From contig SWDT01000152.1 in assembly GCA_009193035.1 (NCBI GenBank), positions 1-64,000 on the forward strand: a stretch of DNA of 64,000 nucleotides, read 5' to 3'. Made by a program: the position numbers and the translations under genes. Numbering within the stretch: the stretch's first letter is position 1; every line of letters starts with the position of its first letter. The stretch is from Halicephalobus mephisto (Eukaryota; Nematoda; Chromadorea; Rhabditida; Panagrolaimidae). The notes below the pieces were generated by a model. That model made no database searches. It worked only from the letters and a program-made list of their open reading frames with translations, and was not told the DNA's origin. Positions 1-64,000 of the stretch are shown here, one piece after another.

Positions 1-101
1 TTTCGCAGAGTATAAATCTCACTCCTCTAATGAATCATCTGCTGTTCCTACCACTACTGCACTTTTCGACTGCGTCGACAAAATGAACAAAAATTACTTA
101 C

Positions 102-1524
102 TCATTTGCACTAGAATCCATGTTGAAAGGTTCTTCTAAAATACTGAGTATCTTCGACACAATGTCAATCGTACCTGAAAAACAAATTATTTAAAAGCAA
201 TTGTCTGCGAGGATCAAGCAAAATCACGTCCCTTTCAAACCTTGGTGCGTGTGTCTATCGTTTTTAAAAAGTCATATTTGTAATCATATATGGGATGATC
301 TAAGAAATTTTTTGAAGTAAATTTTGGCAAAACTCGAACATGACACATTTCGGAAAGTGAAAGCTGGGGAATTTCTAAAAAGCACGTTAAGTTAAGCATT
401 CGAAATTTATATATCAGGAGAAAAATTCAAATCAAACAACGCAAAAAATTATAGAAAAAATAATAAAAAAACAAAGAAAACCACGCAACAACGGACGTTT
501 CGAAACAAATGTTGTAATCTAAAAAACCACTTTACGGTAGGTTCCCAAGAGCCCTGCAGCGAAAAGTTTCCTTTCAATTTCAAACAAAATTATGTGCATG
601 AATTTTTGTTGCAGGAACCATAGGAATGATCTACAAATATGATTGTTTAAATTTTGGGATGTTTGGCTTAAAACTGTTTCACTTTACAATCAACTTTTTG
701 TTTTTTATTACTTTTTGCGCGGTTTTTTAATTTTTCCGATTTAAAATTTCTTCTTCATATAAAAATTTCGATGGCGTAACGTAACGCGCTTTTTAGAATT
801 TTTCTAGCTTTTAATTTTCAAAACGTGTCACGTTCGAATTTTGCCAAAATTCCTCAAAATATCCCCTAGACCATCCTATATATGATTACAGGCATGACTT
901 GTAAAACAATATGAAACATATATTGGAAAATGGAAAAAACCAAAATCGCTTTCTCTCAGATCATGGCGCATATATATCGCCGTCATTTCTTAACGAATAA
1001 CGCTTCTAATTTGTATATTAATGGCATAAGCAGAGATCGAGGGCATATGTGTTCATAAAGAGATCACATGAAATTTCTACAGCACTTGCCAATGAATAAA
1101 TCGAAAAACGAATTTCCATTTGTGTGATTACTCATCATCTCTATTAGTTTTACAAAATTTCATATCAATTCGAGTAACTTCGCAGTTTTATGCACTTGCA
1201 GGTCGATTTTGCTCGATCCTTAAGGACAACCGTTTATATATTGCATCTATTAAAGATTACAATAAATAATCATTAATATTAAAAATTAATTAATTACTTA
1301 CATTTAAAGACAAATTCAGAAACTTTTGCGAGACTTCTTACGCCTTCTTCAAGATCGGAGCAGAGATCGCAAAATGGGTTAACCTTTTGCGACCTCTAGA
1401 TAATAAATCATTCATATTGTGGCAATCCGCTGTGCTAAATAAAAAGTAAATTATATAAAAAATAAAATAAAAATTACTTACCATTATAATCGACATCATC
1501 CGGATTTTTGAGAATGTGTGGCAT
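102..1524 (-). CDS. Partial saposin-like protein exons (off left edge)
   Basis: Three minus-strand exon candidates join in phase: 1482-1524, 1302-1395 and 102-174. Each is bounded by AG acceptors and GTAAGT donors. The middle exon encodes NPFCDLCSDLEEGV, which looks like the first C-x2-C of a saposin B fold, followed by an amphipathic helix and the next cysteine at the exon junction. Saposin-like proteins bind or disrupt lipids and are common in worm guts. I could not place the following exon, which should lie at or beyond base 1, and the start codon is uncertain: an ATG-ATG in the first exon is in frame. The family call rests on one cysteine pattern, so it is tentative. Confidence 0.38.
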
Positions 1525-1910
1525 CTGAAAATGAGGAATTTAAATCAAAGTCAAAACATTCTAAAACATTAAATAAATATTAAAACATCAATATAGGATA
1601 AATACAAAGAAATAAAACAGGATAGCGTTATGGGTCATTGTGGAGCGGGCGAAAAGGAATTGATATTTAGTCTCTTTTTGCCAAAGTTTGCATATCACAA
1701 ATATGGAAATTAATAAAATTTTGGGTTTTGTGTATTCTTACAGAACTATTTTAACGTTTTTATTTTTACACTAGCTTATTTTTTATATTCAATTTTCAGG
1801 TGAAAACAATGAACCTATTCGGAATCTCCACCGCTTCTTTGTTCGTCAGAAATCTTTCTACCCACTTTCCTTTGTAAGTTTTTGAATTTTCGGGGCATTC
1901 CTACTTCCAA

Positions 1911-1956
1911 AAAGGAATAGACAGTTCATTCTTTTTCGGCAAAGCGGGACGCTCCG
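1911..1956. repeat. Degenerate single copy of a MITE terminal repeat
   Basis: The stretch ending in TTCGGCAAAGCGGGACGCTCCG resembles the right terminal repeat of the element at 36191-36822 (TTCGGCAAAGTGGGAACGCTCCG). No second arm was seen nearby, so this is a solo or broken copy. Confidence 0.5.
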
Positions 1957-2144
1957 TAAGTAAAGGCAAAAGGATGAAGACTTTCTTTGAGACCAAATTT
2001 TGATGGTTTCTCTGAAGTCATCAGAGCAGATATCCAGAAATATCCTTTACTTATGCAAGTTACATCGAATACTTTCTGAAAATAAAAAAAACTTTTTTTA
2101 AACCACTTTTCTGAGGAAAGTTCGTGGCAGAAATCTTGAAAGCT

Positions 2145-2335
2145 TTTGTATGGCGAATTTCCTTAAAATCGCTATAACTACCGTACCCTAAGCTCCCATA
2201 GAGGAATTTCGGTCTCCAAAGGTGGATCTTAGAATACTTCAATTACCTACAAATAATTAGCCCTCTAGTAAAAAAGTTTAAGCTCCAGATGTTTTTTTGA
2301 TACACTCTGTACAAATAGCGATGAAGCGCGTCTCC
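2145..2335 (+). repeat. Half copy of the foldback MITE seen at 26639-26979
   Basis: It shares the central AACTACCGTACCC block and the AAGCTCCAGA, ACACTCT and AAATAGCGATGA-like tail with the right arm of the 26.6-kb element. Divergence is considerable and the left arm is missing. Confidence 0.5.
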
Positions 2336-2600
2336 AGAACACAGAAGCGGATTCTCGATTCTCATAGTTTCATGGGCGATCACCGTGACTCATGCTGATG
2401 CTAGAAAACAATATTCGACAGGACAAGTGTAGGCACAAAGATCGGACTTAAACCGCAGACGGCCTAGACAAAATACCCAAGGCTCCGCCCAGTCAGCCGA
2501 CGCCTGTGAAGTGAGACTAAAGTGTTAGAGAGTCAGTCGTTGGGAAAATCCATCTCCAACCTGATCCGAGTTTGACTTCGGTCAAACGAGGATTCTTCCT
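2330..2600. other. Unexplained GC-richer block with a UUCG hairpin
   Basis: This non-ORF stretch is clearly richer in G+C than its flanks. Near its end, at 2570-2587, is a perfect 7-bp stem (GTTTGAC/GTCAAAC) closed by a TTCG loop, an extra-stable RNA tetraloop if transcribed. I do not recognise an snRNA, SL RNA or tRNA in it. It could be a structured ncRNA or a relic of a repeat. Confidence 0.3.
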
Positions 2601-3734
2601 CCTTTGTTTTATGCTTATGTTAAGATAAACAAGCTTAATTGCTAAATAGTAGGAACCAACAGTTTTCAGTCCAATCGAACTCTCCACCATTTTTACTACA
2701 ATGCTTGAAATAATTATTTTGAGTAATTTAAGAATGTGCTCGAAGGTCTCGAGGGTTGGGGGTGCAAGGGGTTCCTAGGAAATCTAGGGGAATTTAACAA
2801 TTTATCAAGGAATATAAGGTGTAGTGCATTTCTTAATAGAAAGTATTTTGTTTTAAAACCATTGAATGTCTAAATTTATTATTTTCAGCATCTCCACAGT
2901 ACTCCCGAGCAGTTCGGACTGGGGATAGGGGGTCAGGGTACCTATCCTGAATTATATTAATTAGAAAAATCTCCTTTATAATACATGTAATTTATTTGAA
3001 AACGAATTTAAATATCAGTAGTGCTCGACCGGGATTAAATGCTTTCGGATCAAGTACTGACTGGAGTAGAGAACCCGACAAGGTTCCAACTGGAACACAA
3101 AGGTGCTTGGCATTTTGTCCATCCACGCCAATCAGCCGTTTAACGTTGCTTTTGTCTGCAACTGAGTGAGAATGATTTGGAAGTGATTTTGATTGTTCTT
3201 TTTTCATCCAATGCTTATAAAAATCGACTGAAATTATGTTGTTAGTAGATACATTAATGGAGAGACTGTGAAATCTAATAAAAATGGATAAAAACCCTCA
3301 CTTTAATCTAATTAAGTAAATTTAAGCTACAGATATGACAACATCAACAGGAATTCCAGACAGTTGACTGATTGTTTATTTATGCAGGAGTTGTAGAACT
3401 AAATAAAAATTTAATTTCCAGCTTTATCTGATCTTCTAGAACCAAACGAGTCTCAAGGAATCAACAAGAATCTCAGTGAGGTAAAATTCTTGAATATCAA
3501 GGTCCTGGAATTTCATGAAAATGAGTAAAAGTGCACTTCTTATTTGATTAAATTTCCTTTAGAAATCCATACCCAAGGCTACCAGCAGGAGTTCCAAACG
3601 ATAACAATGAGTTCTTGATGAACATGTTGATGGAGTGGTTGTGGAATTTAACCGAAATCGGTAGACATGAATTATTTTTGCTTTCACTGGGTTCTCTGGA
3701 AGGAATTCAAGTATTAGTATATAGGAGTTTCTAG

Positions 3735-3890
3735 CGCACCCACAAAACCCCACAGCCTATTTTACCTATAAAATGTATAGTGCAGAAAGAACCCACGACC
3801 CCCAAATTTCCAGAAACCCACAAAAAACGAATACTCTATCTTACCTGTAAAAATGTCTAGCGCAGAAAAAACCCACAAACTACAATTTTT
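3735..3890. repeat. Two-copy tandem repeat of about 80 bp
   Basis: The block ACCCACAAAA...TTACCTATAAAATGTATAGTGCAGAAAGAA recurs as ACCCACAAAA...TTACCTGTAAAAATGTCTAGCGCAGAAAAAA. The copies are diverged and no coding function is apparent. Confidence 0.55.
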
Positions 3891-4026
3891 TCTTGATTAT
3901 AAATAACAAAGCTATCGAATGGTAAATGTTTATTAACAAACCACTGACAAATTATGATATTGTGAGGATAGTAAAAGAATTAAAGATAAAAAATTTTAGA
4001 GGGGTATCAATGAATTTACAAGATGT

Positions 4027-4425
4027 CTAATGACCCTTGTAAAACTGATGATTCCCAATTTTTCTCAAACGATTACAGTTCTGAGTCCAAGGTGGATAAC
4101 CTTCTTTATCTGGATTATTGTAGTGGTCTGCTCCACCAGTTGGATCATGACCATGAGGTGCATCGGAAATTTGATCAGTCAATTGACGAATACTGTTATA
4201 AACCTGATGCTCAAGGATTTGAATATCATTTCTGCCATTCCAGCATTCGAACTGACCAGGACACAAGCAAACATCTTTGATGGAACTGCCACCCCAATAT
4301 GATCTATTCATTTTAGCTCTGTTCTTGATCACCCAAGCAACCCATATCTGTCCTTCTCTAGGTTCACCTCTAGCCTCGGCATAGACGGTTTTTGCAAAAA
4401 CTTCTCTTTCATTGAGGTGAGCCAT
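4027..4425 (-). CDS. SleB/CwlJ-type cell wall hydrolase (Hydrolase_2), probable HGT
   Basis: The 132-residue protein is close to a complete Hydrolase_2 domain, the fold of bacterial spore-cortex and phage cell-wall hydrolases that cleave peptidoglycan. The catalytic-glutamate motif is YAEARGEP near residue 18, followed by GQIWVAWVIKNR. PGQFECW lies near residue 57, DPTGGADHY near residue 94, and the C-terminal signature IGNHQFYKG closes the domain. No signal peptide is visible in this exon. An AG acceptor sits just before the ATG (exon edge 4428), and a GTAAGT donor at 4608 downward implies a 5'UTR exon at about 4609-4690 and a 180-nt UTR intron, so the gene is wired for eukaryotic expression. 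It lies about 600 bp from a Polinton-like relic, so mobile-element cargo is possible. Animals have no native family of this type; horizontal origin is my inference. Confidence 0.82.
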   Translation of the reverse strand: MAHLNEREVFAKTVYAEARGEPREGQIWVAWVIKNRAKMNRSYWGGSSIKDVCLCPGQFECWNGRNDIQILEHQVYNSIRQLTDQISDAPHGHDPTGGADHYNNPDKEGYPPWTQNCNRLRKIGNHQFYKGH

Positions 4426-4720
4426 GACCTATAACAATTATTAATTAGTAAGTGCATTGCATGTATCTTTGAGAAATATTAATTTTAAAAATAAAAAGAA
4501 ATCAATATGATCAGTAATCACCTTTTACTTAAAAAATACCTAAAAATATTTTCAATCAACCTAAGTAATAGGATAAACTGAACTATAAACCTTAATACAA
4601 ATACTTACCAATTTAGCTTAGTTTATGATAGTGAATAATTGCCAATTAGTTTTGAACAACACTGACGATACTGAAGTGTTAACCAAGACTACTGGATGCT
4701 AATATTCTGCAATTACAATC

Positions 4721-4728
4721 ACTTTATA
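4721..4728 (-). promoter_or_regulatory. Candidate TATA box of the SleB-like gene
   Basis: TATAAAGT on the minus strand lies about 110-120 nt upstream of the UTR intron donor, so a start site near 4695 would give a 5'UTR exon of about 85 nt. Position and spacing are the only support. Confidence 0.35.
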
Positions 4729-5013
4729 CACCCTTCCTTTTTATCTTTTACTATCCCATGATACAGTGGGGAGGCGGGGGGTCAACACTTTTACTTCTAC
4801 TGTATCCTCATATGCTGTTCGTCACTTGTTGATCACCTTCTCATGATTCGTTTTGAAATGTGCCTCGTATGATTCCGTTAATCAAAGTCCAGATAATTGT
4901 ATGACATCATAAGGAGTGATATAATTTTCTAGAAAACTTTTCTTTAGGCTCTTTCGTAAGAACATAAATTTTGCTAAGCTTCCAAAAAATAAAAAAAATT
5001 TCTTAATTAATAA

Positions 5014-5436
5014 ATGACGATTTTCATCTTAGAACTAACATCTAACGATTCAACTTTTGAGTATTCTTTTCCTCAAGAGTTTTTGCTTAAGAAGTACAAG
5101 TTAGGAGTTGTAAAATTGGATGGTTATTTGGAAATTAAAAGAAACGAACAAAATAATAATTGTGAGAAGAATAATAAAATTGCAAACATTTTCATTACAA
5201 ACAATTTAATTGAAGATTGCTATGTTAATGAAAAGATGTTAAATTCAATATATAGATTTAGACCTAATGATGAAATCGAAATAGAACCCAGAAATATTAT
5301 TTATCATGAAGTAACCAACAGACCAAATAAAATAAATTTAAAATTGGTAAATATCAACAATTATTTAATTGATTTTAAGAACGTAAATATTTTTATTGAA
5401 TTGGATTTGAAAGAAGTATCCAACAAAGTTGAATGA
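5014..5436 (+). pseudogene. Polinton/Maverick-like structural protein fragment
   Basis: This 140-codon ORF is very A/T-rich and unlike host genes nearby. Its N-terminus (ILELTSNDSTFEYSFP) and its C-terminus (NIIYHEVTNRP ... LIDFKNVNIFIELDL) resemble the two ends of a protein found next to capsid genes in many Polintons, where the C-terminal motif reads roughly NIIY-P ... DF-GE-I-I-L-L. The middle is much shorter than in the usual protein of about 250 residues or more, suggesting an internal deletion. The assignment is by motif memory, not a search. Confidence 0.45.
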
Positions 5437-5439
5437 AAA

Positions 5440-6216
5440 CTTCAAAGAAGTTGAGTATCATAAGGAACTTTATTATTTTCGGTATGTGGAGGAATTGTCT
5501 TAAATCCAGAACCTGTTACATTTTTCCCTACTAAGTAATTGATAAATTCTTTTTTTTGTTAATTTCTTTTTCTAGGTTTTTTTGATAAGACTTTATTTTC
5601 GTCTTTATTCGATTTTTTAATTATTTCATCATAATCATTAATCGATGGCTTACTCTCCTCTTGATTCTTATCATCATGGACTTTGATCAGCTTGATTTTA
5701 TTATTAATATTTTTATCTATAGTTTATCTTTATTATTTTTTTCAGTCACCGAAAATACCAACACCATTTTTTATTTTAAATTTTTAACTCTTATTTAATG
5801 AAAGAACAGATAAAAAGTTAGAAATGAAACCTCTTAAAATAAAAGAATGTCAAATTAACTATTTTCCCAGTTGGAGTTGATTCTTCGTCTTCAATCGAAA
5901 CTAATTTTCTTCTATTTTGTTTCCTTTTACTTAAAGAAAACCGTGGTGATACAACATAAATCAAAGATCTAGCAATAAATACATAAATTAGTGTCGAAGC
6001 AATTGTTACATAAATTCTCCAGTACTTCAATCAATACGATTCGAATAAACTATCCAAATCGTTTAGGATTTCATGAGGAATCACCGAATTCTGCTCATTC
6101 TCTTTTAATTCCACTTCGGCATTTGACATTTGCCTCATCTCATTTAGTAATTCTTTCTCAATGCCAGTTTTCGCATCATCGAAGATATGTTCTTTAAAAA
6201 TCAATTTATTTTTCAA
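5440..6216 (-). pseudogene. Decayed minus-strand frames of the same relic
   Basis: Two kinds of remnant are seen. At about 5450-5560 the minus strand reads FINYLVGKNVTGSGFKTIPP, a motif style I associate with Polinton structural proteins. At 5818-6216 a frame of 61 codons ends in TGA at 6033-6031 and continues in frame for another 70 codons with one strong membrane segment (IYVTIASTLIYVFIA) and a basic stretch. With 5014-5436 these look like the debris of one Maverick-like element; I found no terminal repeats for it. Confidence 0.35.
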
Positions 6217-9200
6217 AAACTCAATTCATAATTGTTTTTTATTTTAATTCTTTTTAAATGAGAGATCTTATTAACGTGGAAACTGATATTGCTTGATAGA
6301 GCAACAGTGTGCTGACAATCGGGTGTATGGTGTGAGAGTTGTATGCAGAGTTTATTGGTTATATCTTAAAGTTGGGTAATTAAACCGATTCGTAATCTAT
6401 ATTATAACAACTACAATACAAGGGATACAGTATAAACTACAGACGCGCCTCGGATCATGGAAGAATTGGGACTCCTTCAGGCTCCCGAGCCACGTGCTTT
6501 TATACAGAGAAGAGCTTCGTGGACGCCGTCTGATTCGTGTTGCTTCTTTGAAAGGAAATGCTTCTTCTCTCACGACTAATCCTAATGATTCAGAATTTTA
6601 AGTGTAGTTAAAAAAGATAGATAGAAAGGGAACAAATACTAATATTATTCCACCGTTACAGCAACTGAAAATTACTGCAAAGAATCCTTAGAACTTCTTC
6701 GTCAATTGACATCGATGCTTACGCCATCGACATCCTTATTATTTGACCACTTCTATCGTCAATGAATTCGTAGCTACATTAACAACCATCAGAACAAAGA
6801 ACTCCACAAAAAGCAGTTCGCTAATTACAAAATTTCACAACCGTATTGTTAACTCTTTTCTGATGCAGTTTTTAATTCCAATCCCTTGACCGACCCAACA
6901 ATAAAAAGGATATCTCAGTGGAACTCATTTTTATTCTACACAACCATTATTTAAAAACATTTATTAGCTTGGTTTTCCTCAAGGTCAATCACTTTTTCAA
7001 ATAAATTAGAAACACTAACTTCATAAAACTCTATGAGAACACAAGAGTTGACTTCATTCTCCATGTTTTTCAAAGAAGCACTCCACTTGGAACATTTGTG
7101 CATCACAGGGAAACTTCCAGCACACAAAAAACTGAAATCCACATGATTACCAAGTTTTGATCTATCTCAAATTCATTTACCGAAACAAAACTAACCAAAT
7201 AAATTCCCTCTGTTATTTACTGAAACAATGATTTTGTGAAATCTGTTTTCAAGCCATTTACAAGCTTCTTTCAACTTTACAAAACACTGTTAAATTTAGA
7301 ACCTCAACAAATGAAATCGAATATATCCTAAGTGAATAATGAATCTGACTAAAACTACTTTTCACCATCTCTTTTCGAGTTACAAAACCAACTTACAGTT
7401 GAATGCTAACAAATCCTTTCATTCTCAATGTTTGTAAATACTACTTTTGTATCACATTGATGGAAATAATGTTAGTGTCTAGCCCGTCACGAAACTTCTC
7501 CAGTCACTTCAATATAAAAGAAAAAACGGCATTTAGAGCAACTTCTTTCGTCTCTACTCCAACTTCTTCTGAATCACAATCGATATCCAGCTAAAAGTAC
7601 CACATTAGTTAATTATCAAATATTTCAGAAACTCACGTGAAGAAAATCATCAAATGCAGGTCCATTCACTCAATCATTCAACTCCCATTTTCCTCATGTT
7701 CACTTCTCTTGTTTCAATAAAGATCTAAGTTATAAAGTTCCTGACAAACTTCTGAATCCATTGCAATTAATTCAACCCTAAAAAGGAACAAATTAGATAT
7801 ATGAAAACACTCCCAAAACACGTTTACGATAAGTAGGACATACCGATCCCCAAAAATATTTAAAATCTCTTTTTTCTGGAATAGCTGTTGGTTCCCCATA
7901 CTTTAGTGAAATATTCATAAAAGCTAACAACAATTTCTACAACTTCAATAACCAATAATAGTGCTAAGGAGCAACTTCAGTTTCTAAAGAGATGAAGATA
8001 ACAGGAATTAAATAAAAAATTAAATGACTTACATTAAGAATACAGAAAGTGATATAAGAAGTAATTAACTCAGTAAAATGGGAGAAGAAATATCAAAATT
8101 GAGAGTCATCTCCCTCTAATAAACAAGAAAGGTTACTTTCGCTTCTAACACGAAAAATCTTGAATTGTTTTTGATTTCCACTTCGTGCGAGGGAACTCTC
8201 GTCCGGCTGATTAACAGCTAGACTCGGATCGGCTCTTTCCCTTTGATCGACTTTTTCAGTTGTCAACTTACTAAATATTGTCTTGATTTTTGTGTAGATC
8301 GTCAGACAGATTAAACTTCATCCTTCCTACAGAAGCATTCAAAAATCACTTCTGAAATATTTGGAATCAATTTCGAATCCATCTTCGAAAATTCTGAGTT
8401 CTCATAGACACCCAAATGGCTGCTTGTTCTTGATCTACTATTGTTGAACATATTGTGTCGATCAGTAGAAATATGGATGTATAAAGATTTCACTCATCTC
8501 CTTATCAATGCGAATCAGACATTTAATCATATATAAAAACCGGAACAAGGACTAAAATTGTATCCTAAGCTTCAGTTCTGGCAAAATAAATTTACTTAGA
8601 TGTGTCGATTGTTCCATATTGACTATCATCACAAACAGAAAACCAATATTAATTATATCTTAGTCTTCAATTTAAGATTGTTGATCTTCAATTAAATTTC
8701 AGTTATAATAGTTCATTCTACTAAGATTATATTCATTTTAAAAATAGAATTGGAAAAATCAGGTTGAAGGTAATTGCCATCCACTAAAAAGCCACTCAAC
8801 CGATATCCTTCGAGTACTTGTAGTCGGTAGATTCTACAATATAGCTGCTGAGTGTGTTAAAGATTCTCTTAGGTTTGACTAGACACTTCTAGAACAGAAA
8901 ATTCCCTTAATTGAGACGTGATCCCCAAGCAAATAGACCATGAAATTGAACTATAATCAATTATAGATGTTTTCAGTTTGGACTGTTATTTGTTAGAGTA
9001 GATGGATGCGGGTTTGTTTATGTTATGCACAAAAGAATACAACAAAACTAATGTCTAGAGTAAAAATGACAAAAGGAAATGTTTATTTCCAAAATATTAT
9101 CATTAGAAAAGGAAAAAATTTAAGAAATTAAATTATTTGAAATTTCATATTACAGGTTGTTCTCCTAAAAAATTACAGTTGACAGAAATTACGTCGACGG

Positions 9201-10335
9201 ATGTTTTGTTCTCTTGAGCACTGAAATTACACGAGTTAATAATTTAGAATTAAAATTTGATTTAAAACCTCTTGAAGGTAAAAGTGGAACTGATTTTAAA
9301 ATCTCTGTTGGAACTAAAGATATCAAAATTAGATATCACCAATATTAATATTGTCCCGTCTGTTCTTCTCAACTTCCAATTTCTTCTTCAGTAGTTATTT
9401 TAGTTATGTAGCCAATCTCGAAAGAACTGGTAAGGAACTCAGATGACACCAAATATGTAATAAGTTGAATTTTTTGTATACAACTCTTTCTTCATTAGTA
9501 ACGGTTGAGAGAAACTGGAAAACAATCAAAAAATAAAGATTTAAGCCTCCAGAGCACTTTCCTCGGTTCCTTCTTCTGTAGTTTGAATGATATAGTAGTT
9601 TCCAAAATCCAATAATGGACTTTCCTAGACACTATCCGCTTTTTCTGTTATTGACTTTAAAGTTCAAAGATCGTGGATAACCTCCAAAAAGCCTAACATT
9701 CTAAATATTATTCTCTTTTCTTCCTTCCATTTTATTTCAAAGAATTCAAATAACACCGGAAAAACAGTTAACTTTCCCACACATCATTCCATTTTGATCA
9801 TCTGCTCTTCATCATTCAGAAATCTTAAATATACTCAGTAATCTAAATTCGAACTAGTCTCAATAATCTAAGCAGTTCAGTTTTTGAACATCATTCTCTT
9901 TTTTTTCACTAACTTTCCAATTCAAAATTCAAATAGTGATCAAAGAACCTTACTCTTTCCCAATAATTTGTTTAGAAATGCACAAATATGTCTGGGAAAT
10001 ACGAGATTTTCTGGAAATTATCAACTACTTTTATTTACTGTTCACTCTTATGTCAATGAAATCTTATTCCGACTCCATTCTCATTTTATCGTTAAAAGAA
10101 TAATATGGTCTATTTCACCCCATTGTGCCTGATTCTTTGGAATATTGACGTTCATAGAAACACTTAAAATGTTAGAACCGATTTATTTTTCAGTTACCTC
10201 GTTATCAGAAACTCAGCATAGCCAAATGATCCATTGAAACATTTAATGGATGTAACTGTGACACAAACAGAAACAAAATGAAATGTACAATACAGTTGCT
10301 TTATATGAGTACAGTACCTGTAATCACAAGACTAT
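6217..10335. other. 4-kb gene-poor, AT-rich stretch
   Basis: No gene is recognised. Weak exon-like pieces exist. On the minus strand, 7846-7899 (from an ATG) can splice to 7717-7776 (GT...AG, in phase) to give a 38-residue product ending CQELYNLDLY. On the plus strand, a frame at about 9172-9349 reads NNLELKFDLKPLEG and ends in TAA after an AG acceptor. A GC-richer patch at 6425-6560 contains the small hairpin GGCTCCCGAGCC. None is strong enough to call. Confidence 0.3.
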
Positions 10336-11921
10336 TTATTTATCCGTAAGGTCTTTCATCGCAGGAACGCTCTGAGTTCTTCGCAAATCTCCTTCCTTCC
10401 AAATCTGGTCCAAGTAATCAATTTCTGGAATACGATCGAATTGGAACGACTGCTTGGTGTAGTTATTGGGAGATGGAGAGTTGAGAGGAGTTTCGACATT
10501 GACTTCATCCTCATCTATCTCGTTGTCTGAGGGGCAAATGATTATCTTTGGAATGTCTTCAGAATCTGCCAATGAAGAGGACATGTGCGATGTAGAAGCC
10601 CACGTTAAACCGGTACAAGTTGTCGTAGTTGAACTTGACCGTGATTCTCCAAACAGCATGTTTCGCAAAGTATATACTACTGGTTTCTTGCTAATGCTAA
10701 AAAGATTTTTTCAATGAGTTTAAAGGAAATTACAAGAAATCCACTCTATTATCCAGTAAATTCCATTTAGAATTTGTCTGTTAAGCTTCCGAAAATCTTT
10801 GAATTGTAATTTTGAGATAAATATAGGGAATGTTAAAAGTTCAAGAACAACTTACCGAATTGAAGATGTCGAACGATCAGGCAATGTGGTTTTTCTCCAA
10901 CTACATGGCTTTAACCCTTGTTTAGCATCTGGTAAATTAGGCTTTTGTGGTTTGTTCTCTCTATGTCTGTAAAGCTCCTTGACTTTCTCAACATCCTTTC
11001 CAATCCTGGAATTTGTACTTAAACAGTAACTAAGTGGAGCTCGGGATCCTAATTTGTGCGGGAAGATTAAAAATAACGATAATTGCATCACTGCCAAAAT
11101 GACTCCTGCGCTATTTGGGATCTAAAAATTGATTATTTTAATCTTATACTCAAGCAAAGCTTACAATAATATAAATATCATCGACTAGAATTCCGTAGAT
11201 ACACCATTGAGAGGATACCAATAAATTTGCTGTGCACAACGGTAAAGGAAGGGAGTCGCAGCACTTTTTGCGAAATACAACTCTGACTCCAGCCAAAGGA
11301 GCTCCGAAATTAAGAATATTGAAGCTCATACAAACAAATCCCAAGTAATTGATAGCAGATACTTGGTACATTTGAACAATGATAAGCATAAGTGCTATTA
11401 AACTCGAAGCTGTTCCAAATTGAATCAATATCGACTTCTGGAATTTCGTGCATATTAGTCATCTCCCTAAAGTGCAAACTTACTTTTCCACAAGTGTAGT
11501 AAATATAGAAAGTAATATACATAAACATCAGACTGACTCCAACTACGTTCACAGTAATCATAGTGAGATCATACTTTAGGAACCCGTAACGAAGCCAAAA
11601 GGAACCCCTAAAAGTTCCAAAATAAATGGGTTTTTTTCGTTAACTTACCCAAGAAATCCCATGACAAAAGGAAATCCACTGATTTCTTTCGTACTCTTTC
11701 TACGGAGTATCTCCATACAGATAGGAATTCCACAGAAGAAGAGCGATACCGTAGTGATGATGGCACATATTGACAGTATTGAAAGAAAAGTTATAGGTTC
11801 ATCTACTAATCTGCAATTGTAAAAATTAATCAATTAAATTTCACCACCTTTTCTGTTATACACCCAGATTTTGAGCTTACCGTTGATAAACATTCCCCAA
11901 GATATACGGCATGTGAATCAT
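10336..11921 (-). CDS. SWEET (MtN3/saliva) sugar transporter
   Basis: Six exons join in phase: 11881-11921, 11649-11810, 11484-11607, 11165-11437, 10856-11121 and 10336-10696. They give 408 residues. The first MtN3 repeat shows [21 protein letters not shown] and the WLRYG motif; the second shows [24 protein letters not shown] and PNSAG. This is the usual seven-helix SWEET layout for facilitated sugar uptake or efflux at plasma or internal membranes. After TM7 (about residue 222) comes an unusually long, basic then Ser/Thr- and acid-rich cytosolic tail of about 185 residues ending [11 protein letters not shown]. The ATG at 11921 is in an exon that stays open upstream to an acceptor at 12013, so the true start may be further upstream. 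Confidence 0.9.
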
Positions 11922-12565
11922 GTTATTGCACAAAAAGAGCCTATTATATTTCAGTGCATCCACGGATAAAATAAATCTATGCCAGCAATAAAGACAAAAA
12001 ATAAAACGCAAATCTGCAATCGAACAAAAAATCAAGTTTGGAGAAGATGATTGAATGATGTGAGCGCTCCAATTCTACCCTACTGATGCATCTTATCCGT
12101 GGAAAAACGCGATTTATGCGTTGCAATATCTATTAAAGTCATTTAAAACTTACATGACATATTCTGTTCCATTTTCCAGACTGATAAATCCGCTTTCGTC
12201 CATAACCTCAAATGAATGGGCCCTTCTCGGAATGCGGCTGATATGAGGACCGTCAGGGAAAAACTGAATATTTGGTTACGATCGCTGTGGAACCACTGTC
12301 TGAAGATGATGTGATTAACAGTGGTGTCCCATCAGCAATGTCAACAATAAGATCAAATTATTATCTATTATCTTACAATGCAAATTGGCTCAAATACTGG
12401 ATTTCTATGTCAAGATGGATATCCCAAACGAAATTAGCTGGTGTTAACAGCGACCCGATTGTCAATTCTAGTAGACTCCCTTTCTTTACGAAAATAAACA
12501 ACCTGAAAGAAAACCATACAGTAAAAAGAGACTTGATTAAAGCCAAATAATGTTCCCATCGAGGA
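11922..12565 (-). CDS. Possible extra 5' exons in frame with the SWEET gene
   Basis: Exon candidates at 12533-12565, 12377-12502, 12154-12263 and the extension 11922-12013 have acceptor and donor signals and join in phase, without a stop, to the SWEET first exon. The product includes LLELTIGSLLTPANFVWDI and is hydrophobic. One donor (GTCTCT after 12533) is weak. I do not recognise a domain. These may be true N-terminal exons, an alternative first-exon chain, or a second gene overlapping in annotation only; transcripts are needed to decide. Confidence 0.35.
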
Positions 12566-12823
12566 CTGCGCAAGTAGAAAAAGAAAAGTGCAAAAAAGGA
12601 CAATCATTGAGCTTTAACTCAGCTCTTGACTGCTCCAAATTGGATCACTCTTGAGACAAGATTTGTCACTGAAAATGTAGAGACCGAAAATTTTTCAAAA
12701 AACAACTTTCAAAAATAAAGAGGGATTTCTCAATGGTCATGTACAAAATGTCGATTTAATCAAATTCTATTGTAAAAACACTGCACATGAATATTTAACA
12801 AAGTCAATCTGGCGGATGTTGGT

Positions 12824-13090
12824 CTATGTTCTTCGTTGCAAAACAACTGAGCCATAAGAGGACAATGTAGCGAGAGAGAGTTTTCTGGACTCGTCGCGCA
12901 AAAGACAACCGGTTGGCATTTTTCTGGGCAGCAGCTCGAAATAGACGGGAATTGCGAGAAAAGGGTTTGAAAACAAAACAACAACAAGTATGGCTTTCGA
13001 AATAAGGATAAATTTGGCTTCACGTCTATTTATTTCCTCCAAGATAGTTTCTTCTGAATATAAGGTTGTTGTGAATTTTCCAGTGCTCAC
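12824..13090 (-). CDS. Unrecognised 88-residue membrane ORF or first exon
   Basis: The ORF starts MSTGKFTTTLYSEETI and has one strong hydrophobic helix (KAILVVVLFSNPFLAIPVYF). It could be the first coding exon of the gene whose later exons lie at 12154-12565, but I could not find a donor that keeps the phase. No family is recognised. Confidence 0.3.
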   Translation of the reverse strand: MSTGKFTTTLYSEETILEEINRREAKFILISKAILVVVLFSNPFLAIPVYFELLPRKMPTGCLLRDESRKLSLATLSSYGSVVLQRRT

Positions 13091-15060
13091 ATAAAGGCAT
13101 GTAGGCCATTTTGACTTCTGTCATGGGCGGTCTTTGTCGCAGTCAGTTATCGACGTCAGAAGATCAGTGATGGTGTCGAAGTACGCCTGTCCTTTCTTCG
13201 TGACGTTTCAGATTCAGCAAGAAAACAGTACTGATGAGATCACGTGCACAATTCAAAAGAATGCATGATAAAAGAATGTCTACAGACATCTCTAATCTTT
13301 GGTTCATTAAATTATCCTAGACAATCAATCTTCTGACCTGCAGAGTCCAGAAAATAGCTGTGTGGAAGATGGCAAATGATAAATTTCCATTTAATCCCTT
13401 TTCTCAAAACAGATTTGGTTTAGTTACCCAGACTAATTGATCATCATAAAAACTGTTTAAACTTAAAAGCAGTAAACCGCAACCGTTAATTACGCAGAAG
13501 AGTAATTTTTCATGATTGATCATTGTCCAAACCTATGATCACTGGAAGTTATGGTTCGCCTGTGACGACAAATAAACACTTGGACAAAATGTACACATAT
13601 TTGATCTGTCATACCATCTATGCGTTTAGATTAGTTCCTATCATAACATACCAGAAATGAGAACTTATTAACCAAACTCAGGAAAACTTGAAAGTTGCTT
13701 CACAAATGAATCGAATTCTAAAAACCCTAAAATGTAATCTCAGTAAATAAAAAAGTATATATTGACTTAGTACTTCCTTGTCCGAATTTGTTTTTGTCTC
13801 TGTTATTATAACATGATTTATGATCTGCGACTCATTGATTGCGAAAAGAAATATATCAATATCGTCTGAAAGTCAGGGAAACAAAAGTTTGTTATTCAAG
13901 AAACTGGTCAATCTGCAATTGGAGAGAATATAAAAGACTTGATTGTCTATAGGAAATGAACCTAAAAGACCAACCACAAATTCTCAAAAAAGTTTTCAAT
14001 TCCATTAAATCTGTAAAAGATCTTCAGAACGAATGTGAGATCAGCGTCTTTATTTAAACTATTAATAGTGGTCATTAAAACTCTATCCCAAGATAATAAG
14101 AGATAATGAAGATTCCAAAAATTCCGTCTCTCCAAAGGAAAGATGAGCTTGTAAATTGCTGCTTTTTGTTGGATCTTGGAATTCAAAGTTCAGGGCAAAA
14201 ATAGAATGAGTTTAAAGTTATCTTTTGATAAGAAAAGTTCAATTGTGATGGCTTTAATGGATACAAAATATTAATAACAAGGTTTATGGGGAAAGTTTTG
14301 AAATTTCCTCAAACATTCTTTCAGTAGTGGTTAAGTGATGGCATAAATGGCTTTTCCCCAACTTTACAAGTTGAACTAGATTTTCTTACCTATTAAATTA
14401 ATTGCAGAGACTATGAGCATTTCTTCCAGAAGAAACTCTTTCCCTTTTTGAAGCGACACCAATAAAAAAACTCGTCTTGGAATAAAACAATATGATGATT
14501 CACGTCAGTGAATACACCGGAAAATGATTTAACAAAAATAAAATCCCTCCCGTATCTCAGTCCACAGATTCAATAAATTTTAATCCAAGACACAATATTA
14601 AGGCATCATAATTTAGAAGTTATTCAAGAATAGACATTAATATAACAATTCGAATGATTTAAAAACTCACCATAAAGTCTTAAAAGAGCCTACTTCGGAA
14701 AATTATTAATAGTCCAATGATTAATAAAATTTCTGAAATGACCAACATGAAAAAAATCATCATTGATAATTCCATTGAGATTTTGAAATAAAAAATAACA
14801 TGATGTCATTGTGTATTTTCTCTAAGGCTAATATTGAAAGTCATGTATTGATCTTTGTCACTTTAAATGCTAAAACAATTGTAGCTTTTTACGTACAATT
14901 CATGTTCAACTGAGTGTTATCTTATCATTTAAATATTTCATCAGAAACAAATACTTGGGGGAAATCATATACGAATGATATTTTATAATATCGAAAAAGC
15001 GGGATTGATTAACTAGTCTCCATCCGATATTACCTGAAAACTGTAAGCACAATATTGCAT
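13091..15060. other. 2-kb stretch without a recognisable gene
   Basis: It is AT-rich, with only short ORFs such as 13962-14186 on the minus strand, none of which resembles a known family or has convincing splice context. Confidence 0.4.
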
Positions 15061-15535
15061 AGTAGTATATAAATACTATTTCTGGTGCACTCACCCCACC
15101 CCTCAACCCGCTCAAAAAACACCACCTTTTACAGATTTTACCCAATTATTTAATAAAGTGAATTTAAAAATGACCCAAATTAAGCTTATTTTTCAATAGC
15201 ACACACCTCACCTACCTGTGCCAGAATCTATGCAACCCAAAAACCCACTATTTTTTATTCTAATTTTTCTATGAATAAATGGTGTAAACATTAGTGGACT
15301 TTTCAGTAAAAATTTCCCACTGACCAATACTATTTTTTTGTTAACTCTCTTTGATCCATTTTTGTTGCCTGATTGTCTTTGTTTTTCAACTGGATTCATA
15401 GTTTTTTAAATTTATGTTTGCTGGCCACTATAGTCTAATTTTAAAGCCTTGTTTTTTCTTGTTTGAAATCCGGCTAATGAATTTATGATTTGTTCCTAAC
15501 TATTCGGTTACTTAATTTTGTAATTTAGATAATCA

Positions 15536-16310
15536 ATGTATTTTAATGCTGTGCAACCTTCTTCGCTGTCTTCTTGCGCTTCGTCGACTGACTTTGAGAC
15601 TATTCAAGAACAGATTACTTTGATGCAGCTTGTGAATGAGATCGAGATGGCCACCGCTTCTCCTATTGTAACTGTAAGTTTAATTTAAGCTTCAAATAAA
15701 CTTATATCCCAATTTCAAATTACAGTTGACACCAGTCGTCGTCGTCTCTTGATTATTTATTGTCAAAATGCTCAACCGCCAGTAGTTGATCCGAATCTCA
15801 TGGTGGATGCTGCTGTAGCTCAGCGTGAAGCTCATTCCATCGCAAATGTTTAAGCTAGAACCGTTGCGAACTTGGCGATTGGGCGCCATCGAATCAGTCC
15901 GGAGAAAGCTGAACGTGTGAACAATACTATTTATTTCTATGTAAGCTTTTATATTCTTGCAACTAGTTTTTTACTGACGATGTTTTCATAGGCTTCGTGT
16001 GAAGACAATAAAAGCTACTCTGTAGCGGTAAATCTTGAAGTATATCTCGATACGAAATATTTTAAACAAATTTAGTGGCGTCCATGAGGAAACAACGACT
16101 GAAATATAGTGACGAATTTACCAAAGCTGTTATATTGTCTCGTTGATTGAAAATACAACTTTTCGTTTTATTTAAAGTAGGGTTGTAATTTGCCCGGGCA
16201 CTTCTCCGGTATTTACCAACACATCTCTGTATGGTCCAATAGGATTCATTATATCTTGGGAAGCTTTCTTAGAACAATATGTAAAAAACGGAGGATGCGA
16301 ATCGAATGAA
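15536..16310 (+). pseudogene. Decayed multi-exon gene inside the outer element
   Basis: An ATG at 15536 just after a splice acceptor opens a 46-codon exon (15536-15673). Later exon-like blocks are 15726-15940, 15992-16027, about 16077-16144 and 16190-16310. The second block carries a frame error relative to the first and an in-frame TAA (SIANV-stop-ARTV), so the gene is broken. The last block reads PGTSPVFTNTSLYGPIGF ... GGCESNE and is cut at 16310 by the insertion of the inner element; the frame resumes at 21236. No family is recognised. Confidence 0.45.
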
Positions 16311-16470
16311 AGTAGTATATAATAGGCTTATCTAAGACAACTCCAATTTTCACCCACCACCCGCCAAACCATTACTTCAATTTTAGAGCATAAATTAATA
16401 AAAAAGGCCTAAATTTAACAAATTATCATATAAAATTAATAGGACGATTTTAATTCCCCTCCAGAGCTGG
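16311..16470 (+). repeat. Left terminal inverted repeat of the mini-Maverick
   Basis: It begins AGTAGTATATAATAGGCTTA and ends CCAGAGCTGG. The reverse complement is found at 21070-21229 with a single C/T difference. Confidence 0.95.
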
Positions 16471-16576
16471 AACAACTCAGAAATCCTCACCACCCGCTAA
16501 TAAAAACATGTTATAAATTTTTAAAAATAGAAAATTGGGGATTTATATCAAACACCTTGTATAATAGAAAAAATCC

Positions 16577-16834
16577 TTAAATTAAATGAAGAATAATATC
16601 TTTATAATCATATTTTTCCATTAATTTTAATACCAACAAGCAATAATAACCACAATGATGTGTATTAAATTTTTGGATCTGAAATGTGGATATTTCAATA
16701 TCTTTATTTAAATATTTTATTAATTCAATAGGTGGATCTAGTCCAAATGAATCAAAATAATAACATTTTTTAGAATTAATGGAATAACATACCCAGTGAG
16801 TACCATTCTGTGGGAGCGGGCTCTGCAATCCCAT
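16577..16834 (-). pseudogene. Truncated Maverick adenain-like cysteine protease (PRO)
   Basis: The 85-codon frame keeps the His block (NGTHWVCYS), the Asp block (YYFDSFGLDPP) and the Cys block (HHCGYYCL) of the adenovirus-protease-like C5/C48-type fold that matures Maverick virions. The usual N-terminal part of 50 or more residues before the His block is missing. The frame starts next to a GC-rich inverted repeat at 16841-16868 that may mark a deletion junction. Catalytic residues are present, but the truncation makes activity unlikely. Confidence 0.8.
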
Positions 16835-16840
16835 CTCTCT

Positions 16841-16868
16841 TAGGTTCCCAGCCGGCCGCGGGAACCTA
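16841..16868. repeat. GC-rich hairpin at the truncated PRO end
   Basis: TAGGTTCCC at 16841-16849 is perfectly complementary to GGGAACCTA at 16860-16868, with the loop AGCCGGCCGC. The loop is strikingly GC-rich in an AT-rich element. Confidence 0.8.
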
Positions 16869-17649
16869 CAATTCTGAATGATCGAAATTAAGATTTCTTT
16901 TGAAAATCGCCATGTTTGGGGTTCATGGCTAGGTGGAATTATTTTCTGCTGAATGTATTCCGAAAGGAAATGGACGTAAAGTGTTCATCCCCATGTTATT
17001 CAGAGTTTATTCTTCTTTCATAAAGAAGTTTATCATATAATTAGTAATTATTCAAGTGTCAGTTAGCTGTTGATTTAATTATCATCTGCAAGACTAGCCA
17101 CGCCATTTATTTTTATAGTTACTGATTCTGAAAAGTTAAGATTTCCTTTGGAAATGAGCGTAAACTAAAGGCGTTCATCCATATGGATCGTTGTGCGTTT
17201 GGGTTCACAACTAAGTAGAAATTTATTCTACTGAACGTACCCAATAAAGTAATTCTTTGAAAGTTAAGAATTCTTTATTCATTTTTATCTATATTATATT
17301 CATTATATTATATTTTCAAATCAAAATTTCATTTAAATTTGTCAGATATTTTATGTAATAAGCTTGTTTCTTTTATATTTATCAACAATTGATTATTATT
17401 AATTATTAAAACAATAAAAGATAAAAATATTATAATTAATAAATGAATTGTTTACAATTCAAAGCAAGCAGAAGAATTGATTCCCTCTAGCATTGGGCCC
17501 TTCAGGCTCATATTCTGTATGAAATGCAAAGAAAGAACAGAAACAAAAGATGATGAAGAAATAATAACTAAAAATAATCGGAAAATGTTGAAAAGTAAAT
17601 CTAAAAATAACATTTCTTCTAGAAGTTCAAATGGGAAAGCCTGGAATAG

Positions 17650-18793
17650 ATGAGACAATCACTTTTTGTTCGAACTAAAAATCAACCGTTACTACAAGAA
17701 GATGATAGAGAAGAATTCTATTCAAATGTTTGTTATGAACTGGAAGATAAGATTGAAAAACAAGAATTAAAAGGTTCAGGATGGTCATTTTTGAGGGCCA
17801 ATAATTTGCTAATGACACAAAATGTTTATAAGCAATTTAAAGGTGGATCTTATATACCGTTGCCAAAGTAGATTGGAATTAAAGAAAATACATAGAATCT
17901 TGACATTTAAGGAAAGTAATTGGATGGAAAAATATATAATGTTGAATGCAAATTTGAGAAAGAAAGCCAAAAACGATTTTGAAAAAGACTTCTTTAAACT
18001 AATGAACAATGCTGTATTCGGAAAAACAATGGAAAACATACGAAATAGAGTAGATATTCAATTAGTAACTGATGAAAATAAAGCTTTAAAATTAATTAGA
18101 AAACCAAACTTTAAAAATAGTATAATCATTCATGAGAATTTATTGAGTGTTGAAATGGAAAAGACAAGCTTAGAATTTAATAAACCAATATATGTAGGAT
18201 TCAGTATCTTGGATTTGAGCAAATATTTGATGTACGAGTTTCATTATGATGTGATGTTGAAGAAGTACGACGGAGCGGCAGACTCTGTTTATGAAGACAA
18301 ATTAAAACTATGTTATCAAGACACTGACAGTTTGATATATGAAATTGAAACTGAAGATATTTACAAAGATATGAGTCAAATGAAAGAATGGTTTGACTTC
18401 AGTGATTATCCAAAACATCATCCATTATATGATGAATCGAATAAGAAAGTAATTGGAAAGTTCAAAGATGAGTTGAATAGAAAGATTATGGAAGAAGGGC
18501 TATTTTTAAAGCCAAAACAATATGCGTTCAGTGTTGATGGTGAAGAGAAAAAGAAATCAAAAGGAGTTAAGAAGAATGTAACTAAAACATTGAAATTGCA
18601 AGACTTTAAACGATGTCTCATTGAAGGAAAAGTTATTCGAAAAGAGCAATTCATAATTCAAGCTAAAAAGCATTAGATTTATACTCTAAAGCAAAATAAA
18701 GTTGCATTGAATGAAGATGAAAAAGAAGAATTTAAAAGATACATTTGTAACGATAAAATTAACACATTGGCTCATGGACACTGTAAGATTTAA
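17650..18793 (+). pseudogene. Broken Maverick protein-primed DNA polymerase B
   Basis: An N-terminal piece (17650-17871, frame 1) carries the GSGWSF ... GGSYIPLP block found upstream of the exonuclease region in Maverick pPolB. The next piece (17822-18676, frame 2) starts abruptly at the palm, with FFKLMNNAVFGKTMEN (motif B) and LCYQDTDSLIYE (motif C, the DTDS aspartates). The exonuclease, motif A and TPR regions between them are deleted, with a frameshift at the join. A TAG at 18674-18676 interrupts the thumb, and the same frame continues to the family-typical TLAHGHCKI end at 18793. About 360 of some 1,000 residues survive. It cannot be a working polymerase. Confidence 0.9.
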
Positions 18794-19039
18794 TCAACTT
18801 TATATTAAGCAATAATAGATGATTTCTTCACAGCAAAAAATATTTGTCGCTAGGCAAAATTATTTATACGCATTCAAATTTGCGCGCTTTTTCGACTTTT
18901 TGGCATTATGTGCTTGTTTTCTTCGTTTGCATTTTTTGCAGTGCGTACTGCTTGCTTCTTGGTTTTGTTTCGTATTCATGTTTAATTTAATTTTTGATTT
19001 AGAGATTTATAGAAAGATAAAACGCTTACTTTTCAGACA

Positions 19040-20348
19040 ATGGCCAAAATTATTGACCGTGAAGATGGTAGGAGCCTAATTATTCCTGTTGATCAGGATA
19101 GATTCTTGTCTTATCCTGTTTTAAAACAATACTTCACTGGAGCACTCGGGCTTGTATACAAATTAGAAAATGAAGAAGTAGCGATTTTGTATTAATTCTT
19201 ATAGCTTTTATATTCACACAATAAATTTCAGGTTCGACGAATCTATGATGAAGTTAGTTCCACCTGCAAATGGATGGGATCGCAAGGAGTTTTACGTGGT
19301 TCGGGCCAGTTCTCGACCACCGAGTCGTGTTGATATTGAAGGTTCCGCAGCGAGCAGAACCAGTTTTCCAGAAATCGACGGTAGAGGTATTTGAAACATT
19401 TTTTGTTAATTTCTTTATTTGACAAAATAACTTAAAATCTGAAATAACTTCAAATAATTATTGATTTACAGATATCCTTCCCACTGTCGACCGTTGTCGG
19501 AAGTTTATGTTATTTTCTCTAATTACGGAAGTCTCTGCCGGCGTATTCGAAGATGGATCAATTAGAAGTTGTGTAACAGTGGTGTCTTCTCGATTCGCTT
19601 TCATGGCTGGGCATTGTTTGCCAAAGGGTTATCCTATGGGCAAAATATTTAAGGTAGGATAGTAGTTCTTTTTAACATTGAATACATAAAATTTTAGGTT
19701 TATGACTCTAGCGGCAATAGTTATAATGTGAAGCTTGTTCTATTGGAAAGATATGAAGAAAGCGGCGATGATTTTGCAATTGTAGAGATTCAGAATGGGG
19801 AATTTCCCTTCTTCCCGTTAGTTATCAAATCTCCTGAACAAGGCAATCCGTATTTCATTCTCGTAGGTATTTTATTTGATATTTAAATTAGATTATTCTG
19901 TGATTATATCATCTTTTTAGGGTTATGATGGTGAATACCCGGATGCCGATCTGAGCTACTTCAAAGGAACAGTGCGAAACGTCAATATGTACGTGTCAAA
20001 AAACTACATCATAGGTTCTCCGGGTACGACAAGCGGCTGCAGCGGCGGCGGAGTCTTTAGCATGAATGGGGATCTCTACGGAATATGTGTTTCGGGCCGT
20101 CTCGTCACTGGTAGTAATTTGGCAACTCTCGATTTCCATTTCCAAACGCTACGACTAAAGCTGGGCGAACCGTCATATTCTCACATTGTTCCAGGACATT
20201 ACCTTGTTGCTCGTATTCCAAATCGTAAAAGAAAATGCGAAGTATGTATTGTTTTTAAAGCATCCTTATATAAAAATTATTTCAGGAAATTGATACATCC
20301 GATTCATCAGACAATTCTATGGACGCAGCAAAAAATAAAAAGAACTAG
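19040..20348 (+). CDS. Trypsin-like serine protease, Maverick cargo
   Basis: Six exons join in phase without stops: 19040-19188, 19232-19386, 19472-19653, 19698-19862, 19921-20241 and 20286-20348. They give 344 residues. The catalytic triad is visible: His in FMAGHCLPKG, Asp in SGDDFAIVEI and Ser in TTSGCSGGGVF, a variant of GDSGGP. There is no signal peptide, and the N-terminal 110 residues and charged C-terminus (RKRKCE ... KNKKN) lie outside the protease fold. An AG acceptor four bases before the ATG suggests trans-splicing or a 5'UTR intron. Intact frame and introns next to ruined Maverick genes suggest it is the unit under selection. As I recall, worm Mavericks carry a nematode-specific serine protease family (wosp) implicated in horizontal transfer; whether this is a member needs a search. 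Confidence 0.85.
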
Positions 20349-20365
20349 AGAAGTAATTTGCAATT

Positions 20366-20380
20366 AAGTTATTTCTTTGT
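20366..20380 (+). repeat. SINE target-site duplication, left copy
   Basis: AAGTTATTTCTTTGT is repeated exactly at 20700-20714, flanking the SINE. It lies 18 nt after the protease stop codon. Confidence 0.93.
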
Positions 20381-20699
20381 CCTCGGATACTACAATGGTA
20401 GTACACGTGAATTTAAATTCACGAGACCCGGGTTCGATTCCCGACCGAAGACCGGCAGCTAGAAGCCTAGCCCGCAAGCTACTTGTAGGCTAAAGAAGCG
20501 AAGCCCTCTGCATATCTCTCATTAGAGGCCCGGTTGACCAGAAAACAAGCTAGATGATAAGAAGAATCCCAAGATCGTAGGAACAGAAGGCTCGCACGCA
20601 CCGACGGATGAGTTGGATCAAAGGTACAAGGAGTTTAACTTTAGTATTGTGAACTTTGAATGTGCGATATGGGAATAAATAGAAAAAAATAGAATAGAA
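20381..20699 (+). mobile_element. tRNA-derived SINE in the protease 3'UTR
   Basis: The 319-bp insertion is flanked by a perfect 15-bp direct repeat. The head resembles a tRNA: acceptor halves TCCTCGG and CCGAAGA, a D-arm-like TACTACAATGGTAGTA (A box), and the T-arm GGGTTCGATTCCC (B box). Where the anticodon arm should be is the perfect palindrome CGTGAATTTAAATTCACG, giving an even-sized loop, so it is not a functional tRNA. An unrelated GC-rich body of about 190 bp follows, then an A-rich tail (AATAGAAAAAAATAG). Retroposition by a partner LINE is the known route for such elements. Confidence 0.88.
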
Positions 20700-21069
20700 A
20701 AGTTATTTCTTTGTTGTTGTTGAACCATTGCTAGTCTGTGCTATCACGTCGGCTATCCCAACAAATACCTCTTAAAGCTTTGCTAAGTTGTAGTATGAAA
20801 TTAATTAAATAAAATTTTTAATTTTATAGAATTTGTTATACATAATTTTTAATTGAATTTAAAAGAATGATGCTATGGATCATATTTTTATGCCTATTTA
20901 TTGCAATCTAGACTTGGCGGTGGGCTCGAGAAATGTTTTAGACATAAGTGGAGTGAATAGTTTTATGAATTTTTCTGGTATTGTTGATAAATAATATAAT
21001 TTTCAAAATCAATTTCTACTTTATTTACTGAACTGTGTTGTCATCGGCTTGTGGGGTACCTCGGGTGTC

Positions 21070-21229
21070 CCAGCTCTGGAGGGAAATTAAAATCGTCCTA
21101 TTAATTTTATATGATAATTTGTTAAATTTAGGCCTTTTTTATTAATTTATGCTCTAAAATTGAAGTAATGGTTTGGCGGGTGGTGGGTGAAAATTGGAGT
21201 TGTCTTAGATAAGCCTATTATATACTACT
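21070..21229 (-). repeat. Right terminal inverted repeat of the mini-Maverick
   Basis: It reads outward as the reverse complement of 16311-16470 with one mismatch, and ends TATATACTACT before the AATGAA duplication at 21230-21235. Confidence 0.95.
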
Positions 21230-21235
21230 AATGAA

Positions 21236-22039
21236 GTAAAGTTACGAAAGTTTGGAACTAAAAGATACACAATTAAAGGACATAAAGATAAAATTATGTA
21301 TCATATTCTCGTATGTGTCAAAAAGTAGGTTATAATTATTGAATTATTGTTAGGTTATTTAATATTAAGAATTGATTTTTAGCAATAAAATTTTCCCTAA
21401 ATTCGATGAAACTGTTTGTGACACCTATGGTGAGAAATAGAATAAAATGCTCATAAACCAACTTCGTGAGAGTGATGGAACAGATATTTTCGAAAATACT
21501 CACGAAGTTGACAAAGCCCTTATGGACGAAGCTCATGGAAAACCTAAGAAAATTCGTAAAATAGGTTCTGAAGAGACTCGTACAATCAGACCCGAGCCCC
21601 ATAAGGATTATGATTGGAAACTGGATAGTACTGTTAATTTTTCCAAAAACTTCTTAAATGATAGAATGGGCATGGGACCAGTTATATTTTGCATTATACT
21701 TTCCAAAGCAAAATGATATTTTAAAAATATCACCAAAATACTTCAGAATCAAAACAAAGGACTCAACTCTTTGACACTCGCAGTCAAACGAAAAAAGAGA
21801 GCAAGTCTGATGAAAACTTAATAAAAAGATTAGAAGAGAAAATAAACAGTAACAAAATGTTCAACGAAAATGAAAATTCGGATGATGATACCTCCAAGAA
21901 ATCTCCACAAATAGACACAAATTCTATCAATGAACTTCTTCAAAATCTAGACATAAATGAAGACAACCGCGAACATGAGAGAGGGTTTTTTGTTTATTCA
22001 CCTGATCTCAATGCAAAAAATAAGTTACACTGTAACTAA
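21236..22039 (+). pseudogene. Right-hand coding debris of the outer element
   Basis: The frame interrupted at 16310 resumes here (VKLRKFGTKRYTIKGHKDKI ... CVKK-stop at about 21330). A second frame, 21447-21716, starts MLINQLRESDGTDIF and includes KDYDWKLDSTVNFS. After a frame change, a third acid- and serine-rich frame runs from about 21734 to 22039 (ENLIKRLEEKINSNKM ... NSINELLQNLDI). I recognise none of them. Confidence 0.4.
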
Positions 22040-22458
22040 CAGCATACTACATAATTGATTTCATTTGGAAGAGTATCCCTCATGAATACTCCTCTACAAA
22101 TCTAGCTAAAGAATTAAAAATTAAGAATTTTGATGTCGTAAGTTGTTAATGATTTTAATTTTTTAATCAACATTTATATCAAGAAAAATTGTGGAATAAC
22201 TGGATTCAAGTGATAAGAAAATAATTTTATTTTTGTTAAATATCTATACTAGTAGATCGTGTAAATATTGGAGTGGGGAAGTCGGTGTGCTAGAAATAGT
22301 ATTTATATAATACTATAGTCTATTCCCTACTACTTTAATTAGACTAGTATATTCATCATGGATCTGAAAAACCGGAAACTTCTGAGGTTTTCTGAAATCG
22401 CAGCAGTTTTTTGGAACAAAAATAGTACAAATTACAAGTTATTTTGTGCGGAACCTTT

Positions 22459-22863
22459 CTATCGATTATAATTATCCATATTGTTATTAATAAACAGAGC
22501 GAATTTCCAGTTTTCAATGTGATGGCAGTATTCGTCAGATCCGTGACCTATTGAAAAGTGAAAGTCGCAGTTTCCTTCGCTGGAGTATATCTTCCTGTTT
22601 TCTCGCAGTCTTTCATATTCACTGGATAATATCCTGGAAGGGGCGCAGGTCATTGGAATGGGTGTAGATACACGTTTTAATTTTTCTTTTCTTCTTGCTC
22701 TCCCTTTTCGGTCAACTTTCGATAGTCGTAATAGAGCAGCGTTCGACCGGATTGCGAATGTCAGCGAGGAGAGAGAGATACTACTGCTAGCAACGTTGCT
22801 GATGCTTTTTTGGAATCTAGTTTTACGGGAGTACCAGCACTTCCCGAATACGTTCGTGTGCAT
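22459..22863 (-). CDS. Unrecognised single-exon ORF, 134 residues
   Basis: The frame is longer and richer in G+C than other anonymous ORFs nearby. It is basic in the middle (KVDRKGRARRKEKLKRV) and has three cysteines in the C-terminal third, in CDFHFSIGHGSDEYCHHIEN. It starts only about 100 bp from the divergent MAM gene, so the two could share a promoter. No signal peptide or known domain is seen. It may be a lineage-specific gene or chance. Confidence 0.35.
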   Translation of the reverse strand: MHTNVFGKCWYSRKTRFQKSISNVASSSISLSSLTFAIRSNAALLRLSKVDRKGRARRKEKLKRVSTPIPMTCAPSRILSSEYERLRENRKIYSSEGNCDFHFSIGHGSDEYCHHIENWKFALFINNNMDNYNR

Positions 22864-22967
22864 CTTCTGACGCCCTTAGGAAATCCAAAGTTGTTGATCG
22901 TCTCGGGAGCGACGAATAAGCCTTCACGGCAAAAAGAAATGAGCAGTTGTCTGAACCCCGCTCGACA

Positions 22968-25781
22968 ATGTTGTTCCGGTGGATATTTGCAATTATAACA
23001 TTTTTTCTTATAATAGTCATAGGTATGGTTTTCCTTTTTGCAGGCCCATAGTTAATAAATTCCAGGTGAATCCTGTATGCCTGGGTATGAAGCTGAACGG
23101 GAAAAATTACGACAGTACCTCGGTATCGAATGGGTGCCTGGAGGGCTCCAGAAAATGGATGGTGAGTATTTCGAGGAATATTGTATTTTATAAAGCGAGA
23201 TATTATCTTTGCAGGACAGAAAGTAAAACCAGTTCGTCATCCAGAAGAACTCAATTGCGATTTCCAACATCCTGAAAATTGTCGTTGGACGAATAGCAAG
23301 ACTTTAGACACATTGAATTTCCACTTGTTTGAAAAACAAGACCATACTGTGTTCCCCATGCTCCAAGTGAGGCCTGGTCCTTCGAAAATAGAACCCGGAG
23401 ATAAATTAATCTTTGTTGGAGATCGGAAAAAAACTGAACAAACTGCTCTCTTAACAAGTTGGCCAATTCGATGTCAAAACACGACTGGGAAACTCACATT
23501 AGAGTGAGTTTTTACCTATTAATTACGCAAACCCTCACTCAAGACCTAATTAAAGCCTAAATTGAATGATTTCAGTTACTGGGTTTACAACGGTGCAAGT
23601 GTTGAGGTGTTAATATTGAAGGAAAACATGGACACTGGTGAACTTAAGCAAGATGGAGAGAAGATTTACATTGATTGTGGTACTGTGACCATGAACACTG
23701 AGTGTAGTGCAGAGATCCCTCCTAGAGACACCCCTTTTAGGATAGCTATAAGAGCTTACGACATTGTTCATCGTGAAGGAAGTTTTGTTATGGTGGACAA
23801 TCTTTATTACGATGCAACTTTCTGCAAAGTCTCAAGTAAGATTAGTATGATTAATTAATGACTTTACTGTGTCTTCAGTTGAATTTGGACCTAACTTCAA
23901 AACTGGGCCTCTGATAACATCAGCTGAAGGAATGCCAATTGAATATTCATCTCAATTGAGTTGCTCTGAATTCGATGCCAGTTGTCGATGGAGAAACGGT
24001 GGACATGGAACACGGGTATTTATAGCTCTCTCTTACTGTTTACCGTTGTCGTTCTAGATCTGGAAGAAAGCATTGACTACTCCTTCTGAGCAACTGATGT
24101 TTAACGAGACAGGCACTTACACCACCCCAAATGCTCCGTTCGCCTTCATGTACATAGAGGAAGGCTCTAAAAAGGATGACTTTATGGTACTGATCTCTGA
24201 TCCAATTGATTGTCAGTCCTCTTCGGGATCAACTCTGTCTTTCCGTCTCTGGGCAACTAAAGGAGTTCAAATGTCTGTTTGTACTGTCGATTACGACATG
24301 AAGCCACTCGAATGCCAAAAAGTAGCTATGGGACGATCCCCGGCCCCTTCAGTTCATCATTTTGATCAAGTTTCCAAGTTTATGGTAAAGTTCTACACCA
24401 CAAACTTTTAAGTTATCACTCAATTTCAGTATGCTTTTATGGTTGATTCTGCTAATCCCGATTTTGATAACTTTGTCGTCATTGACGATATCTTGTATGA
24501 AGCGACTATGTGCAACGAAGCTATCAATGCATTAGACTTTGGGAAGAATTTCTATAGCACTCGTATGCTCAGTGTTCTACTTAACCGCCCAGTGCAATCA
24601 ACTGATGACCTGAAGTGTGACTTCTCCAAAAGAGGATTAGATTGTTCTTGGGCCAATCTAAGAGACGGAGATGCCCAATGGGAAATTGGATTAGGAGCCA
24701 TTGATAAGACAAAGTTCACATCACTAACGAGGAGACTGAACATACCAGGTATAACTACTTTTTACAATACGAGTTTAAACAGCAATTTAGATAGTGAATT
24801 CGCAGTTTCAATTTTGAATAATCGAAACCAAAGTGCTGTGCTTGTTTCTGAACCTATCAAGTGCATGAGTGACCGGGCAAGTCTATCTTTCCGTTACTGG
24901 CATACAGGGGCTGCTGTACTGTCTATTTGCGTAGTCAGAAGCATTTCATTCGAGTCTATTGATTGTCAAAGTATTGGAACTGCATCTTCCGAGCATGTTT
25001 ATGTTGATATTCCGAGATTCGATGAACCGATCCGAATTGCATTACACGCAGACTCCTCACTTGGCGAAGGAATTATTGCCATCGATGATATCAAGTTAGA
25101 GGTTGGTGTTATTGTGCTTATATCTTAAATGCACTTGACCTTCTAAGAAACCACTCACGTTCTTAATGGATCTGCTATTTCAGGGAAAACTCTGCTCTTC
25201 ACTTGCTTTCAGCGCAAACTCCAGATCTCTAAATTCCAAATCAAAACGACCAGGCTCTAGAAAAGTACAAGGAATTCCAGATGCAAATGTCTGTAGATTA
25301 CTGTCATGTAACTTCGCAAAAGGACATTTATGCATCTATGACTCCAAAAGGGTTGCTAACAGTCTTAGCTTGTTCTCCGTGAGAGATGAAGCAGCAACTA
25401 CTATGTTATTTGAAAGAAGCAAAGTAGCTATGCTTGAATCCCCGCCATTCCATCTAAATTCTCCAGCAAGGTTGCATTTCGATTATTCGATCGAGGTCTG
25501 TATCGTTGTACTTTTTGGGTTTGTAAATCAACGGATTTCAGAAGGGATTCGCGGAACTATTTATCTGTGAGGATAGTGTGCATAGAGAACTAGACAGTTG
25601 CTACAAAGTTACTGTTGCTGAAAAGACGATATTCGGAGATATCGTGCACGACTACATTGAGGTCCTTCCTAGTGACACGAAGATATACATCATCGCGAAA
25701 TTACATCCAAAATCTAGAAAATCCAGTATCCGAATTTACAACATTCTGCTCACTGACATTGATGACCATCCCATTTGTTAA
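22968..25781 (+). CDS. Secreted protein with four MAM domains
   Basis: Nine exons close in frame to 795 residues: 22968-23022, 23066-23161, 23215-23503, 23576-23835, 23879-24015, 24058-24384, 24430-25101, 25184-25495 and 25542-25781. A signal peptide (MLFRWIFAIITFFLIIVIG) is split by the first intron. Four MAM-type modules follow, starting near residues 62, 261, 455 and 655. Each opens with a paired-cysteine motif (LNCDFQHPENCRW, LSCSEFDASCRW, LKCDFSKRGLDCSW, LLSCNFAKGHLC), and the first three also show a later S-(D/E)-PI-C or W-PI-C strand and a closing VDN/IDD acidic loop; the fourth is more divergent. MAM domains mediate adhesion and oligomerisation outside the cell. No transmembrane helix follows, so it is probably secreted to the matrix or cuticle. 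I cannot name a specific orthologue. Confidence 0.88.
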
Positions 25782-26300
25782 CTCAATATTTAATGTATCG
25801 GCATTTTATGATTGCTCATTATTTCATAACCATAGGATGTGATAAAAAGAAAAGTTGTTTGTTGTTTTTATTTTTCCATTAAAAACACAATTGACTTGAT
25901 AAAAATTCATACCTGTACATTTTAGGAAAACAATATCTAGAAATAAAAAACGATTCAAGAATGCTCACAGAAATGCTACACAATAGAGCCGTTGATGTTC
26001 ATCGACTTATTAGGAATTAGAGACATGACAAAAAGAATATGAACTGAGGAAAAAAGTCACATTAAAGCGAAAAACTCGGACTCAATCCTTGAAGTGATGA
26101 ATCGAGTTATATCTAGAAATATCTGTAATTGGCTGGTCTATTGAGGTGAAGTAGGAACATTAGCGAATATGGACAGAAATTATGTAGTGTTATAATATGC
26201 CGTGAAAAAGAACTACATCTCCATCTTCTTTTTTGTTAACATGGTAATACTGCGCTTCTCTATTTAGAGAACTTGACGAAATTGCCAAGTTCTCACCTGT

Positions 26301-26436
26301 CCTTGAAATTTTGTTTCAGGAGGGTCTCACCCCTCCTTGAAATTTTGTTTCAGGAGGGTCTCATCCCCCCTTGAAATTTTGTTTCAGGAGGGTCCCACCC
26401 CTCCTTGAAATTTTATTTCAAGAGGGTTCCCTCCTG
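26301..26436 (+). repeat. 34-bp minisatellite, four units
   Basis: The unit CCTTGAAATTTTGTTTCAGG followed by AGGGTCTCACCCCT repeats at 26301, 26335, 26369 and 26403; the last unit is more diverged. Each unit contains the near-palindrome TTGAAATTTTGTTTCA. Confidence 0.95.
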
Positions 26437-26463
26437 AATTTATTGACCCTAAGGGCCATCTAT

Positions 26464-26489
26464 ATTCGGCACGATGTGAAGTGCCGAAT
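26464..26489. repeat. Perfect 9-bp stem hairpin
   Basis: ATTCGGCAC at 26464-26472 pairs with GTGCCGAAT at 26481-26489 around an 8-base loop. It lies 28 bp after the minisatellite and could act as a terminator-like or cruciform element, but nothing shows a role. Confidence 0.7.
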
Positions 26490-26638
26490 ACACTAAAAAA
26501 ATTTTATTTGTGTTATTAATAAAAAAACAGAATACTTACGACAGCAGATATTTAAATTGCAGTTAGTGCCTAACACTGATGGACTCCAATGAAATTAAAA
26601 GAACTTAAAGTCCACCAGCTGCACGATTACCCAAATAC

Positions 26639-26979
26639 CGCACTTATTCGCCACATAATATAGAATATAGCAAAAATACATCTGGGGCTTTAACTCTTAT
26701 ATTAGAAAAGCTAATTTTTGGGGGGTAATAGAAGCACCTTAAGACCCATCTTAGGATACCAGAGTCATCCTACAAGAACCCGGGGTACGGTAGTTGCATG
26801 AGGAACTTCCTCAAAATCGCTACAACTACCGTACCCCGAATTCTTGTAGAATAACTCTACCATCTTAAGAGGGATCTTAAGGTACTTCCATTACCAAAAA
26901 AAATCAGCTTTTCTAATATAAGAGTTAAAGCTCCAGACGTATTCTTGCTACACTCTATATTATGTGGCGAATAAGTGCG
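26639..26979. mobile_element. Foldback MITE with two arms of about 170 bp
   Basis: The left arm starts CGCACTTATTCGCCACATAA and the right arm ends TTATGTGGCGAATAAGTGCG. The arms pair along nearly their whole length with scattered mismatches, and the centre carries the inverted block GGGTACGGTAGTTG / CAACTACCGTACCCC. There is no coding capacity. A half copy lies at 2145-2335. I see no certain target duplication. Confidence 0.8.
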
Positions 26980-27391
26980 ATAATCAGGTAAGTAGACGTT
27001 ATATTCGACATTTACAAAATTTCCAAGGAAAGCTGTGCAATATTACAACATTATAGTAAATAAGTTGATAGGTCTGTAGTTTATTATGCACAATTTGTAT
27101 AAGAGTAGTTTGTATTTTGTTAGTATTTCATTATCGCTTATTAGGTGATTATTAATAAAATAATACTTCCAGATTTTAATTTCCCAATGTTAAATATATC
27201 CATTTTTATGAAGTACTGGTAAATAAATCTTGAAAGTAGTGACCGCTAGCCAATAAAGTAAAAGTTCTAAGCAATTTACATTACTTTAACTAGGTTTAAC
27301 TAGTGAATACATTAATAGGAAAAACTTCACAATTAAGGGAAAATCGATCATCACTGTTAATGATAAAATGAACAAATTCGCTTATCACTCT

Positions 27392-29032
27392 CTATTTAAA
27401 AGCCATTCCACTTTCCTCTTCCGTACTAATGACAGGAGTGTAGATATGTTGAAACAGCGATGAATAAAGTTCCCCATCTTTCGAAATTTTACAATAAGGG
27501 TTTATTTTATGATAACCCGTAAGCAACGTATCAAAAAAATCACCCTTTTCTTTGGACATACTGTTGTTTTCCCGTTGTGATAAATAAAGGAGAGCTCGGT
27601 TCACTCACACCATAGGTATTTGTTGCTTGAACATAAGCAATATAATGAGATTCTGGCTTCAGATTGATCAATTGAATGCAAAAGTAATTACTTTGCACCT
27701 AAAATTCAGTAATATCCGTATAATCAAAGTACTTTTTTTCCACACCTTTTTAATATTCTCAGAGGGGATGGTGCGAAAATCAACCATCTGATTTATCGTG
27801 GATTCATGATCTATCATAATAGGACTTTTGCTCTCATTTGCCAGCCTTAATTCAAGGTTAAAAACAAAAAACAAAATACTTCTTACGAAACATTTCCATG
27901 AAGGACAGTCGAAGAAACATCTTTGATATGTACGGAATAATTCACCTGTTCATTCGATTTGTCTACATTCCAACACAATTCTAACCCTGATGAATCACTT
28001 ACAATGTGTAAGTTTGTTGGACTTTCTGGATATAATGCTAAAGTTTTCCCTATGTTAGTGATAAAAATCAAATGACTTGCATGACTTTTCGTTAAAGCAT
28101 TGGAGTATTTCCGGAAAGTAGTACAAACAGAGCTTGTGTGACCGTTTCAGCATCTAAAACAAGGATCATGACGTAATTGTCAACTATTACTTACACGGAA
28201 ATTGTTGGAACAGAAATCAAAGCAGAAAGACGGAACTTTCAACGATCGACAACAGTTGATGTAATTCTTTTGTCCTCCATTAGTTGCACAATAAAGAAAG
28301 TTTTTGTAATCACTAGTCTTGCAGCTAGAAACATCGTTTAAATAACATGCATATACAGACCAATTACCTTGTTGGATCGAAGAAATCTAGGTACAAATCT
28401 CTGGGTTTACATATCCCTCGACATAAAGGTGAAATTCCACGTTCAAGACAACATTGTGTGTGATCAAACGTGATATTTTCGTGAAATCCTGGCTTTAACC
28501 CGCCTTCTACAAAAAATTAGGTGATTTATCAAACAGTTCAGGTTTACCTAAAACATGGAGTTGAAAGTCGAGTTGTTGAGGAAACCCTTGTAATTGGCAA
28601 CGATATCTCCCGGAATCTTCAATTGTTATGTTCTTTATTAATAAGGAATAATCTTCCGTCACACAAGTATCTGAAAAAATAACGAGTCGTTAATTCACTT
28701 TTACACATACTTCGACTCTGATATTCCGGTGACGCTGTCCGTTGCAACACGATATTCCCAGGTTCAAAACCAGAAGAAGGAATGAAATCTGTCCCATTAA
28801 AAATCAGGATATCGTCTTTATACCATGCAATCTGAAACGTCTACTGTTTTAAACTTGGAAAAAACAGCTTTACGGTAGGAGCATCCCAACTGCATCGATA
28901 AATACTGCATTGAAATCTGGCTGTAAATCCAGCTATCATCGACAAGTCATCGTTATTTGTCGTCGTCAATTGGATTGCATTATCAGCTAAGGAATAAATT
29001 GGAAAAACAGCTAATAAAAATAGCCTTAGCAT
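27392..29032 (-). CDS. igdb: Secreted Ig-like + DB module + FN3 protein (igdb-like)
   Basis: Ten exons close in frame to 392 residues: 28874-29032, 28711-28831, 28548-28670, 28368-28506, 28195-28324, 28081-28153, 27887-28049, 27746-27845, 27562-27698 and 27392-27425. A signal peptide (MLRLFLLAVFPIYSLA) precedes an Ig-like domain (AWYKDD; EDSGRYRCQ). The DB module comes next (HTQCCLERGISPLC, INCCRSLKVPSFCFDFC, CLYYFPEILQCFNE), then an FN3 domain (LYPESPTNLHIVS; NLKPESHYIAYVQATNTYG). C. elegans igdb genes share this architecture. The sixth intron (28050-28080) works only as a 31-nt GC-AG intron if the last DB cysteines are to be kept. It is probably an extracellular matrix or signalling protein; function is unknown. 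Confidence 0.85.
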
Positions 29033-29349
29033 TTTACTTCCCTTTCACAACTAGCAAAGAACTGTGAAATTGGTGAAAAAGAATGGTCTCCCTTTGTGGC
29101 AACGCTTCCAATTCACGAGAAGGTCGTTTGAGAAAGCCAGTTCATGATCGATAGTCCATCTATTCAATCGTCCGGTTTTTAATTTTCGCGTCCAATCGTG
29201 TTCAAAATTTCTTCAATGTTCTTTCGAAAAGGAATTAAAAGTGGTCTGTAATCTTGTTGAATCACAGATTTATTAGAGAAATTGGCACAAAAATAAATTC
29301 TATCAAGAATTATTCATTCAAAACCCGAAAACAAAAAATTAAATGCAGA

Positions 29350-31384
29350 TTACTTTGCTTCTTTGATAACAAATAACGTTGACGGATCAGGCAACTTGCT
29401 CTTCAGCTGCTGCAGGCATGTACCTAATGATACATCATCAAGTTTTAATGCTGTGGAGGCTCCAAATCTCTCATCTGTAAAGTGTAACTCAGCCGTCTCT
29501 GGTTCCATCCCACAAGTTGCCGGGATTTCCACGCCGTCACTGTAGCTAAGATGTTCTATTTTCTCCTTAAGTCCTGGCCAAATTACATCCATGATCATGT
29601 CTGTAAATGCTACACTTATCTCCATAAACCATTAACACAAACCTTTGACAAGATTCTGCACGAAAAAATTCCATGCTGATGGGAAAGCCCCTTTTTCCAT
29701 CTTTATTTGGGTATCTAATAAATCTACTTCAGTTTTGAAAATACCCTCCTCAATTTTCGGTCTAAGTTGAATATTTAATGTCAGATAAAACGAAACAAAA
29801 ACTGAGGTCACATTGCGTACTGGGTTCACAACTTTCAGGAATATCCTATCACTCCTATAAATGATCATTTTTTGAGTTCATTATTAAATAAGCTCATACT
29901 TTTCGAGAACAATACTTTCATTGACAGCAGCAATATGAGGAGATCCATTCGCACTGACTCGTAACTCAAAATGACAATCAGTGCATAATGTGGAGAGAAA
30001 GTCTCGGGTTGCTGACGGCAGTTTCGGACTATCAACAGGAATGTCTTCTGTCATCCATTCAAAATCCCATCGAAATTGCTTAAAGAGCTCATTCAAGAGC
30101 TTATCTTCAACCCATACGGTGACTCTATCAGGACCAAATTCGAGATTTGCACCACTTAGCACAAGCGGCTGATCTCTTAGAGTCAACTCAGTAAAGCTTT
30201 CAGTAGTCGGTTCAATCCAATGGCTTGTTCCATCATCAATGATCAATTCTGTACTTCTAAGAGGAGGTGCTGGACTGGAGTTGGTTGTCGTCGGTTCTAT
30301 GAACGTAATCGTTTCTTCAGTAGTCGATCCAAGTAACTCCTCATTATTCTGCCAATCAATGACGATTCTGACGGAAAGCGTAGCGTCCTTTGCTTCGGCT
30401 GATGCAAGCTGTGCGAACAACGTGGAGTTCGGCCAAACGAGGTACTCGCGGAATCTGTCGGGAACTAGCTGAGCTAGTCCAATTTCCCTACAAGAGGGTC
30501 AGCGTACTGTTGAGGAATCTGATAAGTTCTGAACATTCGGCAGAACTCGAACTTGACCCTTCCCACACCGCTTGAGTAATGGTAATGAAAACCCACAAGG
30601 CGAATCGGTTCTCGAAAACCGAGAGTGAATCTGCTATCGACGAACAGAGTGACTCCTCGACCATGGATCGTGGAAGGAGGCTATGGAGCGGTTTCAAGAA
30701 CAAGTTCATAAGAAACGCCCGGTCAAGTGAAACATCAAGTGCAACCGTTTCCAGCACACACTCATGCAACTTGACATCAAAATCTCGGACATCCAATTTC
30801 AAACTTGCGTGTGGAATCTGTAAATAGGGCCAAGTTGTTTTTTCGGGGTGGGGTTTTTAAAAGTAAACATAACCAATAAGAATTGATTAACCTGAAGCAG
30901 TTTTTGGTATTTTGAATGGCAGATTCATAAAGCTCAGCATCGTTATAGCAAAACAAACGTTTGATAACCACAAAAAACAAATTATATAACAAACCTCAGC
31001 ATAGAGATGGGCAGTATCTTCCCCTAGGAAAAACGGTAGGGGCATAATATTAATTTGGGAGGTTGATTTCAACACAACATCATACAGAGCCAGTTCAACC
31101 ATATCATTCTCAAATTGAATAGTAAAATTCGACAAGGATAATTTTGTCTGTGATGTGACATGGGCAACTTTCTCAAACCAAGGATTGACACTACTTTGTA
31201 AATTTAACTTCAAAACTCTAGGCTGTCTAAGTGCATAATGGATACAGTGTGTTGCTAGTTTCCCAGCAGCTTTGGATCCCAAGTTCAGACCAAGATCAGC
31301 AGAAGACAACGTATTCGGAATCAGCAAATAAAACACCAAAATCACAAGAGATTTGGCCAACATAGTGGAAATAGCAGTGTACAA
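29350..31384 (-). CDS. BPI/LBP/CETP-family lipid-binding protein
   Basis: Five exons close in frame to 566 residues: 30995-31384, 30558-30817, 29900-30487, 29643-29854 and 29350-29600. The N-terminus has a signal peptide (SLVILVFYLLIPNTLSSA), followed by LGLNLGSKAAGKL, the amphipathic first helix expected in the BPI fold. Later parts show alternating beta strands, an acidic Ser/Thr-Pro linker near residues 250-320, and a second half (DRIFLKVVNPVRNV ... LVIKEAK-like end). BPI-fold proteins bind lipids or bacterial lipopolysaccharide outside cells. Identity is by fold-type pattern, so confidence is moderate. An unusual 71-nt intron (30488-30557-ish) with the weak donor GTCAAG is needed between exons 2 and 3. 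Confidence 0.65.
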
Positions 31385-31966
31385 TAATATTATTTAATAA
31401 AGTTATAGCCTCTGGACTGATGCATTTCACTCACAAAATGATCCAAATACCAGTCTGATAGATTCTGTCCGTAATGACGAAAGTTGCGCACTTCTACTTC
31501 ACTGCAACCAGAGAAAATCGAAACAAGGTTCAAAAACGGTGAATGAGCTGGTTAACGAGCGATTCCCATGTCGACTTTTCTCAAGAAACCAGAAACACGT
31601 TGAAGGGGACGTCGGATGCACACATCGAATTCGCTCACAGCATTGCACACCGGTATCCCTGTATTCGATTTGAAGATGGCTCCGATTTCGCTTGACTCAC
31701 ACGCGTGCACCCCGTCAATCTTCAAGGTCGATATTTCCAAGGTGTTCCGATCATCTCCATTTTATAACAAGTGATCCGAGACAGGAGATAACGAGCTAAG
31801 CCAAATGTTTACACCAAATGCATCAAAGTTTTATTGACAACTAAATGCAACCTATTATTCAGTAACTTTTCTAAAAATTACAGAACTATAGCAACCAGTT
31901 TGTGCCGCTCTTTCTGAAGCAGAAGAAATAAAAAACACCTTCATGTGCTCTTGAGAGTACAGAGGT
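31385..31966. other. Gap upstream of the BPI-like gene
   Basis: It holds the BPI-like gene's 5' flank. A TATA-like TTATAAAATGG on the minus strand lies at 31758-31768. A minus frame without ATG (31552-31740) reads GIPVCNAVSEFDVCIRRPLQ and is GC-rich for this region; it may be an untranslated first exon or a missed exon. The rest is the 3' flank of the lyase-like gene. Confidence 0.35.
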
Positions 31967-33967
31967 TCACTCTTCTTTCGGTGGCAAGAGATGTTCTTTG
32001 TTCGAAACCGAGAAGGAAGTGAGTCCTAAAATGTTAAAGTAGAAATAGAAACACCTAAAAACATACTAGAACCGAATACGATTTGACTCAATTTCCGACC
32101 CTCTATGGATAATGTTCTCATATTTCTATTTGTGGCAGAAGGTGTGGCATAATATGCTTCCAAGTACAACTTAGGCAGTGCATCTTTCATACTGTAACCA
32201 GCGTCAAAGGATGACGACAGTCCATAAAGGGAAATTGTTCGTTCATAAACTTTGTTCGACTCTTCCATCATTGCAGTAATTTTTTTGACACATTTTTTGA
32301 TGTCTGAGACGAATTCATCAATAACGTTTTCCTTTGTCTGATTCATGCAGACACAAACTCGCAATCTGAAATCGAATGATTGTTATCAAATTTATAAATC
32401 GAAACTGACGAGTCGGGATTCTGCTGCAAAATCAAGTTCCAACCAAGTTCATTCAATTCGTCCCCTAGCAAATGAACTGGGATTTTTGAATTTGGTGTAG
32501 TAATAAAAGTTATCACTGAGAGAGTTGGGTCACCTAGCACTTGTATTACGCCATCAAATTCCTTTTTTAATTTACCCAGCAAGTTTTGCGAAGAGTCCAG
32601 AATTTGTTGCGTTTTCTCAACATAACCTAGAAAAAAATTAGGACATAAACGAAAGTAAACAATCACCATGTCTTCCATGATATAACATGGTTGCCCAAGT
32701 TAAAGCAATTTGGCTTCCGGAACGATTATCTGAAATCGTAGGCGATGTATAAACCCCTCCAGGCCATTCTGTATCCGTAAATGCTTGTAATTCCAGATAT
32801 TCAGAATCTCGCCATAAGACTATGGAAGATTGAACAGGACAGAATCCATACTATAACGTGGCTCTGATGTATCTTCTCAACCTCCGAAAACTTACTTTAT
32901 CCAAATCGACACTGACTGACGTAATCCCAGAAACACGAAAGTCAAATGGTGGAGCTACAAAGTCACACTGCTCCATGAACGGCAGTAGAAACGAAACTTC
33001 GACATGAAGAGGAACTGAATACCTTAGGGCTAACTGAGAAATATCTTCTATCTGATCAACTGTCCCGAACGTAGGAGATGGAGCACTCGCCACTATGAGA
33101 CATGTTTCTCTTGAAATCGCTCTCTTGATGGCTGCAATATCAGCATCATATGTTTCTTTTCTAACATGCAACTTCACAATCCGAATCCCAAGGATTTTGG
33201 CCGCTTCCCAGAAAGCAATGGAAGCTCCCTCCGAGACGATAATCTCTGGTTTCCTGATCCCGTTCTTATAAGCTCGGTTCCGATAGGCCTCCACAACTAG
33301 CAAAATAGATTCAGCACTACTTGTCGTAAATGAGCCACACGACTTTGGTCCCCCATGAAAAAGACTTGCTAGCATTCGAACGATTTCTGCTTCCATTTTT
33401 CTTATGCCTGGAAACACATCTGGGAATGCCGCATTAGTGAAACAAAACAATTTAAATATCTGAAAATAACTAGTTACTTAGTCTTTAACACCAAAACCTC
33501 ACTCCAACGAGTAACTTCATATGAGTGTCGTCGGAATCCTCAAAAGTTGATCCATTCATCCTTCCTTTTTCAAACAACAAATCACTCATCGCTCGGTAGT
33601 CAGAAGCCTCCCCAAGAATATCAGTAGTCAGTAATCCTCTATCTGGTAAAAATTTGTAAAACTCTTTGAGAGTATCGAATTTGAACAATTTCTCCTCCAG
33701 CTTCTTCCGCAAGTTGTCCTTCTTCTCCTCATAACTCTTCCGAACCACTGGAATGTTCAAGAGCAACGCATTCCAGGACTTCCATAAATAGAGACTCTCC
33801 TCGTACTTGAAAATTTTCCTTATCCATTGAATAAGAAATATCCAACTCAATGTATAGAGCACAATTTGCCATGGTTCAAGATGGTCGAAACTGTTGTTGA
33901 AGAAAATCCGCCATTTATCCACAGTATGTATCACTATCCTGATATAAAGCATTATGATTTCCGACAT
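31967..33967 (-). CDS. Sphingosine-1-phosphate lyase-like protein, altered active site
   Basis: Six exons close in frame to 595 residues: 33503-33967, 32896-33459, 32667-32850, 32410-32626, 32067-32365 and 31967-32025. The family layout is complete: an N-terminal membrane helix after EPWQIVLYTLSW, FPGIRKMEAEIVRML, the PLP fold, and the C-terminal YGLSSS region. The known enzyme cleaves sphingosine-1-phosphate in the ER using PLP. The Schiff-base lysine is present (VDLDKYGF), but surrounding motifs differ from the family. TSGGTES is TTSSAES, SAHAAF is GASIAF, HVD-C-GG is HVEVSFLLPF, DTHKYG is DLDKYG, and APKGSS is CPVQSS. It is therefore probably a diverged paralogue of the spl genes with reduced or different activity. 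Confidence 0.88.
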
Positions 33968-34261
33968 CCATACTTATCCTTACCTATAAGGAGACCCGTC
34001 GACGTCCATCTAGGAGTGAAGTAAACTCTTTATTACAACTAAATAATCAATAAATCAAACTCTATCCAATTGATTCGATCAGTTCAATTAACCACCAAAT
34101 GTTTTTATTTTGTTTTCGTGTCGAGATACAACAAAACAGTCATTTCGCAAAGGTCTTTGTTCATTGTCACTGCAATTAACAATCTCAGAATTGAAGTTAT
34201 TTACACGTTCACTTGAATTGAAAGCACTGTTCTCAAATGAATTCAACGGTGCAGATATAAA

Positions 34262-35950
34262 TTACGACAGAAAGTCCTGCAGTAGAGTTCGACGTTTGCA
34301 TTCAGCAACGTGCATTTGCCTCTCCAAATCTGCCCGATCCGTCGTCTCAGCCCTTTCTACCTTCCACGACAATTCTTCGATTTCTTTCTCTAGTTGAGCT
34401 TGTTGATATTCAAACTAAAAACAACTATAAAACCTCTCAATCTCCAGAATCACTCACAAGTTCCCGTTGACTTTCAAGATAATAGGCGAACGGATATGTA
34501 TACTGCAAAGTATAACGGCATTTCGTCAGTAGTGTTGCAGCATCATGAAGATACTGCCAGTCAATCCACGTCCCTTCACGATTGGCTACTTTCTCCTCAA
34601 TCCTTTTCACTATCCGAGCTCGGAGATCTTCTTCTAATTTCAGTGATTTACTATGGTTATCGAATCGTTCGTAATAATGAAGGTATTTTTCTATAAAATG
34701 AAGATGATATTCAACGCCTACTCTATAGCATTTACCTAACGCTCTTCTAGCCTTGATGTAATTTGCTTCTTGTGCAATTTCCGGGTTTTCTTTATATCGT
34801 GAGCACTCATAATACTCACTGCCGTGTGTTTTCCAATCTACAAAGAAGCATTTATAGTTGTCGAAGAAAAAGTACCAACCTTTGAAGCACATCCAGCAAA
34901 AGTGATACTTGCATTTCGCACATTGCATGTGATTACATCCTCCGTTCTTTTCGATGCAAGAATGGCAGTTGGGGCAGTCCTTGGTATGAGCTGATATATA
35001 GTTAGCTGTCTCGCCTGTTAAAAGTCGCCGATTATCAGTGAATATTAAAGAAAAGTCTTACTGTCATCTCCACACTTCTTTCTCCACTTCCGAAGTGTCT
35101 CACAAGAACAAGGGGCGTGATATTCCATTCCACATAAAACACTAAAACTCTGTAAGATGGAATTTCGAGGTAAAAATCTCACCAAAAACTATGATTACAA
35201 AATGAACACGTTACACGATGAGCCTTTTTCGTCTTTGCATATATGATGCCGTTGCAGTTGGTGCCGGGACAGAAAGTGAAAAAAGGATGGGCCAAGACGC
35301 AATCCGCCAAAACCTTATTCCGGTAAAGCTGGAGAAAGTATGGATGATGTTCTAGCTTATCTTCGATGAAACGACGAAGACAAACCACGTTACAATTTGC
35401 ATTCATGCATTCTATCCGAGATGTCATCCCTGAAAGAACTCGACTAGAAGTCCGATCATATGTGGACAAACAAACCTTCCTTTAAAACACTACAGAAATA
35501 AGATACCCAACATTCAGTACAAAAACTATGTCCGCATTGCAACTGACTCATATCGTTAATATCTCTTTCTTTGAAACACACATGGCAGAAAGAGTTGGAT
35601 GATTGGGAGGCAATGTTTTCTTGGAATTTTCTCTGCGAAGTCTTTAAATTACACTTCACATAAAAGTCATCTTTTTTACCGGTAACACTTTTAATGCAGT
35701 CCTCAGTATCCCACTTTGAATTTAACAACAAACAAAATGCTTCGTCTTCAGTAGCATCCACTTTATGGGCTATTCTGTGTACTTCCTCATTCAGAATACT
35801 TGCTACTTGTGGTGGAGTGAAACATGTGTATTCTACATATTCTGGATCATCAGCAGGATCATTTTTAATAGCCTGCGGCGGCGACTCAACTGATTCATTC
35901 TCGTAATACTCATATTCAATGTCTGAAGCTACACACTCGTCGTCGGACAT
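34262..35950 (-). CDS. ari-1: Ariadne-type RBR E3 ubiquitin ligase
   Basis: Seven exons close in frame to 474 residues: 35476-35950, 35183-35429, 35062-35141, 34880-35014, 34736-34837, 34458-34690 and 34262-34414. An acidic N-terminus leads to a UBA-like segment, then RING1 (CHVCF ... [12 protein letters not shown]), the IBR (FCPGTNCNG ... [11 protein letters not shown]) and RING2/Rcat ([19 protein letters not shown]). The catalytic cysteine is in NGGCNHM. The Ariadne domain follows ([36 protein letters not shown]). All parts of the Ariadne-1 family are present. These ligases work with UbcH7-type E2s and neddylated cullins. The minus strand has an AG acceptor one base before the ATG, fitting trans-splicing. 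Confidence 0.95.
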
Positions 35951-36190
35951 TCTGTAATTCTTACATAAAGATTCATAAATCTCGGTACTGGTACTATAAA
36001 GCGAGAAATCAAATCGCGAACACAACAGGATGTGGAAAAAATAAAGAAAGATTGTCAAATATCAATGATAATGCGAGGAAAAACGAGAACTTTCCACAGC
36101 TCATGCAGTGATCTAAATTGAGGTTTGGCGAAACGCGCGTAAACAAGGAAGCATTAAGGATGAATTCTGAGCTTTTGCTAGCTAAATATC

Positions 36191-36822
36191 CGGAGCGTCC
36201 CCGCTTTGCCGAAGAATGGACAGTCCATTCTCTTTTCGGTAAAGTGAAGCAGGAACACCAAACCAAACCATGTTTATGGTTTCCTTTTTTTACTTTTTAA
36301 CAATATTTTTAATTGAATTCAACAATCTCTGGCCCTATATGTGCAATCATTGTAGTTTCCTGCTTATTATATTAAATAATGAAGCACTTCATATCAAACT
36401 TTCAGTAATCATAATCGCAACGCAACCAACTTTAGGGAAATATATAATCAGTGTTATTGCTAAATCCAATACTTTCCTTTACATCCACTTCATTATCATA
36501 GAATTGTCTTCATAAATTAATTTAACAGAGATTAAACTTCTGTCATCTCACTGAATTGTAGTTTATCGATATATGGAATACTCTAGGAAGTTATATGAAT
36601 TAGCCGAGAATAGCCAGAAGTGAAGAATGTCGCCATCAAACTCATTAAATCACTCGAAAAATATATAACATTATATCAATCTGTATTGTGAAGAAGAAAC
36701 ACGAAAACTTATCATTTTCAATAAAAAGAGGAATTTATAGAGAATATCGTTTGGTTTGGTATTTCTGTCTCACGTTGCCGAAAAGAGAATGGACTGTTCT
36801 TCGGCAAAGTGGGAACGCTCCG
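36191..36822. mobile_element. MITE with 75-bp imperfect terminal inverted repeats
   Basis: The left repeat (36191-36268, starting CGGAGCGTCCCCGCTTTGCC) and the right repeat (36751-36822, ending GGCAAAGTGGGAACGCTCCG) pair over about 75 bp including AGTCCATTCTCTTTTCGG and the ACCAAACCAAAC inner end. The 480-bp interior is AT-rich and non-coding. A degenerate arm lies at 1911-1956. Confidence 0.75.
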
Positions 36823-37053
36823 TGCTTCGTATTATCAAAGTTGAAACTCAGAGTTCGAGGTCGAAAGTTGGATTGTTCGTGTTAAAACGCAACTTATGAG
36901 TCATGTTTGAATTAGAAAAGTTTAGCTAAGTTTCAGCTATTAATTTAAATGAAACAGAGTTTTGAAATAGAAAATATCCATAGATGTTTCTTAACACAAA
37001 AACTCAAACTTTGACCTTGAACCCCGACCTCCAACTTTGATAATACGAAGCAC
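36822..37053. repeat. 22-bp perfect inverted repeat abutting the MITE
   Basis: GTGCTTCGTATTATCAAAGTTG at 36822-36843 is perfectly complementary to 37032-37053, and weaker pairing continues for about 25 bp inward. It could be a second small element inserted at the MITE edge, or the real outer part of a composite element. Confidence 0.8.
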
Positions 37054-37353
37054 CGGATATCCCCCTAGCATTACTTAACTTCTTAGGAATACGATTATTT
37101 TTGCAAATCCGAACAAAACTTTCTGTACTTAAAATTAGAAAAATATTGTTGATAAGCATTGACAGAAATATAAAGCTTTGCTTATTTATATTATCATTTC
37201 AATGGATCAGTAATTGAGCATTCTTTCACAAGGAATAAAACGATGAGAGAACTCCCGAAATGAATTACCCGAATGAACCAAAAACGAGATCATGAAAGTG
37301 ACGCTTTCCGCTCGTACGGGTTTATTTTGAATCGATACTAATTCGGACTGAAA

Positions 37354-38775
37354 ATGAGTTCCAAAGAACGGTCTGTTCGGTTTTCAACGAAGAAGCCAGT
37401 CGAACACGAACCGCTGGATTACAACGATGATAGAAATGGCGACTTTGAACGAATTATCGGTCTTCCGATGCCCAAATTAATCGAAGATGGTCAATTCGAC
37501 CGATTGGATATTTTCACTGCTGCCAGCTTGGGATGGGAATTCGTCGAAGTACGTTTTTTACCAAGCAAGATACTTTATTGGTCCATTTTAGCAAATTGCG
37601 AGCCACAGTACAGCCAACTCGGCTGAAAAGAATTCAATGGGATGGACTCCACTGATGTATGCTGCTTACCTAGGCCACGTAAAGGTCTGTGAATTTCTGT
37701 GTTCGAAAGGAGCTCAGTTGGAAAGCACTAACGAATCCGGCCAAACTGCTTTGATGCTCGCGGCATCCTGTGGATCCAAGGATATGGTAGTCTTCCTAGT
37801 TGGGAAAGGTGCCGATGTCAACAAACAGGACAAAAGAGGTCAAAGCGCGTTACATTACGCTACTCGTTACAATCAGTCGACCATCACTGACGTCCTTGTG
37901 AAGGCCGGTGCGGACCCCAACTTGCAAGACATCCGTGGAATGACTCCAACATTAAATGCATGCAAAGTCGGCAATGATGCTACTGTATCCCTACTTTTGA
38001 AATACGTAACACCTTCGTTCCTCTGAATCAGTTAATGTTGAGTATTTTAGAAAGGAGATCCCAACCACACCAATAATCTCGGCGAAAACGGCGAATCTCT
38101 GGCCGCTGAGCATCCAAATGTATTGAAACTCCTGCAAAGTGTGAGTTCTTCCCACTTGTATCAAGTGAAAATTGCTCACTTCAGAGACTAACAATGAACG
38201 ACTTACTCCGGCAGTTAGGACTGGAGAAGTATATCTCCATCTTCGAAAGAGATGAAATTACTCTGAATCTATTCTTAAAGCTGACAGAGGAAGACCTTAC
38301 TGACATGGGGATAAAGTTATTTGGACCGAAGAAAAAGCTAATGAATGTGATTAACCACTATCAACAATATGGAGTTATTTCTGCAGAACCGGACGTTCCT
38401 TTCACTGTCGCTTCACTTTCACCTCCGGAAGGAGAAACTCCAGAGGGCGATCCTTTGTTTGAACATCGACAAGAAATAAGTCACTGTAGCACGGTAAGTC
38501 ACATTGTTCTGTCATCTGTTCATCGAGATTTAACCGATTTACTTCAATAGACCGGACCTTCCTCGACATCGGAGTTGACGACTCGCTCATCAGTTCTCAT
38601 TCAAACTACCGACGTAACAGAACAAATCTCGATAAATACAGAGATCCGTCATCTCTTGGACGAGATCATCGAAAAATCACCAACTCAAGCTCCTCCGAAT
38701 TACCAAGAGTTAGTCTCTCGACTTGATCGTCTTACTGAAAGCTTGAAAGCTGCCATGGAGAGTCGAGGACACTAG
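37354..38775 (+). CDS. Ankyrin-repeat and SAM-domain protein (ANKS3-like)
   Basis: Five exons close in frame to 410 residues: 37354-37548, 37592-38005, 38051-38140, 38185-38493 and 38551-38775. Residues about 50-220 form ankyrin repeats (GWTPLMYAAYLGHVKVCEFL, GQTALMLAASCGSKDMVVFL, GQSALHYATRYNQSTITDVL, GMTPTLNACKVGNDATVSLL). A SAM domain follows (MNDLLRQLGLEKYISIFERD ... LTEEDLTDMGIKLFGPKKKL). A Ser/Thr linker and a C-terminal helix end the protein. The order and length match ANKS3, which in vertebrates binds ANKS6 and ciliary kinases; that role here is inferred. The stop codon lies only 8 bp from the stop of the convergent gene at 38784. Confidence 0.85.
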
Positions 38776-38783
38776 ACAATTAT

Positions 38784-40083
38784 TTACTTTTTATCGGATT
38801 GCAAATCCAACAACCTTTGATAAGCTTCGGTCACAATCACCCCGGTATTCGGGTTGCTCCTACAGTAATTTTCTGCCGCCACTTGCAAATCGAAATCATT
38901 TTCCCTCATTGTTTCCAGTAGTTCATGGTCTTCTTCCGGACTCCAACTTCTGTTAAAATCGTACCGGACATCAATGTAGGTGTCGCCAGAACTCGTTTCA
39001 ATTACAATATTTCCATGTTTTAATTGCGGCTGGCTTTTCGAAACACCTTGTTTAGGTCTGTTAAATGGAATTTCCACAGTCTCAAATGTAATTTTTTCTG
39101 AGTCCGTTGTTGTAGTACCACCATTGGAAAGGTTGATAACCTCAAACCTCTCATGGTTTATGCTAAAACGAATAAATGAAAGAGTACAGAACATGTATAT
39201 TACCTCTGAATATCATCGGGGATAAAGAGTTTGTACAGTTTGTCATCTCGTCGAAAGAGATTTTTCAATATGCATTTCAATTCTTCTCCATCTGTGAGTT
39301 TCTCGTTTCGGAAGTTGGCAGCAATGCGTTTCAGCGTTTTCAGCCCTCGTGTTCCATAAACGTAAGCTTGCACATCCATGACCATATTCAAAGCTTTTCT
39401 TATCACACGGAACTGGGGGTCGTCAGACAGGATCTGGACAATCTCCTCATCGTTCATTAAGCACGCCACAATAAATACAAGCTCCTTATCCTGTTCTCCA
39501 AGAGCCTCGTTGAGTTCGCGAATGATCTGAAAAGTCCCCACTTCACTAAATGATCCAAATGTAAAACTACCTCATGCTTGCTCTTCTGTGGCTGACTCAA
39601 GATTCGACGAAATTGACGCAGTTTCTCCTCGTGCATGAAGAACCTACGATTTATATCGTTGCACACAGCGGCCACTAATCCTTCATTTGCTCGTTTTCTA
39701 TTTTCAGGATCCGTCAATGCCTGGAGAACCTCCAGATGCTTTCGTTGTTGGGCTGTTAATCGAGTTGTATTCGAATCGTCCTTCTTCCTATTTGCTTGTT
39801 CTAAATACTCAATATCTGGAGCAAAATCTCCGATCAATTCAGGAATCTGTTCATAGCACTGCAAATCTGGCTCCAAAGCGTGACTTTCCCGCTTGTTATT
39901 TGATTCCAGATAGAAATTGGAATCTTCTGTGCTGCATGATCTAGAATACCCATCACTAAGATGGTCAGAAAGCAAAGCTGGATTCAATACTCGCTGATCT
40001 TCGGGAGGATTTAAATCACCTAATGATGAAATAGAATTCTCAGTCATGGAATCGGAATTACCATTAGCACAGTTACCGGACAT
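38784..40083 (-). CDS. GON4L C-terminal-like protein with SANT/Myb domain
   Basis: Three exons close in frame to 404 residues: 39571-40083, 39204-39526 and 38784-39162. The N-terminal 100 residues are acidic and polar. The centre is helical with a PAH-like stretch (LRQFRRILSQPQKSKHE ... LVFIVACLMNDEEIVQIL). The C-terminus has a SANT/Myb-like domain (WSPEEDHELLETMRENDFD ... VTEAYQRLLDLQ). That order, PAH-like then terminal SANT, is the C-terminal half of GON4L/YARP/Mute chromatin regulators. The gene lies 626 bp downstream of, and on the same strand as, a gene resembling the GON4L N-terminal half. It could be a split gon-4 or an independent SANT protein. Confidence 0.55.
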
Positions 40084-40708
40084 TAGTGTTTTTTCACATA
40101 TATACAAAACAACGAGTGTTAGTTATGAAAGTAAAAATGAAGTGAGAACGATAGTCTATGTCACATTTCGCCAATTCACTCAAAATGACAAACTGATTTG
40201 GCTTGTGGCTTTCTTCTTGTTAGAACCACAGATTTCTTAGTTTTTGGAATTATTTACTGTTTGCTTCTTTTCGTTGTTATTTAATTGTCACAATATATTT
40301 TGCAATTCTTCTCATCTCTATACTTAGTAATAATGATTTAGAGACATTTTAATAGGAAAATACTCAATATATAGATTTATTTAGTTGCAAAATGATGAGT
40401 GCTTTGCAGTAAAATTTCATATATCAATTTAAGAGTTCAGGTTGAAAGTCATGTCTAGTGACAGAGCTTGATTGACTGCTAGTAAATTATACTAAAGTTG
40501 GAATCAAAAGTTCGAAAAAGCTGGGAATATATAATCATTTTAGTTATTTATCCTTATCACTAACTGTGGCATAAACTATCACTACCGCACCAAAAATAAG
40601 AGCAAGTGAAAATGACATCTCGACATGAAATTTGTTTTCAATTTTTATTTTCATTAAAATGTTTACAAATTTTCACTGGAATATAAAACTTTGCAAATTG
40701 GCTAAGGA
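40084..40708. other. 625-bp gap between the two gon-4-like genes
   Basis: It is AT-rich with no ORF. I see no exon bridging the two genes, although an alternative donor in the last exon of the upstream gene cannot be excluded. Confidence 0.5.
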
Positions 40709-42726
40709 TCATCCTAACGACTGCAGAATGTCAGGGAATGATTGCGTGATCCTCTTGAATAACAGAAACCTTTCTGCTTTGTCACATACAACCCGATGAG
40801 CTGGCAAAGATTTTTCTTTCTCAAGAGACATAATAACGGATTTGAAGAAATTTACGGTTCCGAGTGTATTCAGATCAGAAACTGGAACCAAGCAGTTATC
40901 GCAGACACAGAAAGCCGCCAAAATACAATCAGCGAACTTCTTGTAAATCCTGCAATTAGCAAGTTCTTGAAGCCAAAGTGGCTGTAACTCCTTCTTCCAG
41001 TCGATGGGCAGATCATCCACTCTCATGAATTGGAAAAACGCAGCGTTGTCAGGATTCCAACTACTCGAAACAGCAGCCATCAAATGCCTTCCTACACTTG
41101 TTCGAGAAGTCACTGGTGATTGTTTGGCATTCTTTATATGAACACGGATTTGAACTGGAGTACGATATGGCAGCAACGTCCTGCAAATATATTGATACTT
41201 TCCCTCCTCGCTTCCTCGACGACCCAATGGCACTCGATCAAAATACTTCAGGCCGAGAGCCAAGAGGGCTTGTTCTCCAGTAGAAAAATAAGACTTCTTC
41301 GTTGAAGGAGCACGTTTCAATGATAACAACTTTGGGTATTTGAAAACTGTCGATGTACTAATCGCAAGCCGAACACAATGTGGCAGATGATATTCGTCGT
41401 CAACTGATCTATTAGTGTAGTGGAAATCAGGGATATTCACAAACATGTCCACCTTCTCTTTATAGTTCCATACTAAGTCGCAAGCTTCTTCAACAGGAGT
41501 GTTCTTGAAGAGTATATTCTCCGATCTAGCCAAGAAGACCAACTCATTGATTTTCCTCGCCGAGTGGTTGAAGCATTTAACGCCTTCGTCACTATCCTCT
41601 CCTGCTGTCAGGAGACACGTTTGTGTTAAACTTTGGATCAGGAGTTCAGCCTGTTCTTTCATTATCTTCCATTCGACTTTGTTTATCCTCAGCGGCTTCT
41701 GCATAATAGGCGGCACTTTAACTTCTACTGATGCGGTTTCTCCAATGGAGATATCGGGTTGGATTTCAACTTCTATAAGGTTTCCCGATGTACAGGGTTG
41801 TACTTCTGAAGAATGGTTTAAAACACTTTGATAGAATCCTGATGACCAACCTTGTGGTTCATTTTCAATAGCGGTGTCTATAGCCGACTCCAGGCTAGTT
41901 ACGAGGTTAACTTTTCTCTTGGCTTGCTTCGGTTCACTTCCTTTGTCTGAAGTTCTTTTTTTCGGAGTAGGAAGTGGAGGATCCAGGTTGAGAACATTCC
42001 CTTCCACATTGATCTCCAGTTCCTTCCAAAGATCGAGCATTTCCTTCTCTGAAATACAACAAATGATAACTTTACTTCCTAAAAGAACCTACTTGAGATC
42101 CGAGTAGTCTTGTCATATCGATATTCCAGTTTATCCTCCTTTTCTACATGCTGTAAATCCTCCATAACATTATAATCTTGATCGTGGATGTCCTGTTCGT
42201 CGTAAGGCTTATAATGAATAAACGTGTCGTAAATGAATCTTCCATACTCTCCATTGCCAAAGCTTGAGTTAACTGGAAAATCAAAAGTTGGATCTTCATG
42301 GCACCACATATCTTCAAACTCCTGCTGAGCAATTCTGTCTGCTAACGGCGTGGGAGGTGGGAAATACTCGGAATCGTCTGAATCTTCATCCAACTCCATG
42401 CTGAGAAACGTGCTTGGTGACGAACCTGACCGTATTTCCAGAGGCAAGGGAATTTTTGTCTTCACTTGTCTTTGAATTTCTCGCCATCGGGATCGTGTCA
42501 GTTTTACATGGGGAGCGTTGTCCTTGTCATTTCCCAACAAAGTGGCGAAAAGATTTTGATCAGTCAAAATATGCTGAAATTAAAACATAACTCAAAACCA
42601 ACAGTTGAAACTCACATAGATGATTTTCTTAACCTGATGTACATTCAGGTGATGAGCATGGGCAAAATTCTCCAACGTTTCATTAATTGTGTCAGGTGGA
42701 GATTCTCTAGGAAAGCGTCCCGCCAT
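40709..42726 (-). CDS. gon-4: GON-4/GON4L N-terminal-like nuclear protein
   Basis: Three exons close in frame to 643 residues: 42616-42726, 42093-42573 and 40709-42048. The N-terminal 200 residues are acidic and disordered. GON4L-type segments follow: a helical block (MKEQAELLIQSLTQTCLL, then NELVFLARSENILF), then the conserved FSTGEQALLALGLKYFDRVP and LLPYRTPVQIRVHIKNAK. The C-terminal part includes WNPDNAAFFQFMRVDDLPID and ends with TGA at 40709. In C. elegans gon-4 controls gonadal cell-division timing; in mammals GON4L is a transcriptional co-repressor with YY1. The expected PAH and SANT parts are absent here but appear in the next gene downstream. Confidence 0.7.
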
Positions 42727-43937
42727 TGAATAAGTCAACTAGTGGTCGTTTCGTAAATTTAAAACCAAAGGCGCGAAAAACCAACAGGAACTATGCACGC
42801 AACGTTTGACTCGGATGCCGTTCTTCCACGATAATTGTAGTGAGAATATCTGACTCCGCGGATCGATAAAACTCGCATTTTGCAAGTGTTCGAAGACTTG
42901 CGTCTGCGAGATCAGGAATTCGATCCTTTTGCCAGATGGTAAAATTAAAAATCATTAAATTCTGCAAAAGTAATTCGTAAAATAGAACGTTATTGAAAGT
43001 CTATCGGAATTCTCTCGAGAAATTTCTTCCTTGCTTCAGAATAACCAAAATCATTAACACCAAGTTGTATCAACTCGGGTAAGTTTTCAAAGTGGAATTG
43101 AAACAGATTCTGAAGATCTGATCTTCTCTAGAGTAGAAATACCATGGAATGTCATACTACCTAGGGATTTATTTTTAACTCATTCAAAAACTATACTCCA
43201 AACACTTCATTTTGACGTTAAATTGTAGCTTTGAGGATTCATAATTTAGCGATTAAGAGAGATGTCAATAAATCCCTACGTATTAGGATAGCTATGACTA
43301 GAACCGAATTGAAGAACAAGAAAGAATCAGAATTTGTTACGTCAATGTTGCGAAAAATTGCCCAAGGATCTCCTTCAGAACGCTTTAGATCATCCTGCTT
43401 GGAAAAAATACATAGAAGTATTTTATTTTTAAGAACTGTTTGTCACACATGGTTCCATACTCGTGAATGTTGAATCTGATGTTAAAATTATACTACATCC
43501 TCTAATCTTGTGACATCAGCAGATTTCAAAAATCTTGGTTTGTCCAAGAATCCTCCCATTTTAAAGAAAACTGCTATTTTCATATATTGAAATCATAACT
43601 ATATTTTGTGTTAAATTTATTATTTAGAAGTTTTAGAATTACAGAATCGACAAATTAGCAAATGTAATAAAAACTGAAAAAGAAAACGCCAAACTGGTTG
43701 GCATCCGGGCAGCACTTTTTCGCAAATTCCGAGTTTTATCGACTCGTGGGCTCAAGCTTTATCAAATGCAAATGTGTAGAAATCATCTCCATACGTAGAT
43801 ATTATAAAGGTCCCAATCTTGAGTTTTCACCTGAGTAACCGTTTCCGGAAAAGTCTCATTATTCGTAGTGGCAATATTTCGTGTTTTATACATCGATGAC
43901 ATCCCATAGACTATTGAGTGCTTGCTCTATCGTCGTC
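42727..43937. other. 1.2-kb intergenic region
   Basis: It contains only a plus-strand frame at 43231-43473 (80 codons, KRDVNKSLRIRIAMTR) with no known domain. The rest is the divergent promoter side of gon-4 and the 3' flank of the hydrolase. Confidence 0.4.
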
Positions 43938-44652
43938 TTATCCTGCAACTACTTTATCACGAGCACTACGATCTAAGAAACCCACGGAAATAAAATGCCC
44001 ATCGTTAATGAGATAAAGAGCTTTGTTCGGCGAATTGATTTGGGAAAGAAGTTGCAGACTGTTTTTGAAGGGGACCAACTCATCGTTTATCCCATGGAAA
44101 ATCCTAACCGGGAATGGCAGACTGATCGTTTTATTTTTCTTGGTTACACAGTTCTAAAAGACATTAACTGATTTGACATCGAGGCAAACAACCCACATTA
44201 ACGAAATCCATCAGATTGTCTAAATCCACCTTAATGTCCAGGGAAGGATCAGCAGCAGGGTAGTTCAAAACCTCTCCTTTTTGCAATCTTTCCACTGAGC
44301 CGGGTAGTACTCTCTCCATGAAATCAAGGGTCAGCCCAACCCCCGGCGAGAAGAGAAGTAAACCGGCAACTGCATTAGGAACGTCCAGACACGCCCGTAG
44401 GCAGCTTTGACAGCCTGCGGAGATCCCTACTAGCACAGTTCTCACGCTCTCGTCTTCAGTAAGAGCTTCAACAATGTCTTGACGCCAGTCGTTCACGTTC
44501 CATATCTGCTCTCCGTTGCCATAATGACGGTAGTTCAATCTGCACGATGGGATTTTATGCTGGTCTGCCCATTGTTGGATCTTTTGTAAAGTTCCATTCC
44601 TTGCAATATTTGCTCCTAGTCCTTGACACAACAACATCCGAATCCCCGTCAT
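43938..44652 (-). CDS. Small alpha/beta serine hydrolase
   Basis: Two exons close in frame to 221 residues: 44203-44652 and 43938-44153. The nucleophile elbow is VLVGISAGCQ (GxSxG). The acid lies in FHGINDELVPF and the base in LINDGHF, giving a complete Ser-Asp-His triad in the order of the fold. Length and layout resemble ABHD10/small esterase-type cytosolic hydrolases, although no cap domain or signal peptide is visible. The intron (44154-44202) is 49 nt. An AG acceptor directly abuts the ATG (CTTTAG-ATG), typical of a trans-spliced gene, and the gene lies 374 bp downstream of nas-39 on the same strand. The substrate cannot be told from sequence. Confidence 0.8.
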
Positions 44653-45025
44653 CTAAAGCGCAACTCTTCAAAATAAAAATTAAAACATTATACAATCACG
44701 ATTAATAACAATTCAAGCCATTAAAGGTCAGTTTTATTCATAAATTTCGAAGACGGAAAAACCAAACCATGACCATCACACAGAAAAGGTCTTTCTTTCC
44801 ACGATGGTCAGTTAACTCAGGGTCGATTGATCGTCGAATGACGGCGTTTCTCTACACTTTTCCGATTGCAAACAGTTTGTCTCGCACTTGCTACTAAATA
44901 TGAGAAATGTTTTGTGGATATTTTTACAAATAGAATAAAAGAAACTAAAACTGCTGATGTTTGCAATAATGTATGAATCTTTAACGAAAATAAAAGGTCA
45001 AAGTATTGTCGTTGTTTTTGATTTA

Positions 45026-48000
45026 TCAATCACTAATTATGAGGTCACGTGAATGATCTCCTTTCTTTGAATCAGGCTCATTGATGACTTTTTCGACTGT
45101 TGATGAATACTCAAAAACAAAGCCCTTCTGCTCAATATTGTCATCCGTCCGAAATTCAATAATGAAGCCGTTAAGCGAGGAAATCATCACTGGTGGTAGC
45201 TGGAAGAAACGTGTAAGAACGGAACTAATTTCGAGGATGAGAAGCACTTACAGTATTGCCACAGAAACGTCCAATGAGTAATTCATCCCGTTTGTACAAG
45301 CCATCGTAGACAGCCACATAATCATATTCACATGACCCTTCCTTTTCAACATCAAAGTGGATAAATTCCAGTTTGACTTGCAACCAGGATTCTGTGAAAA
45401 TCTCCCAAGAGCAAGAAGTCAACTTTGAGTAATTCCGATCTCCATATTTGACGTGTGAATAGACAAAGCCAATATTGGAATCAGCTTTAAGTTGGCCACC
45501 ACACACTGAAAACATCTACTTTTCACGAAATTATTTCCGGCAAAATCCAACCTGAAATGTACGAAGCATTGAACCCTATTCTTGGCTGAGTGTCATCAGA
45601 CTTCAGTTCGATAATTAACTCATTTTGAGTCGAAATAATGGGCATTGGGGCAGTGGATCCACAATATGTTCCAATTTTACCGGCATCTTGATTACCGCCA
45701 TCGAACACGGCAACATGGTCGTATCTGCAGGTGTAGTGATCTTCAACATCGAAAAAGTGAAATTCCTGAAATCCCCGTCCAGTCAACAACAATACGCAAT
45801 TAGCAGTGCTTACCAATGCAATCCTGCTCCCAGGGATAGTGACAATGTGCCATATACAACTTTTATTTGTTGGATAGTAATCAGGGAAGTTTGGAGTTTG
45901 GATTTCTCCATGGGGTTCATAGCTCTGATAGAAGCAGTCATCAGCAGAACATGAACGTCCGTCTTCACCCAAAAGGAACCCGGCTTGACATCTACATTCG
46001 TGCTTTAACTGTCCATCGGTGAGGACATTAACACAGAGTTGCTCACAACCCCCATTGTTCCTGGAACATTCGTCGGGCTGTAAGACATAAGTTGCAAAGA
46101 ATCCTTGTTTCTCTACATGTGCGTTAGATTTAAAAGTAATTTTGAGTTTCTCATCCCGTGAGAGCAGAACTATCGATTCTGAATACTTGCCACATAATTT
46201 GACTTCTTCAGAATCTCCAAATTCTGAAACAGGAGCTACCCAAACATGGTCATGTTCGCAGTCGGGATTTTCTCCTTCAATGTCGAAAGTTGTGAAATTC
46301 AATATGATTCGGTGCCCCGGTTGTCCATTGATCTCCCATACGCAGTTATCATTCGATGAGTAGTGCTTAGGAAAGTTCAGAGTGGAAAAGTTCCCCGATG
46401 GCAATGAAAAGTTACCGTAACAAGTACTGCTGCAAGTTCTTCTATCGTCATTTAGGAAATGTCCACGAGCACAACTACATTCAAACTTTTCGTCTCCGAT
46501 TCGATTAATACAGATTTCTTGGCAATTATGAGAACCGTCCTGGCATTCATCTCGTTCTAAAATTAAAAGTAAAGTACTGTATTCTATGAATATTACAAGG
46601 AATCACCTTTAAGGAATTCAATGTAGAAACCGGTTTTCTGAATCGACGAATCGCTAGTGAACCGAAGAGTCATCTGATGTGTATTAGTTACAATATACTT
46701 TGGCACTATTTGCCCACAAAGCTTAGTAACTAAGTGCTCTTCAGTGATAGTGTGTCCATCATAGACTTCTAGTCGGTCATATGAGCAATTGTTGTGAGAT
46801 TCCAGGTTGAAATACCGAATCTTGATTGCAACTCTGAATCCATCTGGAACAGTCAAATTCCATTGACAAGCAGTCTCTGGTGGATATGCTTCAGGATACC
46901 GAGGACTCTGGATAAACCCACGTCCACCAACAACAGACCCGCCACATACTGCTTGAAAACTGACTATTGGGAGGTCAGGAAGAGATTGAGTGCTCGAAAG
47001 AGTAATGAAAACCGCGTTGCTGGAAGAGGAAATTGATGTTGGAGTTGAGGAGGAGCACATCCTCGCGATCAATCTCGATTTCCTCGTGTATCCGTCTCTA
47101 ATTTCAATAACATTACTCTTCTCCTGTTGGCACTCCATGTTTTTAGTTTCAGGGAAAATAAGCTGTGTGGAGACGTTCAGGATTAAACGCTCCCCAAGTG
47201 AAGAAATGATCCTCCAACTGCAAATGCTGCAGTTCCTGTCTGGAACAATCACTCCAGAGCCATTCGTTATTGTTTGATGCACAACAGGGCATTTATACAT
47301 CTTATTCGTCTGTCGGATATCCCCAGAAGAAAGCCTTGTCCTCTGTCCTATTTTCGGTCGTTCTCCGGATATCGGCTTTAGAGGCAGTATTGTGTCCAGA
47401 TATGCACTTCTTGAAAACGTATCCCGAGCATAGTGCATACTGAAATGATGATTATTAGTCTGAGCAACTCAACAACCTCGTTACATTGAATGATAGTCGT
47501 AGGTTTCTCCTCGGGAATCGATTTCATCCGGTTTAGCTTTGTCAAAGTTGTAATCTTGGCCATCTTGAATGTTATCTCTGAAAATCTCAACGAACTTGTC
47601 TCGATCAGGTCGAGTATGTTCATGGCCGTGCCCAACAACATGGCCCAACTCGTGGACTACGATCCCGAATTTATCACAATTCTTTCCAATAGAAATAATC
47701 TGTGGGCCACCTCGCCTACCAACATAGGAACAACACCTGCAATAATTCTTGGGAAAGTATGTTATCATCTGTAATTCTGAAACTACTAGACATAATCTGT
47801 TTCAATATGCAGTAATAAGAAAGTATTGTAAATCATCGAAGTAATTCCAATTGAATCTTCAGTTTAAGCACTTAATGGGTTCTCTACAACTTGTTCTTCA
47901 TAAGGTGTGATGGCAAAAATGAACTTTTAATGCAAATACTGAAAGTTTGGGAGCGCATAACTTGCTTCGGGACTCACGTAGAAAACTTCTTTTTCATTGA

Positions 48001-49084
48001 ATGGGTATGAGTTTCAATACCCCTCTCAATTCGGTGGTTTTCGTGCGACTGCAAAGCTCAAGGCCCTCGGGTTCGAAATGCGAAGGCAATCAATTCGATT
48101 AATAGATATCACGGGATTTCAACTCCCGTCACGGAGCTCGTTTGTCTCCCAACGAGAGTCGAAATTCCCGCCAAAATTAATCCAGAAGGAAAGGTGTGCC
48201 TCCAGGAGGATTCATGATCCAGATCGGTTCCCTTACTTCCTACAGATGTCAGAAACGTGTGTGCTGTGAGGTAGCTGTTGCAGAAGGATACTCTGCCGCT
48301 GAAGGTGTGGAGGAGCTGTCTCGGCAATGCCTGTGATGTCTTCCGTGAGGATTTATATATTGACAATTTCAGGGTTTCTCCAAAGTAGATTTAAGGATAA
48401 AAGTGCTACCTTTTAAAACAATTGAGTCTGGTTTCCAGAGTCGATGACTCAACACTAAAAAATAGTTTTCGGATACCCATTTTTGGGAACTATAAAAAGT
48501 TGTGGTGTCGCTAGAATCCTCCCCAATTAAAGTTCTATATTACCCCTTGGAATTCTAGGATATTTTGAAGCGACTTCTGAAGCAAGTTGTGCATTATAAA
48601 TATTCTGTTTTTGTATTAGAGGGAAGTTAATATTCGTTATCATACTTTTTGAAACAGATGGTAGAGGACGTAAAAGTAACTTAAACCGAAGATCTTATTG
48701 GAGTAACGCCGACAATTTCCTACTGCTGCATAGTGAGGCAAGTGACAGCTAGTAGTTCGGAAATTACGGAGGACCTACCCGCACCGATCGGTTGTGAAAA
48801 TAACGTAATCCTTATCACTCGGCCGTTTAGGAATAAAGGATATGCATGTGTAATTCTCCCAATGTCTCATGGCGATCTGGAAAAGTCGCTGAAGTTCCCC
48901 TACAAATTACATTGCTTCTTGCTCTCAGATACAGAGTCATACCCGGAAACGTGTCGTTTATTACATAAGGGATGATTCCATTCGACCACAACCTTTGTGG
49001 ATTCGCAACAGCGGCGCGTTTCACCCGAAGAGATTCCCCATAAACGAAGAACGAACAAAGAATTATTGCCCATAATACCCGCAT
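45026..49084 (-). CDS. nas-39: Tolloid/BMP1-type astacin metalloprotease
   Basis: Eight exons close in frame to 910 residues: 48943-49084, 48779-48899, 47485-47736, 46607-47439, 45814-46556, 45552-45765, 45252-45505 and 45026-45199. The zinc site [19 protein letters not shown] and the Met-turn [10 protein letters not shown] (rebuilt across an exon junction) are intact, as is [12 protein letters not shown]. After the protease come CUB, CUB, EGF, CUB, EGF, CUB and CUB, the exact BMP1/tolloid order. The family matures procollagens and frees BMP ligands. The signal peptide ([14 protein letters not shown]) is followed almost at once by a furin site RVKR and the mature start [10 protein letters not shown]. 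The usual long prodomain is therefore reduced to a few residues unless an upstream exon was missed. Confidence 0.95.
47737..48778 (-). other. 1-kb intron of nas-39 with an odd GC-rich core
   Basis: This is by far the longest intron in the gene. At about 47990-48345 the base composition rises and both strands stay open for 80-90 codons (plus 47997-48269, minus 48109-48366). A B-box-like GGGTTCGAAAT lies at 48069-48079. It could be a nested gene, a pseudogene or an old repeat; no family is recognised. Confidence 0.45.
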
Positions 49085-49269
49085 GATAGATTTTTGGATT
49101 TTATTGTTACAGCATTTGCCGATGGATGAAAATGAAAATTGAATCTAGTTGAGATTTCGGGATAATAAATGGACAAAAGGAGTTACTATTTGCACACAAT
49201 AAGCACACAAAACGCAAGTTACTCAAAATCATAGAACGGTGGTTGCCGACGGCGCGAATAGATGTCGAC

Positions 49270-50478
49270 TCAATCGCTAGCAGCTGTGATCCTTCGAGGT
49301 CCAGCACCAGGTCGTGGTGGCCGAGCAAAAGCGACTTTTTGTTCCTGAACAACCGGACGCCAATAGCTGATGAGCGTTTCAGTGTCAAGTTTGTCACCGC
49401 TGTCAATCTCAATCTGCAATTGTATTATTATTTTTTCAGAAAGAACAGCCACACCTACCTTCTTGTCAATCTTGACTCTACAGTTACGTTCCACTTCGGT
49501 CAGGAACGGTGCCTTGCAGCTTGAGAACAGCATCAACTCCTTGATTGTACAGCCAACAGAAGGTGGGATAGAGTAGATGAAAACTACAAGTGCACGTATT
49601 TACACAATATATAAAGATAAGTGCACTTACAGACTGGTTGCTCATCCAAATCTCGGACACGGAATAGCGAATACCTTGGTTTTGCCTTGGGAATCTTACT
49701 ATTCAGATCAGAAGCCTTCAAACGTTCTTCCTGGCCTTCAAGCTTGATTGCCTCATTCAGAGTGTCAACGGAGAGTTGTACAAAGTCAAGTTCGCCTGCC
49801 CCGAAGCTCTTGATGCACTTCAAGGCGTCCTGATCAACAGGGAACTGAACCCCTCGTAGGGTTTGTGTGGCTTGTGTCGCGAATGGAAGGGCAATTCGAT
49901 CCTTTGATGCAGAGTTAAGCTCCTTCTCGATTGTTGTCATAGGAGTTGTATCATCATCTTTGGCATGCTTGTTCAAGCGACGTTCGAAAATGTCGAATTT
50001 CAGTTCATGAGCACTCGTGATCTGGAATTCCGACTGAATAAAGCTTTGACCGAAGTCAGATTTGAAAGATGCTTTGGTTGAGGCAAGCAGCATCTTGTCA
50101 CGAGAAGATGCCTTGTCATCCGCGAAGCTGCAATCGACCACATGGTTATATGAAGGCCACTGTTATGACTCAAACCCAACCTGATTAGGATCCATTCGTG
50201 AGGACTTTCCAGACGGAACAACAGAAAGCACGGTTCGTAAGCATCTATACATCCCGGTAAGTCACGTTTCCAGTCGGTTTTCCAATCCTTCGTTGGAGTA
50301 GTACGATAACTAAGAACTAATCTCTCCTTCTGGATCACAATCTTAGCAAGTCTGACTTTCCCTTGTTTGCACTCTTCAAAGACTTTAAGAATCTCGTCGT
50401 CAGCTGCAAAATGATTCGATTCAACTACTAAAGAACGCGAAGGAAGAACAAACCTCTGATTCCACTCTGGCAAGCCAT
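49270..50478 (-). CDS. twf-2: Twinfilin (two ADF-H domains)
   Basis: Five exons close in frame to 337 residues, the usual twinfilin length: 50454-50478, 50181-50403, 49631-50127, 49459-49583 and 49270-49413. The protein starts MACQSGIRADDEILKVFEEC. The first ADF-H domain contains the actin-binding helix region ASSRDKMLLASTKASFK. The second contains TLRGVQFPVDQDALKCI, RYSLFRV, FIYSIPPSV and LFSSCKAPFL. The basic C-terminal tail (FARPPRPGAGPRR) matches the capping-protein-binding tail of the family. Twinfilin sequesters actin monomers and regulates capping of barbed ends in the cytosol. It sits 186 bp upstream of nas-39 on the same strand. Confidence 0.95.
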
Positions 50479-50762
50479 TTTTAATACCCGAGTTGAGGTC
50501 GCTTGCAGAGCCCTTAAAAATAAATTTTATTAAATGCCATGGGGGGTGGATTGAGAGAACGGAAAGCTCGGCATATTCCGGAGAAACCGACTATAACAAA
50601 AGCATAAACAAACGCGGCAAGAGGGGCACGAACATTTGCCGAATCGATTAGTTGCAGTCAACCAATGTCCAATGAAACATTTGGCCAAAGGTCCCGGATT
50701 TGTTGTGTGGACTATTCAAAGCAATTATTTACAATCCGTACTTTGAGCAATTACTTCTTTTA

Positions 50763-51438
50763 TCAAGTTAGGAACAGTTTCAAAAATATCGACAAAGTGA
50801 GAAGCACGGATGAATAACCGGGTGACATCGCACGACAGGAGAAAGGATACATGAAATCGGCTGGCAGTTTGACATTGATTTTAGGGAGGACTCGGTATAT
50901 CCGCTCACGCTTGTCTAGGATTCGCTGGTGGACGATGCGTTTTCTCTCAAAATAAGTAATGAGTGAGTTGTCCGGGTTCCGTACAACGGTGACAGCGAAC
51001 AACATCATTTCATCTGGACTGTCGACGCAAACCTTTAATGACTTTCTCGCATTCGATGTTTGAAGTGCATAGTTTTGCTTTAAAAGTAACTCCCAGTTAT
51101 TGACAAATAACAAACATCTTACCGTGAACGACTCACTAGCATTAGAGAACGATGTCGAGTGATTACAACTTATGATATCCAGAGCCGACGACAGAGCAGA
51201 GTCTATGCTAAATCGCCCTCTAAAAATCACCCAATATTAGTAGAAAACCCAAATCCACTTGCCTGAGGCGACATCCAATGATCAAATGAAATTCATCAAG
51301 ATTATAGAGACGTGCTAGATCTGATTCACAATCACTGAAAGCTGCATTGTTCTGTCTGCTAACTCTTTGTAGGGTATCATCAGCAATCTCCAGAGCCACA
51401 GTCACTTCTGAAAAGACGAAAATCGTGAAGAGTAACAT
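50763..51438 (-). CDS. Secreted, probably GPI-anchored protein of unknown function
   Basis: Three exons close in frame to 195 residues: 51263-51438, 51123-51219 and 50763-51077 (an acceptor at 51089 is also possible). The first intron works only with a GC donor (CTCAG-GCAAGT). An N-terminal signal (MLLFTIFVFSEVTVALEIAD) precedes a mostly helical, cysteine-poor body (four cysteines plus one near the tail). The C-terminus is SCRAMSPGYSS followed by the hydrophobic VLLTLSIFLKLFLT, a typical GPI-attachment signal. I recognise no domain. The next gene, twinfilin, starts 284 bp downstream. Confidence 0.7.
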
Positions 51439-51987
51439 GGGTCTAATAGTTCTTGCGAGCCAAAAGTCCTGAACATTCTAGTTGCTATGGAAATCTTACT
51501 GTGGTTGCGATAGAAATGATTTCCCTACATACGGATCATCTCTGTGTGACTTCCATTTACATATCATGACATATCTGAACACATCCGACGACTGGGTCAA
51601 AAGGAAGGCTGTACGACATCCCCTCAGCGACGTTTGCTCCCCGTTTTTCTCCTTTTCGATTCTTACTGATTTCGACCTTCTTTTTAAACTAATTTCCCCC
51701 TAACTGAGATATTAAGTTAATTTAACTACAAAAACCGATATAAAAACAAAGTAAATGAGATAAATCTCGCGACATAGAGGGGAGCAAATATCGCCGGGGG
51801 AAGTGTCGTACAGCCCAAAAGGAAGAGGATGGAAGAAAACAGCCCGTCATTCCACCGGTCGACCCTTTTTTGCGCGCGCATTGGTCCCTTTGAATTCTCA
51901 GAGCACATCTCAATTTGTACCGGGGTTTTGCCGAGGTTCTGGTTGAGTTGATCACTTTCTTTATTCGGTTTATTACTGATCACAACG

Positions 51988-52741
51988 ATGGCAACGGCAA
52001 CTGCAAAAACACTGAATAAAGGGTCCATCACCCTTCAAGGATCAGCTGCTATGATTCGTGAATTCTTCCGTATGTTTATTCTCATTTTGACGCTGTTCTT
52101 ATATATCATTTTAGATTATGGCATCAACAATATCCTATTCCAACGTGGCATATATCCTTCTGATACATTTATTCGAGAAAAGCGTTTCGGAATGACCCTT
52201 TTAGTGTCTTCTGACATCCGTGTTCAAAGGTTCCTAGACCCGTTCCTTGCTGCTTTAGAAAGTTGGTTTAATTCTCGATTCTATTTCATACTATTCAATT
52301 ACAGCCTATCTCGCTCAGAAAGTCCTTCGCCGGATGGTCGTTGCAATTGCTGATGTAAGAACTCAAGAAGTGCTTGAACGTTGGGTATTTGAAATTCAGG
52401 AGGACGACGTGAACAAGTAGGATTCTTAATTGGTGCACTGTCTAATTTAAGGAATTTACAGCGAAAATGGACAATCAACACTGGATGAGAAGAAGGTTAG
52501 AGCTGGAATGTGTGATGTTATTCGGCAGATTACCGCTTGTGTTGCTTTTCTACCACAGCTAGAGCGTGAATGTTCTTTCGACGTTCTAGTCGGGCTCAAA
52601 CATGGTACAGAAATTAACGAAGTTGACCTAGAGACCATCAAGGACATGAAAATCGAGAATGCTGAACGTGTTCAGCTCCGTTCATTTGCTACTGGTCATC
52701 ACGATGTCCAAACTTGCGTCGAATACAAGATGGACAATTGA
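51988..52741 (+). CDS. mdf-2: Spindle checkpoint protein MAD2 (HORMA domain)
   Basis: Four exons close in frame to 206 residues: 51988-52069, 52115-52261, 52305-52416 and 52462-52741. Signature segments are GSITLQGSAAMIREFF, YGINNILFQRGIYP, KRFGMTLLVSSD, EVLERWVFEIQEDD and the safety-belt end VQLRSFATGHHDVQTCVEY. Length and order match MAD2L1 rather than MAD2L2 or HORMAD. MAD2 binds MAD1 at unattached kinetochores and CDC20 in the mitotic checkpoint complex. The 3' end converges with cdgs-1, with 279 bp between stop codons. Confidence 0.95.
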
Positions 52742-53020
52742 TGGTATTCTAACAACTGTCTTTCTTGTTTCCTATTTTTCATCTTTACATGGTTGACGAT
52801 AAAATGGGTTTATCATAGCTAATTCATAGTGGAATGGTGATTTCAAACAAAGGTATATACACCGGAAGTGATTAGTTAGGTAAAACTATGATGATGGATA
52901 TATCAAATAGGACATCTACACTTCTATTGTACTTATTATGAAATCCGATAACTAGGAGAAATTCATGTCGTCAATGTACAAGATAATAGATTCTGGTATT
53001 AAAGTTTGCCGAGTAAAACA

Positions 53021-54707
53021 TCAGATTACACCTTGGCTTTGTAGTTGTTGTTGCAAAGCTTCGTAGATCGAAATTTGCTGATCGACAGGCAACCAAAAGA
53101 TTTGCTGAACAATCTTGCTCCAATTTGGGATTCTGTAAGTCGTAATTAGGATCGACGAAACAAAGTAGGAACTAACCTGATAAACGTTTGAATGTAAATG
53201 TTGACAAATGACCCCATCAAAAGTTGGCAATCGAAACGGTCCATCAAACCACCATGACCAGGGATAATATCACCAAAGTCCTTAATCTTGAATGCCCTCT
53301 TGAATCCACTCGCAAAGAATCCACCGAAAGGTCCAATGATCGAGGCAAAGAGTGATAGAATCACAGAATGAATTATAAATGGTGACATGTGGAAAACGGC
53401 TGGCTTCTTTCGGAGAATCCAAAAAAGATTAAATGGTTTAGGAACATGATACTCAGTCTCGACGAACGTCAGAGGAATCGTGCAGTTCAAGCCGTGTTCG
53501 TTGTAAGCTTCAATGTTACACACGAAGAAGGGGTTCTTGATCAAGGCATAGGAAAGCAAAATTCCAAAAACAATTGTGCTGAAAGCTCCTCCAATAAATC
53601 CTTCCCAAGTCTTCTTTGGAGAAAGCTTGATTAATGGTGTTTTACCAAAGAAAAAGCCAAACATATAAGACATAATATCGCAGCAAATAATCATTGAGAC
53701 TGGAACCAAAAACCAAATTAATCCATGTAGAATGTTGTCAATGATCATGTACGATTGAGTGACAATAAGCAGAAGAGTAATATGAGTCCATGCAAACTAA
53801 AAACCTCTGCTATAGAGTCGGATATTCAGATTAAACAAACCAATGAAAATTGTCGCACATAATAACCTTTGCGAAGAGATAACACGAACCACATAAATCC
53901 ACCAATGTAGAGAATAAAACTAATCATTCTGTGATAGACAATCAAGGTATGAAGGAACTCCTGAACGGTGGAATTAATCATGACGAAGTAGAAGAAACCA
54001 AACTTACATCTTTCTTTAAAACAATAGACCAATAATCAATTAAACCTTCACCGAAGAAGAAGTAATTACTGGTTAGTAGAAAATACCAAGAAAGTACTCG
54101 AAACCATGGCAAGTCATAACCACGGTAAACGACTAATCCAATACTGATAATTTCTTCAAAACATTTGATTTGAATTACAAACACCTGAAAACTCCGAATA
54201 AAACAACAGGGAGATAAAACAACGAACCAGGATGCCCAACCAAAAAGCTCCTTTATTCACGATATATGTGAAGCATGATATCATGAATACTGTGAAAATC
54301 CCTCGAACAATCCAATTCCGCCATCTGAAAAATTCATATATTAATCTTGCACTAAACAGACTAAACGCACCTTGGAGGCAGTTTTGAAAGTAAAAATTCG
54401 AAATATCCACCCAGATTATCAGTTGCTTGTGGAAGAAATTTAGATAACTTCTCAATGCTAAAGAAACTCACTTATATACAGTACGGAAAGAAAGAGATTA
54501 CTTTTGCTCGTTCAGAATCTCCTCGTCATCGCTGGACACAGGGAAATCTTTCCCAACTGGCGAAGCCAGATCACTACCTCCACGGTATCGGGGTTGAGAT
54601 TCGTTTTCATCTTCACTAGACACAGGAAAACCCTTCGTAGGTGTGTTGAAATGGCCACCGATCCGATGTCGTGGTTGAGATTCTGGTTTGTTTCCCGAGA
54701 TCGACAT
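53021..54707 (-). CDS. cdgs-1: CDP-diacylglycerol synthase (phosphatidate cytidylyltransferase)
   Basis: Seven exons close in frame to 472 residues: 54502-54707, 54371-54457, 54228-54324, 54008-54184, 53841-53960, 53177-53796 and 53021-53132. Residues 1-70 are polar and phospho-site-rich ([12 protein letters not shown] repeated). Multiple membrane helices follow, with the family blocks [32 protein letters not shown] and the CdsA signature [27 protein letters not shown]. The enzyme makes CDP-DAG from phosphatidate and CTP in the ER for phosphoinositide synthesis. A strong acceptor TTTTTTCAG lies one base before the ATG. Confidence 0.96.
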
Positions 54708-55593
54708 TCTGAAAAAAGCAACTTCAACGCGGTGAAGAGAATTACGAAAGCGGAGCGAAGAGCGTGATAAGAGTTGGAACAACTGGCCAAGACTTTTGGA
54801 GCAAAAAGGAATCTTGTCAGCAATTTGTTTCGCAAATGAAAAAATTGGATAGAAAAGTCAAGCAACTCGTGCCGTTGTTCGCTACTGCAAATAGGAATTC
54901 GCGTTTCTAACAACTTTAGTTTTGATGTATTCTCCAAAGTCAGTCAACAGAAAAACTCTAATCAATGCTTGGGAACTTGCGCATGGACTGCATAAACAGC
55001 TGGCTGAAGAAAAACAAAAAACGAATATTTGGCCCAATATCTGGAAAAGGGCAAGTTTGTCTCAGTTTAAATTCGTCGAAAAAGTGCTATAATCAGTCAG
55101 AGTTCTGCTGTGGACTGAATTGCGTTGTTTATATAAAGTCTCTATTTGAGTCAAGTGATAACAAACATATTATCTGCCTATTGCGAAGATAGTCTATCAA
55201 AGTGATATTAGTTTTCGTTTCAATTGACCAAAATAAACCGTTAACATTGGAATAAATCTATTTCCATAAGAAACCAGTTTATCGCACTGTTGCAAAAAAT
55301 TGTGGGTCAAACTGTTCTCAATGTAGAATGGGACTACAAGGTTCTTTTTCCGAGACTAAAATCGATTATATGGGAACTTGCAAGTGCATAACGCCTGCAG
55401 CCCGACTGGCCTACGAAATCTCTTGTTTGAAATAGCCTCCAGTGAGGCAGTTGGTCGCAGTCTCTTCGAGAACAGACGTTTGCACTGCATCCCTCGGAGA
55501 TGCAGCCGGTCAGCTGAGTGCCTAGCTTGTATGACTTGAAAGCTGATTTCTGAAAAACAATAGAAGCTTCTTTTGATAGCTTATAGTTGTGTC
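54708..55593. other. Region between cdgs-1 and ric-3
   Basis: This is a divergent promoter region. A plus frame at 54965-55192 (75 codons, seven cysteines, SEFCCGLNCVV) lacks a signal and a known domain. A GC-richer patch at 55390-55520 may be ric-3 5'UTR; an acceptor-like TTATAG lies 8 bases before the ric-3 ATG. Confidence 0.4.
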
Positions 55594-56689
55594 ATGTCTT
55601 CGAAAACCGCTTCTAACCATGAACGAAAAGCTAAAAGGAAGAGGAAATATTCCGACAGTGACGAGGACGAGTATGAGAGTGAAGAAGTAAGTGAACCATT
55701 AATTATTTCGGAAAAGTTGTACTTTCAGGGACTCCCAAAGGCCAAGTTATTTATGATTGTGGCGGTGGTTATCGTCTGTCTTCTAGCTCTTTGGCCAAGT
55801 TTGATAAGTCCGCTTATGAACATGGTTCTAGGCAAGAAGTCGTCGGAACCACGGCTAAATCAACCACCAGTTCATCCTGCTCTGAATCGTCAAGGAACCC
55901 CGGCAACACCCGGATCCCGTTCTCACATGCATCCTGCCGCCATGAGAATGGCTCAAGAAGGAGCTGCTCAACAGCAGAGTAGTGGCAGAGGAGGGATGTT
56001 TTCCTACCTTCTTCCGGTCTACACTGTTGGAGTGATGGTGTTCTTGATTTACACATTAAGCAAGGTTGGAGGTTCAGTTTTGATCCTATGAATAATATGA
56101 ATGAGTTTAGATCATGTTCAAAAAGAAGTCAAAGCGGAAGAAGCGATATGAATCGGACATGGACGATTCAGAACTGAGTGATTTTGATCCCGACAATATG
56201 GGAAAGTCCCAGTTAAAGTCGTTGCAAAGAAGGCTACACGAAACGGAAGCTGCTATGAACAAGATCCTGCAGCAACTCGAAGAAGTAGCCCAAGCGCAAT
56301 CAAAAACTGACGAGAAGACAACTCCTATCAACGATCAACTTACTCCTGAACAAACTGCACAGATGCAGAACTCGATGAAGGAGCTCTCAAAGTTGTCCAA
56401 GGACTACGAGCGACAGAAAGCTCTGTTGGAGGACAACTCAGACGTCGATTTCGACGACGACAGTGAACTTAACAGTCCATCCGATTCACCAGACATATCT
56501 GATGACAATGATATGGCCCATGGAGAAGCTCCTGAAGTTGACGATCAAAACGAAAATGCTCCTGTTGAACAGGAAAAACCAATCTCCAAAGAGTCCACTC
56601 TAGCTTCCATGAACGAACAGCACAGCACGGAAACGAAAGATTCTGAAGCTACAAAGTCCAAGGTTCGTCGACGTGTTAGGAAGGAATAG
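55594..56689 (+). CDS. ric-3: RIC-3 acetylcholine receptor chaperone
   Basis: Three exons close in frame to 335 residues: 55594-55686, 55729-56064 and 56111-56689. A basic/acidic N-terminus ([18 protein letters not shown]) is followed by TM1 ([20 protein letters not shown]), a proline-rich linker, and TM2 in the conserved [20 protein letters not shown]. Then come a basic stretch ([17 protein letters not shown]), a coiled coil ([20 protein letters not shown]) and a long acidic tail ending RRRVRKE. This is the RIC-3 family layout. RIC-3 is an ER protein needed for nicotinic receptor folding and assembly. Confidence 0.93.
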
Positions 56690-58044
56690 GATTCCAACTC
56701 ATCACATAAACGGTCTCATCTATGCCCGACACAGCAAATCATGCAATGTTTCACGAAGCATTTTGTTATACTTGCACAATGCCATTATTTTCAAACCAAT
56801 GTTAAGTAAATAAGCATAAATACGGTTTTTTCGTTGATGACTTTTTGCAAAGACTAATCTGAGTGAAGGTGATCAACATTTTTCGTGCTGTCTTCATGCG
56901 TGGAAGGGGAACTGATAAAACATCATCGATATCAGCACCCTGTTAACTTTGATCTGCTATTGTACAACTCTAGAATTAAAAGGTGAAATCGATTTGTTCA
57001 CCTAATTCGAACAAAATCATCTTCATAGATAAATATATTTCTGTTGATTCAGTTTAAGCAGCTTGATGTAATTCTAGCATTGAATTCAAAGTTCTCGATC
57101 TAGATACCCTTATATAATAATGGATCTTAAGTAATTAAAACAACTTTAAACATCGTTTTTGTAAATGGTAATTTTAAATATTCTAAAAAATTGTAAGATA
57201 TATTTTTCAATATAACTACTTGAATCCTACTGTTCATTTTTCAACTCAGTTCTCGTTATGGACATTATAATATATAGGTATCCATCGGTGTATTTCCTAA
57301 TCATTGAATTCTAAATCTGCAAATTACAAATAAGACTTCGTAACTAATCACTAGAAGAATAACTCTTGAGTGAAACGGAGAACAATAAACGACTATATAT
57401 GATGAAAGGTCCAAGTATCTATATTTCGAAAAATAATAGAACTTCAGAATCTGTTCAGATTATTTTTAAATAAAACCGATTCAGGAGATACAATTCGACA
57501 TCAATGAATCCGTATATTACATAGCAATGAAAACAATTCTTCCGAGTCATTTTTAGCAAAAGGATTCAACAAACTATCTCGATTACTGTATAGATCAATT
57601 TCCAGACAATTGCATATGCTTTCAACCTTAATGTCTGCTAGAAGGATCAAATTCATAATTTCTTGGGCGCAAATGGTTGAATACTTGTAGATTGCATCCT
57701 ACTTCTCCTGTCTAAATTGTATAATCCAGAGCGAATTTATCTGTATTTTGTGATACCCCCACAACTCAGGAACATATGTATCAATTATTCTTCTTTGAAG
57801 AACTTATATTCGATAGAGAAATTAAAAAACTACTAAACTGAAAAACTCTTTCAAGGATCACTAATTGTAACTACCTTTTTTGAGGTGTGACATCAGCATG
57901 TTTCCTGTAATTTTCGAACCACAATAAACTTTAGGTAGCAAAGACTAATTACTGTGATTCTTTAACAAGAGAACAAGGAATTAATCCTTCCGATTAAGTA
58001 TTTGTACATGTTATAAAGCTAGCGTGACACCAATATTCAACAAA
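56690..58044. other. 1.35-kb intergenic region, nothing recognised
   Basis: It is AT-rich with no ORF above 60 codons of interest. It includes the ric-3 3' end and the upstream region of the receptor gene, which has CTTTAGGTAG-type sequence but no clear TATA. Confidence 0.5.
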
Positions 58045-59305
58045 ATGGAGGAACATAACGAAACATGGTATGTTTAATTGTTTTAAACTGTATATATACG
58101 GGAGAATTCTAGGGGAAGTCTCCCAACACCAGATAAGATCCGTGTTATCCAAACGTTCAACACGATTTATGTCGTTGAGGGTTTTTTGTTATCCTTCATC
58201 AACTTCTTTTTGATAATCAGTGTTCTGAAATCTCCCGTTACTTCGACCTACAAGGAGTACATCATTTTCTGCGGAAAGGCTGGTTTTTTTGTTAATTTAG
58301 TTGTTGAAGGAAATCGTTTCAGATCTTCGCCGATGGGTTTTATGGCTTCAGCTACTTTATTTACGGCGTATGCGGACTAGTTGCTTACTCCACGAATTAC
58401 TGTAGGAGCCATGACGGAATTAAACAGTAATACTCAGTTTACTTCAGATTCTTACCACTTTGATACCTTACATTGTCTGTTCCACAATTTCTACAACACC
58501 ATGTTCTTAATATCCGTTCCGTTGACGGGGATGTCCATAACGATGGTGGCCGTTGACCGATTCATAGCAACGATGTTTCCTCATCTGTACTACCCTCTGA
58601 CCGTCAGTTATTCGTGGAAAATGAACATTGCTCTGATCTCCATTTCCTTGATCGGAGTCCCTATTTGCTACGTCTACGCTCTTCTGCACATCGGAGAAAT
58701 TCACATTTCCAATTACTGTTCCATCAAGTTAGTTTTCATCTCATTTTGCGTAATACTTGTCAACTAACCAATTGTAGCAATGCTGTGTATCCGGAATTCT
58801 GGCCCTACTTGAGATCCATGCGAATTGGTGGAACTGTTTGTGGGATCCTGCTCTACATACCCATCGCCATCAACCTGGTAGGTTCACAAGTACATGAAAT
58901 GGATAAAAGTATCACTTCAGGTAAACCACTCCAAAAAAGTGGCTTTCTGGACACAGGGAGGACGTCTACGAAACGTTACCCTAACAATAGGTAAGAGACT
59001 TTCCCATAAATGACACATTCACCACCGGATTCTGTCCTATTACAGGAGTGACAACCGTAGTCGAATTTTGCTTATTCCTACTACCGGAGTGCTGCATCCT
59101 GTTTAAAATCTTCCCAGATCTGTCGGAATACTTTTATTTCATTATGCTCACGAAAGGCATCGTCAATATGTTTGTATATACATCAAGACATCGAGAAATC
59201 AAGAAGGCGATTCTTAAATTACTCAACCTTAAAGGGAATTCGACTGTTGCAATAAGTACCATCCGTTCTGACAGTAAGCGACTGACAAGAGTGTCACACA
59301 AATAG
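58045..59305 (+). CDS. Nematode 7TM chemoreceptor (Srsx-like rhodopsin family)
   Basis: Seven exons close in frame to 329 residues: 58045-58067, 58113-58290, 58323-58401, 58448-58727, 58778-58877, 58921-58990 and 59046-59305. Seven hydrophobic helices are visible. TM3 ends in MVAVDRFIATMFPHLYY, the DR(Y/F) motif, and TM7 ends NMFVYTSRHREIKKAI. N-terminal NET is a glycosylation site. The layout fits the Srsx group of worm GPCRs, used in chemosensation or peptide sensing; the ligand is unknown. Intron 2 (58291-58322) must be only 32 nt to keep the TM2-TM3 frame. Confidence 0.85.
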
Positions 59306-59586
59306 AAATGTAAGCAATTACATTTCTTTACGTTAATCTGTCTACATAAAGCATAATCCACCAACTTTCATACGACCATTAGCAGTTTTAAGACAGCACA
59401 TGATGCCGACGTAGATAGGTTTATTAGAAGATTAAATTCACAAATAGACACAGCGCTGCTGTGAAAAGACTGACTCTGAATAAAGAAACATCAATGTACA
59501 ATCTCTCAAATATCATCGTATTAAATAAAAGATATGCCATATATCTAAAATCATAATGACTAAAGAGATTTTAGTTAATGACGTGT

Positions 59587-60336
59587 TTAGATAGCGTAAT
59601 ATATGAAAATCATCAGTAGAAGCATCAACACAAAGAATAGAATCAGTAGAATCAAACGGCTTTGGATGATCCGGTGAAGCATGGAAGAAGCAATTTGATT
59701 GCTCCTGGTGAGGTCAACATTACCGTCCCGCAGACGATCGCGAGCACGTGTAATAGTCTCCCGCTGACGGCCCAAGTCCTCCAAGACTTCGGCACCGATA
59801 CGCTCAGTTTCCACCACTGTTTGGTAGGAATCACGCACTTTCCTAGAAGTACGTTCCAACGTTTCGGTATTACTTATCAGAGTTTCATTCTGAAAACCAG
59901 TGATCATTCCTGGATTTGAAAGCAAATCTAACCATATGGTCGGTTTCATCGTTGTCAAAAAGCTCTGAACGGTCTTCAGACTTCCGAAGACGATTCACCG
60001 CTCGTTCGAGTTCATTGTCGAGTAATTTCTTGTCCGTTTTATACGACGTAACACGATTTTCATACTTCAAACGTTGAGGGCTGAAAGTCCATCTCATGAG
60101 TTTTGCAAACTACTTATGCAACATTACCTTTGATCTTCTAAGTCACGGACACTGAGATCCATTTGTTCGAGAAGGGAGTTGACGTCGTTCAATAAACCAC
60201 GAATTTCTTTGATAGCAGCAGGACGATCTGATTTTGGAATACTAGTCAACTGACCAATTTTCGCAGTTATTTCTGCAGTGTTGACAGAATACTCTTGCTC
60301 GAATTGACCAAGCAGAGCAACTGTGGTGCTCGTCAT
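59587..60336 (-). CDS. vti-1: VTI1 Qb-SNARE
   Basis: Three exons close in frame to 219 residues: 60128-60336, 59933-60080 and 59587-59889. An N-terminal three-helix domain (LLGQFEQEYSVNTAEITAKI) is followed by the SNARE motif. This contains SNTETLERTSRKVRDSY, the zero-layer region with D/Q (RQRETITRARDRLRDGN), and a C-terminal membrane anchor (LILLILFFVLMLLLMIFIYY). The protein mediates Golgi-endosome and late-endosome fusion. An AG acceptor abuts the ATG (CATTTAG-ATG). Confidence 0.94.
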
Positions 60337-60836
60337 CTAAATGAGTAATAATTTCAGTTTTACTTGGGTATGTGGCAACAAAGCGACCATCTCACAAAAA
60401 TTCCAAATAAAAATCCCGCGATTTTCACATCGAAAAAGCTATGAATAACTTATTATAAAGCGAAAGACACAAGAGTCCATAAATGGTAGACTGCTTGCAT
60501 ACGTAGCTGGAGCATTGATTATCCGACCAGCATCTTTTCGCTACGAGATCGTGTCACAAATATGTGAGTCATGTAACCAACGCTTTCAGTTTCCCACTTG
60601 TATGACATTCGATAATGTTTAAAATGAAACAATGAGATTGGCAAAAATGGGTCATGAAATACACAAGACAAGTTGACGGTTCGATCTCCTGTGTTCTTTT
60701 GATTGACTGGTCGAATTCACCAATTTGTCAAAGCGCTACGCATGCCAAACTCAAATCAGTCTTACAGCGGAGGACTCCTTTCAGTATAGTATAGACGTTT
60801 CCAGATTATTAATTGCTGATCAATTTCCGTCGGACT
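60337..60836. other. Divergent promoter between vti-1 and rbm-34
   Basis: Five hundred bases without an ORF or recognisable repeat. Both genes presumably take their promoters here. Confidence 0.5.
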
Positions 60837-61745
60837 ATGGCGGAAGAAGGGAAAATTCCCAACAAGATGACTTCTAGAATTCAGCAACGGTAAATTTTTT
60901 CATTTTTATATGAAAGTTAATGATTTAAATTTCAGAGAAAATAGGAAAAAGAAGGCATTGGCAAAGGCTCAGAAGACAGATGACGATAATGTAGTGTTTG
61001 TGGGAAGAGCTATCTCAAAGCAGGCAATGAACCGAGTAAAAAAGACATTCACCCAGTTCGGCAAAGTCGAGAAAATCTGGTTCCGCAGTTTAGTCGGCTA
61101 CAATGAGAAGAAAAGCCTGGCTCTTCAACGGAAGTTCAAGAAAGAAGGTCGAGAGAAAACTCTTATGCTTGGAAACTTCCACATTCGCTATCAATCCAAG
61201 GAAGATGCTGAGAGAGCCGTGCAAGAAATGTCAGTCAGAGTTCTTATAAGATATAACATCCATATTTCAGGAACATGAAGGAAGTGGAGTGGCATGACGA
61301 TCGTCTGCATGTGACTTTGGCTGAACAGAAGAAGTACACGAAGAATGCAGTTCATCTACGGAATCTGCCACCCACGGCCACGGAAAAGAGCGTTTACGAA
61401 GCGTTTGATGGTATGGGAATTTCCGGAGTTCGTATTTTCCGCGACACTGAAACAGGAGATTGCCTCGGAACAGGTTTTATCGAATTCGACACTACAGAAG
61501 CTTGCGATTTGGTCTTGCAGAAAAAATCCGTCAAAATCGATGGGAAGCCTGTGTACATCCACAAAATGCTCAAGAAGAAGCAGTTAGCCGAACAGAAGGC
61601 CAAGAAGATGATCGAATTACAAAAGAAGGAGAGTACCAAGAAGAGACTGGGCAACGTTCTTATCACCAAGACCAAGAAAACGATCGGGAACCTTAAAAAG
61701 AAGAAGATCTCGAAACACAGTAGGAAGAAGTCTATTATGAAGTAG
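60837..61745 (+). CDS. rbm-34: RBM34/Nop12-like nucleolar RNA-binding protein
   Basis: Three exons close in frame to 273 residues: 60837-60889, 60936-61229 and 61271-61745. There are two RRMs. RRM1 has NVVFVGRAI and the insertion-bearing FGKVEKIWFRSLVG typical of RBM34. RRM2 has NAVHLRNLPPTATEKSVYEA and TGTGFIEF-like strand TGFIEFD. The C-terminus is strongly basic (KKKKISKHSRKKS), a nucleolar localisation pattern. Yeast Nop12 and RBM34 act in 60S ribosome assembly. The human protein is longer at the N-terminus. Confidence 0.88.
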
Positions 61746-61986
61746 TTTTTGTTAGACTTGTTTTGTTGATTTTTTTTCGAATTAAAGTTTCGGGTTCATT
61801 TGTCTCCACGAGTTATGGTGTTCCAAAACTGAAAGCAGTTACGCCCAGTTAACTTGGCCTCCGCCCCAGGTTGGGCTTTGTAGGACCCGAAGGAAATCAA
61901 TTTTTGATTACATTGTCAAAGGTTCAATTTTCTTTCTTATTTGCTTTCTCCTAACCACAATTCAAGTTTTCTCCAATGATTCAACT

Positions 61987-62443
61987 ATGAACAGTTGTTT
62001 TGTTTTACTCTCTACAGTGTTATTTTTACACTGTAATCACAGCACCTGCTTAGATTGCCATTTTTGCTTCTACAATATCTCAGGCCCTCTGTTTCATCCA
62101 ATGGAACACACGCGGATTAGTCCCTCGAATTGTGAGGACCCTCGATTCTGCGAAGGCGAGTTGATTCCGGATAGATGGCCATCACGGACTGATTTTAGGT
62201 AAATGGTGTGTCCAAAAGCTCATGGGGACCAATGTCTCGTTCTCGTGCTCAGACCAGGCTCCCATCGACTACCTTTTCAACGTCGACGACATTGAATCTC
62301 AATGCCAAGGATCCTACGGCCCGAACAACTTCGCTCAAGCCTCTTGTTATTGCAGACAACATTCCTACTGTAACAAAGCCGCAACTTTGTCTATCCCCTA
62401 TGTACTCTTACCACTTTTGATAATCCAGGTGATAAACGGGTAA
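61987..62443 (+). CDS. Ly6/uPAR-type GPI-anchored protein
   Basis: Two exons close in frame to 137 residues: 61987-62155 and 62199-62443. The intron needs a GC donor (GAAG-GCGAGT) and TTTTAG acceptor; only this restores the conserved CEGKWC motif. A signal peptide (FVLLSTVLFLHCNHSTC) precedes a cysteine-rich three-finger domain (CLDCHFCF, DPRFCEGKWC, SFSCS, ASCYCRQHSYCN) ending with the CxN that closes Ly6 domains. The C-terminal hydrophobic run (SIPYVLLPLLIIQVI) is a GPI signal. Worm members modulate receptors or ion channels; the partner here is unknown. Confidence 0.8.
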
Positions 62444-62578
62444 TTTTATCATAGGTCTTTATTTGATAATAAAGCGATGAAAAACAAGAAATAGATGCTT
62501 TCCCTGAATAAAATGCCAGGAAATCAAGCAACTATAATAAATTAGGATTAATTATTATACCAATTTACTAAGTGCACT

Positions 62579-64000
62579 TCAAGCTTTCAAATCCTCGGCC
62601 ATCGCCTTTTCGTACACCGATTTCTGTTTCTCCCAAGCCTTTACCAGCTTCCCTCTTAGGCCTTTTGAGATTTCGTCACCGTTCGTCAAATGAGTGGGTA
62701 TTCCTTTATCGTCGTATTTCGAGTACTTTCCAGCTTCTGGTCCTCGTTGGAACCATTCTTCTGGTGGAATTCTTTTCTGAGCTTCTTTCTTTGCTGCTTC
62801 TTCTTCTCTCTTTCTCTTTGCTTCCAGCTTTGCATTTTCAGCAGCAATCTTCTGTTCTCTCTCACGCAAAAGAGTAGCTCTGTCTTCCAGCTTGACACAG
62901 GTTTGATTGGCTCTATCCTCCAACCTAACTCCAAGTTCAGGAAGTACATCATCTCGAATCCGATCGCATTCCTCCAAAATATCTTTGTTTTTAGCAGTTC
63001 TAGCCATATTCCGCACATTTTCTCGGAAATCAGCGAGAGCATTCAAATATGGCATGAGTAGTTCTTCTTTACCACCAGCATCAGCTCTGAAAAAAGTATT
63101 TAATACTTTTCGACTGGAAGACGTAATTACCCTGCAGATTCAGTTGGAAAACCAATATCACTGTATTCTGGGATGACACCAAAGATCCGCAAAAGACCCG
63201 TAATGTGCTTTGCAATTGTCATCAAAAGATCAGCATTTGTGCTGCCATTGGCTTCCTGTAATTAAAATCCAAGAATTATCATCGTTGATGTTAAAAACTC
63301 ACAGTCTTGATAATGTACTCATTTCCAATATTAATCATGGTACGAATCTTCTCAACCACAGTTCGAGTATCAATAGAATCGCACAAAGCTGTGTGGATTT
63401 CAGCTTTCAGCTCGTTGAATTTGTTGAAAACATCAAGTTCCAAGTCGCCAAATTTCAGCAACAGCGCTGACTCATCAGATGAAGCTGCCTTCTTCTTCCG
63501 TACAATGTCTTTTACCAATAAAAAGAATTCCTTAGTAATCCGTTCGAATTGGCATGCGCGCTCCATCGTTTGATCAGAGTAGTCCAACACATCACTCCAC
63601 GTATGCATTAAGAATAGAATCCGCAATTGCCGACTAGTGTACTTTTCCAACGCATTCTTGATCGAGATGAAATTCTTCAAACTCTTCGACATCTTTGATC
63701 CTGCTATTCTTAACGTTCCGCAATGGAGGAAGAAATTCGTCCATTGACTTTCATCAAAGTACGCTTCACATTGTGCAATTTCGTTATCGTGATGAGGGAA
63801 TTTCAAGTCAAATCCACCAGCATGAATGTCCAGATATCTGCCACAGACTGTCGTACTCATCGCAGAGCATTCAATGTGCCATCCAGGGCGTCCTTTACCC
63901 CATGGACTATCCCAGAAAGGTTCGCCTTTTTTCGAAGCTTTCCACAAAGCGAAATCAGATGGATTCTTCTTTCCTTGCACACCAAGACTGAGTTCTCCTT
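62579..64000 (-). CDS. cars-1: Cysteinyl-tRNA synthetase, C-terminal part (cut by window)
   Basis: Three exons are visible: 63303-64000 (continuing off the edge), 63131-63255 and 62579-63086. Class Ia motifs are present: the zinc ligands in RPGWHIECS and HHDNEIAQCEAYF, and the signature GSKMSKSLKNF. A DALR-type helical domain follows (TTVVEKIRTM-like). The C-terminus is the eukaryotic cytosolic extension, rich in lysine and glutamate (KREEEAAKKEAQKRIPPEEW). The enzyme charges tRNA-Cys. The N-terminal HIGH motif lies beyond base 64000. Confidence 0.96.

What the first reader, a model, noticed from the sequence alone, without database searches (positions are those of the whole stretch)
16311..21229. 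A compact Maverick (Polinton) derivative that has lost its own machinery but kept a host-type serine protease gene
The ends are unusually clear: 160-bp TIRs with one mismatch, AG/CT termini and a perfect 6-bp duplication AATGAA. Inside, the Maverick protease is truncated and the polymerase gutted, while a six-exon trypsin-like gene is intact. This looks like a non-autonomous virus-like transposon whose remaining payload is the protease. Near-identical TIRs imply recent mobility, or formation by recent deletion. From recall, Mavericks in worms are vectors of horizontal transfer and carry such proteases, so this may be a minimal transfer unit.
Basis: partly seen in the sequence, partly recalled or inferred. 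Interest (0 to 1): 0.92.

Follow-up and report, generated by a model that had tools for sequence, protein, structure and literature searches.

The report
Compact virus-like transposon carrying a protease
This is a short, non-autonomous descendant of a virus-like transposon (Maverick/Polinton) in what looks like a nematode genome; it carries an intact protease gene fused to a piece resembling the disease protein TDP-43, and sister copies carry other cargo genes.

Summary
Confirmed: a 4,919-bp element at 16311-21229 with 164-bp terminal repeats (2 mismatches) and a perfect AATGAA target-site duplication. It belongs to a family: a pattern of its ends hits 30 genomic places against 0 for the control; 12 elements (1.8-5.1 kb) have paired ends, and 6 of 11 inspected have perfect 6-bp duplications. 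It holds a truncated adenovirus-type protease, a deleted polymerase B and no detected integrase. The six-exon protease gene is intact (344 aa, His-Asp-Ser) but no ordinary host trypsin: a TDP-43-type N-terminal domain is fused to a Trypsin_2 domain. Eight of 10 loci found with that domain lie at Maverick ends; one of the other two looks like the host's TDP-43. Copies sharing a 93-98% identical left "chassis" carry different right-hand cargo (protease or a second family). Two copies have reciprocally swapped duplications, as recombination (or misassembly) would give. The element sits inside an older Maverick relic. Nematode Mavericks with "wosp protease" cargo are already reported, so this is a new variant of a known kind. 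Horizontal transfer could not be tested. Low Ka/Ks of the protease does not prove present function: the broken polymerase fragment is equally low.

The parts
16305..16310 (.). left target-site duplication AATGAA
   Evidence: sequence; flank comparison
16311..16474 (+). left terminal inverted repeat, begins AGTAGTATATAATAGGC
   Evidence: inverted repeat, 164 nt, 2 mismatches; terminal pattern found 30 times in the genome, 0 in control
16577..16984 (-). truncated adenovirus-type cysteine protease (PRO) open frame; C-terminal part homologous to longer Maverick copies
   Evidence: Peptidase_C5 E=3e-4, just under cut-off; tblastn/blastn to other copies
16985..17679 (+). spacer shared by the compact subfamily (part of the left 'chassis')
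   Evidence: 6 genomic places at 92-100%, this one included, for query 16985-17815; pairwise 95.8-98.4% among 6 copies
17680..17870 (+). remaining N-terminal piece of polymerase B (identified by eye; motif recalled)
   Evidence: sequence; the same frame read in the C55b copy
17871..18676 (+). remaining C-terminal piece of polymerase B, ending in a stop earlier than in another copy
   Evidence: ORF; 73 genomic matches, a lower bound; alignments to longer copies start at 17871; longer frame in C55b
19040..20348 (+). intact cargo gene: TDP-43-type N-terminal domain (aa 4-73) fused to Trypsin_2 protease (aa 148-273 of a 345-aa model), 344 aa; exons 19040-19188, 19232-19386, 19472-19653, 19698-19862, 19921-20241, 20286-20345 plus stop
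   Evidence: Pfam PF18694 E=9e-9 and PF13365 E=1.6e-7, both over cut-off; spliced alignment; no internal stop, GT-AG introns, AGHC/GDDFA/GCSGGGV motifs
20380..20699 (+). tRNA-derived SINE with 14-bp duplication AAGTTATTTCTTTG at 20366-20379 and 20700-20713
   Evidence: ARAGORN, Rfam tRNA 28.2 bits against a cut-off of 29, duplication
21066..21229 (-). right terminal inverted repeat
21230..21235 (.). right target-site duplication AATGAA
15061..22314 (.). older, decayed Maverick relic of a second TIR family in which the compact element is nested; fragment like the PRO region of other copies at 22043-22191; no clear target duplication
   Evidence: second-family terminal pattern: 17 places, 0 in control, both ends of this relic among them; fragment matches; terminal inverted repeat 15059-15083 / 22292-22316 and flanks

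Best explanation
A non-autonomous Maverick/Polinton derivative from a multi-copy family. Shown: TIR- and TSD-bounded insertions; a shared left chassis (TIR, truncated PRO, spacer, polymerase N-piece); an intact right-hand cargo gene here; different cargo in sister copies; and signs that the modules recombine. Inferred: it moves only when a fuller Maverick supplies integrase and polymerase in trans, and homology kept in the chassis and the polymerase C-piece lets copies exchange cargo. The cargo protein is an assembly-domain/protease chimera: the TDP-43-type domain would make it self-assemble or join TDP-43 assemblies (that this domain oligomerises in TDP-43 is recalled), and the trypsin-like domain would cleave local targets. 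It most likely benefits the element rather than the host (probability about 0.6 for that last step).
For: TIR/TSD; 30 termini against 0 in control, the 11 pairs I formed from them all at most 5.13 kb; 6 of 11 inspected elements with perfect and different TSDs; shared chassis; no rve integrase match on the window's contig among 12 in the genome, while contigs elsewhere combine an integrase and polymerase B. TDP-43_N + Trypsin_2; 8 of 10 TDP-43_N loci at Maverick ends. Cargo exchange: C55b and C17a have reciprocally swapped TSDs, and C55b_L = C17a_R at 100% of 167, C55b_R and C17a_L 98.5% of 342, while the two arms within each element are only 81-86% alike. C129 has the chassis but a polymerase C-piece grouping with C69/C314a/C314b (support 0.992). 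Domain chimera: similarity to the C146 protease starts at 19453, inside intron 2, while the first exons resemble C168, C193a, C244 and, in part, C312.
Against: Mobility now, expression and protease activity are untested. Protease Ka/Ks of 0.15 cannot be credited to the compact element, because the broken polymerase fragment shows 0.10-0.17. No helper with these exact TIRs was seen. 5 of 11 inspected elements lack a perfect TSD. C55b_R matches C17b_L slightly better (99.4% of 341) than C17a_L, so on that side only the TSD singles out C17a. The reciprocal swap could be a misassembly. The window protein itself has no PDB match to TDP-43 at E up to 10; the domain call rests on Pfam and on the C312 copy.
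Confidence: 0.8

Rival explanations
1. Dead relic: the element moved in the past, the protease is merely not yet decayed, and the family has no present function. (Overlaps with the best explanation on structure; differs on function now.)
For: The broken polymerase fragment has Ka/Ks as low as the protease, so the constraint may all predate compaction; PRO and polymerase are broken; the TIR arms differ at only 2 of 164 sites, so there has been little time to decay.
Against: An intact six-exon frame; open protease segments in several other copies.
Confidence: 0.35
2. Domesticated host gene: the host uses the protease, and the TIRs are scars of its arrival.
For: Intact gene with host-style introns.
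Against: Relatives sit in separate TIR-bounded elements, several with different perfect TSDs, and cargo differs between copies with the same chassis. Other Trypsin_2 loci exist away from known Maverick hits (C159, five at C233, C252) but were not examined.
Confidence: 0.08
3. Assembly artefact: TIRs or cargo joined wrongly at repeats.
For: C55b/C17a show reciprocally swapped duplications, which a misjoin in the similar chassis could produce; C146, C168 and C244 copies lie at contig ends.
Against: For the window element the two TIRs match each other best and the TSD is perfect; six elements have perfect, different TSDs.
Confidence: 0.03

Closest known systems
Maverick/Polinton virus-like transposons
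   Same: Long TIRs with AG/CT ends, 6-bp TSD, polymerase B and adenovirus-type protease remnants; a fuller relative in the same genome combines polymerase B with an rve integrase followed by a chromodomain-like tail (C258; chromodomain judged by eye)
   Different: 4.9 kb instead of the usual 15-20 kb (recalled); no integrase found, no capsid or ATPase frame seen; only truncated PRO and polymerase
Nematode Mavericks with wosp protease and krma kinase cargo (Widen and colleagues; seen only as passages of the meeting report PMC10680173)
   Same: Maverick elements in an apparent nematode carrying protease cargo, and a second cargo family
   Different: Here compact non-autonomous elements, and a cargo protease with a TDP-43-type N-terminal domain.
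TDP-43 N-terminal domain (PF18694)
   Same: Pfam cut-off met; the C312 copy matches TDP-43 chains of the PDB, best E=8.5e-5; phase-2 first intron within one residue of an intron in the apparent host TDP-43
   Different: Fused to a protease; no RNA-binding domain
Gene-carrying non-autonomous transposons such as Pack-MULEs (recalled)
   Same: TIR-bounded elements carrying spliced genes
   Different: Virus-like chassis with polymerase/PRO remnants, and recurring cargo families rather than random host fragments

Membership tests
Maverick/Polinton | long TIRs with AG...CT termini | tested here: met
   164 nt, 2 mismatches
Maverick/Polinton | 6-bp target-site duplication | tested here: met
   AATGAA; 6 of 11 inspected family members perfect
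Maverick/Polinton | protein-primed polymerase B | tested here: inconclusive
   only fragments, no Pfam hit alone, related to long frames elsewhere
Maverick/Polinton | adenovirus-type protease | tested here: inconclusive
   truncated; Peptidase_C5 21.0 bits against a cut-off of 21.3
Maverick/Polinton | retroviral-type integrase | tested here: not met
   no rve match on contig C88 among 12 in the genome; so filed as a non-autonomous derivative, not as a Maverick proper
Maverick/Polinton | capsid proteins and packaging ATPase | tested here: inconclusive
   no further frame of 110 aa or more inside the element beyond PRO, polymerase and a protease exon; no capsid or ATPase profile was run
wosp protease cargo family | sequence similarity to the published wosp proteins | not testable with these tools
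   no sequence or full paper reachable
TDP-43_N domain | Pfam gathering score | tested here: met
   35.5 bits against a cut-off of 27.1; but no PDB match of the window protein itself to TDP-43
Trypsin_2 / chymotrypsin-type protease | Pfam score and His-Asp-Ser | tested here: met
   32.6 bits against a cut-off of 27.6; motifs AGHC, GDDFA, GCSGGGV; His and Asp columns invariant among the 7 aligned copies, Ser column not

The most novel reading that the evidence does not exclude
Virus-like transposons took the self-assembly domain of the host's TDP-43, a protein reported to restrain retrotransposons in flies, and fused it to a protease, so that the product enters TDP-43 assemblies and cleaves there: a transposon-borne counter-defence or poison, spread by compact elements that swap such cargo by recombination.
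Probability: 0.12. Interest if true: 0.9.

Novelty: new variant of a known kind. Interest (0 to 1): 0.62.

Why it matters
Nematode Mavericks are reported vectors of horizontal gene transfer (PMC10680173), and how cargo gets on board is, as far as I know, open. Here one genome shows a small chassis with interchangeable cargo, one apparent reciprocal exchange with the duplications of both sites still readable, and a cargo protein that joins a TDP-43-type assembly domain to a protease. That makes both cargo exchange and the link to TDP-43 directly testable.

Tried and rejected
Single recent deletion as origin: rejected, because the same core occurs at several sites. Plain host trypsin: rejected. 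Chance inverted repeat: rejected. Reading Ka/Ks as proof of present function: rejected, because the broken polymerase fragment gives the same signal. Kinase identity of the second cargo family: suspected by eye and from the meeting report, not supported (Pfam; PDB profile, best E 0.014, ubiquitin-like region only). Exogenous viral relatives: polymerase fragment, 7 pattern matches in viral contigs, none confirmed. NCBIfam: nothing for 3 proteins. PDB by sequence, whole window protease: best E 0.023, no TDP-43. An SL1 RNA search gave 47 matches over the full model but all below the cut-off (best 49 bits, cut-off 75; 50 of 27,945 candidates scored), taken as a hint of a nematode, not proof. C79 element not fetched. 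No structure prediction was run, because the spliced protein is not contiguous DNA.
Full report
OBSERVATION. The window is contig C88 of a 59.9-Mb, 331-contig assembly. The inverted repeat 16311-16474 / 21066-21229 is 164 nt with two mismatches and is flanked on both sides by AATGAA. In 20 simulations with the window's dinucleotide make-up the longest exact inverted repeat was 16-20 nt. The element is real as described.

A FAMILY, NOT A SINGLETON. The terminal pattern, with up to 3 mismatches, matches 30 places (17 forward, 13 reverse) and 0 in the reversed control. I paired 22 of these by hand into 11 inward-facing pairs, 1.75-5.13 kb; 8 stayed single. Of the 11 inspected elements (C79 was not fetched), 6 have perfect, mutually different 6-bp duplications (C88, C304, C55a, C314a, C314b, C212) and 5 do not (C17b, C93 and C312 3 of 6; C55b and C17a 0 of 6). 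The query 16985-17815 has 6 places at 92-100%, this one included. So the compact form has been inserted repeatedly; it is not one recent deletion.

WHAT IS BROKEN. PRO is cut at its N-terminal side. The polymerase consists of a short N-terminal piece (by eye) and a C-terminal piece meeting at 17871, where alignments to longer copies begin, and ends in a stop earlier than the frame read in C55b. No integrase match lies on C88 (12 in the genome), and no other frame of 110 aa or more lies inside the element beyond PRO, polymerase and a protease exon. Fuller Mavericks exist: integrase and polymerase matches share contigs C258, C264 and, weakly, C38. Their ends were not shown to match the compact family.

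THE CARGO. The gene has six exons and five GT-AG introns, 344 aa, no internal stop. Pfam finds TDP-43_N (E 9e-9) and Trypsin_2 (E 1.6e-7), both over the cut-off. Against this, a PDB sequence search with the whole window protein found no TDP-43 chain at E up to 10; the C312 copy of the domain does (best 8.5e-5). I count 10 loci with the domain: 8 from the Pfam search and C88 and C168 from the protein search. Eight are at Maverick ends: C88, C304 and C312 inside paired TIRs, and C193a, C193b, C244, C168 and C237 with the ATG 417-473 bp from a related TIR. The other two are C123, with an RRM as in TDP-43, and C174, with long downstream frames that look coiled-coil (by eye). Of the eight, the protease part is over the Pfam cut-off in C88 and C168 and below it in C304, supported in C312 by tblastn only (no Trypsin_2 hit), and seen by eye in C193a and C193b (no Trypsin_2 hit for C193b, a weak one at E 0.6); C244 is cut by a contig end and in C237 I saw none. 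The phase-2 first intron is shared by C88, C304, C312, C168 and C193a and lies within one residue of a phase-2 intron in C123 (alignment, which has a gap there); the C193b model differs, and the C123 model contains a doubtful tiny exon. This suggests, without proving it, descent from a host TDP-43-type gene. A genome-wide Trypsin_2 search gave 12 matches; C159, five at C233 and C252 have no Maverick tie that I know of and were not examined.

MODULES. Six copies share the chassis (PRO, spacer, polymerase N-piece; 93-98% identical, except that C17a lacks the N-piece match) but carry different right halves. C88 and C304 both have TDP-43_N/protease cargo, yet only 23% alike in the protease part and 41% in the domain. 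Of the 12 paired elements: protease-type cargo in C88, C304, C312, C55b and C212; a second family in C17b, C17a, C93 and C55a (C17a weak); none seen in C314a and C314b; C79 not examined. Protease-type cargo also lies beside single TIRs in C129, C146 and C181. Synonymous divergence in the polymerase C-piece (Ks 0.29-0.49) is roughly ten times the 3-4% spacer difference. In a tree of 19 of 20 C-pieces (C312 dropped as too short; 20 loci chosen from those held), C129 groups with C69, C314a and C314b (support 0.992), which do not appear among the spacer matches. C55b and C17a carry each other's duplications; C55b_L equals C17a_R over 167 nt and C55b_R is 98.5% like C17a_L over 342, though 99.4% like C17b_L. 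This is the pattern of a reciprocal crossover in the chassis, unless misassembled; C17b, with a mismatched duplication, may be a recombinant too. Within the window gene, similarity to C146 starts at 19453, inside intron 2, while the first exons resemble C168, C193a, C244 and partly C312: a domain swap.

SELECTION. Protease exons 3-6, C88 against C146: Ka/Ks 0.153 (bootstrap 95% 0.10-0.23), Ks 0.94. The broken polymerase fragment gives 0.10 (C88-C129) and 0.15-0.17 (C88-C304), PRO 0.27 and 0.48. The signal is therefore inherited at least in part and does not show present function.

NESTING. The element lies in an older relic of a second TIR family, 15061-22314 (17 pattern hits, 0 in control), with no clear duplication at its ends, and itself holds a tRNA-derived SINE.

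LITERATURE. Passages of PMC10680173 report that nematode Mavericks code for a putative fusogen and that wosp proteases and krma kinases became cargo and moved between species. It was the only held paper with at least two of 'wosp', 'krma' and 'Maverick'. A five-term search for TDP-43, transposon, trypsin-like, N-terminal domain and nematode gave 0 papers; of 379 papers in a looser search 20 were listed, none with PF18694. The library is partial, so absence there is weak. That TDP-43 restrains retrotransposons in flies is taken from a title in the listing (PMC7334854); the paper was not opened.

VERDICT. A new variant of a known kind: compact, apparently recombining, cargo-bearing Maverick derivatives, here with a TDP-43-type domain/protease chimera. 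Counts from genome searches are lower bounds, as the tool states.

Noticed in passing
L067 (C55:1301550-1306380) and L070 (C17:491950-495900): Reciprocal swap of TSDs and TIR arms between two compact elements: ectopic recombination, which would also exchange chromosome arms, or a misassembly.
   Followed up: partly
15061-22314: Older Maverick relic enclosing the compact element.
   Followed up: partly
20366-20713: tRNA-derived SINE with 14-bp target duplication just after the protease stop.
   Followed up: partly
L027, L069, L070, L028: A second cargo family with a ubiquitin-like N-terminal region in some members; 100 matches reported genome-wide (90 of 130 candidates scored), several near Maverick polymerase fragments.
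   Followed up: partly
L068 (C212): Protease-type cargo whose catalytic serine position reads leucine in the alignment.
   Followed up: no
L038 (C174): Another TDP-43_N gene, the strongest Pfam match of the genome search (76 bits), with a coiled-coil-like tail by eye.
   Followed up: no
16892-16968: Sub-cut-off Rfam match to RAGATH-11 (34.4 bits against 79.4, E 0.0024), probably chance.
   Followed up: no
4027-4428: Cell-wall hydrolase (PF07486) frame in an apparent animal genome; origin not examined.
   Followed up: no
2428-2675: Repeat shared with several Maverick loci.
   Followed up: no
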